A DNA stretch of 64,000 nucleotides from Pseudomonadota bacterium. Its GTDB lineage: Bacteria > Pseudomonadota > Alphaproteobacteria > Acetobacterales > Acetobacteraceae. The position numbers and the translations under genes are program-made. Location: contig JAJZNE010000012.1 of NCBI GenBank assembly GCA_021847995.1, positions 1 through 64,000 on the forward strand, given 5' to 3'. Below the pieces are notes generated by a model, which made no database searches, was not told the origin of the DNA, and saw only the letters and a program-made list of their open reading frames with translations. Below are positions 1-64,000 of the stretch, piece after piece; the first letter of the stretch is position 1; the number at the start of each line of letters is the position of its first letter.

Positions 1-1173
1 CAGCACGCCGCCGAGCGCCGCCGCCGCCGCCGTCGCCGCCGCAAGACCGCCGCGCAGCGCCGCCAGATCGCGCGGCCCGCCGCGGCCGAGCGACAGGCGG
101 GCGAGCGCCCGCGCCATGTCCCCGGCGCCGCGCAGCGCCGTGCGCAGCCGCTGCGCCGTCTCTGCCTGCGCCAGCAGCCAGCTCCAGCCATCCTGCCGCG
201 CCGCGATCGCCGCCGGGTCGGTCAGCGGCGCGGCCAGCCAGTCGCCCAGCAGCCGCGCGCCGGCCGCGGTCAGCGTGCGATCGACGGCGCCGAGCAGCGT
301 GTGAGCGGTGCCGCCGTCGCGGGCGCGGGCGATCTCCAGGCTTGCGCGTGTCGCCGCGTCCATCTCCATCCGTCCGGCCGCGCCCTGTGGTGCCGGGCGC
401 GCGAGGTGCGGCAGCCGCCCCGCCTGGGTCGTGCGCACATAATCGAGCGCCAGCGCCGCCGCCGCCGCCTCGGCCTCGCCGAACTGCCCGAAGGCGTCCA
501 GGCTGGCGACGCCGAACGCCTCGGCAAGCAGCCGGCGCGGCATCACCGGGGGCGGATGCGCCGGCCCGCGCCGCCCGTCCCACGAACCGAGCGGGCAGCC
601 GGGCGGCGCCAGCACCTCGGCGGGATCGAGCCGGCCGAGCAGCGCCGGCAGCGCCGGCGGTGCGATCTCGGCGGTCTCGAACAGGCCGGTGGAGATATCG
701 ATCCAGGCGGCGCCGAGCCGTTCCCCGGCGGCGGCCAGGGCGAGCAGCAGGTTCGGCCGCCCGGCCTCCAGCAACGCCTCCTCAGTGAGTGTTCCGGGGG
801 TGACGAGGCGGACCACCTCGCGCCGGATCGGCGCCGTCCTGCCCCCGCGCCCGGCCGGGCGGGTCTTCGGATCCTCCATCTGCTCGGCGACGGCGACGCG
901 GAAGCCCTTGCGGATCAGGCGCAGCAGATAGGCGTCGGCCGCATGCACCGGCACGCCGCACATGGCGATCGGCTGGCCGGCATGCTCGCCGCGGGCGGTC
1001 AGCTGGATATCGAGCGCCGCCGCCGCCGCCTCGGCATCGCCGAAGAAAAGTTCATAAAAATCGCCCATACGGAAGAACAGCAGCGCATCCGGGTATGCCG
1101 CCCGGGCGGCGAACCACTGGGCCATCGCCGGCGTGGCGCCGGCCGCATCCGGCGCTGCGGGACGGAAGGTCAT
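1..1173 (-). CDS. mutS: DNA mismatch repair protein MutS (5' part, runs off window)
   Basis: The first 391 codons of a minus-strand gene are present; the rest lies beyond the window start. MutS binds base mismatches and starts methyl-directed-type repair with MutL. The N-terminal mismatch-recognition domain is clear: residues 33-43 read FFRMGDFYELF, including the Phe39-x-Glu41 pair that stacks on the mismatch in the family. The connector domain follows (WIDISTGLFETAE at about 155), and then the start of the core domain (MEMDAATRASLEIA). The ATPase domain is not in view. The ATG at 1173 gives a normal family N-terminus. The gene diverges from the malic enzyme gene at 1289 across 115 bp. I see no frame break. 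Confidence 0.95.
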   Translation of the reverse strand, partial: MTFRPAAPDAAGATPAMAQWFAARAAYPDALLFFRMGDFYELFFGDAEAAAAALDIQLTARGEHAGQPIAMCGVPVHAADAYLLRLIRKGFRVAVAEQMEDPKTRPAGRGGRTAPIRREVVRLVTPGTLTEEALLEAGRPNLLLALAAAGERLGAAWIDISTGLFETAEIAPPALPALLGRLDPAEVLAPPGCPLGSWDGRRGPAHPPPVMPRRLLAEAFGVASLDAFGQFGEAEAAAAALALDYVRTTQAGRLPHLARPAPQGAAGRMEMDAATRASLEIARARDGGTAHTLLGAVDRTLTAAGARLLGDWLAAPLTDPAAIAARQDGWSWLLAQAETAQRLRTALRGAGDMARALARLSLGRGGPRDLAALRGGLAAATAAAAALGGVL

Positions 1174-1288
1174 TCCCCCGGTTTACCCGTCGGCGCGGCG
1201 GCTGCGAAGCGTGGCCCTTGTCCGCCATGCCATCGCTGCGTCACGATAGTGGCGGAACGTCCAGACTCGCAGCAAAAGGGAGGACCGC

Positions 1289-3586
1289 ATGGCCGACGGC
1301 AGCAGCGATCCGCGCACCGCCCGCATCTCGGCCCAGGAGGCGCTGGCGATGCACGCCGCCGGCCGGCCGGGCAAGCTCGAAATCCGCATCACCAAGCCGC
1401 TGCTGACGGCGCGCGACCTGTCGCTCGCCTATTCGCCCGGCGTCGCCGAGCCGTGCCTCGAAATCCACCGCGACCCCACGCTCGCCTATGACTACACCAG
1501 CAAGGGCAACATGGTCGCCGTCGTCTCCAACGGCACGGCGGTTCTCGGCCTCGGCAATCTCGGCGCGCTTGCGGGCAAGCCGGTGATGGAGGGCAAGGTG
1601 GCGCTGTTCAAGCGCTTCGCCGACGTGGACGGGATCGATCTGTGCATCGATACCGAGGACGTGGACCAGCTCGTCAACTGCGTCCGCTACCTCGCGCCCA
1701 GCTTCGGCGGCATCAACCTCGAAGACATCAAGGCGCCGGAGTGCTTCATCATCGAGGCGCGGCTGCGCGAGCTGATGGACGTGCCGGTGTTCCATGACGA
1801 CCAGCACGGCACCGCGATCGTCGCTGCCGCCGGGCTGATGAATGCCTGCCTGCTGACCGGGCGGGAACTCGGGTCGATGCGGCTGGTGGTGAACGGCGCC
1901 GGCGCGGCGGCGATCGCCTGCGTCGAACTGCTCAAGGCGATGGGCATGCCGCACGGCAACATCATCCTCTGCGACACCAAGGGGGTCGTCTACCAGGGCC
2001 GGCGCGAGGGCATGAACCAGTGGAAGAGCGGCCATGCCGTCGCGACCGGCGCCCGCACGCTGGCCGAGGCGCTGGAGGGTGCGGATGCCTTCTTCGGGCT
2101 GTCGGTCAAGGGCGCGCTGACGCAGGACATGGTGCGCAGCATGGCGGACCGGCCGATCCTGTTCGCCATGGCCAACCCCGACCCCGAGATCACGCCGGAG
2201 GAGGCGCGCGCCGCCAGCCCGCAGGCGATCATCGCCACCGGGCGCAGCGACTATCCGAACCAGGTCAACAATGTCCTCGGCTTTCCCTACATCTTCCGCG
2301 GCGCCCTCGATGTGCGCGCGCGCACGATCAACGAGGCGATGAAGATCGCGGCGGCCCGCGCGCTGGCCGAACTGGCGCGCGAGGACGTGCCCGATGAGGT
2401 CAGCACCGCCGGCGCCGGCCACCGGCTGCAATTCGGCGCCGACTACATCATCCCCAACGCCTTCGACCCTCGCCTGATCTCGCGCGTCGCGCCGGCGGTG
2501 GCGAAGGCGGCGATGGATTCGGGCGTCGCGCGCCGGCCGATCGGCGATCTGCGCAAATACGGCCGCGAACTTTCCGGCCGCCTCGATCCGACCGCCAATG
2601 CGCTCGACGCGATCATGGAAAGAGTGCGCGCCGATCCCAAGCGCGTCGTGCTCGCCGAGGGCGAGGAGGAGAAGATGGTGCGCGCCGCCGTCGCCTTCCG
2701 CAATGCCGGCTATGGCACGCCGGTGCTGATCGGGCGGGAGGATCGCGTGCGCGCGACCATGGCGAGCCTCGGCCTCGGCCATGCCGACGGGCTGGAAATC
2801 CACAATGCCCGCCTGTCCCACCACAACCGCAAATATGCCGATTTCCTCTACCGGCGCCTGCAGCGCCGGGGCTACCTGTTCCGCGACTGCCAGCGCATGG
2901 TCAATCAGGACCGCAACGTGTTCGCCGCCTGCATGGTGGCGACCGGCGATGCCGACGCGATGGTGACGGGCCTGACGCGCGCCGCCTCGGCATGCATGGA
3001 CGAGATCGGGCTGGCGATCGACGCGGCACAAGGCGGCATCGCGTTCGGCCTGACGCTGATGATAGGGGCGCGCGGAATGACCCGCTTCATCGCCGACACG
3101 CTGATGCATTTCCGCCCCGACCCGAAGCAGCTCGCCGACATCTGCTGCGGCGCCGCGGCCGCGGCACGCGAACTCGGGCATGAGCCGCGGGTCGCGCTGC
3201 TGTCCCATTCCACCTTCGGCAATCCGATGCACATCACCGTCAACACGATGCGCGAGGCGGTCGCCGAACTCGATGCCCGCGGCGTCGATTTCGAATATGA
3301 CGGGGAGATGTCGCCCGACGTGGCGCTGGAGGAGGCATATCGCGCCCTCTACCCGTTCTGCCGGCTGACCGGGCCTGCCAACATCCTGGTGATGCCGGGG
3401 CTGCATTCGGCGCACATCACCTCCCGCCTGGCACCGCGGCTCGGCGGTGGCGGCACCATCGGGCCGCTGGTGATCGGGCTCACGCATGCCGCCCAACTGG
3501 TGGCAATGGACGCCTCGGTCAGCCAGATCGTCGAGATCGCCGGCATCGCCGCCCACCAGGCCCGGGCACTGGCGCGCGCACGCTAG
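1289..3586 (+). CDS. maeB: NADP-dependent malic enzyme with C-terminal phosphotransacetylase-like domain
   Basis: This 765-residue protein decarboxylates malate to pyruvate, generating NAD(P)H. The N-terminal malic domain (about 1-430) shows the signatures [15 protein letters not shown] and [12 protein letters not shown] and a Rossmann segment [16 protein letters not shown]. The C-terminal part (about 440-765) matches the phosphotransacetylase fold ([16 protein letters not shown] near its start). In the known MaeB fusions this half is regulatory, often acetyl-CoA responsive, and not a proven PTA; which holds here is unknown. An AAAAGGGAGG ribosome site precedes the ATG. The length fits large MaeB proteins. 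It is divergent from mutS, and the next gene starts 177 bp downstream. Confidence 0.95.
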
Positions 3587-3763
3587 GTGTTCACTCCCAC
3601 AGTGCGGCGGCCCACCCGGCCGGGATGGCACGGTGCGCAGCCGCCGGGCCATCTGGGGCCGCCGACGGTTCCATTGCGCCCGCGGTCACGCTAGGCTGCC
3701 CCGGTAACGACACCGCCGCCCCCACCGCCGGCCGGGGAACGCCGCCTCGGGAATGCCGCCGCC

Positions 3764-4861
3764 ATGCTGCTCTCCGCCGCCATGATCGTGAAGAACGAGG
3801 AGCGCTTCCTAGCCGGCTGCCTCGACAGCATCGCCGGGCTGGTGGATGAGGTCGTGATCGTCGATACCGGTTCGACCGATGCGAGCGTGGCGCTGGCCAC
3901 CGCCCGCGGCGCCCGTGTCCATCGCCATGTCTGGCAGGACGATTTCGCCGCCGCCCGCAACGCGGCGCTCGATCTGGCGCGGGGCGACTGGATCCTCTAC
4001 ATCGATGCCGATGAGCGCGCACGGCCGTGCGCGCGTGACCGCCTGAACCGCGAGCTCGCCGATCCGGGGCTCTGTTGCGCGCTGGTGCGGTTCCACCCGC
4101 GCTCCGGCTTCACCGCCTATCCCGAATACCGGCTGTTCCGGCGCGACCCGCGCATCCGCTTCCGCGGCGCGATCCACGAAACCATGCTGCCCGATATAGA
4201 ACGCCTGATCGCCGCCGGCGACGGGCGGATCGGCTGGAGCGGGCTGACCATCGACCATCTCGGGTACGATGACGACCAGTCGCACAAGCTGCCCCGCAAT
4301 CTCAGGCTGCTGGTGAAGGAAACGCGGGTCAACCCGAACCGCATCTATCTGTGGTGGCATCTGGGTACCGTCTATCGCGATCTCGGCCGCCTGGCAGAGG
4401 CTCGCACGGCGTGGCAGACCGGCATCGGCATCGCCCGGCGCGACGACACCAGCCCGCCGGACGGCGTGCTCTGCTACATCGAAGTGATCCGCCTCGGCCT
4501 CGACCACGGCGAGGACATGCGCGGGCTGATCGATGAGGCGGCGGCGGCATATCCCGATGACCTGTTCCTGGTCTGGCTGCGGGGACAGGCGCTGATGGCC
4601 GCAGGCGCCTTCACGCTGGCGGTGGCGGCGTTCGAGACATTGGCCGCGATCGACGCCGACTCGCTGGTCACGCACTCCGCCTATGACCGGCGCGTGTTCG
4701 GCGCGGACGCGCTGGCGGAAGCCGGAACCTGGGCTTTCCGCCTCGGCCGCTGGCGGGAGAGCGAGGCGTTCTTCCGCCGCGCCGAATGGCGGGCGCCCGA
4801 CATGCTGGAATGGCGCGTCAAGCGCCAACTCGCCGGCGCCCGCGCCGCTGCGTTGCCATGA
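3764..4861 (+). CDS. Family 2 glycosyltransferase with TPR-like C-terminus
   Basis: The 365-residue protein starts with a GT-A fold: IVKNEERFLAGCLDSI, then DTGSTD (about 45-50) and a metal-binding D81-A-D83 in YIDADER. This is the arrangement of GT2 enzymes of the SPBc2/SunS-like class, several of which modify peptides or surface glycans. The C-terminal half (about 180-365) is alpha-helical with TPR-like segments (LGTVYRDLGRLAEARTAW, WAFRLGRWRESEAFFRRAEW). It is first in a five-gene operon with two further sugar-transfer proteins, an HPr-kinase-like fusion and a PqqD-like protein, 10 bp before the next start. No strong ribosome site is seen; an in-frame ATG at 3782 is an alternative. The acceptor is unknown. 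Confidence 0.85.
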   Translation: MLLSAAMIVKNEERFLAGCLDSIAGLVDEVVIVDTGSTDASVALATARGARVHRHVWQDDFAAARNAALDLARGDWILYIDADERARPCARDRLNRELADPGLCCALVRFHPRSGFTAYPEYRLFRRDPRIRFRGAIHETMLPDIERLIAAGDGRIGWSGLTIDHLGYDDDQSHKLPRNLRLLVKETRVNPNRIYLWWHLGTVYRDLGRLAEARTAWQTGIGIARRDDTSPPDGVLCYIEVIRLGLDHGEDMRGLIDEAAAAYPDDLFLVWLRGQALMAAGAFTLAVAAFETLAAIDADSLVTHSAYDRRVFGADALAEAGTWAFRLGRWRESEAFFRRAEWRAPDMLEWRVKRQLAGARAAALP

Positions 4862-4871
4862 CCGCCCCCCC

Positions 4872-6389
4872 ATGACGGCGCCGCCGGACGACCCCGCGGA
4901 CCTCGCCGCCGACCTCGCCCGCCAGGCCGCCCACGATCCGCCCTGGCCGGCACAGCGTTTCGCCGGACGGGGCATCGTGATCTGTGCCGGCGGGGCGCGC
5001 ATGTTCACCTGTGCCTGGGTCACCATCGCCGTCCTGCGCCGCCACCTCGGCTGCACCCTGCCGGTCGAGGTGTGGCACCTGGGCAGGCGCGAGATGGGGC
5101 CGCCGATGCGCGGGCTGCTGGAGGATCTCGGCGCGGTGACGGTCGATGCGCACGAGGTGGCGAAGCGCCATCCGGTGCGGCGCCTCGGCGGCTGGGAACT
5201 CAAGGCCTACGCGCTGCTGCACACGCGCTTTGCCGAAGTGCTGCTGCTCGACGCCGACAATCTGCCGGTGCGCGACCCGGGATTCCTGTTCGACTGCACC
5301 GAATACCGCGCAACCGGCGCGCTGTTCTGGCCTGATATCGTGCGCCTCACCCCGGCGAACCAGGTCTGGCGTGTCGGCAACATCCCCTATCGCGACATGC
5401 CCTCCTTCGAATCCGGGCAGATGGTGCTGGACAAAAAGCGGAGCTGGCGCCCGCTCTCCCTCGCCCACTGGATCAACCAGCGCGCCGAGGCGTTCTACCG
5501 CTTCCTGCATGGCGACAAGGACACATTCCTGCTCGCCTGGCTGGTACTGCAACGCCCCTTTCACCTGATCGGCCATGCGCCGAAGGAGCTGCACGGCACG
5601 CTCTGCCAGCGCGATCCCGACGGCGCGGTGCTGTTCCAGCACCGCAACTGGAGAAAATGGATCCTGCACGGCGACAACCCGCACATCGCAGGCTTTCGGC
5701 TGGAGGATGAGTGTCGCGCGCTGCTCGCCGAGCTCGCCGCGTCATGGGACGGGCGGGTGTTCAACCCGCCGCCGCGCTCCGCCGCCGCGCGGCGGACAGA
5801 AGCACGGCTGGCGACGCTGCGTCATTTCGTCCTCACCCGCGTCTCCTCCGACGAGCGGGCGATCACGCTGCTGCCCGATCATCGTGTCGGCTCGGCGGTG
5901 CTGATCGAGCGCTACTGGTTCGTCGCCGATGCGCCCGACGGCCTCGCCCTGCATCTGGCCGGAGAAGGCGTCCCCGTCGCACAGCTGCGTGAGGAGGCGG
6001 GGGGCATCTGGCGCGGGCGGCTGGCGCAGCACCCGTTCATGCCGGTGGAAATCGCACCCGCCGCACGCCGGCCGCTCGACCCCGCGCCCGATCCGCCGCC
6101 GGCGGAAGACGTGATGGCGGCACTGCTCGACCGCGTGCTCGCCACCGCCGCCGCCCTGCCGGCGGAACGGGAGGTGATGCGCGATCTTGTCGGCGCCCTG
6201 CGCCTGCTCTCGGCGCTGTCGCCCGATGTCGCCACCTGGCTGGCGCAGCGCCAGGCCGCCGGCAACGCGGCCGAGGCACGGCTGCTGGCCGTCGCGCGGG
6301 CGGCACTTGCCGTCGCCATCCCGGTCACGCCCGGCCGCGACTGGCTCGGCGCCGATTTCACCCTCGCCACCGGCTACGAGCGGCGATGA
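4872..6389 (+). CDS. Putative mannosyltransferase-like glycosyltransferase (GT-A, DADN motif)
   Basis: The 505-residue protein resembles the Mannosyl_trans3/MNN1-type alpha-mannosyltransferase fold in its first ~320 residues: GIVICAGGARMFTCAW (about 35-50), WELKAYALLHTRFAEVLLLD and the D127-A-D129-N metal motif. A C-terminal region (about 330-505) with no family I recognise follows. Proteins of this fold are best known from fungi, but bacterial relatives exist. The ATG at 4872 is used because the ATG at 4858 hits a stop at once. The stop overlaps the next ATG (ATGA at 6386), so it is probably translated with the HprK-fusion gene. Donor and acceptor sugars cannot be read from sequence. Confidence 0.75.
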   Translation: MTAPPDDPADLAADLARQAAHDPPWPAQRFAGRGIVICAGGARMFTCAWVTIAVLRRHLGCTLPVEVWHLGRREMGPPMRGLLEDLGAVTVDAHEVAKRHPVRRLGGWELKAYALLHTRFAEVLLLDADNLPVRDPGFLFDCTEYRATGALFWPDIVRLTPANQVWRVGNIPYRDMPSFESGQMVLDKKRSWRPLSLAHWINQRAEAFYRFLHGDKDTFLLAWLVLQRPFHLIGHAPKELHGTLCQRDPDGAVLFQHRNWRKWILHGDNPHIAGFRLEDECRALLAELAASWDGRVFNPPPRSAAARRTEARLATLRHFVLTRVSSDERAITLLPDHRVGSAVLIERYWFVADAPDGLALHLAGEGVPVAQLREEAGGIWRGRLAQHPFMPVEIAPAARRPLDPAPDPPPAEDVMAALLDRVLATAAALPAEREVMRDLVGALRLLSALSPDVATWLAQRQAAGNAAEARLLAVARAALAVAIPVTPGRDWLGADFTLATGYERR

Positions 6390-8023
6390 CGCGGGCGTCC
6401 CCCGCCGCCGTGCCGGAGAGCGTTCTGGTCCTGACGCCGCTCAAGAACGCCGCCCGCTTCGCCGAAACCTATTTCGACAACCTCGCCGCCCTCACCTATC
6501 CCGCCGGACGGCTGTCGCTCGGCCTGCTGGAGAGCGACAGCGACGATGATACCCACGACCGCTTCGCCGCCCGGCTGCCCGCCCTTGCCGGGCATTTCGC
6601 CGCCGCGCGCATCTGGCGGCATGATTTCGGCTGGCGGATGCCGCCCGGCCTGCCGCGTTGGCACAGCGCATTGCAGTTGCCGCGGCGCAGGATCCTGGCG
6701 AAGGCACGCAACCACCTGCTGTTCCGCGCCCTCGACGATCAGGACTGGGTGCTGTGGCTGGATGCCGACGTGATCGCCTATCCGCCCGACCTGATCGAAC
6801 GCCTGCTCGCCGCGGGGCGCGACATCGTGCATCCGCATTGCGTGCGCCAGCCAGGCGGCCCCACCTTCGACCTCAACGCCTGGCGCGATCACGGCCGCGC
6901 CGTGATGCAGGATCTGCGCGACGGCCCCGATCTCGTGCGCCTCGATGCGGTCGGCGGCACGGTGCTGCTGGTGCGTGCCGACCGCCATCGCGACGGCCTC
7001 GTGTTCCCGAGCTTTCCCTACGGCGCAGCGCACCGGGCGGCGCGGCGTCCGGGCCCGTTCGGCGCCGGCATCGAAGGCGAGATCGAAACCGAGGGTCTCG
7101 GCCTGATGGCGCTCGACATGGGCGCGCAGCCCTGGGGCATGCCGAAGCTCGAAGTCTTCCACGCCGAGGATCCGCCGCCCGGAATGCTGCGTCAGCCGGT
7201 CCGCCGCCTGGGGTGCCTGTTCGAGATCGAGACGGAATCGGCGGATCTGCACGCGGCGCTGACGGAGCTTGCGTTGCCGGCCGCGCAGCCCGGCCCGATC
7301 CGCCATCGCGAGATCATCCGGGTGCAATCGGCCGGGGGCGCGTTCCGCTTCGACGATGGCGGCAGAGAGGATTTCGAGTTCGACCTGACGACTCTGCTCA
7401 ACCGCCTCAACCGCCGCATCGCGGCAACAACGCACGCGACGCTGCCCGGCTACGGCCTGGTCACCGCCGCCTGTCTCTGGCATGGCGATGCGCACGTCCT
7501 GATCCTCGGTGAGGGCGGTGCCGGCAAATCCTGCCTGGCGATGCAATTGCTGCTCGACGGCATGGCGGTGACCGGCGATGCGACCGTGCTGGTCGGGGAA
7601 GGACTGGCGATACCCTGGCCGCATCCGTTCAGTCTCAGCGAGGACTCGGTCGCCCTGCTGCCCGGTCTCGCCGCCGATGCACGGTTCCGCGACCATCTCG
7701 AACGGCCGCATGCCGGCTGGCGTCTCTCTCTCACGCCGCACGGCTTCGGCCGGCCGTGGCGGATCGCTCCGGCGCCGATCGCGGCTGTGTTCGATCTCGA
7801 TCCGAATTTCGGCGGCCTCAACCGCCTCCGGCCGTGTGCCACCACCGCCATGATGCAGCGCCTCCTGGCCCGCGCCGAGCCGCCGGCCGGACTGCGTGGC
7901 CGCTGGCTCGCCGATCTCGCCGCCTCGCTGGCGGGAGCGGCCTGCCACGTCCTGCAGGCAGGCGATCCGGTCGGCGCGGCGGCGGCGGTGATGGCCGTGC
8001 TCGCTGACCTGCCCCGGCGATGA
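6386..8023 (+). CDS. Fusion: Anp1-like glycosyltransferase + HPr-kinase-like P-loop domain
   Basis: The 545-residue protein joins two modules. Residues about 10-270 are a GT-A glycosyltransferase resembling the Anp1/mannan-polymerase family: VLVLTPLKNAARFAETY, an ESDSDDDT stretch and D126-A-D128 in LWLDADVIAYPPDL. Residues about 340-545 resemble HPr kinase/phosphorylase-type kinases: Walker A G375-EGGAGK-S382, followed by DGMAVTGDATVLV, matching the place of the acidic motif in HprK. HprK-like domains in bacterial clusters phosphorylate proteins, peptides or small sugars. The gene is ATGA-coupled on both sides (6386 and 8020) and lies two genes before a PqqD-like gene, a partner often seen with HprK-related kinases. 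The fusion itself is unusual. The assignment of the first domain is less certain than that of the P-loop. Confidence 0.75.
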   Translation: MTRASPAAVPESVLVLTPLKNAARFAETYFDNLAALTYPAGRLSLGLLESDSDDDTHDRFAARLPALAGHFAAARIWRHDFGWRMPPGLPRWHSALQLPRRRILAKARNHLLFRALDDQDWVLWLDADVIAYPPDLIERLLAAGRDIVHPHCVRQPGGPTFDLNAWRDHGRAVMQDLRDGPDLVRLDAVGGTVLLVRADRHRDGLVFPSFPYGAAHRAARRPGPFGAGIEGEIETEGLGLMALDMGAQPWGMPKLEVFHAEDPPPGMLRQPVRRLGCLFEIETESADLHAALTELALPAAQPGPIRHREIIRVQSAGGAFRFDDGGREDFEFDLTTLLNRLNRRIAATTHATLPGYGLVTAACLWHGDAHVLILGEGGAGKSCLAMQLLLDGMAVTGDATVLVGEGLAIPWPHPFSLSEDSVALLPGLAADARFRDHLERPHAGWRLSLTPHGFGRPWRIAPAPIAAVFDLDPNFGGLNRLRPCATTAMMQRLLARAEPPAGLRGRWLADLAASLAGAACHVLQAGDPVGAAAAVMAVLADLPRR

Positions 8024-9354
8024 GCCGGCCGGCGCTGCTCTATATCACGCCGTTGATACCGCAGAGCGGCGGCAATGGCCTTGCCATGCGGGCCGGCGCG
8101 ATCCTGGAGGCGCTGGCGGCGTCCTTCGATGTGCATCTGGCGGTGCTGCCGGTGGCCGGCGCGGCCGGGCCGGTCGGGGCGCTTGTCCGCCGCTGCGCCG
8201 TGCGCCATCTCATCATCGATCCGTCCACGACGCTCGATCCGCTGTTCGCCCTGATCGCCGCAATCGCCGATCCGGCGGCGCGCGCCGCCGCCCGGCGGGC
8301 CTACCCCAAGCCGTTCCTCAGCTGCGCCGCGACCGGGGATGCCGCGCATCGCGTGCTGGCGTGGGCCCGCCCGGCGGCGCCGCGCGCGGTGCATGTGATG
8401 CGGCTCTATCTCGCGCCCCTGATCGAACCCTGGCTGCGTCACGCCCCGCCGGCGCGGCCCTTCACCGTGCTCGATCTCGACGAGGACGACGCCGCCGCCG
8501 GCGAGCGGCTCGCCGCCCTGTTCGACGCCACCGGCAGGCCCGGCTGCGCCGCTTCGGCGCGGGCGGAGGCGCTTGCCTGCCGCGGTCTCGCCCGCCGGCT
8601 GCTGCCCGCGTTCGACCGCATCGCCGTCAGCGCGGCCGGAGAGGCGACGCATCTTGCCGCCGCCATTCCGCCGGCGCGCATCGCGGTGCTGCCCAACACC
8701 GTCGCGCCGCGCCCGCGCCTGCCGCAGCGCCCCGCCGCCGGCCCGCTGCGGCTGCTGTTCGTCGGGACGTTCGGGCATGCCCCGAATGCCGATGCCGCGC
8801 GCTTCCTCTGCGGCGAGGTGCTGCCGGCCCTGCGCCGGCTGACCGGCCGGGCGATCGCGATCGATCTGGTCGGGTCGGGCGATGCCGGCGACCTCGGCGA
8901 TCTGACGGCAGCGCCCGAGGTGACGCTGCATGGTCCGGTGCCGGACCTCGGTCCATTCTACGCCGCCGCCGACATGGCGGTGGCCCCGCTGCGCGCCGGT
9001 GGCGGCACGCGGATCAAGCTTCTGGAGGCGTTCGCCTTCGGCGTCCCAGTGGTGGCGACGACCCTGGCGGCGGACGGGCTGGAACTGTGCCATGGCGGCC
9101 ATCTGCTGCTCGCCGACACGCCGGACGGTTTCGCCCGCGCCTGCTGGGAGGTGGCGCTGTTTCCCGATCAGGCGGCACGCCGCGCCGACCGCGCCGCGGC
9201 ACTGGTGGCCGGCCGCTATGGGCCGGCGCCGTTGCTTGACGCGGTGTCGCGGCTTTACGCTGCGATCGCCTCGGCAGAAGGGAACCGGCATGACCGACAC
9301 GGCGCAGGACTGGCCGATCAGGGTAGCGGACCTGGAGATCAATCCGGTCAATGA
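8020..9354 (+). CDS. Family 4-type glycosyltransferase
   Basis: The 444-residue protein has the GT-B architecture. The N-terminal half begins YITPLIPQSGGNGLAMRA. The C-terminal half carries the nucleotide-sugar site: LLFVGTFGHAPNADAARFL (about 246-264), APLRAGGGTRIKLLEAFAFG and VPVVATTLAADGLE. It would transfer a sugar from an activated donor to an acceptor not identifiable here. The start is ATGA-coupled to the HprK-fusion gene. Its 3' end overlaps the following PqqD-like gene by 65 bp in a different frame, an unusually long overlap that suggests tight co-translation. The last ~20 residues, which lie in the overlap, look non-conserved. Confidence 0.85.
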   Translation: MSRPALLYITPLIPQSGGNGLAMRAGAILEALAASFDVHLAVLPVAGAAGPVGALVRRCAVRHLIIDPSTTLDPLFALIAAIADPAARAAARRAYPKPFLSCAATGDAAHRVLAWARPAAPRAVHVMRLYLAPLIEPWLRHAPPARPFTVLDLDEDDAAAGERLAALFDATGRPGCAASARAEALACRGLARRLLPAFDRIAVSAAGEATHLAAAIPPARIAVLPNTVAPRPRLPQRPAAGPLRLLFVGTFGHAPNADAARFLCGEVLPALRRLTGRAIAIDLVGSGDAGDLGDLTAAPEVTLHGPVPDLGPFYAAADMAVAPLRAGGGTRIKLLEAFAFGVPVVATTLAADGLELCHGGHLLLADTPDGFARACWEVALFPDQAARRADRAAALVAGRYGPAPLLDAVSRLYAAIASAEGNRHDRHGAGLADQGSGPGDQSGQ

Positions 9355-9559
9355 CGGCTACGTGGTCTATCACGCGGCACGGGACCGGGTGCATCATCTG
9401 AACCAGACGGCGGCGCTGGTGTTCGAATTGTGCAACGGCCGCAACGCGCCCGACGAACTGGCGCGCCTGATGCAGCAGGCCTGGCAGCTTCCCGCGCCGC
9501 CGGCCGAGGAAGTGGCAGCCTGCCTCGCCGTGCTGCGGGAGGAAGGGTTGATCCGCTGA
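9290..9559 (+). CDS. PqqD-family protein (RiPP recognition element-like)
   Basis: This 89-residue protein has the PqqD fold pattern: a hydrophobic strand region (YVVYHAARDRVHHLNQTAALV) followed by FELCNGRNAPDELARLM and a C-terminal helical segment ending in CLAVLREEGLI. PqqD proteins are small winged-helix chaperones that bind leader peptides and hand them to modifying enzymes. Stand-alone relatives occur beside HprK-related kinases. The ATG at 9290 has a good ribosome site (AGAAGGGA) and lies inside the end of the upstream glycosyltransferase gene. No PQQ synthesis genes are nearby, so a role in PQQ synthesis is unlikely. The substrate is not identified; a short coupled frame follows at 9559. 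Confidence 0.85.
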   Translation: MTDTAQDWPIRVADLEINPVNDGYVVYHAARDRVHHLNQTAALVFELCNGRNAPDELARLMQQAWQLPAPPAEEVAACLAVLREEGLIR

Positions 9560-9714
9560 TGCCGTCCTGCCGAGCGCCACCGGCCGGCGGCGCCGCCGAT
9601 CAACTCGCTGCGGCGCGCGGCCTGGTACCCCTTTCCCGCCGCACCCCCCCGCCGCTTCTCACCCCGCGTCTGCGGCCCGCCGTTCCTTACCGGCTGCAGG
9701 GCGCGACAGGATAA
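9559..9714 (+). CDS. Possible 51-residue peptide coupled to the PqqD-like gene
   Basis: The stop of the PqqD-like gene overlaps an ATG (TGATG at 9557-9561) that opens a 51-codon frame ending in TAA at 9712. The predicted peptide begins MPSCRAPPAGGAADQLAAAR and is rich in Pro, Arg and Ala, with one Cys near the start. In a cluster containing a PqqD-like protein, a short coupled frame is a candidate substrate peptide. However, composition and codon use are also what GC-rich noncoding DNA would give, and no core motif is visible. Treat it as a hypothesis only. Confidence 0.2.
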   Translation: MPSCRAPPAGGAADQLAAARGLVPLSRRTPPPLLTPRLRPAVPYRLQGATG

Positions 9715-9769
9715 CCGTGATGATATTGTTTGATTATAAAATTATTCCCTCGAAGCCGGCCGGCCCCGG

Positions 9770-11203
9770 TCAGAACACGACGTTGGTGCGCAGGCCGAAC
9801 ACCAGTTCGTTGCCGATCAGCTTGTACGGCGCCTGCGGATCGGGCAGTCCGCCGCCGGGACGCAGGATGTACTGTGCGTCCGGCTGCACCGTCCACCACG
9901 GCGCCACCTGCACCTGATAGGTTATCTCGATGAACGTTTCAGCCCCGCGCCGCGGAGCCTGATTGAGGTCGCTGCTGATCCGGGCAATGCCGAAGCCGAC
10001 GCCGAAAGTGTCGTCGTCACGGCCGGGCAGCGGCGCCTTCAGGTCCGCCCCGGCATCGGCGCCGAGCGAGATCAGGTTGCGGTCGGGCGGCGCCCACTGC
10101 ACGCGCGCGAACACGCCGAGCGATTGCGGTCCGTCCGCCTCCGGCCGCCAGACCATCTGGTCGGCCAGCGCATAGAAGCTGAAATTGCCCTGATAGATGC
10201 GCGCCGGCACCGCTTCCTCCGCCGCACCGCCGCCACCCGGCAACACCATCCGCTGCGCGGGGAAGGCGCCGGAATCATAGTAGGCCCCAAACTTGTAAGT
10301 GCCCGGCAGCCCCTGCGGCCTGCCGTCGGCGGCGGGCGGATTGAGGGCGTATTGCACCTCGCCCATCCACAGCGCGCCGGTGTTGAGGTTGAAAGCGGCG
10401 CCCGCCGCCTCCGCACCACGCAGCTGCGAGTCGTTCTCGAACGGTCCACCCGGCGGATTGTCGTTGAACACGCCGGCCAGCACGGTCACGTTCGGCGCCG
10501 GCTGCGCACGCAGCCGCACGCCGAGCGAGGACAGCGGATAGCTCGGGCCGCCGGCATAAAGATCGACCGTCGGCACCACCGGCCAGCCCATCACCGAATT
10601 CAGGAACAGGCCCGAATACTGGCTGACCATGAATTCCTGATCGACGCTCTGCTGGCCGATCTTGATGTCGGCGGCACCGTTGAGGACGGATTGCTGAAGC
10701 CACATCTCCCACAGCCGTGTCGAACGCTCGGCCTCGATCCCGCTCACCGGTTGCAGGGCAGCGAGGTTCTGGGCGGTCAGGTCCTGGCCGTGGATCTGCA
10801 ATGCGCTGATGTTGAAAACGCCGCCCTGCCAGCCGAACGCCTTCTCCGTGTCCAGCCCGACGCTCATCTGCGTCAGGCCGTCATAGGCCGCGCCCTGGCG
10901 GATGCCGCCGGTGACATTGCCGAACACCTCGCTCGTTTCCTGTAGGCCGAACGAAATGCCGTACTGGCCGAGCAGATCGCGCAGCCCGAACATGCCGCCC
11001 AGCATGTTGCTGCGGGACGGCGCGAACAGATCGGCAAGCCCGCCGGTCGGGTTGGCCGACGGTGGCGGCGGGGCACCGGTCAGGCCCGGCACCGGGGTCT
11101 GCCGTTCCGCCGGCCCCTCGTCATCCGCGATCGTCTGCGCCTCGGCCGCAGGGGCGGCGATGAGCAGCAGCAGAAATGAAAGCAGCGGCGTCCGAGGCCT
11201 CAC
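9770..11203 (-). CDS. OprB-type carbohydrate-selective porin
   Basis: The 477-residue outer-membrane protein has a signal peptide (hydrophobic LLSFLLLLIAAPAA, cleavage near AEAQT) and then an OprB-like beta-barrel: NMLGGMFGLRDLLGQYGISF, SVGLDTEKAFGWQGGVFNIS and a C-terminus ending in Phe (GLRTNVVF), typical of barrel proteins. OprB family members let sugars and other small solutes cross the outer membrane. The GTG start at 11203 overlaps the stop of the iron ABC ATPase gene (GTGA), so it is translated as the last gene of the fbp operon. In-frame sequence upstream of 11203 is the ATPase gene read in another frame. The genetic coupling hints at a role in iron-complex entry. Confidence 0.9.
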   Translation of the reverse strand: MRPRTPLLSFLLLLIAAPAAEAQTIADDEGPAERQTPVPGLTGAPPPPSANPTGGLADLFAPSRSNMLGGMFGLRDLLGQYGISFGLQETSEVFGNVTGGIRQGAAYDGLTQMSVGLDTEKAFGWQGGVFNISALQIHGQDLTAQNLAALQPVSGIEAERSTRLWEMWLQQSVLNGAADIKIGQQSVDQEFMVSQYSGLFLNSVMGWPVVPTVDLYAGGPSYPLSSLGVRLRAQPAPNVTVLAGVFNDNPPGGPFENDSQLRGAEAAGAAFNLNTGALWMGEVQYALNPPAADGRPQGLPGTYKFGAYYDSGAFPAQRMVLPGGGGAAEEAVPARIYQGNFSFYALADQMVWRPEADGPQSLGVFARVQWAPPDRNLISLGADAGADLKAPLPGRDDDTFGVGFGIARISSDLNQAPRRGAETFIEITYQVQVAPWWTVQPDAQYILRPGGGLPDPQAPYKLIGNELVFGLRTNVVF

Positions 11204-12264
11204 GCGGCGGCATCCATGCCGGCACCGGTGGCGAAGGCGGCGACCTCGCCGGTCACCGCGATGCCGACCTCGGCGCCTTCCGGCGGCGCCAGGTGGCCAG
11301 GAAGCCGGGCGACCAGCCCGACACCGCCCCCCGCACGCAGCCGCAGCGCGACACGCGCCGCCGGACCATAGAACATCACCCGCTCGACATGGCCCACCGC
11401 CTGCCCCGCCGCCGGCGGGCGGATCAGACTGAGTTGTTCTGGTCGCACCATGATCTCCACTTTCCCCTCCGGCATGCCCGCCGCAAGCTTGAGCGTGCCG
11501 AGGGCGCAATGCGCCTCACCCGCCGCCGCCTGCCCCGCCAGCAGCACCGCCTCGCCGACGAACTGGGCCAGATCGGCATCGGCCGGCTGGCGATACAGGC
11601 GTTGCGGGGCGGCAACCTGAACGATGCGCCCGCGGCGCAACACCGCCACCTCATCGCCCAGCGACAGCGCCTCCGCCTGATCGTGCGTGACCAGCAGCGC
11701 GGTCGCGCGCGCGCGGCGCAGCGCCGCCGCCACCGCCTCCCGCGTTTCCACCCTGAGCGCCGCATCGAGGGAGGAGAACGGCTCATCCAGCAGCACCAGC
11801 CGCGGCGCCGGGGCAAGGGCCCGCGCCAGGGCCACCCGCTGCTGTTCGCCACCCGACAACTCATGCGGCCAGCGTTCGGCATAGGCGGATGGCAGCCCGA
11901 CCAGGTCAAGCAGCTCCGCCACCCCCTGCCGGCTGCGCCGCGCCGCGCGCGGCAGGCCGAACAACACGTTACCGGCAACCGTCAGATGCGGAAACAGCGC
12001 CCCTTCCTGCGCCACATAGCCGATCCGCCGCCGCTCCGGCGGCACCAGCATGGCGGCATTGCTCACCACCTGCCCGTCGATCGCGATGCACCCGGCATCG
12101 GCACGTTCGAACCCGCAGATCAGGCGCAGCAGCGTCGTCTTGCCGCTGCCGGACCGGCCGAGCAGCGCCACCAGCCGGCCGGCCGCCACCGTCAGATCGA
12201 CCGCATCCAGGACCGGCTGGCCGGCGAACGCCTTGCTCACCCCTGCGATACCAAGTTCCGCCAT
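11200..12264 (-). CDS. fbpC: Iron(III)-type ABC transporter ATP-binding protein
   Basis: The 354-residue ATPase energises the neighbouring importer. Walker A GRSGSGKT lies at about 36-43, the Q-loop in YVAQEGALFPHLTV, the signature in LSGGEQQRVALARAL, and Walker B in LVLLDEPFSSLD. A C-terminal TOBE-like domain (about 240-354; MVRPEQLSLIRPP) marks the FbpC/PotA-like class. It sits between the permease gene (12-bp gap) and the porin gene (4-bp overlap). The order fbpA-fbpB-fbpC matches ferric-iron importers; a related metal or anion cannot be fully excluded. Confidence 0.9.
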   Translation of the reverse strand: MAELGIAGVSKAFAGQPVLDAVDLTVAAGRLVALLGRSGSGKTTLLRLICGFERADAGCIAIDGQVVSNAAMLVPPERRRIGYVAQEGALFPHLTVAGNVLFGLPRAARRSRQGVAELLDLVGLPSAYAERWPHELSGGEQQRVALARALAPAPRLVLLDEPFSSLDAALRVETREAVAAALRRARATALLVTHDQAEALSLGDEVAVLRRGRIVQVAAPQRLYRQPADADLAQFVGEAVLLAGQAAAGEAHCALGTLKLAAGMPEGKVEIMVRPEQLSLIRPPAAGQAVGHVERVMFYGPAARVALRLRAGGGVGLVARLPGHLAPPEGAEVGIAVTGEVAAFATGAGMDAAA

Positions 12265-12276
12265 GCCCGCCCCGCT

Positions 12277-13857
12277 TCAACCGGCTGCCGCCAGCGCGCC
12301 GCCACCGAATCGTCTGGCCAGCAGCCAGGTGGACAACAGCGAAAGCACGGCCATCACCGCGGCATAGGGGGACGCCGCGGCAAAAGCCAGGGTTGATGTG
12401 TCGGCCCAGACTTCCGTCGCCAGGGTGCGGGTGCCGATCGGCGCCAGCAGCAGCGTCGCGGTCAGCTCCGTTACCACCGAAACGAACACCAGCGCCGCCG
12501 CCGCGCCCAGGCCGGAGGCCGCCAGCGGCAGCACGACGCGCCCCATCACCGCCGCCCAACCGAGACCGAGGCCGCGCGCGACCTCCTCCAGGCTGCGCTG
12601 CGCCTGCAGCAGCGCCGCCCGCACGCTGACCAGCGCCAGCGGCAGGAACAGGATGGCATATGCCAGAATGAGCAGGGCCGCGCTCTGATAGAGCGGTGTG
12701 GCGGCGCGCAGGGTCAGCGTGATCAGGGCCAGCGCCACCACGATCGCCGGCACGCCCTGGGTCAGGTAGGCCGCCCGTTCCAGCAGCGTCACCACCCAGC
12801 CATGATGCCGCGCCGCCAGGAACGCGAGCGGCAGCGCAAGCAGCACGGTGAACCCGGCGCCGGCAAGCCCGAGCCAGACCGAGGCAAAGGCGGCGTCGGC
12901 AAGGCTCGCGAGCGTGGCCCCGGCCGGCGTGGTGGCGGCATTGCCGTGCTGCGTCAGCCAATAGAGGATCATCCCGAGCGGCACGCCGAGAGCCGCCAGC
13001 ACCAACAGCGCGAACCAGGCCAGCGCCGGCAATGCCAGCCAGCCAAGCTCGAGTCTCGCCCCCGCCCGCCGCGCCCCGCCACCGATGCGGGCATAGCGGG
13101 CCGCCGCGCGGACCCGGAATTCCGCCGCCATGCACAGCAGGCACAGCCCGAGCAGCACCAGCGCCAGCAGCGAAGCGCCCGGCCCGCTGAAACCGGTGCG
13201 GTAGGCGGCGTAAAGTTCCGTGGTGAAAGTGCGGAAACGCAAAAGAGTGAAGGCGCCGAACTCGCCCAGCATGTGCAGGGCCACCAGCAGCATGCCGCCC
13301 AGCAGGGCGGGGCGCAGTTGCGGCAGCACCACGCCGAAGAAGCAGCCCCACGGGCCGCGGCCGAGCGAACGCGCGGTTTCCTCGAGCGCCGGGTCCAGGC
13401 CGCGCAGCGCCGCGGCAACCGGCAGATAGACCAGCGGATAGTAGGCGCAACTGACCACCAGCAGCGCGCCGGTGAAGTCCTGCAACGCCGGCGTCAGCGA
13501 GACCCAGGCGTAGGAACTGATGAACGGCGGGATCGCCAGCGGCACCACCGCCAGCGCCCCCCAGGCGCGCCGCCACGGCAGGTCGGTCCGCTCCACCAGC
13601 CACGCACCGAGCGTGCCGATGACGGCGGTCACCACCGTCGTCGCCGCGGCAAGGCCCACGGTGTTAACCAGCAGCTCGCCGACCAGCGGCCGCCACAGCA
13701 GTTCGGCGGCTTCGTCGCGGGAGACCTGCGCCGCATCGATCACCGTCGCCGCCACCGGCAGCAGGACGAGCACGGCGATCGCCGTCGCCGCGGCCAGCAG
13801 CACCGGCGACTTGCGGCGGATCAGGCGCGCCGGCGCGCCGGCGCCCGAAGCTGCCAT
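12277..13857 (-). CDS. fbpB: Iron(III)-type ABC transporter permease, two fused transmembrane halves
   Basis: The 526-residue inner-membrane protein contains two BPD_transp_1 halves with about 12 hydrophobic segments in total. Each half has an EAA loop that docks the ATPase: LDPALEETARSLGRGPWG (first half) and QRSLEEVARGLGLGWAAV (second half). This duplicated form is typical of FbpB. Its ATG at 13857 overlaps the final base of the fbpA stop, so translation is coupled. It forms the channel for iron delivered by the binding protein encoded upstream. Confidence 0.92.
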   Translation of the reverse strand: MAASGAGAPARLIRRKSPVLLAAATAIAVLVLLPVAATVIDAAQVSRDEAAELLWRPLVGELLVNTVGLAAATTVVTAVIGTLGAWLVERTDLPWRRAWGALAVVPLAIPPFISSYAWVSLTPALQDFTGALLVVSCAYYPLVYLPVAAALRGLDPALEETARSLGRGPWGCFFGVVLPQLRPALLGGMLLVALHMLGEFGAFTLLRFRTFTTELYAAYRTGFSGPGASLLALVLLGLCLLCMAAEFRVRAAARYARIGGGARRAGARLELGWLALPALAWFALLVLAALGVPLGMILYWLTQHGNAATTPAGATLASLADAAFASVWLGLAGAGFTVLLALPLAFLAARHHGWVVTLLERAAYLTQGVPAIVVALALITLTLRAATPLYQSAALLILAYAILFLPLALVSVRAALLQAQRSLEEVARGLGLGWAAVMGRVVLPLAASGLGAAAALVFVSVVTELTATLLLAPIGTRTLATEVWADTSTLAFAAASPYAAVMAVLSLLSTWLLARRFGGGALAAAG

Positions 13858-14891
13858 CAGATCAATCCGGCCTGCCGCAACAGCCGCGCCGCCAACTGAT
13901 CGTCGCCGAGCTGGCCGACACTGAGCGGCGGCGGATGCAGGGCGGCAAGCGGCGTCAGCACCGGGTCGGCCGCGACGCCGGGGGCCAGCGGGTACTCGAA
14001 ATCAATCCCGCCCTGTCCGATCTCCGCCTGGATTGCGGGGCTCACCAGGAAGGCCAGAAAGCGCTGCGCTGCGGCCTGATGGCGTGAGGATTTCAGCACC
14101 GCGGCCCCTGATACGTTGATGAGCGCGCCGATGTCGCCTGGCGCGAAATGGTGGACACGGCTGTTCGTCCGCGCCGCGCCCTGCTCGGCCTGCAACCGCG
14201 CCCAGTAGTAGCTGTTGACGATACCGGTCGCGACCGCGCCGCGATCGACCGCTGCCACCACGCCCTCATCGTCATCGAACACCTGTGCGTTCTGCCGCAG
14301 CCCCTTGAGCCAGGCGAGCGTCGCCGCCTCGCCGGACTGCGCCGCTACGGCATCGACCAGCGGCAGGAAATCGGCATCGCTCGGCGCGATCGCAACCTTG
14401 CCGCGCCATTCCGGCTTCGCCAGATCGAGCAATGCGCCCGGCAACTGCGCCGCCGCGATCAGGGAGGGGTTGTAGGCAAGCACATTCTCGCGCGCCAGAA
14501 CCCCGATCCAGTTGCCGTCGGCGGCGCTGTATTGGGCCGGCACGGCGGCAAGCGTCGCCGGATCGACCGGCGCCAGCAGCCCCTTTTCGTCGAGCAGGGT
14601 CAGTTCCGGCGAATTTTCCGTGAAATATACATCGGCCGGGGATCGTGCCCCCTCCTGCGCGATCTGACTCGCGATTTCCGGCGCCTCGCCGGAGCGTACC
14701 CGCACCGCGATGCCGGTCTGGCGGGTGAACGCCCTGGTCAGCCGATCGACCATCTGCTGATGCTGGGCGCTGTAGAGCGTGAGCGGCCCCTCGGCCGCCG
14801 CCGCCGGCAGGGTGGCGAGCGAAAGGAGCAGCAGTGCCGCCGGCAGACCCGACCGGCCGGCGCGACTTCGGAATGACGAGGGAGCGGACAC
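13857..14891 (-). CDS. fbpA: Iron(III)-type periplasmic binding protein
   Basis: The 344-residue protein has a signal peptide (LPAALLLLSLATLPAAAA) and the FbpA/FutA pattern LTLYSAQHQQMVDRL near its mature N-terminus. A Tyr-Tyr pair (Y228-Y229 in NSYYWARL) matches the tandem tyrosines that ligate Fe(III) in the family. ADVYFTENSPEL and NVSGAAVLKSS are also typical. It is first in the fbp-porin operon, 34 bp downstream of a perfect 17-bp palindrome resembling a Fur box, so iron repression is likely. Iron as substrate rests on the family match, the tyrosines and the operator together. Confidence 0.92.
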   Translation of the reverse strand: MSAPSSFRSRAGRSGLPAALLLLSLATLPAAAAEGPLTLYSAQHQQMVDRLTRAFTRQTGIAVRVRSGEAPEIASQIAQEGARSPADVYFTENSPELTLLDEKGLLAPVDPATLAAVPAQYSAADGNWIGVLARENVLAYNPSLIAAAQLPGALLDLAKPEWRGKVAIAPSDADFLPLVDAVAAQSGEAATLAWLKGLRQNAQVFDDDEGVVAAVDRGAVATGIVNSYYWARLQAEQGAARTNSRVHHFAPGDIGALINVSGAAVLKSSRHQAAAQRFLAFLVSPAIQAEIGQGGIDFEYPLAPGVAADPVLTPLAALHPPPLSVGQLGDDQLAARLLRQAGLI

Positions 14892-14925
14892 GCGAGACCT
14901 CCACGGGCAGCGATGCTGGTTCTAT

Positions 14926-14942
14926 ATGCGAGTCACTCGCAT
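14926..14942. promoter_or_regulatory. Fur-box candidate (perfect 7-1-7 type palindrome)
   Basis: The sequence ATGCGAGTCACTCGCAT is a perfect inverted repeat with a single central base. It contains the 7-1-7 geometry (TGCGAGT-C-ACTCGCA) known for Fur-family operators, where the classical half-site is TGATAAT. It lies 34 bp upstream of the fbpA start, where a repressor would block transcription of the iron importer and porin genes. Confidence 0.7.
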
Positions 14943-15014
14943 TTGCAACCCGTCGCCGGTCGCGGGCGGGGTTGCCGGCGCGATAGTGAAGCGGTAAGCA
15001 CGACGTGCCTGACC

Positions 15015-15088
15015 GGTCCGGTGGCAGAGTGGTGATGCAACGGACTGCAAATCCGTCAATGCCGGTTCGATTCCGGCCCGGACCTCCA
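15015..15088 (+). tRNA. tRNA-Cys (GCA)
   Basis: The 74-nt gene folds as a cloverleaf. The acceptor stem pairs GGTCCGG with CCGGACC, followed by discriminator T and an encoded CCA. The anticodon arm CGGAC-TGCAAAT-CCG places GCA at the anticodon. The T arm reads GCCGG-TTCGATT-CCGGC. It stands alone in the spacer between fbpA and the gamma-glutamyltransferase gene, which are on the other strand. Confidence 0.95.
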
Positions 15089-15091
15089 TGG

Positions 15092-15115
15092 CCTGTCATC
15101 TTTCCTGTCATCTTT
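15092..15115. repeat. Perfect 12-bp tandem duplication after the tRNA
   Basis: CCTGTCATCTTT occurs twice in direct succession (15092-15103 and 15104-15115), three bases after the tRNA-Cys CCA end. It is in noncoding sequence. I see no hairpin with a T-run that would make it an obvious terminator. Confidence 0.8.
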
Positions 15116-15175
15116 GCGGCCCGCCAGCACCGCGTTGCCCGCGGCAGTAATCCGCCCATCCCGGCGCCGCTCTTG

Positions 15176-16930
15176 CTATTCGCCCACCGCCGTCCCGGCC
15201 GGGCGGCGCGGATCGGCGGCACCGTAGCGGCAGGCATCGCAAAGTCCGGAATCGGACGCCGCATCCTGGCTGGGGCCGGGGGCCGCGAACTGCGGCAGCG
15301 CACCCCCCACCGCGATCAGTTCGGTTGCCCCCCAGGGTGCCTGCGTGTGCAGCCGGTAGCCCATGCCGCGCAGCAGCGCCTCGGTATCCGGCGACAGCGC
15401 CCGCGGTTCAACGAACACCTCGTCGGGCAGGAATTGCATATGAAATCGCGGCGCATCCACCGCCGCCTGCGGCGCCAGGCCGTAATCGATCAGGTTGACC
15501 ACCGTCTCCAGCACCGTCGTGATGATGCGCGGGCCGCCGGGGGAGCCGAGGACGAGTGCCACATGACCGTCATGCAGGACGATCGTCGGTGCCATCGACG
15601 ACAGGGGCCGTTTGCCCGGCGCGATCGCGTTGGCCGCGCCCTGCACCAGCCCGAACAGGTTCGGCGTGCCCGGCCGGGTGGTGAAATCATCCATCTCGTC
15701 GTTGAGCAGGAACCCGGTGCCGGGCGCCATCACGGCGGCGCCGAAGGCGCCGTTCAGCGTATAGGTCACGGCAACCGCATTGCCCGCCGCGTCGAGCACC
15801 GAATAATGCGTCGTCTCGGCATGCTCGTGCGACGGCGGCGCCGCCTCGGGCGGCAGATCGCGCGAAGGGGTGGCCCCCTCTCCGATCCCGGCGCGCAGCG
15901 CCGCGGCATATTCGCGCGACAGCAGCCGGCCGAGCGGGTTCTGCACGAATGCCGGGTCGCCGAGATCTTCGTTGCGGTCACGGAAGGCGCGACGCATCGC
16001 CTCCGCCATCACATGCACGCTGGCCGCGGAATGGTAGCCGAGCGCGCCGAGATCGTAGCCGGCGAGGATGTTGAGCATCTCGCACAGGGCGACGCCGCCG
16101 GACGACGGCGGCGGTGCCGAGAGCAGGCGATAGCCACGATAATCGCATTGCAGCGGAGCGGATTCGGTCACGGCGAACCCGGCAAGATCGGCCTCACCGA
16201 GGATGCCGCCGCCGGCCCGCGCCGCTGCCGCCAGGGAGGCGGCGATCGGGCCGTGGTAGAAGGCCGCCGGCCCGTCCGCCGCGATCGCCGCCAGGGTATC
16301 GGCGAGCGCGGGCTGCACCAGCCGGTCGCCCTGCTGCAACGCAGTGCCGTCGGGGCGGAGGAAGATTTGTGCCGCCGCGGGGTCGCGGCGGAGCAGCGGG
16401 GCGAAGCGGGCCAGCGGAATCGTGTCGCCGCGGCCGAGCACGAATCCGTCCCGCGCGAGGCGGATCGCGGGCGCCATCACCTGTGCGCGCGGCATGGTGC
16501 CGTAGCGCCGCAGCGCCGTGTCCAGCCCCAGCACCGTCCCCGGCACCGCAACGGCGCGCCAGCCGAACAGGCTTGCGCCCGGCATCATGTTCCCCTGCGC
16601 GTCGAGGAACATCGCCGCCGTCGCGGCAGCCGGCGCGGTTTCACGGAAATTCAGGAACACCGCGCGTCCGTCGGCGAGCCGCAGCACCATGAAGCCGCCG
16701 CCGCCGATATTGCCGCAGCACGGATCGACCACCGCCAGCGCATAGCCGGCGGCAACCGCGGCATCGACGGCATTGCCGCCCGCACGCAGCATCGCCGCCC
16801 CCGCTTCGGAGGCAAGGCGCTGCGCCGTGACGACCATGAAATGCGCGCCTTCGACCGCCGGCGGCGAGGCTGCGCGCGCCGGCGGTGCGACGGAAAGCAG
16901 CAGCAGCGCGAGCGCCGTGCGGATCAGCAC
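15176..16930 (-). CDS. ggt: Gamma-glutamyltransferase (gamma-glutamyl transpeptidase)
   Basis: The 584-residue periplasmic enzyme cleaves gamma-glutamyl bonds, as in glutathione, and transfers the glutamyl group to water or amino acids. The N-terminus is a signal peptide (TALALLLLSVAPPARA). The self-cleavage motif ETTHYSV places the nucleophilic Thr at 373, giving a large and a small subunit after processing. PCCGNIGGGGFMVL and SSMAPTIVL are further family blocks. The GTG at 16930 overlaps the end of the nitrile hydratase alpha-subunit gene by 7 bp and gives the normal length; longer in-frame sequence upstream is that gene in another frame. It is the last gene of the hydratase operon, an unusual partner. 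Confidence 0.93.
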   Translation of the reverse strand: MLIRTALALLLLSVAPPARAASPPAVEGAHFMVVTAQRLASEAGAAMLRAGGNAVDAAVAAGYALAVVDPCCGNIGGGGFMVLRLADGRAVFLNFRETAPAAATAAMFLDAQGNMMPGASLFGWRAVAVPGTVLGLDTALRRYGTMPRAQVMAPAIRLARDGFVLGRGDTIPLARFAPLLRRDPAAAQIFLRPDGTALQQGDRLVQPALADTLAAIAADGPAAFYHGPIAASLAAAARAGGGILGEADLAGFAVTESAPLQCDYRGYRLLSAPPPSSGGVALCEMLNILAGYDLGALGYHSAASVHVMAEAMRRAFRDRNEDLGDPAFVQNPLGRLLSREYAAALRAGIGEGATPSRDLPPEAAPPSHEHAETTHYSVLDAAGNAVAVTYTLNGAFGAAVMAPGTGFLLNDEMDDFTTRPGTPNLFGLVQGAANAIAPGKRPLSSMAPTIVLHDGHVALVLGSPGGPRIITTVLETVVNLIDYGLAPQAAVDAPRFHMQFLPDEVFVEPRALSPDTEALLRGMGYRLHTQAPWGATELIAVGGALPQFAAPGPSQDAASDSGLCDACRYGAADPRRPAGTAVGE

Positions 16931-17502
16931 GCGACCTGCGTCACGCCGATCATGTCGCCCTCGCGCACCAGACCGGCGAGGCGCGCTTCGTCCCAGCCCG
17001 CGGTTTCCGGCGGGCGCAGCGGCAATACCATCCAGCGGTAATCGGCGGTGCTGTCCACCACCCGCACGCGCACATGATCGGGCAGCACGGTGCCGAACTC
17101 GGCCAGCAACCCGCGCGGATCGCGCACGGCGCGGGCGCGATAGGCGGCCGATTTGAACCAGAACGGCGGATAGCCGAGAACCGCGCGCGGATAGCAGCTG
17201 CAAAGCGTGCAGACGACGAGGTGATGCAGGCCGGCTGTGTTCTCCAATACGCCGAGCGGGGGCGCCCCGCGCATCGGAATGCCCAGCGTCTCGGCCGCCC
17301 TGGTGCCGTCCGCCAGCATCAGCGCACGATAGGCAGGATCGACCCAGGCGCGCGCCACCATGCGCGCGCCCTGCCCGGGCGAGGCGGCATCGGTGAGTGC
17401 CACCCGCTCGGCGATTTCATCCGGCGTGACGATGCCCTTTTGGCCGAGCAGCGCGGTAAGGGCACGCAGCAGCTTCTCGTCGGCGGTCGCCGACATGGTC
17501 AT
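16924..17502 (-). CDS. Nitrile hydratase alpha subunit / thiocyanate hydrolase gamma-like subunit (Co type)
   Basis: The 192-residue metal-binding subunit of the nitrile hydratase family hydrates nitriles to amides, or thiocyanate in ScnABC. The metal site C98-T-L-C101-S-C103 (VCTLCSCYPR) is intact; Thr in the second position is the mark of the cobalt type, iron types having Ser. The two outer residues normally oxidised in the mature enzyme are Cys101 and Cys103. The ATG at 17502 overlaps the previous stop (ATGA). It follows two half-size beta-subunit genes, in the order known from scnBAC. The length is nearer to nitrile hydratase alpha (about 200) than to ScnC (about 240). No activator/metallochaperone gene is adjacent. 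Confidence 0.88.
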   Translation of the reverse strand: MTMSATADEKLLRALTALLGQKGIVTPDEIAERVALTDAASPGQGARMVARAWVDPAYRALMLADGTRAAETLGIPMRGAPPLGVLENTAGLHHLVVCTLCSCYPRAVLGYPPFWFKSAAYRARAVRDPRGLLAEFGTVLPDHVRVRVVDSTADYRWMVLPLRPPETAGWDEARLAGLVREGDMIGVTQVAC

Positions 17503-17777
17503 GCCTCCTCCAGCCAATGCCCGAACACCTCCGCCAGCACTTCATCGCCGGCCCTTCCCTCCGGCCACAGCACGGTGCGGTCGAACAGAACATGATAGAG
17601 CGGCAGGCGGGCGGCGGGACGGGCGAAGGCCAGGTCTTCGGGGTTGGGGAAATCGCCGAGATGGCGCAGCACCGTGCCTTCCCGCCCGCGCAGATAGTGG
17701 GGCGTGCGGATATGGCAGGGGCCGCGCGTCTCCGGCCAGTCGTCGCGCACCCGCACGCGCTGCCCCGGCGCCGGCAT
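17499..17777 (-). CDS. Nitrile hydratase beta subunit, C-terminal half (separate gene)
   Basis: The 92-residue protein equals the SH3-like C-terminal domain of nitrile hydratase beta: GQRVRVRDDWPETRGPCHIR, then RGREGTVLRHLGDFPNPEDL and LYHVLFDRTVLWPE. This fold packs against the alpha subunit at the active site. It lacks the helical N-terminal half, which is encoded by the gene just upstream; the ATG at 17777 overlaps that gene's stop by one base. A split beta subunit is known from thiocyanate hydrolase (ScnA) and the toyocamycin nitrile hydratase. The ribosome site GGAGGGG is strong. Confidence 0.85.
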   Translation of the reverse strand: MPAPGQRVRVRDDWPETRGPCHIRTPHYLRGREGTVLRHLGDFPNPEDLAFARPAARLPLYHVLFDRTVLWPEGRAGDEVLAEVFGHWLEEA

Positions 17778-18112
17778 CACCCCTCCTCCGCCAGCGCCGC
17801 GCGCAGTTCGTCCTCGCTGATCACTCCCTTGCGCAGCAGCGTCGCAGTGATGGAGCGCAGCCACTTCCGGTAGTAGGAGAGGCCGAAATACTCGTCCTCC
17901 GGCAACGCCTCGATGCCGCGCCGCAGCTCATCGACCGTCATCAGCCGCTTCATCGCCAGCACCTGGCGCAGCCCGTCCACTTCGCGGTCGAACTCGGTGA
18001 GGGCGTGCGGGGAGGGATCGACCCTCTCGCACAGGAAGCGGCCGACGCCACCGATATCGTGCAGGGCACGCGGCCGGTCCTCCGGCAGCATCTGGTCGCT
18101 CGGTGCGGTCAT
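17777..18112 (-). CDS. Nitrile hydratase beta subunit, N-terminal half (separate gene)
   Basis: The 111-residue protein corresponds to the helical N-terminal half of nitrile hydratase beta: ALHDIGGVGRF (about 16-26) matches the conserved HDxGG start, followed by FDREVDGLRQVLAMKRLMTV and LSYYRKWLRSITATLLRKG, typical of the helical segment. It is first of the three hydratase genes and equals ScnB in position. A GTG at 18148, only a few bases after the SH3-gene stop, is an alternative start adding 12 residues; neither start has a strong ribosome site. Confidence 0.85.
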   Translation of the reverse strand: MTAPSDQMLPEDRPRALHDIGGVGRFLCERVDPSPHALTEFDREVDGLRQVLAMKRLMTVDELRRGIEALPEDEYFGLSYYRKWLRSITATLLRKGVISEDELRAALAEEG

Positions 18113-18152
18113 GGGATCAGGATAGACCGTGACCGGTGGGGCCGTCACCCGG

Positions 18153-18926
18153 TCAATTCACCGCCTCATCCGGGAAGCTGCCCCAGAACTGCGTGCGGCG
18201 CAGCCAGCCGCGGTAGTCGCCCACCTGCACCTCGCACCACGCGGCACCGGCGGCGCAGGTGCGCAGGCGGCCGACCACGCCCGGCTTGAGGCGCGCGACG
18301 GCGGCGGCGGCATCATCGGGGCTGCGGCGCATGACCGCCTCCGTCCCCTGCACGACGAAGCTGCGGCGGCCGGCCAGCGTCGCCTGATGCACCCAGCCCT
18401 TGACGCCGTCCTGATCCTGCACCAGGCGCCACACCTCCACCTCGCGAAGGATCTGCACCGGCAGGTCGCGGCGATGGTATTGCCATTCGATCGGAAAGCG
18501 GGTGCCGGGGCCGACACGCATGTTGACCTCGTCCGATCGCAGCGCCGCGAAACGCGGCAGCCTGAGGCCGGTGACGCTGCCCTTGTCGGCCGCCGGCGGC
18601 ACCGGCGGGGCGGGCACTGCGGCCGGCGCCGGCACCGACGCGGCGGCCACCGCCGGCGGCGGCGCCTTGTGCTCGGCATGCGTGTTGGGCTGGGCCTGCA
18701 CGACCGGCGTCGTCGGCTTAGGCTTCGTCCTGGGTGCGACACGCTGCACCGGCGTGACCGGCGCGGCCCGGGGGGTCGCCGGCGTCATCGTCTGCGAATC
18801 GCCGCTGTCACCGGCCCGCGGCAGTTGCAGCACCCCGGTCTGCGCCGCTGCCGGCGCGGCGGCCAGAAGCAGAAGCGCCAGCAGGAGCGGCAGCAGCAGC
18901 AGCGGCAGAGGACGAAGGCGGGTCAT
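18153..18926 (-). CDS. Exported bacterial SH3-domain protein
   Basis: The 257-residue protein has a strongly hydrophobic signal segment (LLLLPLLLALLLLAAAP), then a long Pro/Ala/Thr-rich linker (about 35-115) and two bacterial SH3-like repeats: VNMRVGPGTRFPIEWQY (first) and VMRRSPDDAAAAVARLKPG (second), closing with WCEVQVGDYRGWLRRTQFWG. This SH3_4-type arrangement is frequent in alphaproteobacterial cell-envelope proteins. The specific partner is unknown. The start at 18926 puts the signal peptide at the N-terminus; in-frame sequence to 18962 would add 12 charged residues. It lies just upstream of the hydratase genes on the same strand. Confidence 0.85.
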   Translation of the reverse strand: MTRLRPLPLLLLPLLLALLLLAAAPAAAQTGVLQLPRAGDSGDSQTMTPATPRAAPVTPVQRVAPRTKPKPTTPVVQAQPNTHAEHKAPPPAVAAASVPAPAAVPAPPVPPAADKGSVTGLRLPRFAALRSDEVNMRVGPGTRFPIEWQYHRRDLPVQILREVEVWRLVQDQDGVKGWVHQATLAGRRSFVVQGTEAVMRRSPDDAAAAVARLKPGVVGRLRTCAAGAAWCEVQVGDYRGWLRRTQFWGSFPDEAVN

Positions 18927-18976
18927 CCGCCTGTCGTGCCAATCGCAACGGCGCCGGGTCAAGCGCCGTCATGCCG

Positions 18977-19354
18977 CTATAGCGTAACGATCTGCCCGCT
19001 GCCGATCGCTTCGAGGAAGGTGGGAACGCCCGCGACCTCCACGCCCGACCCCAGCGACGCCGGATCGATCCCGGCCATGCGCAATCCCGCGGTGCAGGCG
19101 ATCAGCCGCACGCCCAGGGCGACGGCTGCCTCCCGCAGTTCGGCGATGCCGGCAACGCCCGCCGCACGCACCGCGGCATCACGGCCGTCGCCCGCCAGTA
19201 CGGTGAGATCGGCGCTGAGCGCATGGCAGCCGGCGTTGGTTGCGAACATCACGACCGGGCGCCCGGTCGCCGCGGCAGCGGCGGCGAGCACGAAGGCATA
19301 ATGCGCCCGTTCATGCCCGCCGGAGATCAGCAGAAGCCCGAGCGGTTCAGCCAT
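18977..19354 (-). CDS. DsrE-family protein
   Basis: The 125-residue protein has the DsrE/TusD-like alpha/beta pattern: LGLLLISGGHERAHYAFVLA, VVMFATNAGCHALS and ALGVRLIACTAGLRMAG. Family members include sulfur carriers with an active Cys; Cys residues occur in both conserved loops here, but a role in sulfur transfer is inferred only. The gene overlaps the end of the moeB-like gene by 8 bp, so the two are probably co-translated; that E1-type enzyme also acts in sulfur-carrier pathways. The ATG at 19354 starts the first beta strand. Confidence 0.8.
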   Translation of the reverse strand: MAEPLGLLLISGGHERAHYAFVLAAAAAATGRPVVMFATNAGCHALSADLTVLAGDGRDAAVRAAGVAGIAELREAAVALGVRLIACTAGLRMAGIDPASLGSGVEVAGVPTFLEAIGSGQIVTL

Positions 19355-20126
19355 CGCGGGCGATCGCGCCGCAGCACGGGCAGGTCGGATCCCGGCGCAG
19401 GCGGATGGTCCGGAAGCGCGCCGCCAGCGCATCCCAGATCAGCAGCCGCCCGGCCAGCCCCTCGCCGATGCCGAGCAATTCCTTCAGCACTTCGGTCGCC
19501 TGCAACGTGCCCATGACGCCGGTGACCGCACCGAGCACGCCGGCTTCGCTGCAGCTCGGCACCAGTCCGGGCGGCGGCGGGGCGGGATAGAGGCAGCGGT
19601 AACACGGCAGATCGGCACCCGCATGCGGCTTGAAGGTTGCCAACTGCCCCTCGAAGCGCAGCACCGCGGCGGATACCAGGGTGCGCCGTGCCGCGACACA
19701 GGCATCGGCGACCAGGAAACGGGTGGCGAAATTGTCGGTGCCGTCGCACACCAGATCATAGGCTTCGATCAGGCCGGCTACGTTGTCGGGGCCGACGCGC
19801 AGCCGGTGCGTCACCACCGCAACCTCCGGGTTGATCCGGCGCACGGCGTCGGCGGCCGATTCCACCTTGGGCCGGCCGAGATCGCCGGTCCCGTGCGCCA
19901 CCTGCCGCTGCAGGTTGGACAGTTCGACGCGATCGTCATCGACGACGCCGATCGTGCCGATGCCGGCGCCGGCAAGATAGAGCAGCAGCGGCGAACCGAG
20001 GCCGCCCGCCCCCACCACCAGCACCCGCGCCTGCCGCAGCCGCGCCTGCCCCGTGCCACCCACTTCGGCAAGCAGGATGTGGCGGGAATAGCGGCTGATC
20101 TCGGCCTCGGAAAACGCCAGGTTCAT
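19347..20126 (-). CDS. moeB: MoeB/ThiF-type adenylyltransferase
   Basis: The 259-residue E1-like enzyme adenylates the C-terminal Gly of a sulfur-carrier protein such as MoaD or ThiS. The start FSEAEISRYSRHILL, the nucleotide loop VLVVGAGGLGSPLLLYLAGA, DDDRVELSNLQRQ and the segment DLVCDGTDNFATRFLV are diagnostic. Two Cys pairs (CYRC and CPCC) form the structural zinc site. It lacks the C-terminal rhodanese domain of eukaryotic or cyanobacterial forms. It cannot be assigned by sequence alone to molybdopterin or thiamine synthesis. The DsrE-like gene overlaps its 3' end. Confidence 0.88.
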   Translation of the reverse strand: MNLAFSEAEISRYSRHILLAEVGGTGQARLRQARVLVVGAGGLGSPLLLYLAGAGIGTIGVVDDDRVELSNLQRQVAHGTGDLGRPKVESAADAVRRINPEVAVVTHRLRVGPDNVAGLIEAYDLVCDGTDNFATRFLVADACVAARRTLVSAAVLRFEGQLATFKPHAGADLPCYRCLYPAPPPPGLVPSCSEAGVLGAVTGVMGTLQATEVLKELLGIGEGLAGRLLIWDALAARFRTIRLRRDPTCPCCGAIARDG

Positions 20127-20158
20127 ATCGGCGATATGGGGCGGCGGACGGCGTGCCG

Positions 20159-21436
20159 CTATGGCGCCGGCAACACCACCATGAGCGGGATCGCCGCCGC
20201 CATTGCCTGATAGCCGGCGCGGTTGGGATGCAGCTTGTCACCGGCGCCGCCCGTCGTGCTGTTGGGCACGAACTCCGCCCGCATCTCGCCGCTGCCGGCA
20301 TCGCGCGTCGCGGCATCGAAATCGACCACCGCGTCGAACACGCCGCCGGATCGGATGAAGGCATTGAGCGTCTGCCGCTTCGTCTCCTCCGCCGCCGAGC
20401 CGTGGGAGGGGTTGCTGCTGGCGAGCGCCGGCGTCAGCGTCGCACCGACCACGCGCACACCCGGCAGGGCCGCGCGCAGCCGCGCCACCAGCGTCTTCAT
20501 CCCGGCCTCCACCGCCTCCGGCGATGCGTTGCCGTCGTTGCCGAAATCGTTGATCCCCTCCAGCACGATCACGGTGCCGACGCCGGACAGGCCGAGCACG
20601 TCGCGATCGAGCCGCTGCAACGCCGCCTGCCCGCCGGCGAACGGGTGATCGGGCGCATAGAGGGCGGGTCCGACCACCTGGTTGCCGCCGATCCCGGTGT
20701 TGACCACGGCCACGCGCTCGCCATAGGCGGCATGCAGTCGGCGCGCAAGCACGTCCGGCCAGCGGTCCTCTCCGTTCAGCGTGGTGTTGGTGCCGTCGGT
20801 GATCGAATCGCCGAATGCGACGATCGCCTTGGTCTCCGGCGGCATCGCCATATCGACGGCATCGAGCAGGAACCAGGACGTGGTGGAGAACGGGAAGCCG
20901 AGTTCGCTGTCATCGCCGGCAGGCGCCGCGCCCGCCCCGGGGCGCGACAGATAGGACGTGGTCATCGCCTTGGCGTGCCAGGTGAGCGGCCCGCTGTCTC
21001 CGACGACATAATCGAGCGCCACCGGATCGCTCCACACCTCGGCCCCCGGCGGCAGGGTGACGAACGGACGGCCGTCGAACGACACGGCGCGGGTGGTGCT
21101 CGGCACCAGTGCCGCCCCGCTCAGTTGCAGCGCCACATGCACCGCATCGAGCGTCACCGGCTGCGTGCCGAGCGCGTTGGAAAAGCGCAGGCGCGCGACA
21201 TCGCCCCAGACGTCGGGTCGGACGATCATGCGCATGCTCTGGTCATGCGCACCGTGCGCCGGGTTGGGCAGCGCGAAGCTGAGATCGGGTTGCGCAACGG
21301 CATAGCCGGACGGGTACGGCCCCTGGACGGAGCCGGCCCAGGCCGTCACCCAGTGCCCGCCCGGAAGCGGCTGCGCCGGGACGGCGACCGGCGCGAGCAG
21401 CAGAGCAGCGGCAAGCAGGTGGACAAGGCGCGGCAT
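20159..21436 (-). CDS. Secreted SGNH/GDSL-type hydrolase
   Basis: The 425-residue exported esterase-like protein has a signal peptide (HLLAAALLLAPVAVPAQP). The SGNH blocks are all visible: I, AFGDSITDG with the nucleophile Ser; II, NTGIGGNQV with the oxyanion Gly; III, VLEGINDFG with Asn; and V, DKLHPNRAGY with Asp and His. An N-terminal beta-rich region (about 30-200) precedes the catalytic domain, as in plant-cell-wall-type carbohydrate esterases of this class. The substrate is unknown. A GGAGGGAA ribosome site precedes the ATG. Downstream of it, 32 bp away on the same strand, is moeB. Confidence 0.88.
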   Translation of the reverse strand: MPRLVHLLAAALLLAPVAVPAQPLPGGHWVTAWAGSVQGPYPSGYAVAQPDLSFALPNPAHGAHDQSMRMIVRPDVWGDVARLRFSNALGTQPVTLDAVHVALQLSGAALVPSTTRAVSFDGRPFVTLPPGAEVWSDPVALDYVVGDSGPLTWHAKAMTTSYLSRPGAGAAPAGDDSELGFPFSTTSWFLLDAVDMAMPPETKAIVAFGDSITDGTNTTLNGEDRWPDVLARRLHAAYGERVAVVNTGIGGNQVVGPALYAPDHPFAGGQAALQRLDRDVLGLSGVGTVIVLEGINDFGNDGNASPEAVEAGMKTLVARLRAALPGVRVVGATLTPALASSNPSHGSAAEETKRQTLNAFIRSGGVFDAVVDFDAATRDAGSGEMRAEFVPNSTTGGAGDKLHPNRAGYQAMAAAIPLMVVLPAP

Positions 21437-21498
21437 GGCGTTCCCTCCGGTGCGGCGTTACCGGAAGGATGCATCGCCGGCTGCGGCACCGCAACCGC

Positions 21499-22659
21499 TC
21501 AGACCCGCAGCAGTCCGCCCAGCGGCGCCACGTCGAAGCTGCCGGGGAAGATCGTCGCAAGGGCGGCGCCGTCGAGGCCGAACTGCGCCGCCAGCGCCCC
21601 CTTGACGAGGGCGCGGACATCGCCGGTCGGTTGCAGGTCGCGATGCTCGAACAGGCGTGCGGGGGCGAGGCCCGGCCAGTCGCCGGCAACCCGCCCGCCG
21701 GCAACCGCACCGCCGAGCAGCAGGGCGACGGTCGCCGTGCCATGGTCGGTGCCACCGGCGCCGTTCATGCGCACGGTGCGGCCGAATTCCGTCACCACCA
21801 GCACTACGGTCTGCCGCCACCCTGCGCCGAGAGCGTCGTGCAGCGCCGTCAGCCCCGCATCGAGCGGGTGCAGCGCTGCCACCAGCCGCGGTTCCTGCCG
21901 GACATGCGTGTCCCAGCCGCCGAGTTCCAGCGCCGCCAGCCGCGGCCCGTCCGCCGCCGCCAGCAGCCGCCCGGCGGCGGCGGCAAGGGCGGGAAAGCCG
22001 CCGCGCCCGGCGGCTTGTGCCGACGCCGCCAGCACCGCGCCCTCGAAGCGGCGCACCGCCAGCGCCTTCGTCATCGCCGGGCCGGTCAGCGCATCGTCGC
22101 CGTGCAGCGCCAGCACCTGCATGTAATAATCGGGCGCGTAGTGATCGGGCGGCGGATGCGCGGGGGCGGCGGGGAAGAAACTGTCCACCGGCGCCGCGCC
22201 GCGCAGCAGCAGCGGCACGTCCCCGCCCACCGCCAGCGCCGGCGCGCGCAGCAGGAGCGCTGTGCGATTGAGCCAGCCCCCGGCGATGCCCTGCCCCGGT
22301 GCGCCGCATTCCAGCGCATCCTGGGCGGCAAAATGGCTGCGGCTGCGGTCCGGCCCGGCAAGCGCCGGCACGGCCAGAACATCGCCGGCCTGGAACAGCC
22401 GGTGGAGACCGGACAGCGCCGGATGCAATCCCCAGAACCCGCCGAGATCGAGCAGCCCGGCCGGCACCAGCGGCTGACGGGCCGGGACGAGATGCGGATC
22501 GCCCCGCGGCACCAGCACCCCGAGCGCATCGAGACCGCCGCGCAGCAGCACGACGACGAACCGCCGGTCGCCCGGCGCCGCGGCCAGCGCGAGGGAGGCC
22601 CCGCCCAGGCTCATCGCGGCGCCGAGGCCGAGCAGGGTCGCGCGGCGGGTCAGGCTCAT
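21499..22659 (-). CDS. DUF1501 protein, Tat-exported
   Basis: The 386-residue protein begins with a Tat-like signal (SLTRRATLLGLGAAMSLGG, with the RR pair) and matches DUF1501: FVVVLLRGGLDALGVLVPRG, SHFAAQDALECG, LELGGWDTH and VVLVVTEFGRTVRMNGAGG with GTDHG. The last motifs resemble metal sites of the alkaline phosphatase/sulfatase superfamily. No reaction is established for the family. The paired DUF1800 gene ends 4 bp upstream, an arrangement widespread in bacteria and sometimes linked to export or envelope functions. Confidence 0.88.
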   Translation of the reverse strand: MSLTRRATLLGLGAAMSLGGASLALAAAPGDRRFVVVLLRGGLDALGVLVPRGDPHLVPARQPLVPAGLLDLGGFWGLHPALSGLHRLFQAGDVLAVPALAGPDRSRSHFAAQDALECGAPGQGIAGGWLNRTALLLRAPALAVGGDVPLLLRGAAPVDSFFPAAPAHPPPDHYAPDYYMQVLALHGDDALTGPAMTKALAVRRFEGAVLAASAQAAGRGGFPALAAAAGRLLAAADGPRLAALELGGWDTHVRQEPRLVAALHPLDAGLTALHDALGAGWRQTVVLVVTEFGRTVRMNGAGGTDHGTATVALLLGGAVAGGRVAGDWPGLAPARLFEHRDLQPTGDVRALVKGALAAQFGLDGAALATIFPGSFDVAPLGGLLRV

Positions 22660-22663
22660 CGCT

Positions 22664-23962
22664 CTATCTCCGGAAGAAGGCAGGGGTTGCGAACAGCAGC
22701 GCCAGCGCCTCCCGCCGCGATCCGGCCTGCCGCAGCGCCCCGGCCGTCGTTGCATCGCAGAGCGGGCCGAGGGTCGCGGCAGCGAGGTCTAGCGGTTCGA
22801 CCGCCTCTGCCCGGCCGGCCACGGCGAACGCCCAGTCGGCGCGGCGGAGCAGCAATTCGCCGTCGTTCCATGCCGCCGCCTGATCGCTCCAGCCGTCCGG
22901 CAGCGGTGCATCGAGCCAGGGCTGGCCGAGAGCGCCGGTGACGCTGAGCAGGCTCGGCCGCCGGGCCGGCGGCAGATCGAGCGCGCGCAGCACCGCGACG
23001 GCATAGTCGAACGGCGCACGCAGCTTGCCCGCCCCCTGCCACGCCGCCGGCTCCGCCAGCACTGCGCGCATGGCGGCGGCGAGATCGCCGCCGGTCGCTG
23101 CCAGCACGCCGGCGATGTGCCCGACCGCGCCGGCCGGTGGCTCATCGGCGATGAAATGCTGCGCGAGTCGCGCCGCGAGGCGCCGATAGGTCGCCGGATG
23201 CGTCGCCAGCCAGCGCAGGAATGCGACGCCGCCCTCCTCGCCCTCCGCGACGCGCCGGCCCATCACGGTTTTCTCGCCCGGCTGGTGGCGGGCGGGGAAG
23301 AAGGCGAAGCCGGGGGCCGCCCCGTCGCGGTCGATGCTCCAGCCGGTCAGCGCCGCAGCGAATTCGGTGACATCCGCCTGGGTGTAGCCGGCATCGCGGC
23401 CCACGGTGTGCAGTTCGAGGCACTCGCGCGCGAAATTCTCATTGAGGCCGCGGCGGCGGCGCTGCCCGGCCGGACTGTCGGGCCCGACCGAGAGGGCGAG
23501 ATCGAGATAGAGCAGCATCGCCGGATGGCGGACGACGGCGAGCAGCAGATCGGCGAACCGGCCGGTCGCATGCGGCCGGATCGCCTCCTGCACATAGGGG
23601 AACACGAGCGGCGCCAGCATCGGCCGGCGGCGGCTGACGGTGAAATGGTTGGCCCAGACCCACACCAGCCGCTCGCGCAGCGGCGCTGCGGTGCCGAGCA
23701 GCGCCGAGGTCGCCGCGTCGGCGCCCCGGTGCAGCAGGGCGCGCCCCGCGCCGCCCGGCAAACCGGCGCACTGCGCCGCCCGGTCGTCGCGCAGCGCCCG
23801 CAGCCCCTCAGCGGCGGTCGGCATCGGCGGCCCGTCCCAGGGCGGCGGCGCATCGAGTTGTGCGGCGAGCCATGCCACCGGATCGCGCGGCACCTCCTCC
23901 GCCGGGCAGCGGCCCAGTCCAAAGCGGGCGAGGGCGAGGGCGGTGCGGGTGTCCATGCGCAT
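22664..23962 (-). CDS. DUF1800 protein
   Basis: The 432-residue protein matches DUF1800: LALARFGLG near the start, then RLVWVWANHFTVSRRRPML and NENFARECLELHTVGRD, and the lone block GWSIDRDG. The signature His/Asn/Glu-rich block NENFARE..ELHT is the family hallmark. The biochemical function is unknown. No convincing signal peptide is seen, unlike the partner DUF1501 protein encoded 4 bp downstream. The two genes are likely one transcript. The start at 23962 is followed by a second in-frame ATG two codons later. Confidence 0.87.
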   Translation of the reverse strand: MRMDTRTALALARFGLGRCPAEEVPRDPVAWLAAQLDAPPPWDGPPMPTAAEGLRALRDDRAAQCAGLPGGAGRALLHRGADAATSALLGTAAPLRERLVWVWANHFTVSRRRPMLAPLVFPYVQEAIRPHATGRFADLLLAVVRHPAMLLYLDLALSVGPDSPAGQRRRRGLNENFARECLELHTVGRDAGYTQADVTEFAAALTGWSIDRDGAAPGFAFFPARHQPGEKTVMGRRVAEGEEGGVAFLRWLATHPATYRRLAARLAQHFIADEPPAGAVGHIAGVLAATGGDLAAAMRAVLAEPAAWQGAGKLRAPFDYAVAVLRALDLPPARRPSLLSVTGALGQPWLDAPLPDGWSDQAAAWNDGELLLRRADWAFAVAGRAEAVEPLDLAAATLGPLCDATTAGALRQAGSRREALALLFATPAFFRR

Positions 23963-24176
23963 CGCCTAGCCGCCGGTCATGCAACCGTGTGTAAAGCTCC
24001 GTGAAGAAGCCCCGAACGGGACTGCGGCGCCACACATGGGCTTGCAAATCGCCGGCCGAGCAGGCATGTGATGGTGAACAAAGCCGGCTGACCGGGCCGG
24101 AAGGAGCGAGGTGCGCGGGGCCGGGGGTCCCGCTGCGCCCGCTTATGCTGTGCCCAGAGGGCTGATGGAGGCTATC

Positions 24177-26264
24177 GTGGCTGCGACCCCGCTTGAAAAG
24201 ATCCGCAACATCGGCATCACCGCGCATATCGATGCCGGCAAGACCACCACGACCGAGCGCATCCTCTACTACACCGGGGTCTCGCACAGGATCGGCGAGG
24301 TGCATGACGGCAACACCACGACCGACTACATGGAGCAGGAACGCGAGCGCGGCATCACCATCACCTCCGCCGCCGTCACCTGCGAGTGGAAGAACCACCG
24401 CATCAACATCATCGACACGCCCGGCCACATCGATTTCAACATCGAGGTGAACCGCAGCCTGCGGGTGCTCGACGGCGCCGTGTTCATCATCGAGGGTGTC
24501 GCCGGCGTGCAGCCGCAGAGCGAGACCAACTGGCGCCTCGCCGACCGCTATAACGTCCCGCGGATCATCTTCATCAACAAGCTCGACCGCACCGGCGCCG
24601 ATTTCTTCCGCGCCTTCGACAGCCTGAAGGAGAAGCTGGACATCGTGGCGCTGCCGCTCCAGCTCCCGATCGGCATCGAAGACCAGTTCAAGGGCGTGAT
24701 CGATCTGGTCGAAATGAAGGCGATCGTCTGGGAAGGCGGCGAACTGGGCGCGAAATTCCACGACGAGCCGATCCCGGAGGCGTTGCTGGAGCAGGCCCGG
24801 GAACACCGGCAGACCCTGCTCGACACCGCGCTGTCGGTCGATGACGCCGGAATGGAGGAGTATTTCGAGAAGGGTGATGTCTCGGCCGCAACGCTGAAGC
24901 GTGCCATCAAGACCGGCACGATCAGCGGCGCGTTCCGTCCGGTGCTGTGCGGCACCGCGTTCAAGAACAAGGGCGTGCAGCCGCTGCTGGATGCGGTGCT
25001 GGACTATCTGCCGTCGCCGATCGACGTGCCCGGCATCGCCGTCGCCGCTGAGGAGGGCGAGGACGAGGCGGCCGAGCATGACCGCCGGCGCATCAAGGCC
25101 GACCCCAATGCGCCGTTCGCCGGCCTCGCTTTCAAGATCATCAACGACAAATACGGCACGCTGACCTTCGTGCGCATCTATGCCGGCACGCTGAAGAGCG
25201 GTGATACACTGCTGAACACAACCCGCCAGCACAAGGAGCGGGTCGGCCGGATGTTCCAGATGCACGCCGACAAGCGCGCCGAGATCAAGGAAGTATCGGC
25301 CGGCGACATCGTCGCCTTCGTCGGACTGAAGGACACCGCGACCGGCGACACGCTTGCCGCCCCCGAAGATCCGGTGGTGCTGGAGCGGATGGCCTTTCCG
25401 GTGCCCGTGATCGACATCTCGGTCGAGCCGCGGACCAAGGATTCGGTCGAGAAGATGACGATCGGGCTGCAGAAGCTGGCCGGCGAGGATCCGAGCCTGC
25501 GCCTCAAGACCGACCAGGAGACCGGGCAGACCATCCTGTCCGGGATGGGTGAATTGCATCTGGAAATCATCATCGACCGGCTGCGGCGCGAATACGGTGT
25601 GGAGGCCAATGTCGGCGCGCCGCAGGTGGCCTATCGGGAAACCATCTCCCGCGCGCATACCGAGACCTATACGCACAAGAAGCAGACCGGCGGATCGGGC
25701 CAGTACGCCGAGGTGAAGATCACCTTCGAGCCGCTGGAGCGCAACGGCGGCGTGGTGTTCGAGAATGCCGTGGTCGGCGGATCGGTGCCGCGCGAATACA
25801 TCCCGGCGGTGGAAAAGGGCATCCGCATGCAGGCCGATACCGGCGTGCTGGCCGGGTTCCCGACCGTCGATTTCAAATACACGCTGACGGACGGCAAGTA
25901 CCACGACGTCGACTCGAGCGCGCTCGCCTTCGAGATCGCGGCGAAGGCCTGCTTCCGGGAGGGCATGAAGAAGGCCGGCCCGGTGATCCTTGAGCCGATC
26001 ATGGATGTCGAGGTGACGACGCCGCAGGACCATGTCGGCGACGTGGTGGGCGACCTCAACCGCCGCCGCGGCATGATCCAGAACCAGGAAAGTGCCAGCA
26101 GCACGGTGATGGTGCGCGCGCATGTGCCGCTCAAGGAGATGTTCGGCTACATCTCCGACCTGCGCAGCATGACCAAGGGCCGCGCGTCGTTCACCATGCA
26201 GTTCCACCACTACGATCCGGTGCCGCGCAACATCGCCGACGAGATCATGGCCAAATCGGCCTGA
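24177..26264 (+). CDS. fusA: Elongation factor G
   Basis: The 695-residue GTPase drives ribosomal translocation. The start GTG at 24177, with GGAGG five bases upstream, gives the usual EF-G beginning [21 protein letters not shown]1 is A16-HIDAGK-T23, G3 is DTPGH, and G4 is NKLD. Domain IV and V blocks ([13 protein letters not shown] and [18 protein letters not shown]) are complete. An in-frame ATG at 24165 is an alternative. The gene is not next to rpsL, rpsG or tuf, and its switch I reads [17 protein letters not shown], which differs from the common DGAATMDWMEQEQERGITI form, so it may be a second EF-G copy. Confidence 0.93.
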
Positions 26265-26276
26265 GCATGGCAGCTT

Positions 26277-26310
26277 GCCCCGCCTGTCCGGGCTGCCGGG
26301 CGGGCGGGGC
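26277..26310. terminator. Hairpin between convergent genes
   Basis: GCCCCGCC (26277-26284) pairs with GGCGGGGC (26303-26310) around an 18-nt loop in the 57-bp spacer between the fusA stop and the convergent gene's stop. There is no T-run, so it is a candidate bidirectional terminator only. Confidence 0.5.
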
Positions 26311-26321
26311 GTGGTCGGCGC

Positions 26322-27227
26322 TTACGGCTTCAGCCCGGCATCCGCGACGGCATTGAGCGCGATCGAGGTCCAATCCATCTCACCGCGTCCCTGCGCGAGC
26401 GCGGCCAGGAAACGGTCGTTCAGCACCGAGGCGAACGGCAGCGGCACCTGCTTTTCCTTCCCCGTCGAGAGCGCGAGCCCGACATCCTTGGCGCCCAGCA
26501 CCAGCCGGAAGCCGGGCGGGGTGAAGGCGCGGTCGAGGATGAAGCGGCCGTAATTGGCATAGATCGGGCAGGCGAACAGCGATTTCGCCATCAGATCGTG
26601 CCACGCGCGGCCATCGACACCGCTCTTCTCCAGCAGCGCGAACGCCTCGCTCATGGCCTCCATCGCCGCGGCGATCAGGAAATTGCCGGCGATCTTGCCG
26701 ATCGGGGCGGCATCCGCCGCCTCCCCGGCATCGGCAATGCCCTGGCTCAGCGCCTCCAGCACCGGCCGCACCCGCGCCTTCGCGGCGCTCGTGCCGGACT
26801 GGAGAATCCACAGCCTGCCCGCCGCCGCCGCGTCGGGCCGCCCGAACACCGGGGCGGCGACGAAGAGGCTGCCGCGTGCCTGATGGCGCGCGGCAAGCGA
26901 ACGCGCCAGTTCGGCGCTGATCGTGCTCATCGACACATGCACGCCGTTCGGCCCAAGCCGCGACAGCACCCCGTCCGGCCCATCGCTGACCGCCTCCAGC
27001 GCTGCATCGTTGGCGACCATGCTGATCACCACACCATCCGGCGCGGCCGCATCGGCCGGGGTGCCCGCACGCCGCGCGCCGCGTGCCACCAGCGCATCGG
27101 CGGCGGCGGCGGTGCGGTTGAACACCGCAACCCGGACTCCCTGATCGAGCAGCCGGCTCGCCATGCCGCTGCCCATGCCGCCCAGCCCGACCACGCCCAC
27201 CTGTTCTGCCGTCACCTGTTCTGCCAT
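26322..27227 (-). CDS. NAD(P)-dependent oxidoreductase, 3-hydroxyisobutyrate dehydrogenase family
   Basis: The 301-residue protein carries an N-terminal Rossmann fold (VGVVGLGGMGSGMASRLLDQ), the substrate block VSMSTISAELAR and the catalytic-Lys region IGKIAGNFLIAAAMEAM. It would oxidise or reduce a beta-hydroxy acid such as 3-hydroxyisobutyrate or tartronate semialdehyde; substrate preference cannot be read. The ATG at 27227 has a GGAGGG site. The first residues contain an in-frame 5-residue tandem repeat (AEQV-T, twice) from a 15-bp duplication. It converges with fusA. Confidence 0.87.
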   Translation of the reverse strand: MAEQVTAEQVGVVGLGGMGSGMASRLLDQGVRVAVFNRTAAAADALVARGARRAGTPADAAAPDGVVISMVANDAALEAVSDGPDGVLSRLGPNGVHVSMSTISAELARSLAARHQARGSLFVAAPVFGRPDAAAAGRLWILQSGTSAAKARVRPVLEALSQGIADAGEAADAAPIGKIAGNFLIAAAMEAMSEAFALLEKSGVDGRAWHDLMAKSLFACPIYANYGRFILDRAFTPPGFRLVLGAKDVGLALSTGKEKQVPLPFASVLNDRFLAALAQGRGEMDWTSIALNAVADAGLKP

Positions 27228-27388
27228 CGCGCCCTCCGCTTGCATTCGGTTGCGCTGCTTCGGCGGGACGGTGCGGCGCGTCAAGCCGGCAATCGCTGAC
27301 GGGGGCTTCCCGCCCTTCACGCTTGCGCCTAGGGTGCATATCAGCCGCGCATGCCTTGCGCGGCCTTACAGTGCGGGGAAACATATCG

Positions 27389-28498
27389 ATGTTGAGACGG
27401 ACCCTGTTCGTCGGCGCCGCCTCTCTGGCGGCGGTACTGGCGATCGCCGCGGCGCCGGCGGGCGCCCAGGTGAAGATCGCGTCGGCCGGCCCGATGACGG
27501 GCGAATATGCCAGCTTCGGCAAGCAGCTGCAGGACGGTGCGCAGCAGGCGGTCGCCGACCTCAATGCCAAGGGCGGCGTGCTCGGCCAGAAGATCGAGTT
27601 GCAGATCGGGGACGATGCCTGCGATCCGAAACAGGCCGTCTCGGTCGCCAACAAGTTCGCCGGCGACGGCGTCAAGTTCGTCGATGGGCATTTCTGCTCG
27701 TCGAGTTCGATCCCGGCCAGCAAGGTCTATACGGAGGAAGGGATTCTGCAGATAACCCCAGCCTCCACCAACCCGAAATTCACCGACGAAGGGTCGTGGA
27801 ACACGTTCCGCACCTGCGGGCGTGACGACCAGCAGGGTGCGGTCGCCGGCCATACCATCGCGACCGAGTTCAAGGACCGCAAGGTCGCGATCCTGCACGA
27901 CAACACGACCTACGGCAAAGGCATCGCCGACGAGACCAAGAAATTCATGAACGCCGAAGGCAAGAAGGAGGCCATGTACCAGGCCTACGTCCCCGGCGAG
28001 CACGACTATACGGCCCTGGTCAGCCGGCTGAAGGAAGCGGGTATCAATCTGGTCTATTTCGGCGGCTATCATTCGGAAATCGGCCTGATCGTGCGGCAGG
28101 CGAAGGAGCAGGGTCTGCAGGCGACCTTCCTCGGCCCGGATTCGCTGGTGACGAAGGAGTTTTGGCAGGTCGCCGGCCCGGCCGGCGAGGGCGTGATGAT
28201 GACCTTCCCCGCCGACCCGCGCACGCGCCCGAGCGCCAAGGATGTGGTGGCGGAATTCAAGGCCAAGAACATCGATCCCGAGGGCTACGTGCTCTATACC
28301 TACGCCGCGATCCAGGTGTGGGCAGACGCCGCGACCAAGGCGAAGACCGTCGATCCGAAGAAGGTGGCGGAGACGATCAAGTCCTCCGGACCGTGGCATA
28401 CGGTGCTGGGCGATGTGTCCTATGACAAGAAGGGCGACGTGACCAAGGCGGATTACGTCTGGTACATCTGGCACGACGGCAATTACAGCCAGATGTAA
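27389..28498 (+). CDS. Liv-type (branched-chain amino acid class) substrate-binding protein
   Basis: The 369-residue periplasmic protein has a signal peptide (FVGAASLAAVLAIAAAPAGA) and the Leu/Ile/Val-binding fold: VKIASAGPMTGEYASFGKQL, KIELQIGDDACDPKQAV, and DHFCSS-like HFCSSSSIPASKVY. It closely follows canonical LivJ/LivK. No permease or ATPase genes are adjacent, so it would feed a transporter encoded elsewhere, perhaps the livHMGF operon at 38-41 kb. The stop is part of a perfect 14-bp tandem duplication. Confidence 0.9.
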   Translation: MLRRTLFVGAASLAAVLAIAAAPAGAQVKIASAGPMTGEYASFGKQLQDGAQQAVADLNAKGGVLGQKIELQIGDDACDPKQAVSVANKFAGDGVKFVDGHFCSSSSIPASKVYTEEGILQITPASTNPKFTDEGSWNTFRTCGRDDQQGAVAGHTIATEFKDRKVAILHDNTTYGKGIADETKKFMNAEGKKEAMYQAYVPGEHDYTALVSRLKEAGINLVYFGGYHSEIGLIVRQAKEQGLQATFLGPDSLVTKEFWQVAGPAGEGVMMTFPADPRTRPSAKDVVAEFKAKNIDPEGYVLYTYAAIQVWADAATKAKTVDPKKVAETIKSSGPWHTVLGDVSYDKKGDVTKADYVWYIWHDGNYSQM

Positions 28499-28520
28499 GC
28501 TGCACTATGTAAGCTGCACT
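28493..28520. repeat. Perfect 14-bp tandem duplication spanning a stop codon
   Basis: ATGTAAGCTGCACT occurs twice in succession (28493-28506 and 28507-28520). The first copy contains the TAA of the Liv-type receptor gene, so the duplication repeats the stop region. Confidence 0.9.
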
Positions 28521-28528
28521 GCCCCCGG

Positions 28529-29026
28529 TCAGCCGGCCGTCAGCGGCCGCCGGACCGGGTGGTAGCCGCGGCCGAAATAGATCAGCCCGTCATGGACGGA
28601 ACCGTGGCGGATTTCCTGAACTTCTCCGAAGATCACGCTGTGCGTGCCGATTTCCGTGACCTGGGCGATGCGGCAGTCGAACGCCACCACCGCCCCCTGC
28701 AGCGCCGGGGCACCGGTGGCCAGTCTGAACCAGCTACCGGCGGCGAAGCGCAGCGCCGGATCCGCCTCCCCCCCGGCGAACAGGGCGGAGATGTCCTGCT
28801 GTCCCGCTGCCAGCGTATTGACGCAGAGCACGCCATTGGCGAGCAGCGCGGCGTGGCTGTCATTCTGGCGGTTGACGCAGACCAGCAGCGTCGGCGGATC
28901 GTCGGTGACGCTGCACACGGCGGATGCGGTGAAGCCGCGCCGCCCCGCCGGCCCATCCGTCGTCACCACGCTCACCGCCGCGCCGAACCGCGCCATCGCC
29001 TCGCGGTAGCCCTCCCGCGTCACCAC
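28529..29026 (-). CDS. Flavin reductase family protein
   Basis: The 165-residue protein matches the FMN-binding split-barrel flavin reductases (HpaC/RutF class): REAMARFGAAVSVVTTDG, GFTASAVCSVTDDPPTLLVC and NVNRQNDSHAALL-like VNRQNDSHAALLANGVLCVN, ending with YFGRGYHPV. Such enzymes reduce FMN/FAD with NAD(P)H and supply two-component monooxygenases; no oxygenase gene is near, so its partner is unknown. Two tandem GTG codons (29026 and 29023) could start it. It converges with the receptor gene to its left. Confidence 0.88.
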   Translation of the reverse strand: MVTREGYREAMARFGAAVSVVTTDGPAGRRGFTASAVCSVTDDPPTLLVCVNRQNDSHAALLANGVLCVNTLAAGQQDISALFAGGEADPALRFAAGSWFRLATGAPALQGAVVAFDCRIAQVTEIGTHSVIFGEVQEIRHGSVHDGLIYFGRGYHPVRRPLTAG

Positions 29027-29154
29027 GTCCCGCCTCGTCCGTCAGACCCCCGCCAAGAACTGGCGCGTCGGTGGCCCGGCGGCAAGATGTCCTGTCCCTC
29101 TTGGCGCCGGCCGCGGTTTTCGGCGATAGTTCCGCCGCCGAGAGGGAGGAAGCC

Positions 29155-30405
29155 GTGAAGGCCGCCGACAGCACGCTGCGCAGCCTGAACGGGCTGAATT
29201 TCGCCATTGCCGCCATGCAGGCAGGCTTCGGTCCCTTCGTATCCGTCCGGCTGACCGCAAACGGCTGGGATCCCGGCGCGATCGGCCTGGTGCTGAGCGC
29301 CAGCGCCATTGCCGCGGTCGCGGCGCAAGTGCCCTCCGGCATCCTGATCGACCGCTTCGGCGCCAAGCGGCCGATGGCGGCGCTCGCCATCCTCGGCAAC
29401 ATGGTCGCCCTGCTGATGCTGACGCTCGCCCCCGGCTTCCTGCTGGTGCTGGGGGCGGAGGTGGTGCAGGGGGGCAGCGCCGTCGGCCTCTCGCTGGCGG
29501 TGGCAGCGATCACGCTCGGCGTGTCGCGCCAGGAGCGGCTGGGCGAGCGGCTTGGGCGCAATGTGCGGTTCGGCGCGATCGGCGCCTCGCTCGGCACGGT
29601 GGCGCTGGGGCTGATCGGCACCTGGATCGCGCCCGGCGCCGCCTTCCTGCTCGCCGCTGCCCTCGGCGTGCCGGCGCTGCTGGCGCTGCGCGGCATCCGC
29701 CATGACGACCTGGCGACGGCCCATCGCCGGACCGCGCACCACACTGCCCCGCTGCCCCATCTGCGCCGGTCCCCGCCGATGCCGGTCGGGCATTTGCTGC
29801 GCCAGCGCGGACTGCTCGCGCTGCTCGGCTGCATGGCCCTGTTCCAGCTCGGCAACGCGAGCCTGCTGCCGCTCGCCGCCACGGCGTTCGCGCACGAGGC
29901 CGGGCGCCGCGCCGACTTCATCACCGCGGCCGCGGTCATTCTGCCGCAATTGCTCGCCGCCGCCCTGTCGCCGCGGGTCGGCGTGGCCGCTCAACTGCAC
30001 GGCCGGCGGCTGCTGCTGATGCTCGGCCTCGCCGCCGTGCCGCTGCGGGCGCTGGCCTTTGCCGCCGACGGCAGCATCCCGTTCATGCTGCTGGCGCAAT
30101 TGCTCGACGGGATCGACGCTGCCGCGATCGGCGTGCTGCTGCCGCTGATCGTCGCCGATATCACGCATCGCGGCGGCCGGTTCAATCTGGCCCTCGGGCT
30201 GGCCGGGCTCGCCAGCAGCCTCGGCGCCTCGCTCGGCACCACGCTGTCGGGCACCATCGCCGACCACGCCGGCCTGCCGGCCGCCTTCCTGGCGCTTGCG
30301 GTGGCCGGCCTTGCCGCCATCCTTCTGGTATGGGCGCTGCTGCCCGAGACCGCCCCGCTCTCCGCCGCCTATCCCGCCGTCGCCAACGGAACCCGCGCAT
30401 CATGA
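29155..30405 (+). CDS. Major facilitator superfamily transporter
   Basis: The 416-residue inner-membrane protein has about 12 hydrophobic segments. The conserved loop after helix 2 is present (GILIDRFGAKRPM). The central loop (about 200-225) is His/Arg/Pro-rich. The GTG at 29155 has a strong site (GGGAGGA); in-frame sequence further upstream would add a charged leader. The ATGA overlap at 30402 couples it to the glucosidase gene, which hints at a carbohydrate-related cargo, but the cargo cannot be identified. Confidence 0.85.
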   Translation: MKAADSTLRSLNGLNFAIAAMQAGFGPFVSVRLTANGWDPGAIGLVLSASAIAAVAAQVPSGILIDRFGAKRPMAALAILGNMVALLMLTLAPGFLLVLGAEVVQGGSAVGLSLAVAAITLGVSRQERLGERLGRNVRFGAIGASLGTVALGLIGTWIAPGAAFLLAAALGVPALLALRGIRHDDLATAHRRTAHHTAPLPHLRRSPPMPVGHLLRQRGLLALLGCMALFQLGNASLLPLAATAFAHEAGRRADFITAAAVILPQLLAAALSPRVGVAAQLHGRRLLLMLGLAAVPLRALAFAADGSIPFMLLAQLLDGIDAAAIGVLLPLIVADITHRGGRFNLALGLAGLASSLGASLGTTLSGTIADHAGLPAAFLALAVAGLAAILLVWALLPETAPLSAAYPAVANGTRAS

Positions 30406-32534
30406 ACCTCGAAATCCAGGTCGGAACCCCTCATCTCGCGATCCATCAGGGAGAGACGGTCTGGCTCGCCGATCCCGACGGCCAGCTCACCCCCGGCAGC
30501 GAGCGCGGCCTGCTGTTCCGCGACACCCGCCTGATCAGCGTCTGGCGGCTCTATGCCGACGGAATGCGCTGGGAACTGGTGAACAGCGGCGCGACCACGC
30601 ATTATGCGACGCAGGCATTCCTCACCAATCCGGAAATCCCCTCCCAGGATGGCGACATCCCGGCCCGGACGCTGGGCCTGGCACTCGGCCGCTGGGTCGA
30701 TCAGGGCATCCATGAAGATCTCGACATCACCAATTATGGGCCGCGCCGCGTCCGCTTCAGCCTGGAATTGGTGCTTCGTGCCGACTTCGCCGATCTTTTC
30801 GAGATCAAGTCCAACCGCATCATCCGCCGCGGACGGATCGGCACCGACTGGTCGGAGCCGGGGCAGGTTCTGCGCACCGAATACCGCAATGCCGATTTCA
30901 TGCGCGCGCTCACCGTGCGCACCCGCAGCGCCACGCGCGCCGGATTCGCCAATGGCCGTCTGACGTTCCCGATCGACCTCGCCCCCGGCGCCACTTGGCA
31001 CGCCTGTCTCCTCAGCGACCTGCATGACGGCGAGGAGACGCTGGCCGCCCCGCGCGCATGCCTGCACGATGCCGGCAAGTCGGTGATCGCCCGCCGCTCG
31101 GAGGCGTGGCGGCGGGACACCACGAAACTGCAAACCTCCAACGAGGAATTCTATCGCTTCTATCATCAGGCGATCGACGACATGGCGGCGCTGCGCATGG
31201 CGGTGCGCGTCGATGGGCACATGGAACTGATGCCGGCCGCCGGCCTGCCCTGGTTCGCCGCGATGTTCGGCCGCGACAGCCTGATCGCGGCGTTGCAGAC
31301 GGCGCCGGTCACGACCGCGTTCGCCCGCGGCGCGCTCGGCGTGCTCGGCCACTGGCAGGCCAGGGAACGCGACGATGCGCGCGATGCCGAGCCGGGCAAG
31401 ATCCTGCACGAACTCCGTCGCGGTGAACTCGCGCATTTCCGGCTGGTGCCGCACACGCCCTATTACGGCACCGCCGATGCCACCATCCTCTATCCGATCG
31501 TGCTGCACACCGCCTGGAAATGGACCGGCGACCGGGCGCTGCTCGACCGGCATTTGGGCCATGCGGAGGCCTGCCTGCGCTGGATCGACGAGTACGGCGA
31601 CCGCGACGGCGATGGGTTCCAGGAATACCAGACCCGCGCGGCCCATGGCGGCTACGAGAACATGGCGTGGAAGGATGCCGGCGACGCCGTGCTCTATCCC
31701 GACGGCACCCTGGTCAAGGGGCCGAAGGCACTGTGCGAATTGCAGGGCTATGTGTACGACGCCTGGGTGCGCATGGCGGAGATCTTCGCCGCCCTCGGCC
31801 AGCCCGTGCGCGCCGGCGATCTGCGCGCCCGCGCCGCGGCACTGGCCGACCGCTTCGATGCCGCTTTCTGGGACGATGAATTCGGCGGCTTCGCCTATGC
31901 GCTGGACGGCGACAAGAAGCGGGTGCTGAGCCGCGTTTCCAATGTCGGCCACTGCCTGTGGTCGGGCATCATCAAGCCGTCGCGCGCGCGCGCGGTGGTG
32001 GAACGGCTGCTGGCGCCCGACATGTTCAGCGGCTGGGGCATCCGCACGCTCTCGGCCGACCACGCAGCATACAATCCCTATTCGTACCAGAACGGTTCCG
32101 TCTGGCCGCACGACAACGGCTTCATCGCGCTCGGCATGCGCCGCTACGGCTTTGCCGCCGAGGCGGCGCGCGTGGCGCGGGCGGTGAGCGGGGCGGCCGC
32201 CTATTTCGCGCTGCATCAGGTGCCGGAACTCTATGCCGGCCTGCCCCGCGACTCGGCACCGTTCCCGGTGCAGTATCTCGGCGCCAACGTCCCGCAGGCC
32301 TGGGCGGCCGGCTCGGCGTTCTCCTTCCTCACCGCCATGCTCGGGCTCGATCCGGATGCGCCGGCCGGCGTGCTGCGCGTCGATCCGGCGCTGCCGTCGT
32401 GGCTCGCGGACGTGACGCTGCGGGAATTGCGGCTGGGCCAGCACAGCTTCGACCTCCATTTCCGCCGCAACGGCGAGCGGACGGAGGTGGAGGTGCTCAA
32501 GGGCGATGCGGCGGCGGTGGTGCGCGCGGGGTAG
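30402..32534 (+). CDS. Amylo-alpha-1,6-glucosidase-type glycogen debranching enzyme
   Basis: The 710-residue protein has an N-terminal GDE_N_bis-type beta domain (about 1-230; FRDTRLISVWRLYADGMRWE) and a C-terminal (alpha/alpha)6 catalytic barrel (about 270-700): LPWFAAMFGRDSLIAAL, TPYYGTADATILYPIVLHTA, GGYENMAWKDAGDAVLYPDG and NPYSYQNGSVWPHDNGFIAL. This class removes or reshapes alpha-glucan branches or acts on related glucosides. It lacks a signal peptide and so is cytoplasmic. The start overlaps the stop of the MFS gene (ATGA). There is no other glycogen gene nearby. Confidence 0.88.
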   Translation: MNLEIQVGTPHLAIHQGETVWLADPDGQLTPGSERGLLFRDTRLISVWRLYADGMRWELVNSGATTHYATQAFLTNPEIPSQDGDIPARTLGLALGRWVDQGIHEDLDITNYGPRRVRFSLELVLRADFADLFEIKSNRIIRRGRIGTDWSEPGQVLRTEYRNADFMRALTVRTRSATRAGFANGRLTFPIDLAPGATWHACLLSDLHDGEETLAAPRACLHDAGKSVIARRSEAWRRDTTKLQTSNEEFYRFYHQAIDDMAALRMAVRVDGHMELMPAAGLPWFAAMFGRDSLIAALQTAPVTTAFARGALGVLGHWQARERDDARDAEPGKILHELRRGELAHFRLVPHTPYYGTADATILYPIVLHTAWKWTGDRALLDRHLGHAEACLRWIDEYGDRDGDGFQEYQTRAAHGGYENMAWKDAGDAVLYPDGTLVKGPKALCELQGYVYDAWVRMAEIFAALGQPVRAGDLRARAAALADRFDAAFWDDEFGGFAYALDGDKKRVLSRVSNVGHCLWSGIIKPSRARAVVERLLAPDMFSGWGIRTLSADHAAYNPYSYQNGSVWPHDNGFIALGMRRYGFAAEAARVARAVSGAAAYFALHQVPELYAGLPRDSAPFPVQYLGANVPQAWAAGSAFSFLTAMLGLDPDAPAGVLRVDPALPSWLADVTLRELRLGQHSFDLHFRRNGERTEVEVLKGDAAAVVRAG

Positions 32535-32593
32535 CCCCGCTCTCGACGAAGCGGGGCCGGCCGGTTAGCCTCCGCGACAGGGAGGAACCGACG

Positions 32594-33604
32594 ATGCCCC
32601 GCTTCTCGCGCCGCCGCCTGCTTGCCGCCAGTGCCGCCCTGCCGCTGGTCGCCATCCGCACGCGACCGGCCGGTGCCGCCGCCTTCACCTACAAGTTCGC
32701 CCATAACCTGCCGCCCAATCACCCGCTCAACCTGCGCGCCGGGGAAGCGGCGAAGCGCATCGCCGAAGCGACCGGGGGGGCGGTGGAACTGCGCGTGTTC
32801 CCCTCGAACCAGCTCGGGTCCGACACCGACACGCTGACCCAGTTGCGCTCGGGCGGCGTCGAGTTCTTCACCCTTTCCGGCCTGATCCTCTCGACCCTGG
32901 TGCCCGCTGCGGCGATCAACGGCGTCGGCTTCGCGTTCAAGGATTACCCGCAGGTATGGGCGGCGATGGACGGGGCGGTCGGAGCCTATGTCCGCGGCGA
33001 GATCGAGAAGCGCGGCCTGATCGCGTTCGAGCGCATGTTCGATAACGGTTTCCGCCAGATCACCACCAGCACGCACCCGATCCGCACGCCCGACGATCTC
33101 CGCGGCATGAAGCTGCGCGTGCCGGTCAGCCCGCTATGGACCTCCATGTTCCAGGATCTCGGCGCCTCCCCGGTCAGCATCAACTTCAACGAGGTCTATT
33201 CGGCCCTGCAGACCCGCATCGCCGACGGGCAGGAGAATCCGCTGGCGCTGATCGAAACGGCGAAGCTGTACGAGGTGCAGAAATACTGCTCGCTTACCAA
33301 CCACATGTGGGACGGGTTCTGGTTCCTCGCCAACCGCCGCGCCTTCAACCGCCTGCCGGAGGATGCTCGCGCCATCGTGGTGCGGGAGATCAACCGTGCC
33401 GCCGTCGAGGAGCGTGGCGACACCGCGGCGCTGAACGCCTCGGTCCGGGGCCAGCTCGCAGGCCAGGGGCTCGTCTTCAATGACACCGACCCGGCGGAGT
33501 TCCGCGGGGCGCTCCGGCGGGGCGGCTTCTATGCCGACTGGCAGAAGCGGTTCGGCGACAAGGAATGGCAGGTGCTGGAAAGCGCCGTCGGCACATTGTC
33601 CTGA
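32594..33604 (+). CDS. TRAP transporter substrate-binding protein (DctP family)
   Basis: The 336-residue periplasmic receptor begins with a Tat-like signal (RFSRRRLLAASAALPLVA). The DctP fold follows: FKFAHNLPP-type YKFAHNLPPNHPLNL, LRVFPSNQLGSDTDTLTQL and a conserved segment MKLRVPVSPLWTSMFQDLGA with NEVYSALQTRIADGQENPL, where the Arg binds organic-acid carboxylates in known members. No DctQ or DctM gene is adjacent, so the receptor is an orphan here. GGAGGA lies before the ATG. It is followed 18 bp later by the acyl-CoA dehydrogenase gene, hinting at a carboxylate or fatty-acid substrate. Confidence 0.88.
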   Translation: MPRFSRRRLLAASAALPLVAIRTRPAGAAAFTYKFAHNLPPNHPLNLRAGEAAKRIAEATGGAVELRVFPSNQLGSDTDTLTQLRSGGVEFFTLSGLILSTLVPAAAINGVGFAFKDYPQVWAAMDGAVGAYVRGEIEKRGLIAFERMFDNGFRQITTSTHPIRTPDDLRGMKLRVPVSPLWTSMFQDLGASPVSINFNEVYSALQTRIADGQENPLALIETAKLYEVQKYCSLTNHMWDGFWFLANRRAFNRLPEDARAIVVREINRAAVEERGDTAALNASVRGQLAGQGLVFNDTDPAEFRGALRRGGFYADWQKRFGDKEWQVLESAVGTLS

Positions 33605-33622
33605 CACGGAAGGAAGCGCGAC

Positions 33623-34915
33623 ATGGATTTCGACCATTCGCCGAAGGTGCTGGAGCTGAAGGCCCGTGTGGAATCCTTCATGGCCGAGCACATCTATCCG
33701 AACGAGGCGACACTGCATGCCGCCATCGCCGGGGGCGACCGCTGGCAGGCGCCGGCGCTGATCGATGAGCTGAAACGGCGCGCACGTGCGGCCGGCCTGT
33801 GGAATCTCTGGCTGCCGGCGAGCGAGCGGGGAGCGGGGCTGACCAACCTGGAATACGCGCCGCTGTGCGAGGTGATGGGCCGCTCCCCGTTCGCGCCGGA
33901 GGTGTTCAACTGCTCCGCCCCCGATACCGGCAACATGGAAGTGCTGGAGCGCTACGGCACCGAGGCGCAGAAGCAGGCCTGGCTGGTGCCGCTGCTGAAT
34001 GGTGAGATCCGCTCCGCCTTCGCGATGACGGAACCGGATGTGGCCTCCTCCGACGCCACCAACATCGCAACCCGCATCCGGCGCGACGGCAGCGATTACG
34101 TCATCAACGGTCGCAAATGGTGGACCTCCGGCGCACCCGATCCGCGCTGCCGCATCATGATCGTGATGGGCAAGACCGATCCCGACAATCCGGACCGCCA
34201 TCGCCAGCAATCGATGGTGCTGGTGCCGCTGCCGCATCCCGGCGTCACGGTCAAGCGCGCGCTGCCGGTGTTCGGCTACGACGATGCCCCGCACGGCCAT
34301 GCCGAGGTGATGTTCGAGAATGCGCGCGTGCCGGCCGACAATGTCATCCTGGGCGAAGGGCGCGGGTTCGAGATTGCCCAGGGCCGGCTCGGGCCGGGGC
34401 GCATCCACCATTGCATGCGCCTGATCGGACTGGCCGAGCGGGCACTGGAACGCATGTGCCGGCGCACGCTGACCCGGGTCGCCTTCGGCCGCCCGGTCGC
34501 GGAGCAGACGGTGACGCAGGAGCGCATCGCGGAAAGCCGCATCCTGATCGAGCAGGCGCGGCTGCTGACGCTGCGCGCCGCCGACATGATGGACAAGCAC
34601 GGCAACAAGGCGGCGCGGGCTGAAATCGCGATGATCAAGGTGGCGGCGCCGAACATGGCATGCCGCGTGCTGGACTGGGCGATCCAGGCGTTCGGTGCGG
34701 CCGGCGTCACCGACGATTACGGTCTCGCCCATGCCTATGCCAATGCTCGCACGCTGCGCCTTGCCGACGGTCCGGACGAGGTGCATCGCAACCAGATCGC
34801 GCGGCTCGAACTGCGTCGCTACCAGGGGCCGGAGAGCCTGACCGGCGGCGGCGCCGGCGTTGCCCCGGCCGATCCGGGGACGGCGCCGCGGACTGCGCCG
34901 GTGTGGGTCGCGTGA
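33623..34915 (+). CDS. Acyl-CoA dehydrogenase family protein (ACAD10/11-like)
   Basis: The 430-residue flavoenzyme-like protein matches acyl-CoA dehydrogenases: [18 protein letters not shown] (FAD-binding middle domain), [18 protein letters not shown] and a C-terminal helical domain ending [14 protein letters not shown]. It would introduce a double bond into an acyl-CoA. The next gene, an APH-type phosphotransferase, overlaps it by 4 bp (GTGA). In vertebrates ACAD10/11 the same two domains are fused and act on 4-hydroxy acyl chains, so this pair may do likewise; the substrate here is unproven. Confidence 0.9.
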
Positions 34916-35946
34916 CCGACGCGCAGGAATTCGATCCGGCGCCGCTCGCTGCCTGGCTCACCCGCAACGTGCCGGGCTATGCCGGGACGCTGCGCGTGAC
35001 CCGGTTTGCCGGCGGCCAGTCCAACCCGACCTTCCGGCTTTCCACGCCGGGCGGCGATTATGTGCTGCGGCGCAAGCCGGCGGGTGCGGTGCTGCCCAGC
35101 GCGCACGCCGTGGACCGGGAGTTCCGGGTGCAGCGTGCGCTCGCCGGCAGTGGCGTACCGGTGCCGCGCGTGCGGGCGCTGTGCACCGATCCGACGGTGA
35201 TCGGCAGCATGTTCTACGTGATGGATTACGTGGACGGCCGCATCTTCTGGGACCAGAGCCTGCCCGGCCTTGACCGGACGGAGCGGGCGGCGATCTACGA
35301 TGCGATGGGTGCGACCATCGCCGCACTGCACCGGCTCGACGCCGCGGCTCTCGGGCTTGCCGATTTCGGCCGTCCCGGCAATTACCTCGCCCGGCAGGTG
35401 GCCCGCTGGACGGCGCAGTACCGGGCGAGCGAGACGGAACCGCTGGCCGCGATGGACCGGCTGATCGAATGGCTGCCGGCACGGCTGCCGCCGCGTGAGA
35501 CGCCGGCGCTCGTGCATGGCGACTATCGGCTCGACAATCTGGTCTTTCATCGCACCGAGCCGCGCGTGGTGGCGGTGCTGGACTGGGAATTGTCCACGCT
35601 CGGCGACGCGCTGGCGGATTTCGCCTATCATTGCATGTCGTGGCGGATCAACCCGGCAAGTTTCCGCGGCCTGGCCGGTTTCGATCTCGCGGCACTCGGC
35701 ATTCCCACCGAGCAGGCCTACGTCGCTGCCTATTGCCGCCGCACCGGGCAGGCCTTCCCGGTGGCCGATTGGGATGTCTACATCGTGTTCGGCATGTTCC
35801 GCATCGCGGCCATTCTGCAGGGCATCCTCAAGCGCGCCCTGGTCGGTTCCGCCGCCAGCGCGCAGGCACTGGAGGAGGGAAGGCGCGCGCGGCTGGTCGC
35901 CGAGCAGGCGTGGGAGATGGCGCGCGCACTCGGCACACTCCACTGA
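34912..35946 (+). CDS. APH-family phosphotransferase, ACAD10/11 kinase-like
   Basis: The 344-residue kinase-fold protein carries the P-loop region [33 protein letters not shown] with the ATP-binding Lys, the catalytic HGDYRLDNL (Asp in the HGD block) and the metal DWELSTLGD. This class includes the kinase domain of ACAD10/11, which phosphorylates 4-hydroxyacyl-CoA before dehydrogenation. The GTG start overlaps the acyl-CoA dehydrogenase stop. The gene is last of its operon and converges with the dimethylformamidase-type gene. Confidence 0.88.
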
Positions 35947-35965
35947 TACCGGCATGGTCTATCCG

Positions 35966-35990
35966 TGCCGCCCCTGAGCCTGCGGCGGCA
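35966..35990. terminator. Hairpin between convergent genes
   Basis: TGCCGCC (35966-35972) and GGCGGCA (35984-35990) form a 7-bp stem around an 11-nt loop in the 52-bp spacer between two convergent stops. There is no T-run. It is a candidate bidirectional terminator. Confidence 0.45.
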
Positions 35991-35998
35991 GTGCCGTG

Positions 35999-38176
35999 TC
36001 ATGCCGCGGCGAAGCGGCGGACGACGTTCTCCAGCAGGCGCGAGACGGGCCCTTCGAACCCGTTGTGCCACAGGCTGCCGCAGAAGGTGATCGAACCGAC
36101 GGCGAACACCGCCCCGCCGGACGGCGTCGTGAAATAGACCATCTCGGCACGCATCAGGGCCGCCGGCGATTCGCCCGAAGCGGTGGCGATGTGGGTCAGC
36201 AATTCCTCCGGCACGGCGACGAAGGAGCGCGGCGGATCCTCCGATCGCGCGAGGATCGCCGCATGCTCGGGCGTGCCGAGGTCGAAATCCGCCCGATCCA
36301 GCTCAAACCCGGCCGCTCCGCCGCCCGACAGCCCATAATCGCCGATGATCTCCCCCTCGATGCCCGCGAAAATCCAGGCGTTTTCGGGGGCATAGGACGC
36401 CGGCAGGCGGCGGTACCAGGTGCCCTCGAACAATCCCTGCGCCGAGAAACCGACGCCGGCCAGCATCTGCGGCGGCCGGCGGTTGCGCCGCCACAGGCCG
36501 CCCAACTGCCCGTCCAGCGCGTGATGGTATTCACCCGGCTCGGCCGCCCAGGCACGGATGCCGCCCTCGGCACGGCGCACTTCAATAACATGCGGCAGGT
36601 CGCGCCGCCGCGCGATCCGCCAGTAGAACCCGTTGCCGCCGAGATAGACCAGGCGGCCGCCATGGTCGGTATAGGATTGCAGGGCATCCAGGGTGCCGAT
36701 CGTGTGGTATTCGGGGTGCGAGCCGGTCAGCACGGTGCGGTACGGCGCCAGCAGGGCCGGCCCCTCATCGTCCAGATCCTCGTCGGTGATGATGTCGAAG
36801 GCGATGCCCTTCGCCTCCAGCCACGCCAGCAGATGCGTGTCGGCCGGATAATGCCGCAGCCCCGAACCGCGCGTGTCGTTGAAGGTAAGAAAGCCCGGCC
36901 GCATCGTTAGGATCGGCCGGCGCCGTGACGAGAAGGCGATGCCGCTGCCGTCCCCGTGCCGGTTGTAGGTGGAACGGCCATAGAGCGGATGATCGTCGGG
37001 ATTGTATGGCGCCGCGCCCCATGCCCGCACCCGCGCCTGATAGGCCGCATCGGCATTGCCGCGGGCGTGGTTGGCATAGGCCTGATAGGTGAAGGTGGAG
37101 GCAAGCACGGCGACCGCGGCATGGGGCCCGCCGCGCCGCGGCAGCACATAGAACGGCAGATGGTCGTCACCGCCGGGGCAGGAGAGATGCAGGGCGTAGG
37201 CACCGCTCGGCAGATCGTCCGGCACGGTCAGCGCCAGGTCGGAGGTCCAGCGGCAATCGTCGATGTCGTCGTCGTGGAAATGGATCGCCGCGTAGTCCTG
37301 CGGGGCATGGCGCCAGCACGTCTCCCGCCCCGACCAGCGGGCGCCGACCACGCCGCGCGTCGGCAGGTTGACGAGTGTGCCATGCAGCGCCTGCGGTCCG
37401 CCATCGAACACCCTGACGGTATCGATGCCATGCGCGAAATCCCATGCTGCCAGCACCGGGTTCGGCGGCAGCGCCAGCGGATCGGGCCATTGCGCAAGGC
37501 TGCCGGCAAGGATCGCCGGAGCCTCGATCCTGCCGGTGAAATGCTGCGCCGGCGCCACCGTGCCGGCGGCGGCGGCCAGCACCGTGCCGCCATCCGGCAG
37601 CATCAGCCCCGCTGCCGGCGCCATCGTCGTGACCGGCTCGGCCTGCCCCGACAGGAGCTGGCCGAGCCGCACGGTGCCGGCCTCGGGATCGGCCCAGAGC
37701 CACAGCCGCACCCAACTCCGTCTCGGCACCGCCACTGCGGTCGCCAGCGACACTTCGCCGCCCGGCCATTGCAGCAGTGCCGCCGCGCCGTCCCAGCCCA
37801 GCGATATCACCACCCGTGCCCCGCCGGCTTCCTGCGACAGCACCGCCCGTGCCGCCCCGGGTCGGGCCATCCAGGCCAGCGCCGTCCAGATCCGCGCCCC
37901 TGGCGGCGCCGCAGGCGCCGGCATGCGGGCGAAGGAACCGGCATGGATCGCCTGTCGCCGCCCCGGCACTGTGCGGTCGAAACGGTGCGAGAGATCCTCG
38001 AACCGCAGGCCAGGCCCCTCGGGGTTGGGATCGCCGCTCAGCACCCGTTCCAGCCGGGCACGATAGACGCCGCCGTCGCGCAGGCTGGCATGCAGCAGCA
38101 ACGTCTCGCCGGGGCGGGCGGAAAACCGATCGAAATATCCCGTCACCGGAAGTTCGCCGTCGGTCGTGCCGGTCAT
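35999..38176 (-). CDS. N,N-dimethylformamidase-type large (beta) subunit
   Basis: The 725-residue protein resembles DmfA2, which hydrolyses N,N-dimethylformamide to dimethylamine and formate using an iron site of two Tyr and one Glu. Visible blocks include LPVTGYFDRFSARPGETLLL at the start, FVLPRRGG-like PFYVLPRRGGPHAAVAVLAS, NRHGDGSGIAFSSRRRP and a glutamine-amidotransferase-like segment ending VLTGSHPEYHT. A concanavalin-like domain is probable in the middle. No small subunit gene is adjacent. The ATG at 38176 begins the family start; it is preceded by livF on the same strand, 22 bp away. Related enzymes act on other formamides, so the substrate is open. Confidence 0.82.
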   Translation of the reverse strand: MTGTTDGELPVTGYFDRFSARPGETLLLHASLRDGGVYRARLERVLSGDPNPEGPGLRFEDLSHRFDRTVPGRRQAIHAGSFARMPAPAAPPGARIWTALAWMARPGAARAVLSQEAGGARVVISLGWDGAAALLQWPGGEVSLATAVAVPRRSWVRLWLWADPEAGTVRLGQLLSGQAEPVTTMAPAAGLMLPDGGTVLAAAAGTVAPAQHFTGRIEAPAILAGSLAQWPDPLALPPNPVLAAWDFAHGIDTVRVFDGGPQALHGTLVNLPTRGVVGARWSGRETCWRHAPQDYAAIHFHDDDIDDCRWTSDLALTVPDDLPSGAYALHLSCPGGDDHLPFYVLPRRGGPHAAVAVLASTFTYQAYANHARGNADAAYQARVRAWGAAPYNPDDHPLYGRSTYNRHGDGSGIAFSSRRRPILTMRPGFLTFNDTRGSGLRHYPADTHLLAWLEAKGIAFDIITDEDLDDEGPALLAPYRTVLTGSHPEYHTIGTLDALQSYTDHGGRLVYLGGNGFYWRIARRRDLPHVIEVRRAEGGIRAWAAEPGEYHHALDGQLGGLWRRNRRPPQMLAGVGFSAQGLFEGTWYRRLPASYAPENAWIFAGIEGEIIGDYGLSGGGAAGFELDRADFDLGTPEHAAILARSEDPPRSFVAVPEELLTHIATASGESPAALMRAEMVYFTTPSGGAVFAVGSITFCGSLWHNGFEGPVSRLLENVVRRFAAA

Positions 38177-38198
38177 GCCCTGTCCCCTTCCCGCTCCA

Positions 38199-38894
38199 TC
38201 ATGCGCCGACGCCGACATGGCGTTCCACCTGCGCCGGCGACTGCCGCAGCGCCGCCGCGTCGCCCGCCAGCACCACACGCCCGCTGTCGAGCACATAGAC
38301 GCGGTCGGCGAGTTCCAGGGCGACACGGATCGACTGCTCGACCAGCAGCACCGACAGTTGCTGGCGCTTCAGATCGCGCAGCATCTCCAGCACGGCATTG
38401 ACCACCACCGGCGCCAGCCCCTGCGACGGCTCATCCAGCAGCAGCAGGTCGGGTCCGGTCAGCAGGCCGCGGCCGATCGCCAGCATCTGCTGCTGGCCGC
38501 CCGACAACTGTCCGCCCCTGCGTGACATCAGCGCCGCCAGCGCCGGAAACCAGCGCAGCACGTCGTCGAGTTTCCAGCGTGCACGGGGATTGGCGGCGAG
38601 CAGCAGATTCTCCCTGACGGTCAGCAGGGAGAACGGGTCGCGATGTTCCGGAACATAGGCGATGCCGCCGCGTGCGATGCCGTGGGTCGGCGAGAGGGAC
38701 AGATCGCGGCCACGGAAGCTGATGCGGCCGCTTCGCGGTGGCGTCAGCCGCATGATCGAACGCAGCGTCGTTGTCTTGCCCGCCCCGTTGCGCCCCAGCA
38801 GCGCCACCACCTCGCCCTCTCCCACCGACAGCGAGATGCCGTGCAGCACATGGCTGTTGCCGTAATAGGTATGGATGTCGGCTACCTCCAGCAT
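38199..38894 (-). CDS. livF: Liv-type ABC transporter ATP-binding protein LivF
   Basis: The 231-residue ATPase has Walker A GRNGAGKTTT (about 35-44), signature LSGGQQQMLAIGRGLL and Walker B LLLLDEPSQGLAP. It is the small second ATPase of LivHMGF-type importers. The ATG at 38894 lies 5 bp after the livG stop. It is the last transporter gene before the dimethylformamidase-type gene. Confidence 0.93.
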   Translation of the reverse strand: MLEVADIHTYYGNSHVLHGISLSVGEGEVVALLGRNGAGKTTTLRSIMRLTPPRSGRISFRGRDLSLSPTHGIARGGIAYVPEHRDPFSLLTVRENLLLAANPRARWKLDDVLRWFPALAALMSRRGGQLSGGQQQMLAIGRGLLTGPDLLLLDEPSQGLAPVVVNAVLEMLRDLKRQQLSVLLVEQSIRVALELADRVYVLDSGRVVLAGDAAALRQSPAQVERHVGVGA

Positions 38895-38899
38895 GCGCG

Positions 38900-39646
38900 T
38901 CAGGTGCCGAAATAGGCGGCCTTGACCGCCGCGTCGGCGGCGACCGCGGCGGGGCTTCCGTCGGCGATCACGCGGCCCCGGTCCATCACCACCAGGCGAT
39001 CGGATATCTCCATCACCACGTCCATCTTGTGCTCGATCATCACCACCGTGGTGCTGGCGGCGAGGGTGCGGATCAGCCCCCCCACCCGCCCCGTCTCCTC
39101 CTGCGACAGGCCGCTGGTCGGCTCGTCGAGCAGGATGAGACGCGGTCCGGTGGCGAGGGTGATGGCGATTTCCAGCAGCCGCTGATCGCCATAGGACAGC
39201 GCCCCAGCCGACACGCCGCGCAGCTTCGTCAGCCCCACCAGATCGAGCAGCCCGGCAATGCGCGGCGCAACCGCCCGATAGAACGCGGCGCGGCGCCCGA
39301 ACACCAGCCGTCCGCCATGCGCGTGCCGGTAGGCGGCGATCCACACGTTGTCCTCCACGCTCCAGGCAGGAAAGATGGAGGTGATCTGGTACGACCGGCC
39401 GATGCCGAGCCGCGCCACCGCATGCGGCGGCAGCGCGGTCACGTCGCTTCCATCGAAACGGATGCTGCCGGAGGTCGGCCGCAAATCCTTGGTCAGCAGG
39501 TTGAACAGCGTGGTCTTGCCGGCGCCGTTCGGGCCCAGGATGCAGACCAGCTTCCCGCTGTCGATGTCGAGGCTTACGCCGTCCACCGCACGATGGCCGC
39601 CGAAATTCATCACCAGCCGCGAGACGGAGAGGAGCGGCGCGGTCAT
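38900..39646 (-). CDS. livG: Liv-type ABC transporter ATP-binding protein LivG
   Basis: The 248-residue ATPase carries Walker A GPNGAGKTTLFNLLTK (about 40-55), signature LSYGDQRLLEIAITLA, and Walker B RLILLDEPTSGL, with the LivG-type DRGRVIADGSPAAV. The signature is LSYGD rather than LSGGQ, which is common in this family. It overlaps livM by 4 bp. Confidence 0.93.
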   Translation of the reverse strand: MTAPLLSVSRLVMNFGGHRAVDGVSLDIDSGKLVCILGPNGAGKTTLFNLLTKDLRPTSGSIRFDGSDVTALPPHAVARLGIGRSYQITSIFPAWSVEDNVWIAAYRHAHGGRLVFGRRAAFYRAVAPRIAGLLDLVGLTKLRGVSAGALSYGDQRLLEIAITLATGPRLILLDEPTSGLSQEETGRVGGLIRTLAASTTVVMIEHKMDVVMEISDRLVVMDRGRVIADGSPAAVAADAAVKAAYFGT

Positions 39647-40605
39647 GGCGCGTCGGCACCCGATGCGCGGCGCAGCGCCGGACGCAGCATGCCGCCCAGT
39701 TCCAGCACGCCGCCCTGCAGGAACAGCACCACGCCGATGACGATCAGGCCGAACAGCAACGGCCAGCGGTCCCAGACCAGCGACAGGCTGTCCTGCAACA
39801 GGATGAAAACCGCCGCCCCGATCGGCGCCCCGAAGATCGAGCCGAGGCCGCCGATCAGAACCATGAAGACGAGATTGCCCGAATTGACCCAGGCCACCGC
39901 GTCGATCGGCATGATCCAGTAGAGCATGGCATAGAGCACGCCGGCGATCCCGCTGAACACGCCCGACAGCGCGAAGGCCAGGGTCTGGGCGCGATGGATG
40001 TCATAGCCGATCGCGGCGGCGCGGCGCGCATTCTGCTTCGCGGCATCGAGCACCCGGCCCAGCGGACTGTCAACGATCCGCAGCAGCAGCAGGAAGCAGC
40101 CGAACACGATGACGGCGACGAGGACGTAGAAATTCACCGGCCGGTCGAGGTTCACCCCGGGCAGATACGGCAGCAGCCGTGCCGGGCGCGCGATGTCGGC
40201 CAGCCCGTCCTGCCCCCCGGTCACGCCGCGCCAGCTATAGATCGCGTAATAGACGAGCTGGTTGAAGGCGAAAGTCAGCATGATGAAATAGATGCTGCTG
40301 CGGCGGACGCACATTGCGCCCATCGCGGTGGCGAACAGCCCCGCCGCCGCCGCCCCCGCCAGCAGCGGCCAGAGCAGGGGCAGCGCGGCATGGGCCATCA
40401 GCCAGCCGCCGGTATAGCCGCCGATGCCGAACAGCGCCGCCTGCCCGAACGAAAACAGTCCGCCCACGCCGATCACCGGATAGGCCGCCGCCGCCGCCAG
40501 ACCGAAGATCAGCAATTCGCTGGCCGTGCTGAAGGAGAGCAAGGCCGGCGCGACCAGGATGCTCCCTGCCAGGACACCCAGCCCGACCATCCGGCTCCGC
40601 GTCAC
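39643..40605 (-). CDS. livM: Liv-type ABC transporter permease LivM
   Basis: The 320-residue inner-membrane protein has about nine hydrophobic segments and the LivM block NARRAAAIGYDIHRAQTLAF (a cytoplasmic ATPase-contact loop), plus GGLGSIFGAPIGA. It forms the channel with LivH, whose stop lies one base upstream of its start. Confidence 0.92.
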   Translation of the reverse strand: MTRSRMVGLGVLAGSILVAPALLSFSTASELLIFGLAAAAAYPVIGVGGLFSFGQAALFGIGGYTGGWLMAHAALPLLWPLLAGAAAAGLFATAMGAMCVRRSSIYFIMLTFAFNQLVYYAIYSWRGVTGGQDGLADIARPARLLPYLPGVNLDRPVNFYVLVAVIVFGCFLLLLRIVDSPLGRVLDAAKQNARRAAAIGYDIHRAQTLAFALSGVFSGIAGVLYAMLYWIMPIDAVAWVNSGNLVFMVLIGGLGSIFGAPIGAAVFILLQDSLSLVWDRWPLLFGLIVIGVVLFLQGGVLELGGMLRPALRRASGADAP

Positions 40606-40606
40606 G

Positions 40607-41473
40607 CTATCGTTCTCCTAGCAGGCCCTGGGGGCGCACCGCCAGCACCAGGATCATCGCCGCATAGATCACCACCGTACTGGCCTGCGGCACCCACAGC
40701 GCCGCCAGCGACTGCACCACGCCCACCAGAAGCCCGGCCAGCACCCCGCCATAGATGCTGCCCAGTCCGCCGAGCACCACTACCACCAGGGCGATCGCCA
40801 GCATGTCGGTTCCCATGGTCACCGACAGCCCGGTGAGCGGTGCCGCCAGCGCCCCGGCCAGCCCGGCCAGCCCGGCGCCCAGCGCGAAGGCGGCAGTGAC
40901 CAGCGCCTCGACATCGATCCCGAGGGATTGAGCCATCTCCGGCCGTTCGATGCCGGCGCGGATGCGCGCACCGATCCAGGTCCGTTCGATCAGCGCCCAC
41001 ACCGCGGCGATCACCACAGCCGCCGCCACCACGATGAACAGCAGATAGCGCGGAAACGGCGAGAACCCGAGATCGACCGCGCCGGTCAGCCACGGCGGCG
41101 GCGACATCGACCGGCCGAGGCCGCCCCAGATGGCGATCACCGTCTGTTCCATCACCAGCGCGGTGCCGAACAGCAGCAGCAACTGAAACAGATAGGCTCC
41201 GCGGTGGAGCCGCCGCACCAGCAGGCGTTCGATCGCCATCCCCAGCAGCGCGGTCGCCGCCGCCGCGGCCAGCAGCCCGAGCCAGAACGAGCCGCTGCCC
41301 CCGCTGACCGCCCATGCGACATAGGCACCCACCAGGAACAGCGCCCCGTGCGCGAAATTGGGCACGTTCAGCAGGCCCTTGATGATCGACAGGCCGAACG
41401 CCATCAGCGCATAGAGCGCGCCGACGGCAAGGCCGTTGGCCACCTGCACGCCCAGCAGGGCGCTGGTGATCAT
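40607..41473 (-). CDS. livH: Liv-type ABC transporter permease LivH
   Basis: The 288-residue permease has the LivH pattern: ALGALYALMAFGLSIIKGLL-like GLAVGALYALMAFGLSIIKG, IEMAQSLGIDVEALV-type PEMAQSLGIDVEALVTAAFA, and GGLGSIYGGVLAGLLVG. About eight hydrophobic segments are seen. The binding-protein gene ends 22 bp upstream on the same strand. Confidence 0.92.
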   Translation of the reverse strand: MITSALLGVQVANGLAVGALYALMAFGLSIIKGLLNVPNFAHGALFLVGAYVAWAVSGGSGSFWLGLLAAAAATALLGMAIERLLVRRLHRGAYLFQLLLLFGTALVMEQTVIAIWGGLGRSMSPPPWLTGAVDLGFSPFPRYLLFIVVAAAVVIAAVWALIERTWIGARIRAGIERPEMAQSLGIDVEALVTAAFALGAGLAGLAGALAAPLTGLSVTMGTDMLAIALVVVVLGGLGSIYGGVLAGLLVGVVQSLAALWVPQASTVVIYAAMILVLAVRPQGLLGER

Positions 41474-41495
41474 GGCCGCCCCATCGGCCGCCGCG

Positions 41496-42731
41496 TCACA
41501 GCGCGCCGATATCCCGGCACGCGTTCAGCGCGTGCGGCTGCGGGTCGCTGCCGGTGGCGACCAATTCGGCATAATCCCCGGCGGCGCCCGCCGCGCTGTC
41601 CGCCCTGCCGCGGATGACGAAATAGGGCCGCACCGTCTGATGGGTCGCCCGATCGATGCTGGTGGGACCGAGGACACTGTCGTATTGCATGCCCTCGAGC
41701 GTCGTGATCACGCTGGCGATCCCGGTGGTTCCGGCCCTTTCCATTGCCAGCAGCACGGTGCGGAAACTGTCGTAGCCGTAGGCGGCGGAATAGCCCGGGG
41801 CGGTGCCGTATTTGCGGCGATAAGCGGCGACGAATTCGCGGTTGGCCGGCGTGTCGAGCGTGCTGACGTAATTCTCGCCGAGAATGAGTCCGGCGCGCAT
41901 GGCGTCCGGTATCTCGGGCAGCTGATCAACCTCGATCGACCAGGGTGCCACGACCAGCGTATCCTTTGCCCCGAATCCGGCAAGCTGGCGCAGGCAGGTC
42001 ACGGCATCGGATCCCGCATTGAGCAGGCAGATCACGTCGGGCCTCGCGGCAACCGCCTGCGTCAGATACTGCGTGTACTGCCGCTCGCCGAGCGGATGCG
42101 CGGCGTTGCCGATGAAGCTGTATCCCTTCCCCTCGCCGACCACCCTGGCATATTTCAGCAGCGCCTGGCCGAAGATGTAGTCGGCGGTGATGGTATACCA
42201 GCGCCTGGCGTCCGGGTGTGTCTGCGCCACATAGTCCATCACCGTCTTCATGGCGGTGTACGGATTGGCCGACCACTGGAAGGTGTAGCGGCTGCACCGC
42301 GCGCCGGTGAAATCCTCCGAGCCGCCGGCGGCGTATTGCAGCACCTTCTGGCGGCGGGCGATGGCCGATTCGGCAAGTCCGATGTCGCTCGCATAGTTGC
42401 CGTTGAAGACCGACAGACCGTCATCGCTGATCGCATCGCTCAGCCGCCGCACCCCGGTCGCCGACCGTCCCTCGTCATCGCGCGAGATGTAGCGGATCGG
42501 CCGGCCGAGGATGCTGCCGCCCGCCATCTCGATCGCGAGTTGCGAGCCGTTGGTCACCAGCTTGCCGGCGAAACCGTAGGTGCCGGTGTTGGGCGTGATG
42601 CTGCCGAAGGTCACGCCGTCGGCCGCCGCGGCAAATCGCGGCAGGCACAGGCCCGCCGTCAGAACGCCCCCGGCCGCGCCCGACAGCAGCCTTCGCCGCC
42701 CCAGTGCGGTCGTCATGCCCGGACCATTCAT
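41496..42731 (-). CDS. Liv-type substrate-binding protein of the livHMGF operon
   Basis: The 411-residue exported receptor begins with a Tat/Sec signal containing RRR (ALGRRRLLSGAAGGVLTAG). The Liv-binding fold includes GVTFGSITPNTGTYGFAGKL, ARRWYTITADYIFGQALLKY and YSAAYGYDSFRTVLLAMERA. It heads the transporter-dimethylformamidase operon. Receptors of this sort carry amides, urea, peptides and aromatic compounds as well as amino acids; the linked enzyme suggests an amide-like ligand, but this is inference. A start 5 codons later at 42716 is possible. Confidence 0.9.
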   Translation of the reverse strand: MNGPGMTTALGRRRLLSGAAGGVLTAGLCLPRFAAAADGVTFGSITPNTGTYGFAGKLVTNGSQLAIEMAGGSILGRPIRYISRDDEGRSATGVRRLSDAISDDGLSVFNGNYASDIGLAESAIARRQKVLQYAAGGSEDFTGARCSRYTFQWSANPYTAMKTVMDYVAQTHPDARRWYTITADYIFGQALLKYARVVGEGKGYSFIGNAAHPLGERQYTQYLTQAVAARPDVICLLNAGSDAVTCLRQLAGFGAKDTLVVAPWSIEVDQLPEIPDAMRAGLILGENYVSTLDTPANREFVAAYRRKYGTAPGYSAAYGYDSFRTVLLAMERAGTTGIASVITTLEGMQYDSVLGPTSIDRATHQTVRPYFVIRGRADSAAGAAGDYAELVATGSDPQPHALNACRDIGAL

Positions 42732-42872
42732 GGATCAACGTTCCTTTCCGATCGGCAGCACCCTCGGACGCGGCATGACATCATGTCCGGAGGAAGGCAT
42801 CAATAGCGCCGGGAGGGCGCGGCCACGTCCCCGCCGCGCCGGCAGCCGGCGGGCGAGCGTGGTCGCGGCCCG

Positions 42873-43727
42873 CTACGCCACCCGGATGATGCGGAATCCC
42901 TCGATCTCGGTCACCCGGGTGAACCGCGCCCAGCGGTCGAAATCGTGCAGGATCACCAGCCGGTTCAGATCGTTTGCCGTCTCCCTGGCGATCCGGTCGA
43001 ACGATTTGAGCTGGTCCCACACGCTGCCGATGCCAGAGCCGAGCGGAATATAGACGCCATCATGGTTCGTTCCCGTCAGGTTGCGGGAACTGTAGACGCA
43101 GTCGCCGGCAACGACGATACGGCCGGCGGCGGTTTCCAGCACCGCGAACTGCTGGCCGATGGTATGTCCCGGCCCGAAGCGGACATGCACGCCCGGCAGC
43201 ACGTCGTCCACATCACCGTCGAGCAGCATCAGCCGGTGGTCGCGCGCGGCATCGAGGGCACTATAGATGTCGTCCGGATCCAGCACCGATGTCAGGAAGC
43301 CGAAACGCGGCGGCAGCGCCAGCAGCTCGATCCAGCTCAGCAATTCGCTCTTCTGGATGTGCAGGCGGGCATTCGGGAACTGCTCGATCGATCCCATGTG
43401 ATCGAAATGGGCGTGGGACAGTACGATGTCGCTCACGTCGCCGGGGCCGACGCCCAGTTCCGCCAGCATGCGCAGCGGTGAGATCCAGTGCGGGATGCCG
43501 AACCTGTCGGCGACCGCGATGCCGTTGCCTTCACGCATGAAGCCGCAATCCACCAGGATGTTGCGGCCATGCCCGCGCGCCAGCACGAAGCCGAACGGCA
43601 CGCTCATCACCCCTTCGGCATAGGCGCCCTGGATCAGCGATGCAACCGGCTGATCCTGGCTGCGGGCATACTCGATGACGTACACCTCCCAAAGATGCGT
43701 GCCCGATCCCTGCGATGCGGTTGCCAT
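42873..43727 (-). CDS. Metallo-beta-lactamase-fold hydrolase, N-acyl homoserine lactonase-like
   Basis: The 284-residue protein has the metal motif SHAHFDHMG (HxHxDH), a later HTIGQQ and GDCVY (the bridging Asp), and the typical VFVLARGHGRNILVDCG. It resembles the AHL lactonases (AiiB/AttM-like), which open the lactone ring of quorum signals, though lactonases for other esters share the motif. It lies between the LacI gene and the liv operon, with a 33-bp gap to lacI and 141 bp to the next gene. The ATG at 43727 has a GGGAGGAGAG ribosome site. Confidence 0.85.
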   Translation of the reverse strand: MATASQGSGTHLWEVYVIEYARSQDQPVASLIQGAYAEGVMSVPFGFVLARGHGRNILVDCGFMREGNGIAVADRFGIPHWISPLRMLAELGVGPGDVSDIVLSHAHFDHMGSIEQFPNARLHIQKSELLSWIELLALPPRFGFLTSVLDPDDIYSALDAARDHRLMLLDGDVDDVLPGVHVRFGPGHTIGQQFAVLETAAGRIVVAGDCVYSSRNLTGTNHDGVYIPLGSGIGSVWDQLKSFDRIARETANDLNRLVILHDFDRWARFTRVTEIEGFRIIRVA

Positions 43728-43760
43728 GTTCTCTCCTCCCGGTTCTGCGGATCGCAATCA

Positions 43761-44783
43761 TCACGGTGCGGCGCCGGCGACGGCCCGCTCGGCCGGCCCG
43801 CAGCTGTCGCCCAGTATCATGGCGGGTCGGAACACGACATGGCGGGGTGAAGCCTGCGCATCGCGCGTCATGCGATCCACCAGCAGGCGCAGCGCTTCGT
43901 TCACCATATCCGCCACCGGATGCTCGGTGCGCGTCAGCCGTGGCCGCAGCCCGCCGATGCCGGGAATCGTATCGGTGGATGCGATCGAGATGTCGTCCGG
44001 GCAGCGCAGCCCGAGGTCGGTGACTGCACGCATCACGCCGAGCGCCATGACGCCGCTCGCGACATAAAGGGCGGTCGGGCGGCCGGGCCGGTCGAGCATC
44101 TCGCGCGCCACGGAATACGCTGCGTCCTCGCGGAACTCGCCCGAACGGACATGCCCGGGACAGGGCGCCACGCCGCGCGCGCGCATTGCCTGCAACATGC
44201 CGTCCAGCCGTCCGCGCCCGGTGGTCAGATGCAGCGGACCGGTGATCGAGCCGATGCGCCGGTGTCCGAGGTCGAGCAGATAGTCGGTGACCTGGCTGGC
44301 CGCGGCGACGTTGTCGATACTGACCGAATCCGACCGCCCATCCTCGACCACGCGCCCGAACTGCACGGTCGGAACCGCCATTGCCTCGGCCTCCGGCGGC
44401 CACGCCGCGCCGACCGGCACCACCAGCACGCCATCGCACGACAGGGTGCGGATGCGGCCGAGGATGCGGCGCTCCTTCTCCGGCTTCTCGTCGCTGTTGC
44501 AGACGACGAGGGCGTAGCCCCACGCCGCCGCCGCCGCCTCGGCGGCGCATACCACACGGCCGAAGAACGGATTGGCGAGGTCGGCCACCACCAGCGCGAC
44601 AAGCTGGCTGCGCCCGCGCTTCAACGTCTGTGCCGCGAGCGAAGGCGTGTAGTTCAGGGCGCTGACCGCCGAGAGCACGCGCGTGCGCAGCCGCGGGCTG
44701 ACATAGGCGGAGCCGTTGACCACGGCGGAAACCGTCGCCGTTGACACGCCGGCAGCCCTGGCAACATCCCGGATGGTCGGCAC
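43761..44783 (-). CDS. LacI-family transcriptional regulator
   Basis: The 340-residue repressor has the N-terminal helix-turn-helix (IRDVARAAGVSTATVSAVVN, about 4-23) and hinge helix (PSLAAQTLKRGRSQLVAL), then a periplasmic-binding-protein-like sugar-sensing domain. It is divergent from a sugar ABC transporter operon, and the shared spacer has two inverted copies of an operator-like decamer. Likely it represses the transporter genes until a sugar or related ligand binds. It may also control the genes on its own strand downstream. Confidence 0.9.
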   Translation of the reverse strand: MPTIRDVARAAGVSTATVSAVVNGSAYVSPRLRTRVLSAVSALNYTPSLAAQTLKRGRSQLVALVVADLANPFFGRVVCAAEAAAAAWGYALVVCNSDEKPEKERRILGRIRTLSCDGVLVVPVGAAWPPEAEAMAVPTVQFGRVVEDGRSDSVSIDNVAAASQVTDYLLDLGHRRIGSITGPLHLTTGRGRLDGMLQAMRARGVAPCPGHVRSGEFREDAAYSVAREMLDRPGRPTALYVASGVMALGVMRAVTDLGLRCPDDISIASTDTIPGIGGLRPRLTRTEHPVADMVNEALRLLVDRMTRDAQASPRHVVFRPAMILGDSCGPAERAVAGAAP

Positions 44784-44790
44784 GCGCCCT

Positions 44791-44807
44791 CGAAACTAAC
44801 CGTTTCG
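44791..44807. promoter_or_regulatory. LacI-type operator candidate next to the lacI start
   Basis: CGAAAC-TAACC-GTTTCG is a 6-5-6 inverted repeat 7 bp upstream of the lacI ATG. It contains CTAACCGTTT (44796-44805), whose exact reverse complement recurs at 44888-44897. The centre AACCGTTT resembles LacI-family sites with a central CG. Confidence 0.6.
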
Positions 44808-44850
44808 CCGATCTTGGCCAGCTGGCCGTGCCCTGTCCAGCGGTTGCTTC

Positions 44851-44866
44851 CCGCTTGCCAAAGCGG
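44851..44866. promoter_or_regulatory. Inverted repeat between the two operator candidates
   Basis: CCGCTT-GCCA-AAGCGG is a perfect 6-4-6 inverted repeat midway in the divergent spacer. It could be a further regulator site or a short hairpin; no regulator is assigned. Confidence 0.35.
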
Positions 44867-44887
44867 TGCCGATGGGCAAATCTGGCA

Positions 44888-44897
44888 AAACGGTTAG
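44888..44897. promoter_or_regulatory. LacI-type operator candidate near the sugar ABC genes
   Basis: AAACGGTTAG is the exact reverse complement of the decamer at 44796-44805. It lies about 65 bp upstream of the sugar-binding protein gene, so the pair could support repressor looping over about 90 bp between two divergent transcripts. Confidence 0.55.
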
Positions 44898-44963
44898 GCG
44901 CCGCTCGCCCGCCCAACTACGATGTCACTGCGGAACGGCGGCAAAGGGGGAGGGAAAGCGATC

Positions 44964-45908
44964 ATGCGCGCATGGCTGTTCGTGGCGGCCGCCGCCGTTC
45001 TCACGCTGCATGTCGGCGTCGCCGGGGCGGCGGACGCGCCGTTGCTCGGCATCGTCTCGATCAGCGCGACCGAGGCCAACAACGCCCGCTACATCAAGGG
45101 TGCCACCGCCGCGGCAAAGGAAGACGGCTGGAAGGTGTCGGTGATCGATGCCTCCGGCAGCGCCGATCAGGCGAATGCTGCGATGCAGAATTTCGCCGGC
45201 CTCGGCGCCGGGGCCATCATCGACATGGTGTTCCCCTGGTCTTCGATCGGCGCCGGTCTGGCAGCGGCAAAAAGCGCCGGGATTCCGGTGGTGACATGGG
45301 GCGGCGGTCTTGGCGGATCCATCGCGGCCACCAACGGTTCCGGTGCCCCGGTGGCGCAGCCGGTGATCGACCGGATGGTCGCCGATCTCGGCGGCAGCGG
45401 CGACGTGCTCGCGCTGACCTATCACACGGGTGAAGTCTGCCGCAACCGCGAGGTGCTGCTCGACGGCATTGTCGGCAAGTCGCCCGCCATTCACGTCACC
45501 AGGAACGAAGTGCGCATCCCCGGCTACTTCGAGGATGGGGCACAATATGCCAATGCATGGCTTGCGTCGCATCCGGCCGGCGGTGGCAGGCTGGCGATCT
45601 GGGGGTGCTGGGATGATCCGGCGATCGGCGCGATCGGCGCCCTGCGCCAGCAGGGACGCGACGACGTGAAGGTGTATGGCGTCAACGGCAACGCCCAGGC
45701 GATCGAGAACATCCGCAACGGCCACATGACAGCCACCGCCTGGGAAGACAGCTACACCGAAGGCTATCGCATGGTGAAGCTGCTCGCCGCGATCAGGGCC
45801 GCAGGCGCCAACTGGACGCCCAGGGCGGCCGAGGTGCCGGCGGTGCTGGTCACGCAGCAGAACGTGGCCCAGTTCATCAAGGATCACCCCGACGCGCTCG
45901 GCAAGTAG
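44964..45908 (+). CDS. Sugar ABC transporter substrate-binding protein (RbsB-like)
   Basis: The 314-residue exported receptor has a signal peptide (FVAAAAVLTLHVGVAGAADA) and the ribose-binding type fold: LLGIVSISATEANNARYIKG, AIIDMVFPWSSIGAGLAAAK and NGNAQAIENIRNGHMTATAW. It is the first gene of a binding protein-ATPase-permease operon divergent from lacI. A GGGGGAGGG site precedes the ATG. The ligand is probably a pentose, hexose or polyol, but is not readable. Confidence 0.88.
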   Translation: MRAWLFVAAAAVLTLHVGVAGAADAPLLGIVSISATEANNARYIKGATAAAKEDGWKVSVIDASGSADQANAAMQNFAGLGAGAIIDMVFPWSSIGAGLAAAKSAGIPVVTWGGGLGGSIAATNGSGAPVAQPVIDRMVADLGGSGDVLALTYHTGEVCRNREVLLDGIVGKSPAIHVTRNEVRIPGYFEDGAQYANAWLASHPAGGGRLAIWGCWDDPAIGAIGALRQQGRDDVKVYGVNGNAQAIENIRNGHMTATAWEDSYTEGYRMVKLLAAIRAAGANWTPRAAEVPAVLVTQQNVAQFIKDHPDALGK

Positions 45909-45919
45909 CCGCAGCCGGG

Positions 45920-47440
45920 ATGATGGACGGCGCGCCGTTCCTCGTCGCCGAGGACATCGCGAAATCCTATGGTGGCGCGCAGGCGCTGCGCGGAGTGACG
46001 GTGGCGCTGCATGCCGGTGAAGTGCACGGGCTGGTCGGCGCCAACGGCGCGGGCAAGTCCACCCTGATCCGCATCCTGGCCGGCGTGACGGGACCGGATT
46101 CGGGCCGCATCCTGCTCGACGGAAGGCCGGTCGCGATTCCCTCCCCCCACCACGCGGCCGACCTGGGCATGAGCTTCATCCACCAGGAACTCGCCTTCGT
46201 GCCGGGCATGAGCGTGATCCAGAACATCATGCTCGGATTGCCGAAGAAGACACGCTTCGGCATGATCGACTGGGCGGCGATCGCGCACGAGGTCGCGCCG
46301 GTGGCCAAGCGCGTCGGCCTCGGCGCACCGCTCTTCGCCGGTGTCAAGGGTCTGTCAACCGCCGAGAACTGGCTTATCAGCATCTGCCGTGCCCTGATCC
46401 GTCGCGCACGCCTGATCGTGATGGATGAGCCGACCGCCTCGCTGTCGGCCGGCGAGGCGGAGAAGCTGTTCAGGATCATCGCCGACCTGACCCGTTCCGG
46501 CGTCGGCGTGCTCTATGTCTCCCACCGTCTCGATGAGATTAAGCGTCTCTGCACGCGGGTCACGGCGCTGCGGGATGGTCGCACCGTTGCTCATCTGCGG
46601 GGCGGACAGATCACCCGTGGCGCCCTGGTCGGCGCGATCGTCGGCACGTCGGCGGAGGCGCAGGCGAGAGCGCAGCCGGCGCCCAGGACCGGCGGTGTCG
46701 TGCTGTCGGTGGATGGCCTCGCGCGTCTGCCGCGTGTCCGCGGCGTCAGCTTCGTGCTGCGCCGGGGCGAGGTGCTCGGCCTTGGCGGACTCGTCGGTGC
46801 CGGCCGCAGCGAGGTGGCAAGGCTGATCTACGGCGCCGACCGGCCGGACAGCGGAACCATGACACTGCACGGGCAGCCGTTCGCGCCCGCCAGCCCGGCC
46901 GCGGCGGTTCGCGCGGGGCTCGGCCTGGTGCCGGAGGAACGGCGGACGGAGGCGCTGCTGCTGCACAGGAGCATCGCCTTCAACCTGCAGCTTGCGAACC
47001 TTGCCTCGCTCCGCCGCGGCCCCCTGCTCGATGGCGGCAGGCGCACGCGGCTCGCGCTCGGGGTCATTCGCGATCTTGCCATCAAGGCACAGGGACCCGA
47101 CCTGCCGGTCGCACGACTGAGCGGCGGCAACCAGCAGAAGGTGGCGATCGGCCGCTGGCTTCTGCGGGCACCGGACGTGCTGATCCTCGATGAACCAACG
47201 CGCGGCGTCGATATCGGGGCGCGGAGCGAGATCCACCGTCACGTGCGCGCGCTGGCGGCGCGGGGCATGGCCGTGCTGGTGATCTCCTCCGAACCGGAAG
47301 AACTGCCCGACCTGTGCGACCGCGTCCTGGTGATGGCCGAAGGGCGGGTGGTACTCGAACTGTGCGGCGCCGGGCTCACCCGCAATGCGGTCGTCGCCGC
47401 AAGCTATGCCGAAGCGCCCGCACACGGAGTGTCCGCATGA
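45920..47440 (+). CDS. Sugar ABC transporter ATP-binding protein, two ATPase domains (RbsA-like)
   Basis: The 506-residue protein has two ABC domains. The first has Walker A GANGAGKST (about 39-47) and Walker B LIVMDEPTASL, but its signature reads LSTAENWLISICRAL rather than the usual LSVAQQQMVEIAKAL form. The second has the variant Walker A GLVGAGRSE typical of RbsA/MglA, signature LSGGNQQKVAIGRWL, and DVLILDEPTRGVD. The stop overlaps the permease start (ATGA). An 11-bp gap separates it from the binding-protein gene. Confidence 0.92.
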   Translation: MMDGAPFLVAEDIAKSYGGAQALRGVTVALHAGEVHGLVGANGAGKSTLIRILAGVTGPDSGRILLDGRPVAIPSPHHAADLGMSFIHQELAFVPGMSVIQNIMLGLPKKTRFGMIDWAAIAHEVAPVAKRVGLGAPLFAGVKGLSTAENWLISICRALIRRARLIVMDEPTASLSAGEAEKLFRIIADLTRSGVGVLYVSHRLDEIKRLCTRVTALRDGRTVAHLRGGQITRGALVGAIVGTSAEAQARAQPAPRTGGVVLSVDGLARLPRVRGVSFVLRRGEVLGLGGLVGAGRSEVARLIYGADRPDSGTMTLHGQPFAPASPAAAVRAGLGLVPEERRTEALLLHRSIAFNLQLANLASLRRGPLLDGGRRTRLALGVIRDLAIKAQGPDLPVARLSGGNQQKVAIGRWLLRAPDVLILDEPTRGVDIGARSEIHRHVRALAARGMAVLVISSEPEELPDLCDRVLVMAEGRVVLELCGAGLTRNAVVAASYAEAPAHGVSA

Positions 47441-48426
47441 TCGCCGACACCGGCCGCCGCCTTTCGCCGCGGGCGAAGGCGGCACTGAACTTCCTCGCCC
47501 GCTATGGGACCATCCTCGGGCTGGCGGCGATGATCGTCGCCTTCGCACTCCTCTCGCCGCGCGCTTTCCCCACCGTCGGCAACTTCCGCAACGTGCTGAA
47601 CCAGGCATCGCTGGCGATGATCATCGCCACCGGACTGACGCTCGCCGTGATCGTCGGCGAACTTGATCTCTCCGTCGGCTTTGCCGCCAGCCTGCACGGC
47701 ATCCTGGTGACGGGCCTGATCGTCAGCGACGGGCTGCCGATCCCGGTCGCGATCGCTGTCGTCCTGGCCGCGGGCGCCGTGATCGGCCTGATCAATGGCC
47801 TGATCGTCACTAAGATCAGGGTCAATTCGGTGATCGCCACGCTGGGCGTGGGCACCATTCTGACCGGTCTCGCTTTCGCCTACTCGGCCGGCGTGCCGAT
47901 CGTGGCCGGCGTGCCGGAGGCGTTTCTGCAACTTTCCCTGGGCCACTGGCTGTTCGGCATTCCCAACGACATCGTGGTGATGGTGGCGGTTGCAGCGGCA
48001 CTTTGGCTGCTGGTCGAACGCACGCCGCTGGGCCAGGAAATCCAGGCGGTCGGCGGCAACCCGGCCGCCGCACGGCTGGCCGGGATCGAAGTGGATCGGA
48101 TCAAGCTGCTCGGCTTCACGATTTCCGGCGTATGCGCATCGCTCACCGGCATCCTGCTCGCCTCGCGGCTGGGCAGCGGCACGGCGAGTGCCGGCGACAG
48201 TTACCTGCTCACCGCCTTCGCCGCCGTCTTCCTCGGCTCGGCCACCCTGCGCGACGGCGAATTCCATGTCCTGGGCACGGTGATCGGTGCCCTGATCATT
48301 GCGTTCGGCTTCAACGGCCTGAACATCTTCGGTGCGCCGACCTTCTCGCAATACATGCTGCAGGGCGCGATCCTGATCGTGGCAGTCGGCCTCTCCAGCC
48401 TCGGCCGCTCGATCGCTGAACGCTGA
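47437..48426 (+). CDS. Sugar ABC transporter permease (RbsC-like)
   Basis: The 329-residue inner-membrane protein has about nine hydrophobic segments and RbsC-class blocks: IATGLTLAVIVGELDLSVGF, GLINGLIVTKIRVNSVIATL, and the ATPase-contact loop GGNPAAARLAGIEVDRIKLL. Its ATG at 47437 overlaps the ATPase stop. It completes the LacI-controlled operon. The next feature on this strand is far downstream, and the spacer to the tRNA is 127 bp. Confidence 0.92.
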   Translation: MIADTGRRLSPRAKAALNFLARYGTILGLAAMIVAFALLSPRAFPTVGNFRNVLNQASLAMIIATGLTLAVIVGELDLSVGFAASLHGILVTGLIVSDGLPIPVAIAVVLAAGAVIGLINGLIVTKIRVNSVIATLGVGTILTGLAFAYSAGVPIVAGVPEAFLQLSLGHWLFGIPNDIVVMVAVAAALWLLVERTPLGQEIQAVGGNPAAARLAGIEVDRIKLLGFTISGVCASLTGILLASRLGSGTASAGDSYLLTAFAAVFLGSATLRDGEFHVLGTVIGALIIAFGFNGLNIFGAPTFSQYMLQGAILIVAVGLSSLGRSIAER

Positions 48427-48553
48427 GCGGGCGTCGACGCGAGGCTTGGCGGCCAAAGTTCGGCATCGGCTATCATGCAGCCCGCTCACGCCGCCCGGCA
48501 CCCCACAAAGGCCGACCGCCGCCGCTGCCTGTTCGTGCCGTTCCGAGCCGGGA

Positions 48554-48628
48554 TGGTAGCGGCGGACGGATTTGAACCGCCGACCAAGGGATTATGATTC
48601 CCCTGCTCTACCGCTGAGCTACGCCGCC
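48554..48628 (-). tRNA. tRNA with CAT anticodon, probably elongator Met
   Basis: The 75-nt minus-strand gene folds as a cloverleaf: acceptor GGCGGCG/CGCCGCT (one G-T pair), D arm GCTC/GAGC, anticodon stem GGGGA/TCCCT with loop ATCATAA (CAT), T arm GGCGG-TTCAAAT-CCGTC, discriminator A and encoded CCA. The pairing of position 1 with 72 rules against initiator Met. A lysidine-type tRNA-Ile2 also has CAT and cannot be fully excluded. Its first 21 nt are overlapped by the mnmA coding end on the same strand. Confidence 0.9.
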
Positions 48629-49744
48629 ATCCTGCTGCGGCCGGGCAGATACCGCCGCCTCCGTCCCGGCGTCAACCGTCGCAGCCGGCCGGCGGATGAA
48701 GCCGCCCCCCAGCACGCGGCTGCCCTCATAGAATACCGCCGCCTGCCCCGGTGCGGCCAGCGCCGGCCGCTCCAGCAGCAGTCTTGCACCCGCGCCGTCG
48801 GGCACCAGCTCCGCCGCCTGCGGCTGGTCGCGCGCGCGCAGCTTGACCAGGCAGCGCCGGCGCATCGGCGGCGCCAGCCAGTTGACCGCTCCGACCGCCA
48901 CCTCTCGCCGCGCCGCCGCCGCCGCCGGGCCGATCACCACCCGGCGCGTCGCCGCCTCCAGCGCCACCACCACCTGCCGCGCCCCGCCCGACCGTGCCGC
49001 CGTGCCCAGCCGCCTCGCCTGACCCACCGTGTAGCGCGCGATTCCGTCATGCCTCCCGACCACGGCGCCCGCCAGGGTGACGATGTCGCCGGCTCCCAGC
49101 GCGTCGGGGCGCAGCCGGCCGACCGTCTCGGCATAGCTGCCTGACGGCACGAAGCAGATGTCCTGGCTGTCGGGCTTCGCCGCCACCGGCAGGCCGAGCC
49201 GTGCCGCCGCCGCCCGCACCGTCGCCTTGTCCGGCATGTCGCCGAGCGGAAAGAGGCTCATCGACAGTTGCGCCGGCGTGGTCGCGAACAGGAACCAGCT
49301 CTGATCCCGGGCCGGATCGGCGGCACAGTGCAATTCCGGCCCCGCCGTCGCCTCGATCCGCCGCACGTAATGCCCGGTCGCCAGCCGGGCACAGCCGAGG
49401 TCGCGCGCCAGCGCCACGAGGTCGGTGAACTTCACCGTCTGGTTGCAGCGCACGCACGGCACCGGCGTCTCGCCCGCGGCATAGGTGGCGGCGAAATCGG
49501 CGATCACGGCATCGCGGAACCGCGCCTCGGCATCGATGACGTAATGCGGGATGCCGAGCCGGTCGGCGACGCGGCGCGCATCATGGATGTCCTGGCCGGC
49601 ACAGCACGCGCCGCGCCGGCCGCTCGCCGCGCCGTGGTCATAGAGTTGCAGCGTGACGCCGATCACCTCGTGCCCGGCCTCGGCCAGCAACCCCGCCACC
49701 GTGCTGCTGTCCACGCCGCCCGACATCGCCACCAGCACCCGCAT
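48608..49744 (-). CDS. mnmA: tRNA 2-thiouridylase MnmA
   Basis: The 378-residue enzyme adds sulfur to C2 of uridine 34 in tRNAs for Lys, Glu and Gln. The ATP-binding motif SGGVDSS (about 8-14) is followed by the two catalytic cysteines, in PVPCVRCN (about 95-102) and SQDICFV. The C-terminal beta-barrel is less conserved. The reading frame enters the downstream tRNA gene: its last six codons and TAG stop are the 5' end of the tRNA, so both come from one transcript. It is last in a sulfur-transfer block (desulfurase, ferredoxin, mnmA), with an 11-bp gap to the ferredoxin gene. Confidence 0.95.
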   Translation of the reverse strand: MRVLVAMSGGVDSSTVAGLLAEAGHEVIGVTLQLYDHGAASGRRGACCAGQDIHDARRVADRLGIPHYVIDAEARFRDAVIADFAATYAAGETPVPCVRCNQTVKFTDLVALARDLGCARLATGHYVRRIEATAGPELHCAADPARDQSWFLFATTPAQLSMSLFPLGDMPDKATVRAAAARLGLPVAAKPDSQDICFVPSGSYAETVGRLRPDALGAGDIVTLAGAVVGRHDGIARYTVGQARRLGTAARSGGARQVVVALEAATRRVVIGPAAAAARREVAVGAVNWLAPPMRRRCLVKLRARDQPQAAELVPDGAGARLLLERPALAAPGQAAVFYEGSRVLGGGFIRRPAATVDAGTEAAVSARPQQDGGVAQR

Positions 49745-49755
49745 GCCGGCCGCCG

Positions 49756-50088
49756 CTAGCCGTTCATCAGATTGCGCGTGCCCGCCGGCAGCCGCACCAC
49801 CAGCCCGTCCAGTGCCGGCGTCATCACGATCTGGCAGCCGAGGCGGGACGTCCTCTCCAGCCCGAAGGCAAGGTCGAGCATGTCCTCCTCATCCTCGGTC
49901 GGGGCGCTGAGGCGGGCGAACCAGGCGGCATCGACGATGACATGGCAGGTGGAACAGGCGAGCGAGCCTTCGCAGGCGCCCTCGATGTCGATGCCGTGCC
50001 GATGCGCGATCTCCAGCACCGAGAGGCCGAGCGGTGCCTCCACTTCGCGGCGGGTGCCGTCGCGGTCGATGAATGTCATCTTCGGCAT
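49756..50088 (-). CDS. Adrenodoxin-type 2Fe-2S ferredoxin
   Basis: The 110-residue protein has the four cluster ligands Cys39, Cys45, Cys48 ([13 protein letters not shown]) and Cys85 (GCQIVM), in the vertebrate-type/ISC ferredoxin spacing C-x5-C-x2-C-x36-C. Such ferredoxins give electrons to Fe-S assembly and to P450s. It lies between a cysteine desulfurase and mnmA on the same strand, which suggests Fe-S or sulfur transfer. A good promoter candidate precedes it on the minus strand (50279-50308). Confidence 0.92.
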
Positions 50089-50426
50089 GGGGTGCGGTCA
50101 GGCCTCGATCGGGTGAAACGCCGTCCTCGCACCTGCCGCCGCCGGCGCTGCGAGCGCGAAGTCGCTGTCGGCGGGCGAGGTAAAGCCTCCCGGCCCGCTC
50201 CGCAAGGTCCGCCGCGCCGTCGGCCCGGGCGGGAAGGTGAAAGTGCCGGGCCCCGGCGGCGGCCACCGGCAAATGTTCGCATATGTTCGACACAGTGCGG
50301 ATTGCCAAAATTTTCATTGAACGAAGGACACATTGCGTCCACCAAGCGACGGTCGTGGGGGGTGGTCGCTTGAACGCAAGGGTGGACAGGCCGGGCGGGT
50401 CGCCGCCTCGTCGGCGTCAGAAAGGA
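50089..50426. other. Noncoding spacer upstream of the ferredoxin gene
   Basis: This 338-bp gap between the cysteine desulfurase stop and the ferredoxin start contains no convincing gene. It holds a minus-strand promoter candidate (TTGGCA at 50308-50303 and a CATATG/ATATGC -10-like element near 50285-50279). A short inverted repeat CAAGCGAC...GTCGCTTG (50343-50350 and 50365-50372) could end the desulfurase transcript. The right part (50092-50230) is GC-rich with nothing clear. Confidence 0.6.
50279..50308 (-). promoter_or_regulatory. Candidate promoter of the ferredoxin-mnmA-tRNA transcript
   Basis: On the minus strand a TTGGCA (-35-like) is followed after about 17-18 bp by CATATG/ATATGC. It lies about 190 bp upstream of the ferredoxin ATG, so it would imply a long leader. 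The motifs fit sigma-70 only moderately. Confidence 0.3.
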
Positions 50427-51515
50427 TTATGCGGCCGTTCGGGACACGCGGGCGGCAACGGCTCGGTATGCGCGGATGAAATCCGCCACCTCCGCCTCCT
50501 CCGCCGACCAGGGCAGGGAGACCCGGATCGCCTCGCCCGCCAGCGCGCCCAGCCCCATCGCGTCCAGCACATGGCTGCGGGCGACCTTGCCGGAACTGCA
50601 CGCCGCCCCGGCGGAGACCTGAACGCCTGCCAGGTCGAGCGCGATCACCTGCGTCTGAGCCGGCACGCCGGGCAGGGCGAGGCAGGTGGTGTTGCCGAGT
50701 CGCGGTGCGCCGGCGCCGACCACCACCGCGCCGGCGGCGGCCGCCTCCTGTTCGATCCTGTCACGCAGCGGGGCGAGGCGATCGGCCCCTTCCGCCGCCG
50801 CCGCCGCCGCGGCGAAGCCGGCGATGGCGGGCAGCGGCGGGGTACCGCCGCGCCGCCCGCGCTCCTGCCCGCCGCCGGCGATCAGCGGCGTGAGCACGCC
50901 GGCCGCGCGCCGGCCGAGCAGCAGCGCCCCGGCACCCATCGGCCCGCCCAGCTTGTGCCCGGACAGCGCCAGGCTGTCGGCGCCGAGCGCGGCAAGATCG
51001 ACCGGGATGCGGCCGGCCGCCTGCACCGCATCGACATGCAGCAGCGCATCGGCGGCACGGCACAGCGCCGCCACCACGGCGATCGGCTGGATCCCGCCGG
51101 TCTCGTTGTTGGCGAGCATCAGGCAGACCAGCGCCGGCGGCCCGGCGGCAAGCATCCGGCGCAGCGCCTCGGCATCGGCGATGCCGTTGCCGTCCACCGG
51201 CAGCGACTCGGCCTCTGGCGCGGCGACCCGCACCGCGTCGTGCTCGGTCGCGCCGACGATGCAGCGCCGGCCCCGGCCGAGGGCATGGATGGCAAGGGCA
51301 TCGGCCTCGGTGCCGCCGGAGGTGAAAACGAGATTGGCCGGCTCGGCACCAAAACGGGCGGCGAGACCCTCGCGCGCCTCCTCCAGCACCCGCCGGGCGG
51401 CCCGTCCGGCCGCGTGGACCGAGGCCGGGTTGCCGGGGACCGCCAGGGCCGCCATGGCCGCCGCCACCGCCTCGGGCCGCACCGGCTCGGTCGCATTGGC
51501 ATCCAGATAGATCAT
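50427..51515 (-). CDS. NifS/IscS-like cysteine desulfurase
   Basis: The 362-residue PLP enzyme takes sulfur from cysteine. K188 in SLALSGHKLGG is the PLP Lys, and C306 in SAGAACSSGK is the sulfur-carrying Cys. The start MIYLDANATEPVRPEAV is typical; GGTEAD and LMLANNETG are conserved. The catalytic loop is short, as in class I NifS/IscS. It could feed MnmA and Fe-S assembly through the ferredoxin encoded downstream on the same strand, although a 338-bp spacer separates them. GGAGGGG precedes the ATG. Confidence 0.92.
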   Translation of the reverse strand: MIYLDANATEPVRPEAVAAAMAALAVPGNPASVHAAGRAARRVLEEAREGLAARFGAEPANLVFTSGGTEADALAIHALGRGRRCIVGATEHDAVRVAAPEAESLPVDGNGIADAEALRRMLAAGPPALVCLMLANNETGGIQPIAVVAALCRAADALLHVDAVQAAGRIPVDLAALGADSLALSGHKLGGPMGAGALLLGRRAAGVLTPLIAGGGQERGRRGGTPPLPAIAGFAAAAAAAEGADRLAPLRDRIEQEAAAAGAVVVGAGAPRLGNTTCLALPGVPAQTQVIALDLAGVQVSAGAACSSGKVARSHVLDAMGLGALAGEAIRVSLPWSAEEAEVADFIRAYRAVAARVSRTAA

Positions 51516-51984
51516 TGCTCCCCTCCACCTCCGGTAACGCTGCGTGGCGCGAAAAGGTTGGATTCCCGGCGACATTCCGGCTATGGAAGAACCCCGTCCG
51601 GCGGCTTTGCCGGAGGTGCCGGCAATCCGGCAGCAAAGGCAGCGGAGGGGGTTGGAGCACGATCGGTCACATTGTCAGCGACACGCGGAACAACCGGCGT
51701 GACGGCCGACCCGAACGGCACACCCGCCAGCACGGCAAAAATCCCGAATAACGGAGGGAACCGGACCGCCGCCATGCGTTATCAACAGTCTGCGTGCAAA
51801 GCGCGAAGCCCTGGCCAATTCCGGACGCGGTACCCATGTGCATCGGACCCAGGGAATGTCAATGCAGGTTTTGCGCCAACACGGCCGGATGGCAGGGCGT
51901 GGTGCGGGGGCCTTGGGGTGTCGGGAACGGATTTGGCCGGCCTGTGGCGGAGCGGGCACAGCGGGAAACGGATTGCGTCGTATC
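51516..51984. other. Noncoding divergent spacer with two hairpins
   Basis: No convincing gene is seen in this 469-bp gap. It lies between the divergent starts of the desulfurase and the alpha/beta hydrolase genes, so promoters for both are expected. Two adjacent hairpins occur: CCGGC-ggcttt-GCCGG (51598-51613) and TGCCGG-CAAT-CCGGCA (51617-51632). They could belong to a structured leader RNA. A frame from 51838 that runs into the hydrolase gene gives an N-terminus unlike the family. Confidence 0.5.
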
Positions 51985-52650
51985 ATGCCTGAAGTCATGT
52001 TTGCCGGCCCCGACGGCCGGCTGGAGGGTCGCTACCACCACTCCAAGGAAAGCGGGGCGCCGCTCGCGCTCATCCTCCACCCGCATCCGCTGCACGGCGG
52101 TACGATGAACAACCGCATCGCCTATGCGATGTACCAGTCGTTCCAGCGTCTCGGCTTTTCCGTCATGCGCTTCAATTTCCGCGGCGTCGGCCGCAGCCAG
52201 GGGCGCTATGACGGCGGCATCGGCGAAATCGGCGATGCGGCGGCGGCGCTGGACTGGATGCAGGCGGTCAACCCCAGCTCCACCAGCCTGTGGATCGCCG
52301 GCTATTCCTTCGGCGCGTTCATCGGCATGCAGCTGCTGATGCGCCGGCCTGAAATCTCCGGCTGGGTCAGCGTGGCACCGCCGGCCAACCATTACGATTT
52401 CGGCTTCCTCGCCCCCTGCCCGTGCGGCGGCCTGATGCTGCACGGCGATGCCGACGAGCTGGTGCCGGAGCCAGGGGTGCGCAAGCTCGTGGACAAGCTG
52501 AACACGCAGAAGGGCGTGCAGGTCGATTACCGCATCCTGCCCGGCGCCGATCACGTCCTGGCGCAGCACGCCGACCCGGTGTCCGCCCATGTCGAGGACT
52601 ACGTCAAGAAGACCATGGCAGCACGCTCCATGGCGCTTGCCGCGGACTGA
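51985..52650 (+). CDS. Alpha/beta hydrolase
   Basis: The 221-residue protein has an alpha/beta-hydrolase fold: ALILHPHPLHGGTMNNRIA at the start, the nucleophile elbow AGYSFGAFIG, an acid block MLHGDADELVPE and the catalytic His in GADHVLAQH. All three catalytic residues are therefore present. The substrate is unknown. The ATG at 51985 begins the family N-terminus. It diverges from the cysteine desulfurase gene. No signal peptide is seen, so it is probably cytoplasmic. Confidence 0.88.
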   Translation: MPEVMFAGPDGRLEGRYHHSKESGAPLALILHPHPLHGGTMNNRIAYAMYQSFQRLGFSVMRFNFRGVGRSQGRYDGGIGEIGDAAAALDWMQAVNPSSTSLWIAGYSFGAFIGMQLLMRRPEISGWVSVAPPANHYDFGFLAPCPCGGLMLHGDADELVPEPGVRKLVDKLNTQKGVQVDYRILPGADHVLAQHADPVSAHVEDYVKKTMAARSMALAAD

Positions 52651-52795
52651 CGCCGGGGCCGCCGCAGCAGCCCGGCGACCGGTTCACAAGCACGAGACGG
52701 TTGCCGCCCGTGCGCGGCAATGCGTCGCCTGCATGCCACCTCCCCGATGCGGCGTGACGTGAACGCCATGGGGCCGGCAGACAGGGGAACGCCGA

Positions 52796-53332
52796 ATGAC
52801 AACCACCCGGCGCGCTCTGGCGGCACGCAGCCTCACAGCGTTCGCCTTCGCGGCGGCGCTGACACAGGGCGGCCGCGTGCGCGGGGCCGATGGGGGGAAG
52901 CAGCCGGCCGCGCCGCTCGCCCCGGCGCCGGCGCCGGTCAAGGGCAGGTGCCTGTTCGGCGATCTCGACCAGTATCGGGCCGCGCATGACCGTGACGACC
53001 GGAACCTCTGGAACAGCGCCCGGGTGGCCGGTGAGGACGGCAGGGTGAAGATCGTCTATCGCATCGCCGACCTCGTGCATGGCCCGACGCGGCATGGCGG
53101 CCAGAGTCTCGAATTCGGCGTGCTCAACGTGTCGGACGTGCCGGTGCGGGTGCAGTTCATCGTCGTGGTCACCTCGAACATCGGACGATGGTTCCGCTAC
53201 CATCTCGGCATCGCCCGTGTCGCCGCCCTCGGCGAGATCAGCGGCGGCGGCGAATTGTCGAAGGAACCGTTCCCGCCGGGGGAGTGCATTGCCGATATCG
53301 ACGTGAGCGAGATCCGCTCCGCTCCCGAATGA
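52796..53332 (+). CDS. Exported protein of unknown function
   Basis: I do not recognise this 178-residue protein. Its N-terminus has a Tat/Sec-like signal (TTTRRALAARSLTAFAFAAA), then an Ala/Pro-rich stretch (about 38-48). The rest looks beta-rich, with VVVTSNIGRWFRYHLGIARV as its most conserved-looking segment, and ends acidic. It stands alone between the hydrolase gene and a Liv-type receptor, with 145 bp before it and 195 bp after it. The steady codon bias supports a real gene. Confidence 0.65.
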   Translation: MTTTRRALAARSLTAFAFAAALTQGGRVRGADGGKQPAAPLAPAPAPVKGRCLFGDLDQYRAAHDRDDRNLWNSARVAGEDGRVKIVYRIADLVHGPTRHGGQSLEFGVLNVSDVPVRVQFIVVVTSNIGRWFRYHLGIARVAALGEISGGGELSKEPFPPGECIADIDVSEIRSAPE

Positions 53333-53527
53333 GCACGCCCGCTCACGCGACCCCGGCAGTTGTCGTCGCGCGCCGGCTGCCTGCTTCCTTCCGCCCACCG
53401 CCCCGGCGTTGCCGACAGGGCAGCGAGCGGCGTAACCTGCCCGCATCGCCTGAGCGCCGGACCCGACGCGCCGGAGCGGGAGACGCAGCCCGAAGAAGCG
53501 ACGCATGACGGCAAGAGGAGGAACACC

Positions 53528-54751
53528 GTGACGCTCTCGCGCCGCTTCCTGCTGGGGTCGGCCGCCGCCGGCCTGCTGCCGTTCCGCGCCCGCGCCGCCG
53601 CGCCGGATGTCACCATCGGCGTGCTGACCGACCTTTCAGGTCCGTATCGCGACACCACCGGCCCGACCTCGGTCGCCTGCGCGCAGCAGGCGGTGGCCGA
53701 TTTCAATGCCGGCGGCTCGCCGCTCAATGTCCAGATGCTGATCGCCGACCATCAGAACAAGGCCGATATCGGCGCCGGCATCGCACGGAGCTGGATCGAC
53801 AATGCCGGCGTCGATGCCATCGCTGATGTGCCCAATTCCTCGGTCGCCCTCGCCGTCGCCCAGATCGCGCGCGCCAAGGACCGGCTGCTGCTGGATGCCT
53901 CCGCCACCACGGTCGCGCTGACCGGCGCGCAGTGCAGCCCGAACACCCTGGTTTGGAGCCTCGATACCTATCTCCTGGCGCAATCGACCGGCGGGGCGAT
54001 GGTGAAAGCCGGCGGGGATTCCTGGTATTTCATCACCGCCGACTACGCCTTCGGCCATTCGCTGGAGGAGGAGACGGCAAAAGTGGTGACGGCGGCGGGC
54101 GGCAGGGTGGCCGGCCGCGTCCGCTACCCGTTCCCCGACACCACGGATTTCTCCGCCTACATGGCACAGGCCCATGCCAGCGGCGCCAAGGTGCTCGGCT
54201 TCGCCAATGCCGGCGCCGATCTGGTCAACTGTATCAAGCAGGCGCACGAATTCGGCCTGCCGCAATCGGGCATGCGCCTCGCGCCGCTGGAGATGTTCCT
54301 GGCCGACGCCCATGTGCTGGATCCGTCCGATTCCGCGGGCCTCGTCTGCACGGCGACGTTCTACTGGAACATGAACGACCGTACCCGCCGTTTCGCCCAG
54401 AAGATCGCCGCGCGCACGCCGGCGAACTGGCCGAACATGGCCCATGCCAGCGTCTATGCCAGCGTGCTGCACTACCTGAAGGCGGTCGCCGACATGGGTC
54501 CGGCCGCGGCCAGGCGCAGCGGTGCAGCGACGCTCGAACGCATGAAGCACCTTCCGACCGACGACGACGCCTTCGGCCAGGGCAGCCTGCGTGCCGACGG
54601 GCGCGGCCTGTTCCCGGCCTATCTGTTCGAGGTGAAGCCGAAGCAGCAGCGCAGCAATCCGTGGGATCTCTACCGCCTGCTCGCCACCACCCCGGCGGCG
54701 CAGGCGGTGCATCCGCTGGGCGAGGGCGGCTGCCCCCTCGGGCGGGCGTGA
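53528..54751 (+). CDS. Liv-type substrate-binding protein (orphan)
   Basis: The 407-residue exported receptor has an RR-containing signal (TLSRRFLLGSAAAGLLPFRA) and the Liv-binding fold: VTIGVLTDLSGPYRDTTGPT, DSWYFITADYAFGHSLEEET and a Tyr/Arg-rich C-terminal region. Its closest pattern in this window is the receptor at 41.5-42.7 kb, so the two probably bind related compounds. No permease or ATPase genes are adjacent. The GTG at 53528 has a GAGGAGGAA site and gives a normal signal peptide. Confidence 0.88.
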   Translation: MTLSRRFLLGSAAAGLLPFRARAAAPDVTIGVLTDLSGPYRDTTGPTSVACAQQAVADFNAGGSPLNVQMLIADHQNKADIGAGIARSWIDNAGVDAIADVPNSSVALAVAQIARAKDRLLLDASATTVALTGAQCSPNTLVWSLDTYLLAQSTGGAMVKAGGDSWYFITADYAFGHSLEEETAKVVTAAGGRVAGRVRYPFPDTTDFSAYMAQAHASGAKVLGFANAGADLVNCIKQAHEFGLPQSGMRLAPLEMFLADAHVLDPSDSAGLVCTATFYWNMNDRTRRFAQKIAARTPANWPNMAHASVYASVLHYLKAVADMGPAAARRSGAATLERMKHLPTDDDAFGQGSLRADGRGLFPAYLFEVKPKQQRSNPWDLYRLLATTPAAQAVHPLGEGGCPLGRA

Positions 54752-54770
54752 CCGGGGGGTGCGGCGCCGC

Positions 54771-56096
54771 TCAGCGGAACTGCACCAGCCGCCCCCGCGG
54801 CGCGCCGGTCACCGCATCGTCGCGCATCACCGCCCGGCCGCGCAGAATCGTCGCCACCGGCCAGCCCGTCACGCGCATCCCCGCGAACGGCGTCCAGCCG
54901 CAGGGCGAGACGATCCAGCTTTCCTCGATGCGGCGGACCGCCCGCAGATCGACCAGGGTGACATCGGCATCGTAGCCGGCGGCGAGCCTTCCCTTGCCGA
55001 CCGCGCCATAGACCCGCGCCGGTCCCGCGCACAGCAGATCGACCAGGCGAGGCAGCGACAGCCGGCCGGCATTCACATGATCGAGCATCACCGGCACCAG
55101 CGTCTGCACCCCGGTCAGCCCGGCGGCGCAGGCGGGCCACGGACGTTCCTTCGCCGCGCGGGAATGCGGTGCGTGGTCCGAGCCGACGGTATCGACCGTG
55201 CCGTCGCGCACCGCCGCCCACGCCGCCTCCAGGTGGCGGCGGTCGCGCAGCGGCGGGTTCATCACCGCATAGCCGCCGAGCCGCTCATAGGCATCGGGGG
55301 CGACCTGTGTCAGGTGATTGACCAGCACCTCCACCGTGCACAGATCGCGATGATCCGTGATATAGTTGAGTTCCTCGGCCGTCGAGACGTGCAGGAGATG
55401 CGCCGGCCGGCCGGTCGCGCGCGCCAGCGCGACAATGCGGCGGGTGCCGAGAAAGGCGCATTCCACGTCGCGCCACAGCATGTGCGTGGCATAGGGCGCA
55501 CCCGCCGCAAACAGCGTGCGCCGCGCCTGCAGGCGGTACTCGTCCTCGCTGTGATAGGCGATGCGACGACGGCCGGCGCGCATCACGCGCTCCAGGCTTG
55601 CGTCGTCCTCCACCAGCAGATCGCCCGTCGAACTGCCGGCGAACACCTTGATCGCGCACGCCCCGGCGGCCGTTTCCAGCGCCGCCAGCGCGCCGACATT
55701 GGCCTTGGTCGCGCCGACATAAAGGCCCATGTCGCACCACGCCGTGCGCGCGACGAAATCCTGCTTCCAGGCCAGCGTCTGCGCATCGGTGACGGCAGGC
55801 GCGGTGTTCGGCATGTCGAAGACGGCGGTGAGGCCGCCCAGCACGGCCGCCTTCGTCCCGGTCGCGATCGTCTCGACCGACGCGTCGCCAGGCTCGCGCA
55901 GATGCACATGCGGGTCGATCAGCCCCGGCAGCACATGCAGGTGGCGCGCATCGATCACCTCGTCGGCGGTCGCGGCGGCGAGGGCGCCGATCCCGGCGAT
56001 GCGCCCGTTGCGCACGCCGACATCGGCCGCCACTTCGCCCCACGGCAGCACGCAGATGCCGTTGCGGATCAGCAGGTGGTAATGCCCCGCCATCAT
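54771..56096 (-). CDS. pyrC: Dihydroorotase-family amidohydrolase
   Basis: The 441-residue enzyme carries the DPHVHLREPG metal motif, GTKAAVLGGLTAVFDMPNT, IKVFAGSSTG with the Lys expected to be carboxylated, the late metal-binding VGSDHAPHSRAAKERPW and the C-terminal VTLVDLRAVRRIEESW. This pattern fits class I dihydroorotase, which cyclises carbamoyl-aspartate in pyrimidine synthesis; related hydantoinases or allantoinases share it. It is 16 bp after the asnB stop on the same strand. A second ATG at 56093 is a possible start. Confidence 0.85.
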   Translation of the reverse strand: MMAGHYHLLIRNGICVLPWGEVAADVGVRNGRIAGIGALAAATADEVIDARHLHVLPGLIDPHVHLREPGDASVETIATGTKAAVLGGLTAVFDMPNTAPAVTDAQTLAWKQDFVARTAWCDMGLYVGATKANVGALAALETAAGACAIKVFAGSSTGDLLVEDDASLERVMRAGRRRIAYHSEDEYRLQARRTLFAAGAPYATHMLWRDVECAFLGTRRIVALARATGRPAHLLHVSTAEELNYITDHRDLCTVEVLVNHLTQVAPDAYERLGGYAVMNPPLRDRRHLEAAWAAVRDGTVDTVGSDHAPHSRAAKERPWPACAAGLTGVQTLVPVMLDHVNAGRLSLPRLVDLLCAGPARVYGAVGKGRLAAGYDADVTLVDLRAVRRIEESWIVSPCGWTPFAGMRVTGWPVATILRGRAVMRDDAVTGAPRGRLVQFR

Positions 56097-56112
56097 CCCT
56101 GCTCCATTCGCG

Positions 56113-57876
56113 CTACCGTGTCGCCAGCGTCTCGAACACATCGCCCGCCGGCGCCAGCCCCTGGATGTGGGTGCGGTGCCACAGCGCATAGAACAGCAGG
56201 TGCCAGGCGGCAAACGATTGGCGCCGTCCGGCCGCGTGACGGAACAGCGCCACCACCCGCGCCGGCTCGGCGATCTCGGCAATGCCGGGCTGCATGGCGA
56301 CCAGCTTGCCCAGCCGCTCGCCGACACCACCGATCCAGACGCCGACCGGCACCGTGAACCCCTGCTTCCTCGCGAACGGCCGTGCCGCCGTGCAATTGGT
56401 GGCAAGCCACTGGCGCAGCAGCCATTTGCCCATGCCGTCGCGCACCTTCAGCGCATCCGGCAGGCGGAATGCCGCCGCCGCCACGCCGTGGTCGAGGAAC
56501 GGGGTGCGACCCTCCACCGCATGCGCCATCAGGCAGCGGTCGAGCTTGAGCAGCAGGTCGTGCGGCAGCCAGTCGGCGATGTCGGTGGCCTGCGCCGCGG
56601 CCAATCGCGTGCGTCCGCCGGTGGCGGCCTGCGCCTCAGCCGCCGCGATGCCGTCGCGCCAGGCGGCGGGGCGGGCACGCAGCACGTCCAGCCGGTCGAA
56701 CGTGCCCCGCCCGCGCATCACCCGCCCGCCACGCCACCATGGCCGGGCCGCACTGCGATAGCGGCCGTAGCCGGCGAACATCTCGTCCCCCCCCTCACCC
56801 GACAGCACCACCTTCACCTCCTGGCGCGCGCGCCGGGCAAGGAACCAGGTGGGGATGATGGCATAGTCCGCCGCCGGATCGTCCATGCAGGCGACGATCT
56901 CCGGCAGGTGGCGCCATACCATCGCCTCCGTCACCTCCAGCGTCTCGTGCCGGGCACCGACGGCGCGGGCGAGGGTCGCCGCCTCCTCCCGCTCATCGGC
57001 GGCACCGGGGGCTGCGAACCCGGCGGTGAAGGCGAGCACCGGCGCGGTGTTCAGCCGCGCCATCAGCACCAGCAGCACCGAGGAATCGATGCCGCCCGAC
57101 AGGAACATGCCGTATGGCACATCGCTGCGCTGGTGCAGATCAACGCTTTCGGTCAGCGCCGCATCCAGCCGGCGCAGCGCTGCGTCGGCGTCGATCTCCT
57201 CCGCCCCGCCCTCGGGCAGCGCCGGCAGCCTGTGGTGTTCCAGCACCCGCCCGTCGCCGCACAGCAGCGTCTCACCGGGCAGGACGCGGCGGATGCCGGG
57301 AAAGATGGTCTCCGCGCCTGAGGTGAACTGCACCTGCAACAGCTCGTCGCGCGCGGCGGGACGCAGCGCGCGCTTGACGATGCCGGCGGCCAGCAGCGCC
57401 TGCGGTTCCGAGGCAAAGGCAAGGCCGGCGTCGGTCTGGGCGATATAGAGCGGCTTGATGCCGAACGGATCGCGCGACAGCGTCACTGTCCGTCCCGCGC
57501 GTTCGTGGATGGCGAGCGCATACATGCCGCGCAGGGCGCTGGCATAGCGGGTGCCGTCGCGCAGCCAGAGATGCAGCGCGACCTCATTGTCGCTCTCGGT
57601 CGCGAACCGCGTCTGCGGCATGGCCGCGCGCTGCTCGCGGTAATTGTAGATCTCGCCGTTGCCGACCAGGGCGGCGGAGCCGGCGAACAGCGGCTGGTCG
57701 CCGCCGGCGAGATCGATGATGGCGAGTCGCGTCTGCACCAGCGCCACCCGGCCGACCGCGGTGTGGCCGCTGCCGTCCGGGCCGCGATGGGCGAGCGCGC
57801 GCTCCAGCGCCACGAGGGTTGCCGGCTCCGGCGCGGGTGCGCCCGGGGCGGCGATCAGGCCGGCAATTCCGCACAT
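56113..57876 (-). CDS. asnB: Glutamine-hydrolysing asparagine synthetase
   Basis: The 587-residue enzyme makes asparagine from aspartate, ATP and glutamine. Cys2 (MCGIAG) is the glutaminase nucleophile after Met removal, and NGEIYNYRE and AHRGPDGSG belong to that domain. The synthetase domain has the P-loop LSGGIDSSVLLVLMARL (about 300) and VVLSGEGGDEMFAGYGRY. The ATG at 57876 is used because it places Cys at position 2; longer in-frame sequence upstream is not family-like. AsnB-like proteins also modify lipids and surface glycans. It is followed by the dihydroorotase-type gene. Confidence 0.88.
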   Translation of the reverse strand: MCGIAGLIAAPGAPAPEPATLVALERALAHRGPDGSGHTAVGRVALVQTRLAIIDLAGGDQPLFAGSAALVGNGEIYNYREQRAAMPQTRFATESDNEVALHLWLRDGTRYASALRGMYALAIHERAGRTVTLSRDPFGIKPLYIAQTDAGLAFASEPQALLAAGIVKRALRPAARDELLQVQFTSGAETIFPGIRRVLPGETLLCGDGRVLEHHRLPALPEGGAEEIDADAALRRLDAALTESVDLHQRSDVPYGMFLSGGIDSSVLLVLMARLNTAPVLAFTAGFAAPGAADEREEAATLARAVGARHETLEVTEAMVWRHLPEIVACMDDPAADYAIIPTWFLARRARQEVKVVLSGEGGDEMFAGYGRYRSAARPWWRGGRVMRGRGTFDRLDVLRARPAAWRDGIAAAEAQAATGGRTRLAAAQATDIADWLPHDLLLKLDRCLMAHAVEGRTPFLDHGVAAAAFRLPDALKVRDGMGKWLLRQWLATNCTAARPFARKQGFTVPVGVWIGGVGERLGKLVAMQPGIAEIAEPARVVALFRHAAGRRQSFAAWHLLFYALWHRTHIQGLAPAGDVFETLATR

Positions 57877-57943
57877 GGGGGGGGCATAGCATCGACGGCG
57901 CCGCATGTCTTGCGCAGGGATGCGCGCGGCCCATCTCCGTCGG

Positions 57944-58762
57944 ATGACAAAACTGGCGCTGCTCGCCGACCGCGGCGTGGTCGCGGTGGCCGGCGAAGAC
58001 CGGGGGCCGTTCCTCCAGGGCCTCGTGTCCAATGACGTGACCGAGGCAGGGCCGGGCCGCGCGGTATGGGCGGCGCTGCTGACGCCGCAGGGCAAATGGC
58101 TTGCCGATTTCCTCATCCTGGCGGAGGGCGAGCGGCTGCTGCTCGACTGCGAGCGGGCGCAGGCACCGATGATCGTCGCGCGCCTTACCCGCTACCGCCT
58201 CCGCGCACGGGTGGAGGTGCAGGATATATCGGCCGCGCGGCACGTCCATGTCGCGTGGGAGGGCGTTCCGGCGGTGCCCGGCGGCGTCCTCGCTGCCCCG
58301 GACCCGCGGCTGCCCGACGCCGGGTGGCGCCTGATCGCCGATCGGCTGCTGCCCGCCAACGCCGACGCGGCGGCGTGGGACAGGCACCGCATCGCCCTCG
58401 GCCTGCCCGACGGCTCGCGCGACCTGGAGGCGGAGAAATCGGTGCTGCTGGAAGCCGGGTTCGACGAGCTGCACGGCATCTCGTGGACCAAGGGCTGCTA
58501 CATGGGCCAGGAACTGACAGCGCGAACCCGCTACCGCGGACTGGTCAAGCGGCGGCTGGTCCCGGTCGCGATCGAAGGCACGGCGCCCGATCCCGGCACG
58601 CCGGTACTATGCCTCGGCAAGGACGCGGGCGTGCTGCGCTCGGTCGCCGGCACGGCGGGCCTCGCGCTCCTGCGGCTGGAGGCGGTGGGCGGGCCGCTCA
58701 CCTGCGGCACCGCCCGCCTCCTGCCGCGCCCGCCGGCATGGCTGGCGCTGCCCGCGGCGTGA
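57944..58762 (+). CDS. ygfZ: YgfZ/GcvT-like folate-binding protein
   Basis: The 272-residue protein belongs to the tetrahydrofolate-binding GcvT superfamily. The diagnostic motif KGCYMGQE lies at K183-E190, with the redox-relevant Cys185. YgfZ supports assembly of certain Fe-S proteins, including tRNA-modifying enzymes. The ATG at 57944 gives the usual N-terminus; an upstream in-frame extension would add 13 residues. It diverges from asnB by 67 bp and converges with the DUF2076 gene. Confidence 0.9.
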   Translation: MTKLALLADRGVVAVAGEDRGPFLQGLVSNDVTEAGPGRAVWAALLTPQGKWLADFLILAEGERLLLDCERAQAPMIVARLTRYRLRARVEVQDISAARHVHVAWEGVPAVPGGVLAAPDPRLPDAGWRLIADRLLPANADAAAWDRHRIALGLPDGSRDLEAEKSVLLEAGFDELHGISWTKGCYMGQELTARTRYRGLVKRRLVPVAIEGTAPDPGTPVLCLGKDAGVLRSVAGTAGLALLRLEAVGGPLTCGTARLLPRPPAWLALPAA

Positions 58763-58771
58763 TGCGGCGCA

Positions 58772-58802
58772 GTCAGGTATCCTGGGCGGTCAGGTATCCT
58801 GG
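58772..58802. repeat. 14-bp direct repeat at 17-bp spacing across a stop codon
   Basis: GTCAGGTATCCTGG occurs at 58772-58785 and 58789-58802, separated by GCG. The right copy contains the stop of the minus-strand DUF2076 gene; the left copy lies in the spacer to ygfZ. It looks like a local tandem duplication. Confidence 0.9.
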
Positions 58803-59677
58803 ATGTCGTCGCTCCAGCCGCCGCCGTCGTCGCTCGCCTGATCCCAGCCGCCACCCTGGTCGATGCCCTGGTCGATGCCGGGATCGGCCGAGGCATCCTG
58901 CCAGCCGCCGCCGCCCTGGTCCGGTGCCGGGGTCCAGTCCGCCTGGTCGATCTGCGCCGGGCCGGTGAATTTGTCGTCGCCCATCGGCTCCTTCGCCGGG
59001 CCGCCATAATCGCCGGCATCGCCGCCGGGCGCACCCCAGGGGTTGGCGTTGCCGCCCGGCACCACCTCCACCACCTGCTCCGGCCCGCCGCCCCAGCCGC
59101 CGCCGAACCCGCCGATCCCCTCATGCCGGCCGGAGAACAGGCTGGTCAGCGCATCCGCCGCCAGCACCCCGCCGGCCACCCCCGCGGCGGTGCGCAGCGC
59201 CGAACCGAGGAAGCCCGACCCCTGGCTCGGGAACATGCCGGGATTGTAGCCCGGCGGATATTGCGGCGGCGGCGGCGCGTATTGCGGCGGTGGCGCGGCC
59301 GGCCGGGCCGGGCCGCCGCCGCCGAATAGGCCGGAGAGGAAGCCGCGCGGCTGCTGCGGCGGCGCCGCACCTTCCCCCCAGGGCGAGCCACCCGGTGCCG
59401 CCGGCCCGGCTTGCGCGGCGCGCAATTGCTGCACCTCCCATTGCAGGCGGGCAATGCGGTTCTGCGCCTCCACCAGCGCGTGCTCCTCGACCATCGCCAT
59501 CTGGGTGATGCGGTAGCGCGCTTCGGGATAGCGGGCGAACAGGTCGGCGATCAGCCGGTCGGCCTCCGGATCGAGGGGCGGCAGCGGCTGGCCCGAGGGC
59601 TGGCCCGTGGGCTGGCCCGGGCCGCCACTGGCCCGCTCGATGAAGCGGGTGATCAGGTCGCGTTCCTCGCTGGTCAT
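58790..59677 (-). CDS. DUF2076 family protein
   Basis: The 295-residue protein starts TSEERDLITRFIERA, the family hallmark, with a conserved N-terminal helical region to about 100 (QNRIARLQWEVQQLRAAQ, likely coiled coil). The rest is Pro/Gly/Gln-rich with a hydrophobic Gly-rich segment (TAAGVAGGVLAADALTSLFS) and an acidic tail. Small internal repeats (GQP triplets, IDQG twice) come from local duplications. Its function is unknown; it is common in alphaproteobacteria. It is divergent from glyQ. Confidence 0.85.
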   Translation of the reverse strand: MTSEERDLITRFIERASGGPGQPTGQPSGQPLPPLDPEADRLIADLFARYPEARYRITQMAMVEEHALVEAQNRIARLQWEVQQLRAAQAGPAAPGGSPWGEGAAPPQQPRGFLSGLFGGGGPARPAAPPPQYAPPPPQYPPGYNPGMFPSQGSGFLGSALRTAAGVAGGVLAADALTSLFSGRHEGIGGFGGGWGGGPEQVVEVVPGGNANPWGAPGGDAGDYGGPAKEPMGDDKFTGPAQIDQADWTPAPDQGGGGWQDASADPGIDQGIDQGGGWDQASDDGGGWSDDIQDT

Positions 59678-59811
59678 GGGAATCCCCGTGGGTCCGTTGA
59701 CGAGGCGCGATGTGGCGCCGATGCGCCGGCGCTTCAAGCGGGCGTCCTTGTTACACCCCGGCGCGCCCCCTATGGTGCGCCGCATCACGGCGCAGGGCGG
59801 GAACGGAGGCG

Positions 59812-60711
59812 ATGGCGGCGACCCGTGTCAGGAGCGAGAGCTTCCAGGCGCTGATCCTGCGCCTGCACGCCTTCTGGTCGGCTCAGGGCTGCGTGATCCT
59901 GCAACCCTATGACATGGAGGTCGGCGCCGGGACGTTCCACCCGGCGACGACGCTGCGCGCCCTCGGCCGCCGGCCGTGGCGCGCCGCCTATGTCCAGCCG
60001 AGTCGCCGGCCCGCGGACGGGCGCTATGGCGAGAATCCCAACCGTTTGCAACATTATTACCAGTATCAGGTCATCATGAAACCCAGCCCGCCGGACGCCC
60101 AGGCGCTGCTGCTGGAAAGCTACCGGGAAATCGGCCTCGATCCGCTGCGGCACGATTTCCGCTTCGTCGAGGATGACTGGGAAAGCCCGACGCTGGGTGC
60201 GTGGGGGCTGGGCTGGGAAGTGTGGTGCGACGGGATGGAGGTGGGACAGTTCACCTATTTCCAGCAGGTCGGCGGCATCGCAGCGGCGCTGCCCAGCTTC
60301 GAGATGACCTACGGGCTGGAACGGCTCGCCATGTATGTCCAGGGCGTGGAAAACGTCTTCGATCTCGACTTCAACGGCGCCGGCGTGCGCTACGGCGACG
60401 TGTTCCTGCGCGCCGAGCGGGAATACAGCGCCTACAACTTCGAGCACGCCGATACCGGCATGCTGGTCCGGCATTTCGCCGATGCCGAACGGGAATGCGC
60501 CGCCCTGCTCGCCGCCCGGCTGGCGCTGCCGGCCTATGACCAGTGCATCAAGGCAAGCCATCTGTTCAACCTGCTCGACGCGCGCGGTGTCATCAGCGTG
60601 GCGGAGCGCGCGAGCTATATCGGCCGCGTGCGCACACTGGCCCGCGGCTGTTGCGAAGCGTGGCTGGACGGCGAGGAACCCGCCAACCGCGAATTGATAT
60701 CGAAGACCTGA
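59812..60711 (+). CDS. glyQ: Glycyl-tRNA synthetase alpha subunit
   Basis: The 299-residue catalytic subunit of the bacterial heterotetrameric enzyme activates glycine for tRNA-Gly. [40 protein letters not shown] and a C-terminal [11 protein letters not shown] are family blocks. GGAGG precedes the ATG at 59812. It is followed one base later by glyS. In-frame sequence back to 59710 belongs to the spacer. Confidence 0.96.
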
Positions 60712-60712
60712 C

Positions 60713-62767
60713 ATGCCGGAACTGCTGCTCGAACTGTTCGGCGAGGAAATTCCGGCCCGCATGCAGGCACGGGCCGCCGACGACCTTGCCCGGCTCGCCG
60801 GCGCGGCATTGGCGCCGCTGTTGCCGCAGGCGCCGATGACGTTTCATGGACCGCGCCGGATCGCGCTCTCCTGCACCGTCGCCGCGGGCGTGGCCGAAAC
60901 CCGCAGCAGCGAGCGCGGTCCGCGCATCGCCGCACCGGAACAGGCGCTCGCCGGGTTCCTGCGCAAACACGGCGCGGCGCGCGACGCCCTGCGGCAGGAA
61001 GGCGATTTCTGGGTGCTGGACCGGATCAGCCCGGGCATCGCCGCCGCCGCCCTGATCGCGCGCGAGCTGCCCGGCCTGCTGCGCCGGTTTCCCTGGCCGA
61101 AATCGATGCGCTGGGGCGGCAGCAGCGCGTTCACCTGGGTGCGCCCGCTGCGCCGCATCCTGTGCGTGCTGGACGGCGCGGCGGTGCCGTTCGATCTGCG
61201 CGACGGCGGCGATGACGGGCACGGGGTGGTTGCCGACGCGCTCAGCGAAGGCCACCGCTTCCTCGCCCCCGCACCGTTCGCCGTGCGCTCCCGCGCCGAC
61301 TGGCAGGAAGGGCTGCGCGCGCGCTTCGTGATCGCCGATGCCGCCGAACGGCGGGCGCGGATCGCGGCCGGGCTCCGCGATCTCGCTGCAACGGAGGGGC
61401 TGCATGTCGCCGAGGATGCAGGGCTGCTCGACGAAGTGACCGGCCTCGTCGAATGGCCGGTGCCGATGCTCGGCCGGATCGATGCCGCCTTCATGGACCT
61501 GCCGCCGGAGGTGATGCAGGTGTCGATGCGCGTCAATCAGCGCTACTTCGCGCTGCGTGACGGCGCGGGCCGGGCGGCGCCGTATTTCGCCTTCATCGCC
61601 AATATTCCGGGCACCGACGGCGGTGCGGCGATCGTCGCCGGCAATGAACGGGTGCTGCGCGCACGCTTCGCCGATGCCCGGCACTTCTGGGACGCCGACC
61701 GGCGGCACCGGCTGGAAAGCCGCGTCGCCGCGCTCGACGGCATCACGTTCGAGGCGCGGCTCGGCACCCAGGGCGAGCGGGTGCGCCGGCTGATGCGGCT
61801 TGCCGCGATGATCGCCCCGCAGGTTGGCGCCGATCCCGCGCGCGCCGAGCGGGCGGCGCTGCTGACAAAGGCCGATCTGGTGACCGGCATGGTCGGCGAG
61901 TTCCCGGAACTGCAAGGCGTGATGGGACGATATTACGCCCTGCATGACCATGAGGATGCCGATATCGCCGACGCGATCCGCGACCATTACGCGCCGAAGG
62001 GGCCGGCCGACACCGTGCCGCTCGCCAAGGTCAGCGTCGCGGTTGCACTCGCCGACAAGATCGACACGCTGGCTGCATTCTTTGCGATCGGTGAGAAGCC
62101 CACCGGCTCGGGCGATCCGTTCGCGCTGCGCCGCGCCGCGCTCGGCATTCTTCGCATCGTGCGGGAGAATGGGCTGCGGCTGCCGCTGCGGCCGCTGTTC
62201 GCCGACGTGTTGCACGCCAGCGGCTGGCCGATCATCGAGGAAGAAATCTGTGATTTCCTCCTCGATCGCCTGGTGGTGCAGATGCGCGCCGACGGGGCGC
62301 GGTACGACGTGGTGCAGGCTGTCCGGCACTTCGCGGACGGCGAGGGCAGCGACGTGACGCTGCTGCTCGCCCGCGCGGCGGCGGTCGGCGCCATGCTCGG
62401 CACCGGGGAAGGCGCCAATCTGCTCGCCGGCTATCGCCGCGCCGCCAACATCCTGCGCATCGAGGAACGCCGGGACGGGCCCCATGACGGACCGGTGGAG
62501 GCCGCGTTGCTCACCGAACCGGCCGAGGAGGCGCTGTTCACCGCGCTCGCGCATGTCGAAGCCGATGTCGCGCACCATATCGCCGGGGAGAATTTTGCCG
62601 CGGCGGTGGAATCGCTCGCCACCCTGCGTCCGACACTCGATGCCTTCTTCGATCGCGTCACCGTGAACGATCCGCACCCTGAAATCCGCCGCAATCGTCT
62701 GCGCCTGCTCGCCCGCGTGCGTGCCGCCATGCATCTCGCCGCCGATTTCTCGAAAATCGAAGGCTGA
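60713..62767 (+). CDS. glyS: Glycyl-tRNA synthetase beta subunit
   Basis: The 684-residue subunit contributes to tRNA binding. It starts [20 protein letters not shown], carries the block [20 protein letters not shown] and a [13 protein letters not shown]-like [20 protein letters not shown], and ends with the DALR-type anticodon-binding helices ([20 protein letters not shown]). The length fits the family. The gene starts one base after the glyQ stop. Confidence 0.96.
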
Positions 62768-62787
62768 CTTCGGAGGAACTCGCCACC

Positions 62788-64000
62788 ATGACCAAATGGG
62801 TGTACAGCTTCGGCGCCGGCCACAACGAGGGGCGGGCGGATCTGCGCGACCTGCTCGGCGGCAAGGGCGCCAACCTCGCCGAGATGGCGGTAATCGGCCT
62901 GCCGGTGCCGCCCGGCTTCACCATCACCACCGAGGTCTGCACCGCCTTCTACGACAACAACCGGCACTATCCCGCCGACCTCGCCGACCAGGTGCGCGCG
63001 GCCCTCGCCCGCGTCGAACAGGCCGTCGGCCTGCGCTTCGGCGACCGTCACCGGCCGCTGCTGGTCTCCGTCCGTTCCGGCGCGCGCGTCTCCATGCCGG
63101 GGATGATGGACACCGTGCTCAATCTCGGCCTCAACGACGCGACCGTGGAGGGGCTGGGCGAGGCGTCCGGCGATGCGCGCTTCGCGTGGGACAGCTACCG
63201 CCGCTTCATCCAGATGTACGGCAGCGTCGTGCTCGGTGTCGAACACCACCGGTTCGAGGAGATCATCGACCACGTCAAGATGGATGCCGGCGTGGTGGAG
63301 GATACCGCGCTCGCCGCCGCCGACTGGCATCGCGTGGTCGATGGCTACAAGGAAACCGTGCGGCGGGAGACCGGGAAGCCGTTCCCGCAGGATCCCGAGG
63401 AACAGCTCTGGGGCGCGATCGGCGCGGTGTTCGGAAGCTGGATGAACCCGCGCGCCAACACCTACCGCCGCCTGCACGACATTCCCGCAAGCTGGGGCAC
63501 GGCGGTCAACGTGCAGGCGATGGTGTTCGGCAACATGGGCGAGAACTGCGCCACCGGCGTCTGCTTCACGCGCGACCCCTCGACCGGGGAGAACATTTTC
63601 TACGGGGAATATCTGGTCAACGCCCAGGGGGAGGACGTGGTCGCCGGCATCCGCACGCCGCAACCCCTGTCGCGGTCACGCGCCAAGCCCGGCGAGATCA
63701 GCATGGAACAGGCGCTGCCCGACGCCTATGCCGAATTGCTGCGCGTGCGCGAGACGCTGGAGCGGCATTACCGCGACATGCAGGACATCGAGTTCACCGT
63801 GCAGCAGAACAAGCTCTACATGCTGCAAACGCGCAACGGCAAGCGCACTGCGGCGGCCAGCCTGCGTATCGCCGTGGAAATGGCGAACGAGGGGCTGATC
63901 GACCGCAATGAGGCGGTCCGGCGCGTCAACCCCGCCTCGCTCGACCAGTTGCTGCATCCCACCCTCGATCCCAGGGGCGCGCGCACGCTGCTCTCCAGGG
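62788..64000 (+). CDS. ppdK: Pyruvate, phosphate dikinase (5' part, runs off window)
   Basis: The first about 404 of a normal about 880-900 residues are present. The enzyme interconverts pyruvate and phosphoenolpyruvate. The ATP-grasp region begins [19 protein letters not shown], with [20 protein letters not shown] and [20 protein letters not shown]; later [17 protein letters not shown] and [12 protein letters not shown] are typical. The phosphohistidine and PEP domains lie beyond the window. A GGAGGA site precedes the ATG, 20 bp after glyS. Confidence 0.95.

Follow-up and report, generated by a model that had tools for sequence, protein, structure and literature searches.

What does an operon do that encodes four sugar-transfer proteins together with an HprK-like domain and a PqqD-family protein? 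We analysed such a locus in a 64,000-nt stretch of an Acetobacteraceae genome (GCA_021847995.1, contig JAJZNE010000012.1, positions 1-64,000), referred to here as the window. A preliminary description suggested that the locus glycosylates and phosphorylates a peptide or protein, or builds a surface glycan that carries phosphate. Our results indicate that the operon probably encodes the enzymes of a RiPP-like system in which a leader directs the glycosylation, and possibly also the phosphorylation, of small exported proteins.

The operon and its predicted enzymes

The five genes span positions 3764-9559 of the forward strand in the order A to E (Table 1). The coordinates confirm that the genes are coupled as first described, with a 10-bp gap between A and B (4861/4872), an ATGA overlap at both the B-C and the C-D junction and 65 bp shared by D and E. 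The end of the operon, however, had been placed at 9714, which overshoots, since the PqqD gene stops at 9559; the ORF at 9430-9714 lies in another reading frame and gave no family match in a Pfam scan. Pfam agrees with the four sugar-transfer proteins, the HprK-like domain and the PqqD protein, with the HprK part being weak by sequence and backed by its fold. In four genomes of the same genus, DNA similarity to the window stops at 3561, within the last part of the malic enzyme gene, and no OprB follows in the DNA examined. A PADLOC-listed defence system was ruled out, as none matched the operon at E 0.01.

Table 1. Positions of the operon genes in the window and of the candidate precursor gene on contig C71 of the same genome.
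Feature	Coordinates	Strand	Product and evidence
Gene A	3764..4861	+	365 aa; GT-A glycosyltransferase (GT2) with C-terminal TPR-like helices; Pfam Glycos_transf_2 and TPR
Gene B	4872..6389	+	505 aa; Mannosyl_trans3-family glycosyltransferase with an additional region at the C-terminus; PF11051 6.9e-32
Gene C	6386..8023	+	545 aa; Anp1 (PF03452 2.9e-47) fused to HPr-kinase-fold domain
Gene C, Anp1 part	about 6386-7210	+	PF03452
Gene C, HPr-kinase-fold part	about 7304-8020	+	Fold searches; P-loop GEGGAGKS at residue 375
Gene D	8020..9354	+	444 aa; group 1 (GT4-type) glycosyltransferase; Glyco_trans_1_4, PF13692 1.4e-21
Gene E	9290..9559	+	89 aa; PqqD family; PF05402 7.2e-10, 39.5 bits (cut-off 23.4)
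Candidate precursor	C71:13929-14522		197 aa; leader profile E 6.5e-13; contig separate from operon

A profile search of solved structures with A gave GmaR as the best match (3e-46), followed by SunS (2e-33). When the structure model of A (pLDDT 94.9) was searched with Foldseek, ranks 1-6 were all SunS/ThuS (E 5e-19 to 4e-18, TMq 0.62-0.64), and the next family followed at 1e-8; on superposition, the rmsd was 3.2-3.3 for 7msp and 12.5-13.8 for the remaining four chains. The predicted model has the GT-A plus helical-repeat fold of the SunS type. By sequence, A scored 56.4 bits with the SunS-type model TIGR04195, far below the cut-off of 350, and matched the MftF model weakly (1e-7). Residues D81, A82 and D83 are invariant in an alignment of 20 A proteins, which form 13 groups at 60% identity. 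By analogy with these enzymes, we propose A as the candidate first peptide glycosyltransferase of the pathway. The hydropathy of A, B and D peaks at 1.6-1.8 over 19 residues, which is borderline for a membrane segment, so these enzymes may be sited at a membrane.

The C-terminal part of C matched Hpr_kinase_C at just 0.14 and the NCBIfam model HprK_rel_A (TIGR04352) at 3e-5 and 23.3 bits, and the kinase of another locus, L027, scored 43.2 bits; neither reached the TIGR04352 cut-off of 200. With the model of the domain (pLDDT 90), the first 34 Foldseek matches were all PEP carboxykinases, with a best E of 7e-6, and the first HPr kinase stood at rank 35 (E 1.2e-3). After realignment with VIA-align 2, the top seven were all HPr kinase/phosphorylases (Z 12.2-13.3, 125-139 of 239 residues), with PEP carboxykinases behind them (Z 11.2 or less). 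These results support a predicted HprK/PEPCK-type fold with a P-loop in C, and the fold lends support to the weak sequence identity. The P-loop is intact in the window protein and degenerate in three of 19 aligned relatives (L053, L075 and L077), so any kinase step cannot be universal. The Anp1-HprK fusion is found in the window, while the other loci examined, in the set of 23 described below, have separate genes; in L053, B is fused to Anp1. Six plasmid records matched C, in the Anp1 part only (34-48% identity), and B had no match among plasmids; the whole C protein was unproductive as a query over genome contigs.

D matches TIGR03087 (2.1e-28, under the model cut-off) and resembles XrtA-system glycosyltransferases. 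As for the recognition element expected of a RiPP system, E qualifies by family membership (PF05402, 39.5 bits), and we propose it as the candidate leader-binding element. E scored 31.7 bits with TIGR04353, under the cut-off of 35, and its L027 counterpart scored 41.4 bits, over this cut-off.

Distribution of the gene set and of the leader proteins

Searches with B from the window and with the L027 copy of B yielded 45 loci. All or part of the gene set was near B in 21 of them (the member loci), in varying order, and B was alone in the DNA examined around it in 24. For detailed comparison, 23 loci with at least two parts were chosen, namely the 21 member loci, the window and L127; L132, found later, is outside this set. 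In loci so chosen, all six parts occur in 19 of 23 and E and HprK accompany A and B in 22 of 23, with order and strand reshuffled. The neighbourhood check proposed in the preliminary description therefore did not find the set to be absent from relatives. Anp1 or D is missing in L062, L063 and L132. In L047 and L048, the cluster also includes GT10 and FkbM genes. Ten of the 45 loci, all of them member loci, have a nucleotidyltransferase, which is PF14907 in L027; elsewhere in the window genome, PF14907 matched only below its cut-off. Intact B was present in two of the 299 Acetobacteraceae genomes searched and in none of the four same-genus genomes among them, and a general Acetobacteraceae system was therefore rejected. 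Within the family the set is thus rare, and it recurs in relatives elsewhere; two further clusters, in Bradyrhizobium and in a Hyphomicrobiales genome, were reached via the leader.

Small proteins near the gene set carry a conserved leader, (R/K)R...A(F/Y)xxPxVxSFxMDGL...AxA, followed by variable cores. Of the 21 member loci, 19 contain such proteins, and 32 distinct ones form the curated set; no NCBIfam model matched them. The counts for the 32 omit Tat-like or noise loci (L128, L129, L130, L131, L112, L117, L116, L122, L118, L123, L111, L113, L070, L109, L080, L120 and the noise row of L132), scores below 25 bits, one row of L090 on the minus strand and a 44-residue fragment from L071; the L132 gene is counted as L098, the L127 genes as L106 and the L064/L027 genes as L026. 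As expected of RiPP precursors, the 32 proteins are genetically encoded, in trans in the case of the window genome, and combine a conserved leader with a core that varies; we infer that they are the precursors.

The (F/Y)xxP motif is present in 32/32 leaders, a count that is partly circular because the model seeds contain it. It is preceded by [KR]R in 31/32, the motif of L077 being kept without the twin basic residues, and is followed by an [AVS]xA-type site in 32/32 (shuffles: mean 18.2, maximum 26). According to PMC12710340, PqqD-type recognition elements bind W/Y/LxxP/L/I motifs, YxxP included, which the leader (F/Y)xxP resembles in sequence. Downstream of the AxA site, the only residue shared by all 32 cores is Asn. 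N-x-S/T occurs in 21 of the 32 cores compared to 7.8 in shuffles (0/2000 shuffles reach it), and 11 have none within 40 residues. Nine of the 32 proteins end in Ser, against a background of 0.042, in a post hoc count that ignores kinship. Several cores are just 3-13 residues long, multiple tandem precursors occur, and the cargo is diverse (S74 domain, pentapeptide repeats, Thr-rich, PEP-CTERM) and includes a long example of 221 aa in L048.

The leader profile used on genomes was free of Tat-like sequences; a later model, rebuilt from 39 segments above 16 bits, included a few. The genome profile made three blind matches, one on another contig of the window's own genome (E 6.5e-13), one at a second complete cluster, in Bradyrhizobium, and one at the cluster in the Hyphomicrobiales genome. 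When up to 18 or 23 first-look candidates were scored per genome, a strong leader was found in 2/299 family genomes, exactly those with intact B, and in 1/385 class genomes, which bears the cluster. A third family genome gave a weak match (22.8 bits), and the family genome with a truncated B gave none. Weak matches in other genomes resemble signal peptides of the Tat type, so part of the leader conservation may reflect export.

A leader protein inside the 64-kb window was rejected, as both the leader model and the motif scan came back empty. The protein matched in the window's own genome is encoded on another contig, C71, and it is thus the leader that ties it to the operon. All six of its Asn residues (61, 69, 77, 85, 93 and 101) fall at every eighth residue, and the protein has six octapeptide repeats of the NI/NL type, a region rich in Pro and Ser, and a tail of the PEP-CTERM type, whose motif passes marginally (PF07589, 20.9 vs 20.7; TIGR02595, 18.9 vs 16). 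Exosortase PF09721 was not found at E 1 in the window genome (assembly 94% complete), and a search there for an Acidocella S74-type protein was empty, a result of little weight.

Proposed pathway and alternative explanations

In the proposed pathway, E would bind the precursor leader through (F/Y)xxP, and A would attach the first sugar to the core, at or beside the conserved Asn, often N-x-S/T. Chain extension would fall to B, D and the Anp1 part of C, and the HPr-kinase-fold part of C may add phosphate either to the glycan or to the core, in a subset at its C-terminal Ser. All of these steps would take place in the cytoplasm, and the precursor would then exit via its leader, which resembles a signal peptide in its twin basic residues, hydrophobic stretch and AxA site, and be cleaved. 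In the window genome, the substrate would be the C71 protein, encoded in trans. We infer these steps, including their order, chemistry and export route. The peptide or protein modification first suggested is well supported by leader proteins beside the set in most member loci and by one in the window's own genome. Phosphorylation is suggested by the HPr kinase fold, the P-loop of the window protein and the C-terminal Ser, with the P-loop degenerate in three of 19 relatives, and the surface glycan carrying phosphate found no specific support.

Could the leader be a Tat signal peptide only, with the small proteins being exported partners or neighbours (anchors, binding proteins) of enzymes that build something else? 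The twin basic residues and the [AVS]xA-type site, at the frequencies given above, fit this explanation, and so do the Tat-like weak matches, two of which were taken, by reading their letters, as TRAP-type binding proteins. However, Tat signals are common, whereas among the class and family genomes scored the leader is strong in just the few that have the cluster; the L077 motif holds without the twin basic residues, and cores of 3-13 residues would make poor binding proteins. We therefore regard this explanation as unlikely. It is also improbable that the peptide acts as a primer or carrier for a secreted glycan and ends as its reducing-end stub, with the sugar being the product that matters. 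The first steps of that scheme and of the glycosylation system are the same. The very short cores, found although most loci have three to four glycosyltransferase families, and the widely varying cargo would suit a primer, but tandem precursors and long cargos (those of 221 and 197 aa) better suit a protein coat, and Pfam assigned none of the five window genes to a polymerase or flippase.

An ordinary surface polysaccharide or lipopolysaccharide operon, with the PqqD protein and the HprK relative there by chance, would account for four consecutive glycosyltransferase domains and for the likeness of D to XrtA-system enzymes. It is very improbable, given that E and HprK stay with A and B through reshuffled order and strand in nearly all of the loci picked for at least two parts, that leaders co-travel with the gene set, and that Wzx/Wzy-type and undecaprenyl-phosphate transferase families were absent from the five window and nine L027 genes scanned.

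Returning to leader-guided glycosylation, the predicted enzymes and predicted substrates together make the targets of stand-alone PqqD and HprK-related proteins directly testable. As a tentative and rather doubtful extension, the loci may represent a new ribosomal glycopeptide class, in which an oligosaccharide is placed under leader guidance in the cytoplasm on Asn of very short cores, some with as few as about 3-13 residues, or on Asn of repeat proteins, by Mnn9/Anp1- and Mnn1-like enzymes, families known from yeast mannan, with HPr-kinase-type phosphorylation last, a Tat-like exit and substrates possibly in trans. If true, the RiPP world would gain a multi-sugar peptide modification, glycosyltransferase families of the yeast-mannan type would be placed in bacterial peptide modification, and a short sequence signature would serve for finding substrates in other genomes.

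Nearest described systems

The preliminary description knew of no system with this exact set, and likewise we found no pathway assignment for it in the open-access literature. No description of the four-family set with these leaders was found there (preprints excluded), and one may exist elsewhere. Searches of the same literature found nothing on HprK with PqqD and a glycosyltransferase, on HPr-rel-A or an HprK-related kinase, on Anp1 with a glycosyltransferase and RiPP, or on RiPP with a glycosyltransferase, twin-arginine and a precursor peptide, and PqqD with HPr kinase led to lasso peptides in every case.

Among the described systems found, the nearest are lasso clusters that contain PqqD, HPr kinase and a nucleotidyltransferase, in some cases together with GT2. 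Those of rumen Butyrivibrio have an HPr kinase, a nucleotidyltransferase and a family 2 glycosyltransferase, and 46% of the genomes studied also have PqqD (PMC7533575); the phosphorylated or phosphoglycosylated lasso peptides paeninodin and pseudomycoidin have the YxxP-type leader as common ground (PMC12710340). Unlike lasso systems, the present set has Mannosyl_trans3, Anp1 and GT4-type enzymes and a different leader, and the lasso cyclase (asparagine-synthetase-like) and B2 protease were absent from the Pfam results for the five window and nine L027 genes.

HPr-rel-A (TIGR04352 kinase, TIGR04353 PqqD) likewise combines an HprK-related kinase with a stand-alone PqqD, and the nucleotidyltransferase in 10/45 loci adds to the likeness. 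In contrast to HPr-rel-A, the kinases are far under TIGR04352 (23 and 43 bits vs 200), four glycosyltransferase families are added and the leader proteins have no NCBIfam model. The glycocin S-glycosyltransferases SunS/ThuS and Listeria GmaR have the same two-domain fold as A and point by analogy to a peptide or protein target, whereas A differs from SunS in its low TIGR04195 score (56 bits vs 350); to our knowledge, glycocin loci have no PqqD, Anp1 or HprK. In mycofactocin, MftB is PqqD-like and MftF is a glycosyltransferase. The five window genes differ from that system in that Pfam found no radical SAM family (MftC) among them, and they resemble it in pairing a PqqD-like chaperone with a GT2 enzyme, predicted here to act on a ribosomal peptide, with A giving its weak match to MftF.

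Operon layout and enzyme identities

In the preliminary description, five coupled genes were proposed to end at position 9714. The 10-bp gap, the two ATGA overlaps and the 65-bp overlap that join them were all confirmed, and the end had to be corrected, since position 9714 belongs to an open reading frame that lies in a different frame and matches no family, and gene E ends at 9559. By family search, the operon lies between a fused malic enzyme/phosphotransacetylase gene and an OprB porin gene, the latter on the opposite strand. DNA similarity to four genomes of the same genus ends at position 3561 of the window, which indicates that these genomes lack the operon at this position. Since the two further PqqD genes of the own genome (G000:C93 and G000:C153) adjoin other PQQ-type genes (PqqB/PqqC-like on C93 and radical SAM PqqE-like on C153, both read from open reading frames), the PqqD of the window is a third, separate one.

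Coordinates of the operon genes, the candidate precursor and the kinase relatives with a degenerate P-loop
Feature	Location	Strand	Remark
A	3764-4861	+	GT2 with TPR-like helices
B	4872-6389	+	Mannosyl_trans3
C	6386-8023	+	Anp1 domain first, HPr-kinase-fold part C-terminal
D	8020-9354	+	group 1 glycosyltransferase
E	9290-9559	+	PqqD protein
Candidate precursor	C71:13929-14522		197 aa, leader profile match, contig of the own genome
HprK relative	L053 14280-15248		P-loop degenerate
HprK relative	L075 6667-7545		P-loop degenerate
HprK relative	L077 7554-8432		P-loop degenerate

The assignments of B, the N-terminal part of C, D and E come from family matches. Among solved structures, a profile of 20 A sequences matched GmaR (3e-46), then SunS (2e-33) and 7msk (3e-26), the last named ThuS in the fold search with the A model (pLDDT 94.9), where SunS/ThuS were the top six matches (E 5e-19 to 4e-18; next family 1e-8). 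The C-terminal part of C matched weakly by sequence. HPr kinases and PEP carboxykinases share a common kinase fold; with this part, Foldseek gave PEP carboxykinases the top places, HPr kinases starting at rank 35, and the best seven matches of VIA-align 2 were HPr kinase/phosphorylase entries (Z 12.2-13.3; PEP carboxykinases at most 11.2). Its P-loop is GEGGAGKS. Averaged over 19 residues, hydropathy peaks at 1.79 (A), 1.78 (D) and 1.64 (B), the usual membrane-segment threshold being about 1.6; we infer that the enzymes are soluble, with hydropathy around that threshold.

Conservation of the gene set

The system is real, rare and widely scattered. When B of the window and of locus L027 was used to search 84,980 species genomes, 45 loci with a B relative were found, 21 of them with other members of the set close by and 24 with B alone within the flanking DNA examined, some of it short. 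Lone-B loci include L060, L066, L073, L082 and L086-L089, and some are labelled as members of Verrucomicrobia, Planctomycetes or Bacteroidota. Alphaproteobacterial labels on the records include Acidocella, Reyranella, Bradyrhizobium, Methylorubrum, Phreatobacter and Oricola, among others; further records are metagenome bins that carry the labels 'Actinomycetes' and 'Deltaproteobacteria'.

Closer examination covered 23 loci, namely the 21 with neighbouring set members plus L127 and the window, and 19 of them contain the full set of A, B, Anp1, HprK, D and E. Of the other four, L062 is without Anp1 and D, L063 without D and L077, on a short contig, without Anp1, and L079 keeps only B, D and HprK. 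The gene set of the preliminary description is conserved in most of these loci, but its order and strand vary by lineage. Among these loci the Anp1-HprK fusion occurs in the window only, and L053, L054 and L055 have a B-Anp1 fusion. The 20 aligned A proteins form 13 groups at 60% identity. A nucleotidyltransferase relative joins the cluster in ten of the 45 loci, and a search of the own genome for this kind found none over the cut-off. The clusters of L047 and L048 include a GT10 fucosyltransferase-family gene and an FkbM methyltransferase, respectively, which suits glycan assembly. In the family genome G164 the copy is decayed: B, shortened to 262 aa, lies next to D and PqqD (G164:C11, L045 8149-10646), an Anp1 gene is on another contig (G164:C32, L028 7090-7857), and a leader protein was not found there (no leader match below E 0.7). 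A Phreatobacter-labelled cluster (L090 9494-17768) holds two B, two HprK and three tandem leader proteins. In L079 (8056-9793), a GNT-I family glycosyltransferase (3.8e-97) and a GT25-family gene adjoin B, D and HprK; the GNT-I family is familiar from eukaryotic N-glycans.

Among known kinds, the HPr-rel-A system and lasso peptides that are phosphorylated or phosphoglycosylated come nearest. The kinase and PqqD of the window both score under the HPr-rel-A cut-offs of NCBIfam, as does the kinase of L027, whose PqqD scores over. PMC7533575 reports rumen lasso clusters with an HPr kinase, a nucleotidyltransferase and a family 2 glycosyltransferase; among the genes scanned here, no lasso cyclase family was found. 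The system is predicted to work like a RiPP pathway, and its product may be a RiPP proper.

Leader proteins and a candidate precursor in the own genome

Small proteins with a common leader, approximately D..(R/K)R..L.+L...A(F/Y)xxP.VxSF.MDGL, lie between or beside the cluster genes in 19 of 21 member loci. They are absent from L079, the L077 match is weak, and L075 has instead a different small ORF with RYQAP. An NCBIfam scan of seven leader proteins gave no model above cut-off in the leader. Cores are diverse, with S74-chaperone domains (Acidocella), pentapeptide repeats (L048) and Thr-rich stretches (L062, L063), the shortest being 3-13 residues (e.g. AIVSNSTTS, IVPNAS, YVTNITG). Twin basic residues occur in 31 of 32 leader proteins and a loose [AVS]xA site in all 32 (shuffles average 18.2, maximum 26); together with the hydrophobic stretch, these make the leader Tat-like. 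A small Cys/Pro-rich protein in G513 (L130 997-1692) has a leader-like start, RRRALARLGLAIGAAYVAPVI; cluster families were not found within about 3 kb of it, and the class search gave no B match in G513.

The own genome was left out of the leader profile, in which G282 sequences were included. Its scan gave one strong match (E 6.5e-13; next 1.1). In Bradyrhizobium, a second match led to another complete cluster, in which two leader proteins stand in tandem. In the L079 genome, a match on another contig is surrounded by a nucleotidyltransferase, A, HprK, PqqD, Anp1, B and a further ORF, read as GT10-like from its letters and without NCBIfam match, the leader protein having 59 aa; tblastn did not find D in this cluster. 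The Methylorubrum (L075) and L077 genomes have the cluster, yet no profile match under E 0.1. Among the candidates scored in 299 family genomes (at most 23 first-look candidates each), a strong leader match occurred only in the own genome and G282, the only two with intact B; a third, G055, scored 22.8 bits. Among those scored in 385 class genomes (at most 18 each), only the own genome matched strongly; three others reached about 22 bits, and two of these resemble Tat-type signal peptides.

In the candidate precursor of the own genome, the leader is followed by six octapeptide repeats (GPLLGNIG, GPARGNIG, GPLSGNLI, TPIKSNIH, GPKKGNIG, SPLGGNLT). A region rich in Pro and Ser and a marginal PEP-CTERM motif come next, and the protein ends in Ser. 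All six of its Asn residues (61, 69, 77, 85, 93 and 101) are spaced exactly eight apart. The next open frame is TPR-rich and similar to PrsT of PEP-CTERM systems (2.3e-15, under cut-off), and an exosortase search (PF09721) of the own genome, whose assembly is 94% complete, found none. Likely substrates of the system can now be named.

Candidate acceptor residue and proposed pathway

The (F/Y)xxP motif is found in all 32 leaders, a count that is partly circular since the seeds carry it. According to PMC12710340, W/Y/LxxP/L/I is the motif bound by several classes of PqqD-type recognition element, YxxP being known from lasso peptides, which argues that E probably docks the leader. A would then begin a glycan, and B, the Anp1 part and D would lengthen it; the HprK part may phosphorylate the core or the glycan wherever its P-loop is intact, and the Tat-like leader would let an already modified, folded protein be exported. 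Leader-guided glycosylation is proposed with moderate confidence; Asn as acceptor, phosphorylation and Tat export are predicted with less.

Asn lies within 28 residues past the SF motif in 32 of 32 proteins (background probability per such segment 0.49), and N-x-S/T within 40 residues in 21 of 32 versus 7.8 when shuffled, with 0 of 2000 shuffles reaching 21; these acceptor counts include related sequences and are hardly circular, since most counted residues lie outside the leader model. Ser or Thr could be the acceptor instead, being present past the last AxA-type site (up to 40 residues) in 28 and 27 proteins; Asn is the sole residue found there in all 32. Because of this and the N-x-S/T excess, we prefer Asn as the putative acceptor or part of its recognition site. 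The last residue is Ser in 9 of 32 leader proteins (background 0.042; binomial 5e-6, kinship uncorrected), and C-terminal Ser is the residue phosphorylated by HPr-kinase homologues in lasso precursors, as stated in PMC8498205. Among 19 aligned HprK relatives, the P-loop is degenerate in three (L053, L075 and L077), so the predicted phosphorylation step is not universal; the degenerate P-loop suggests a non-kinase role in these three.
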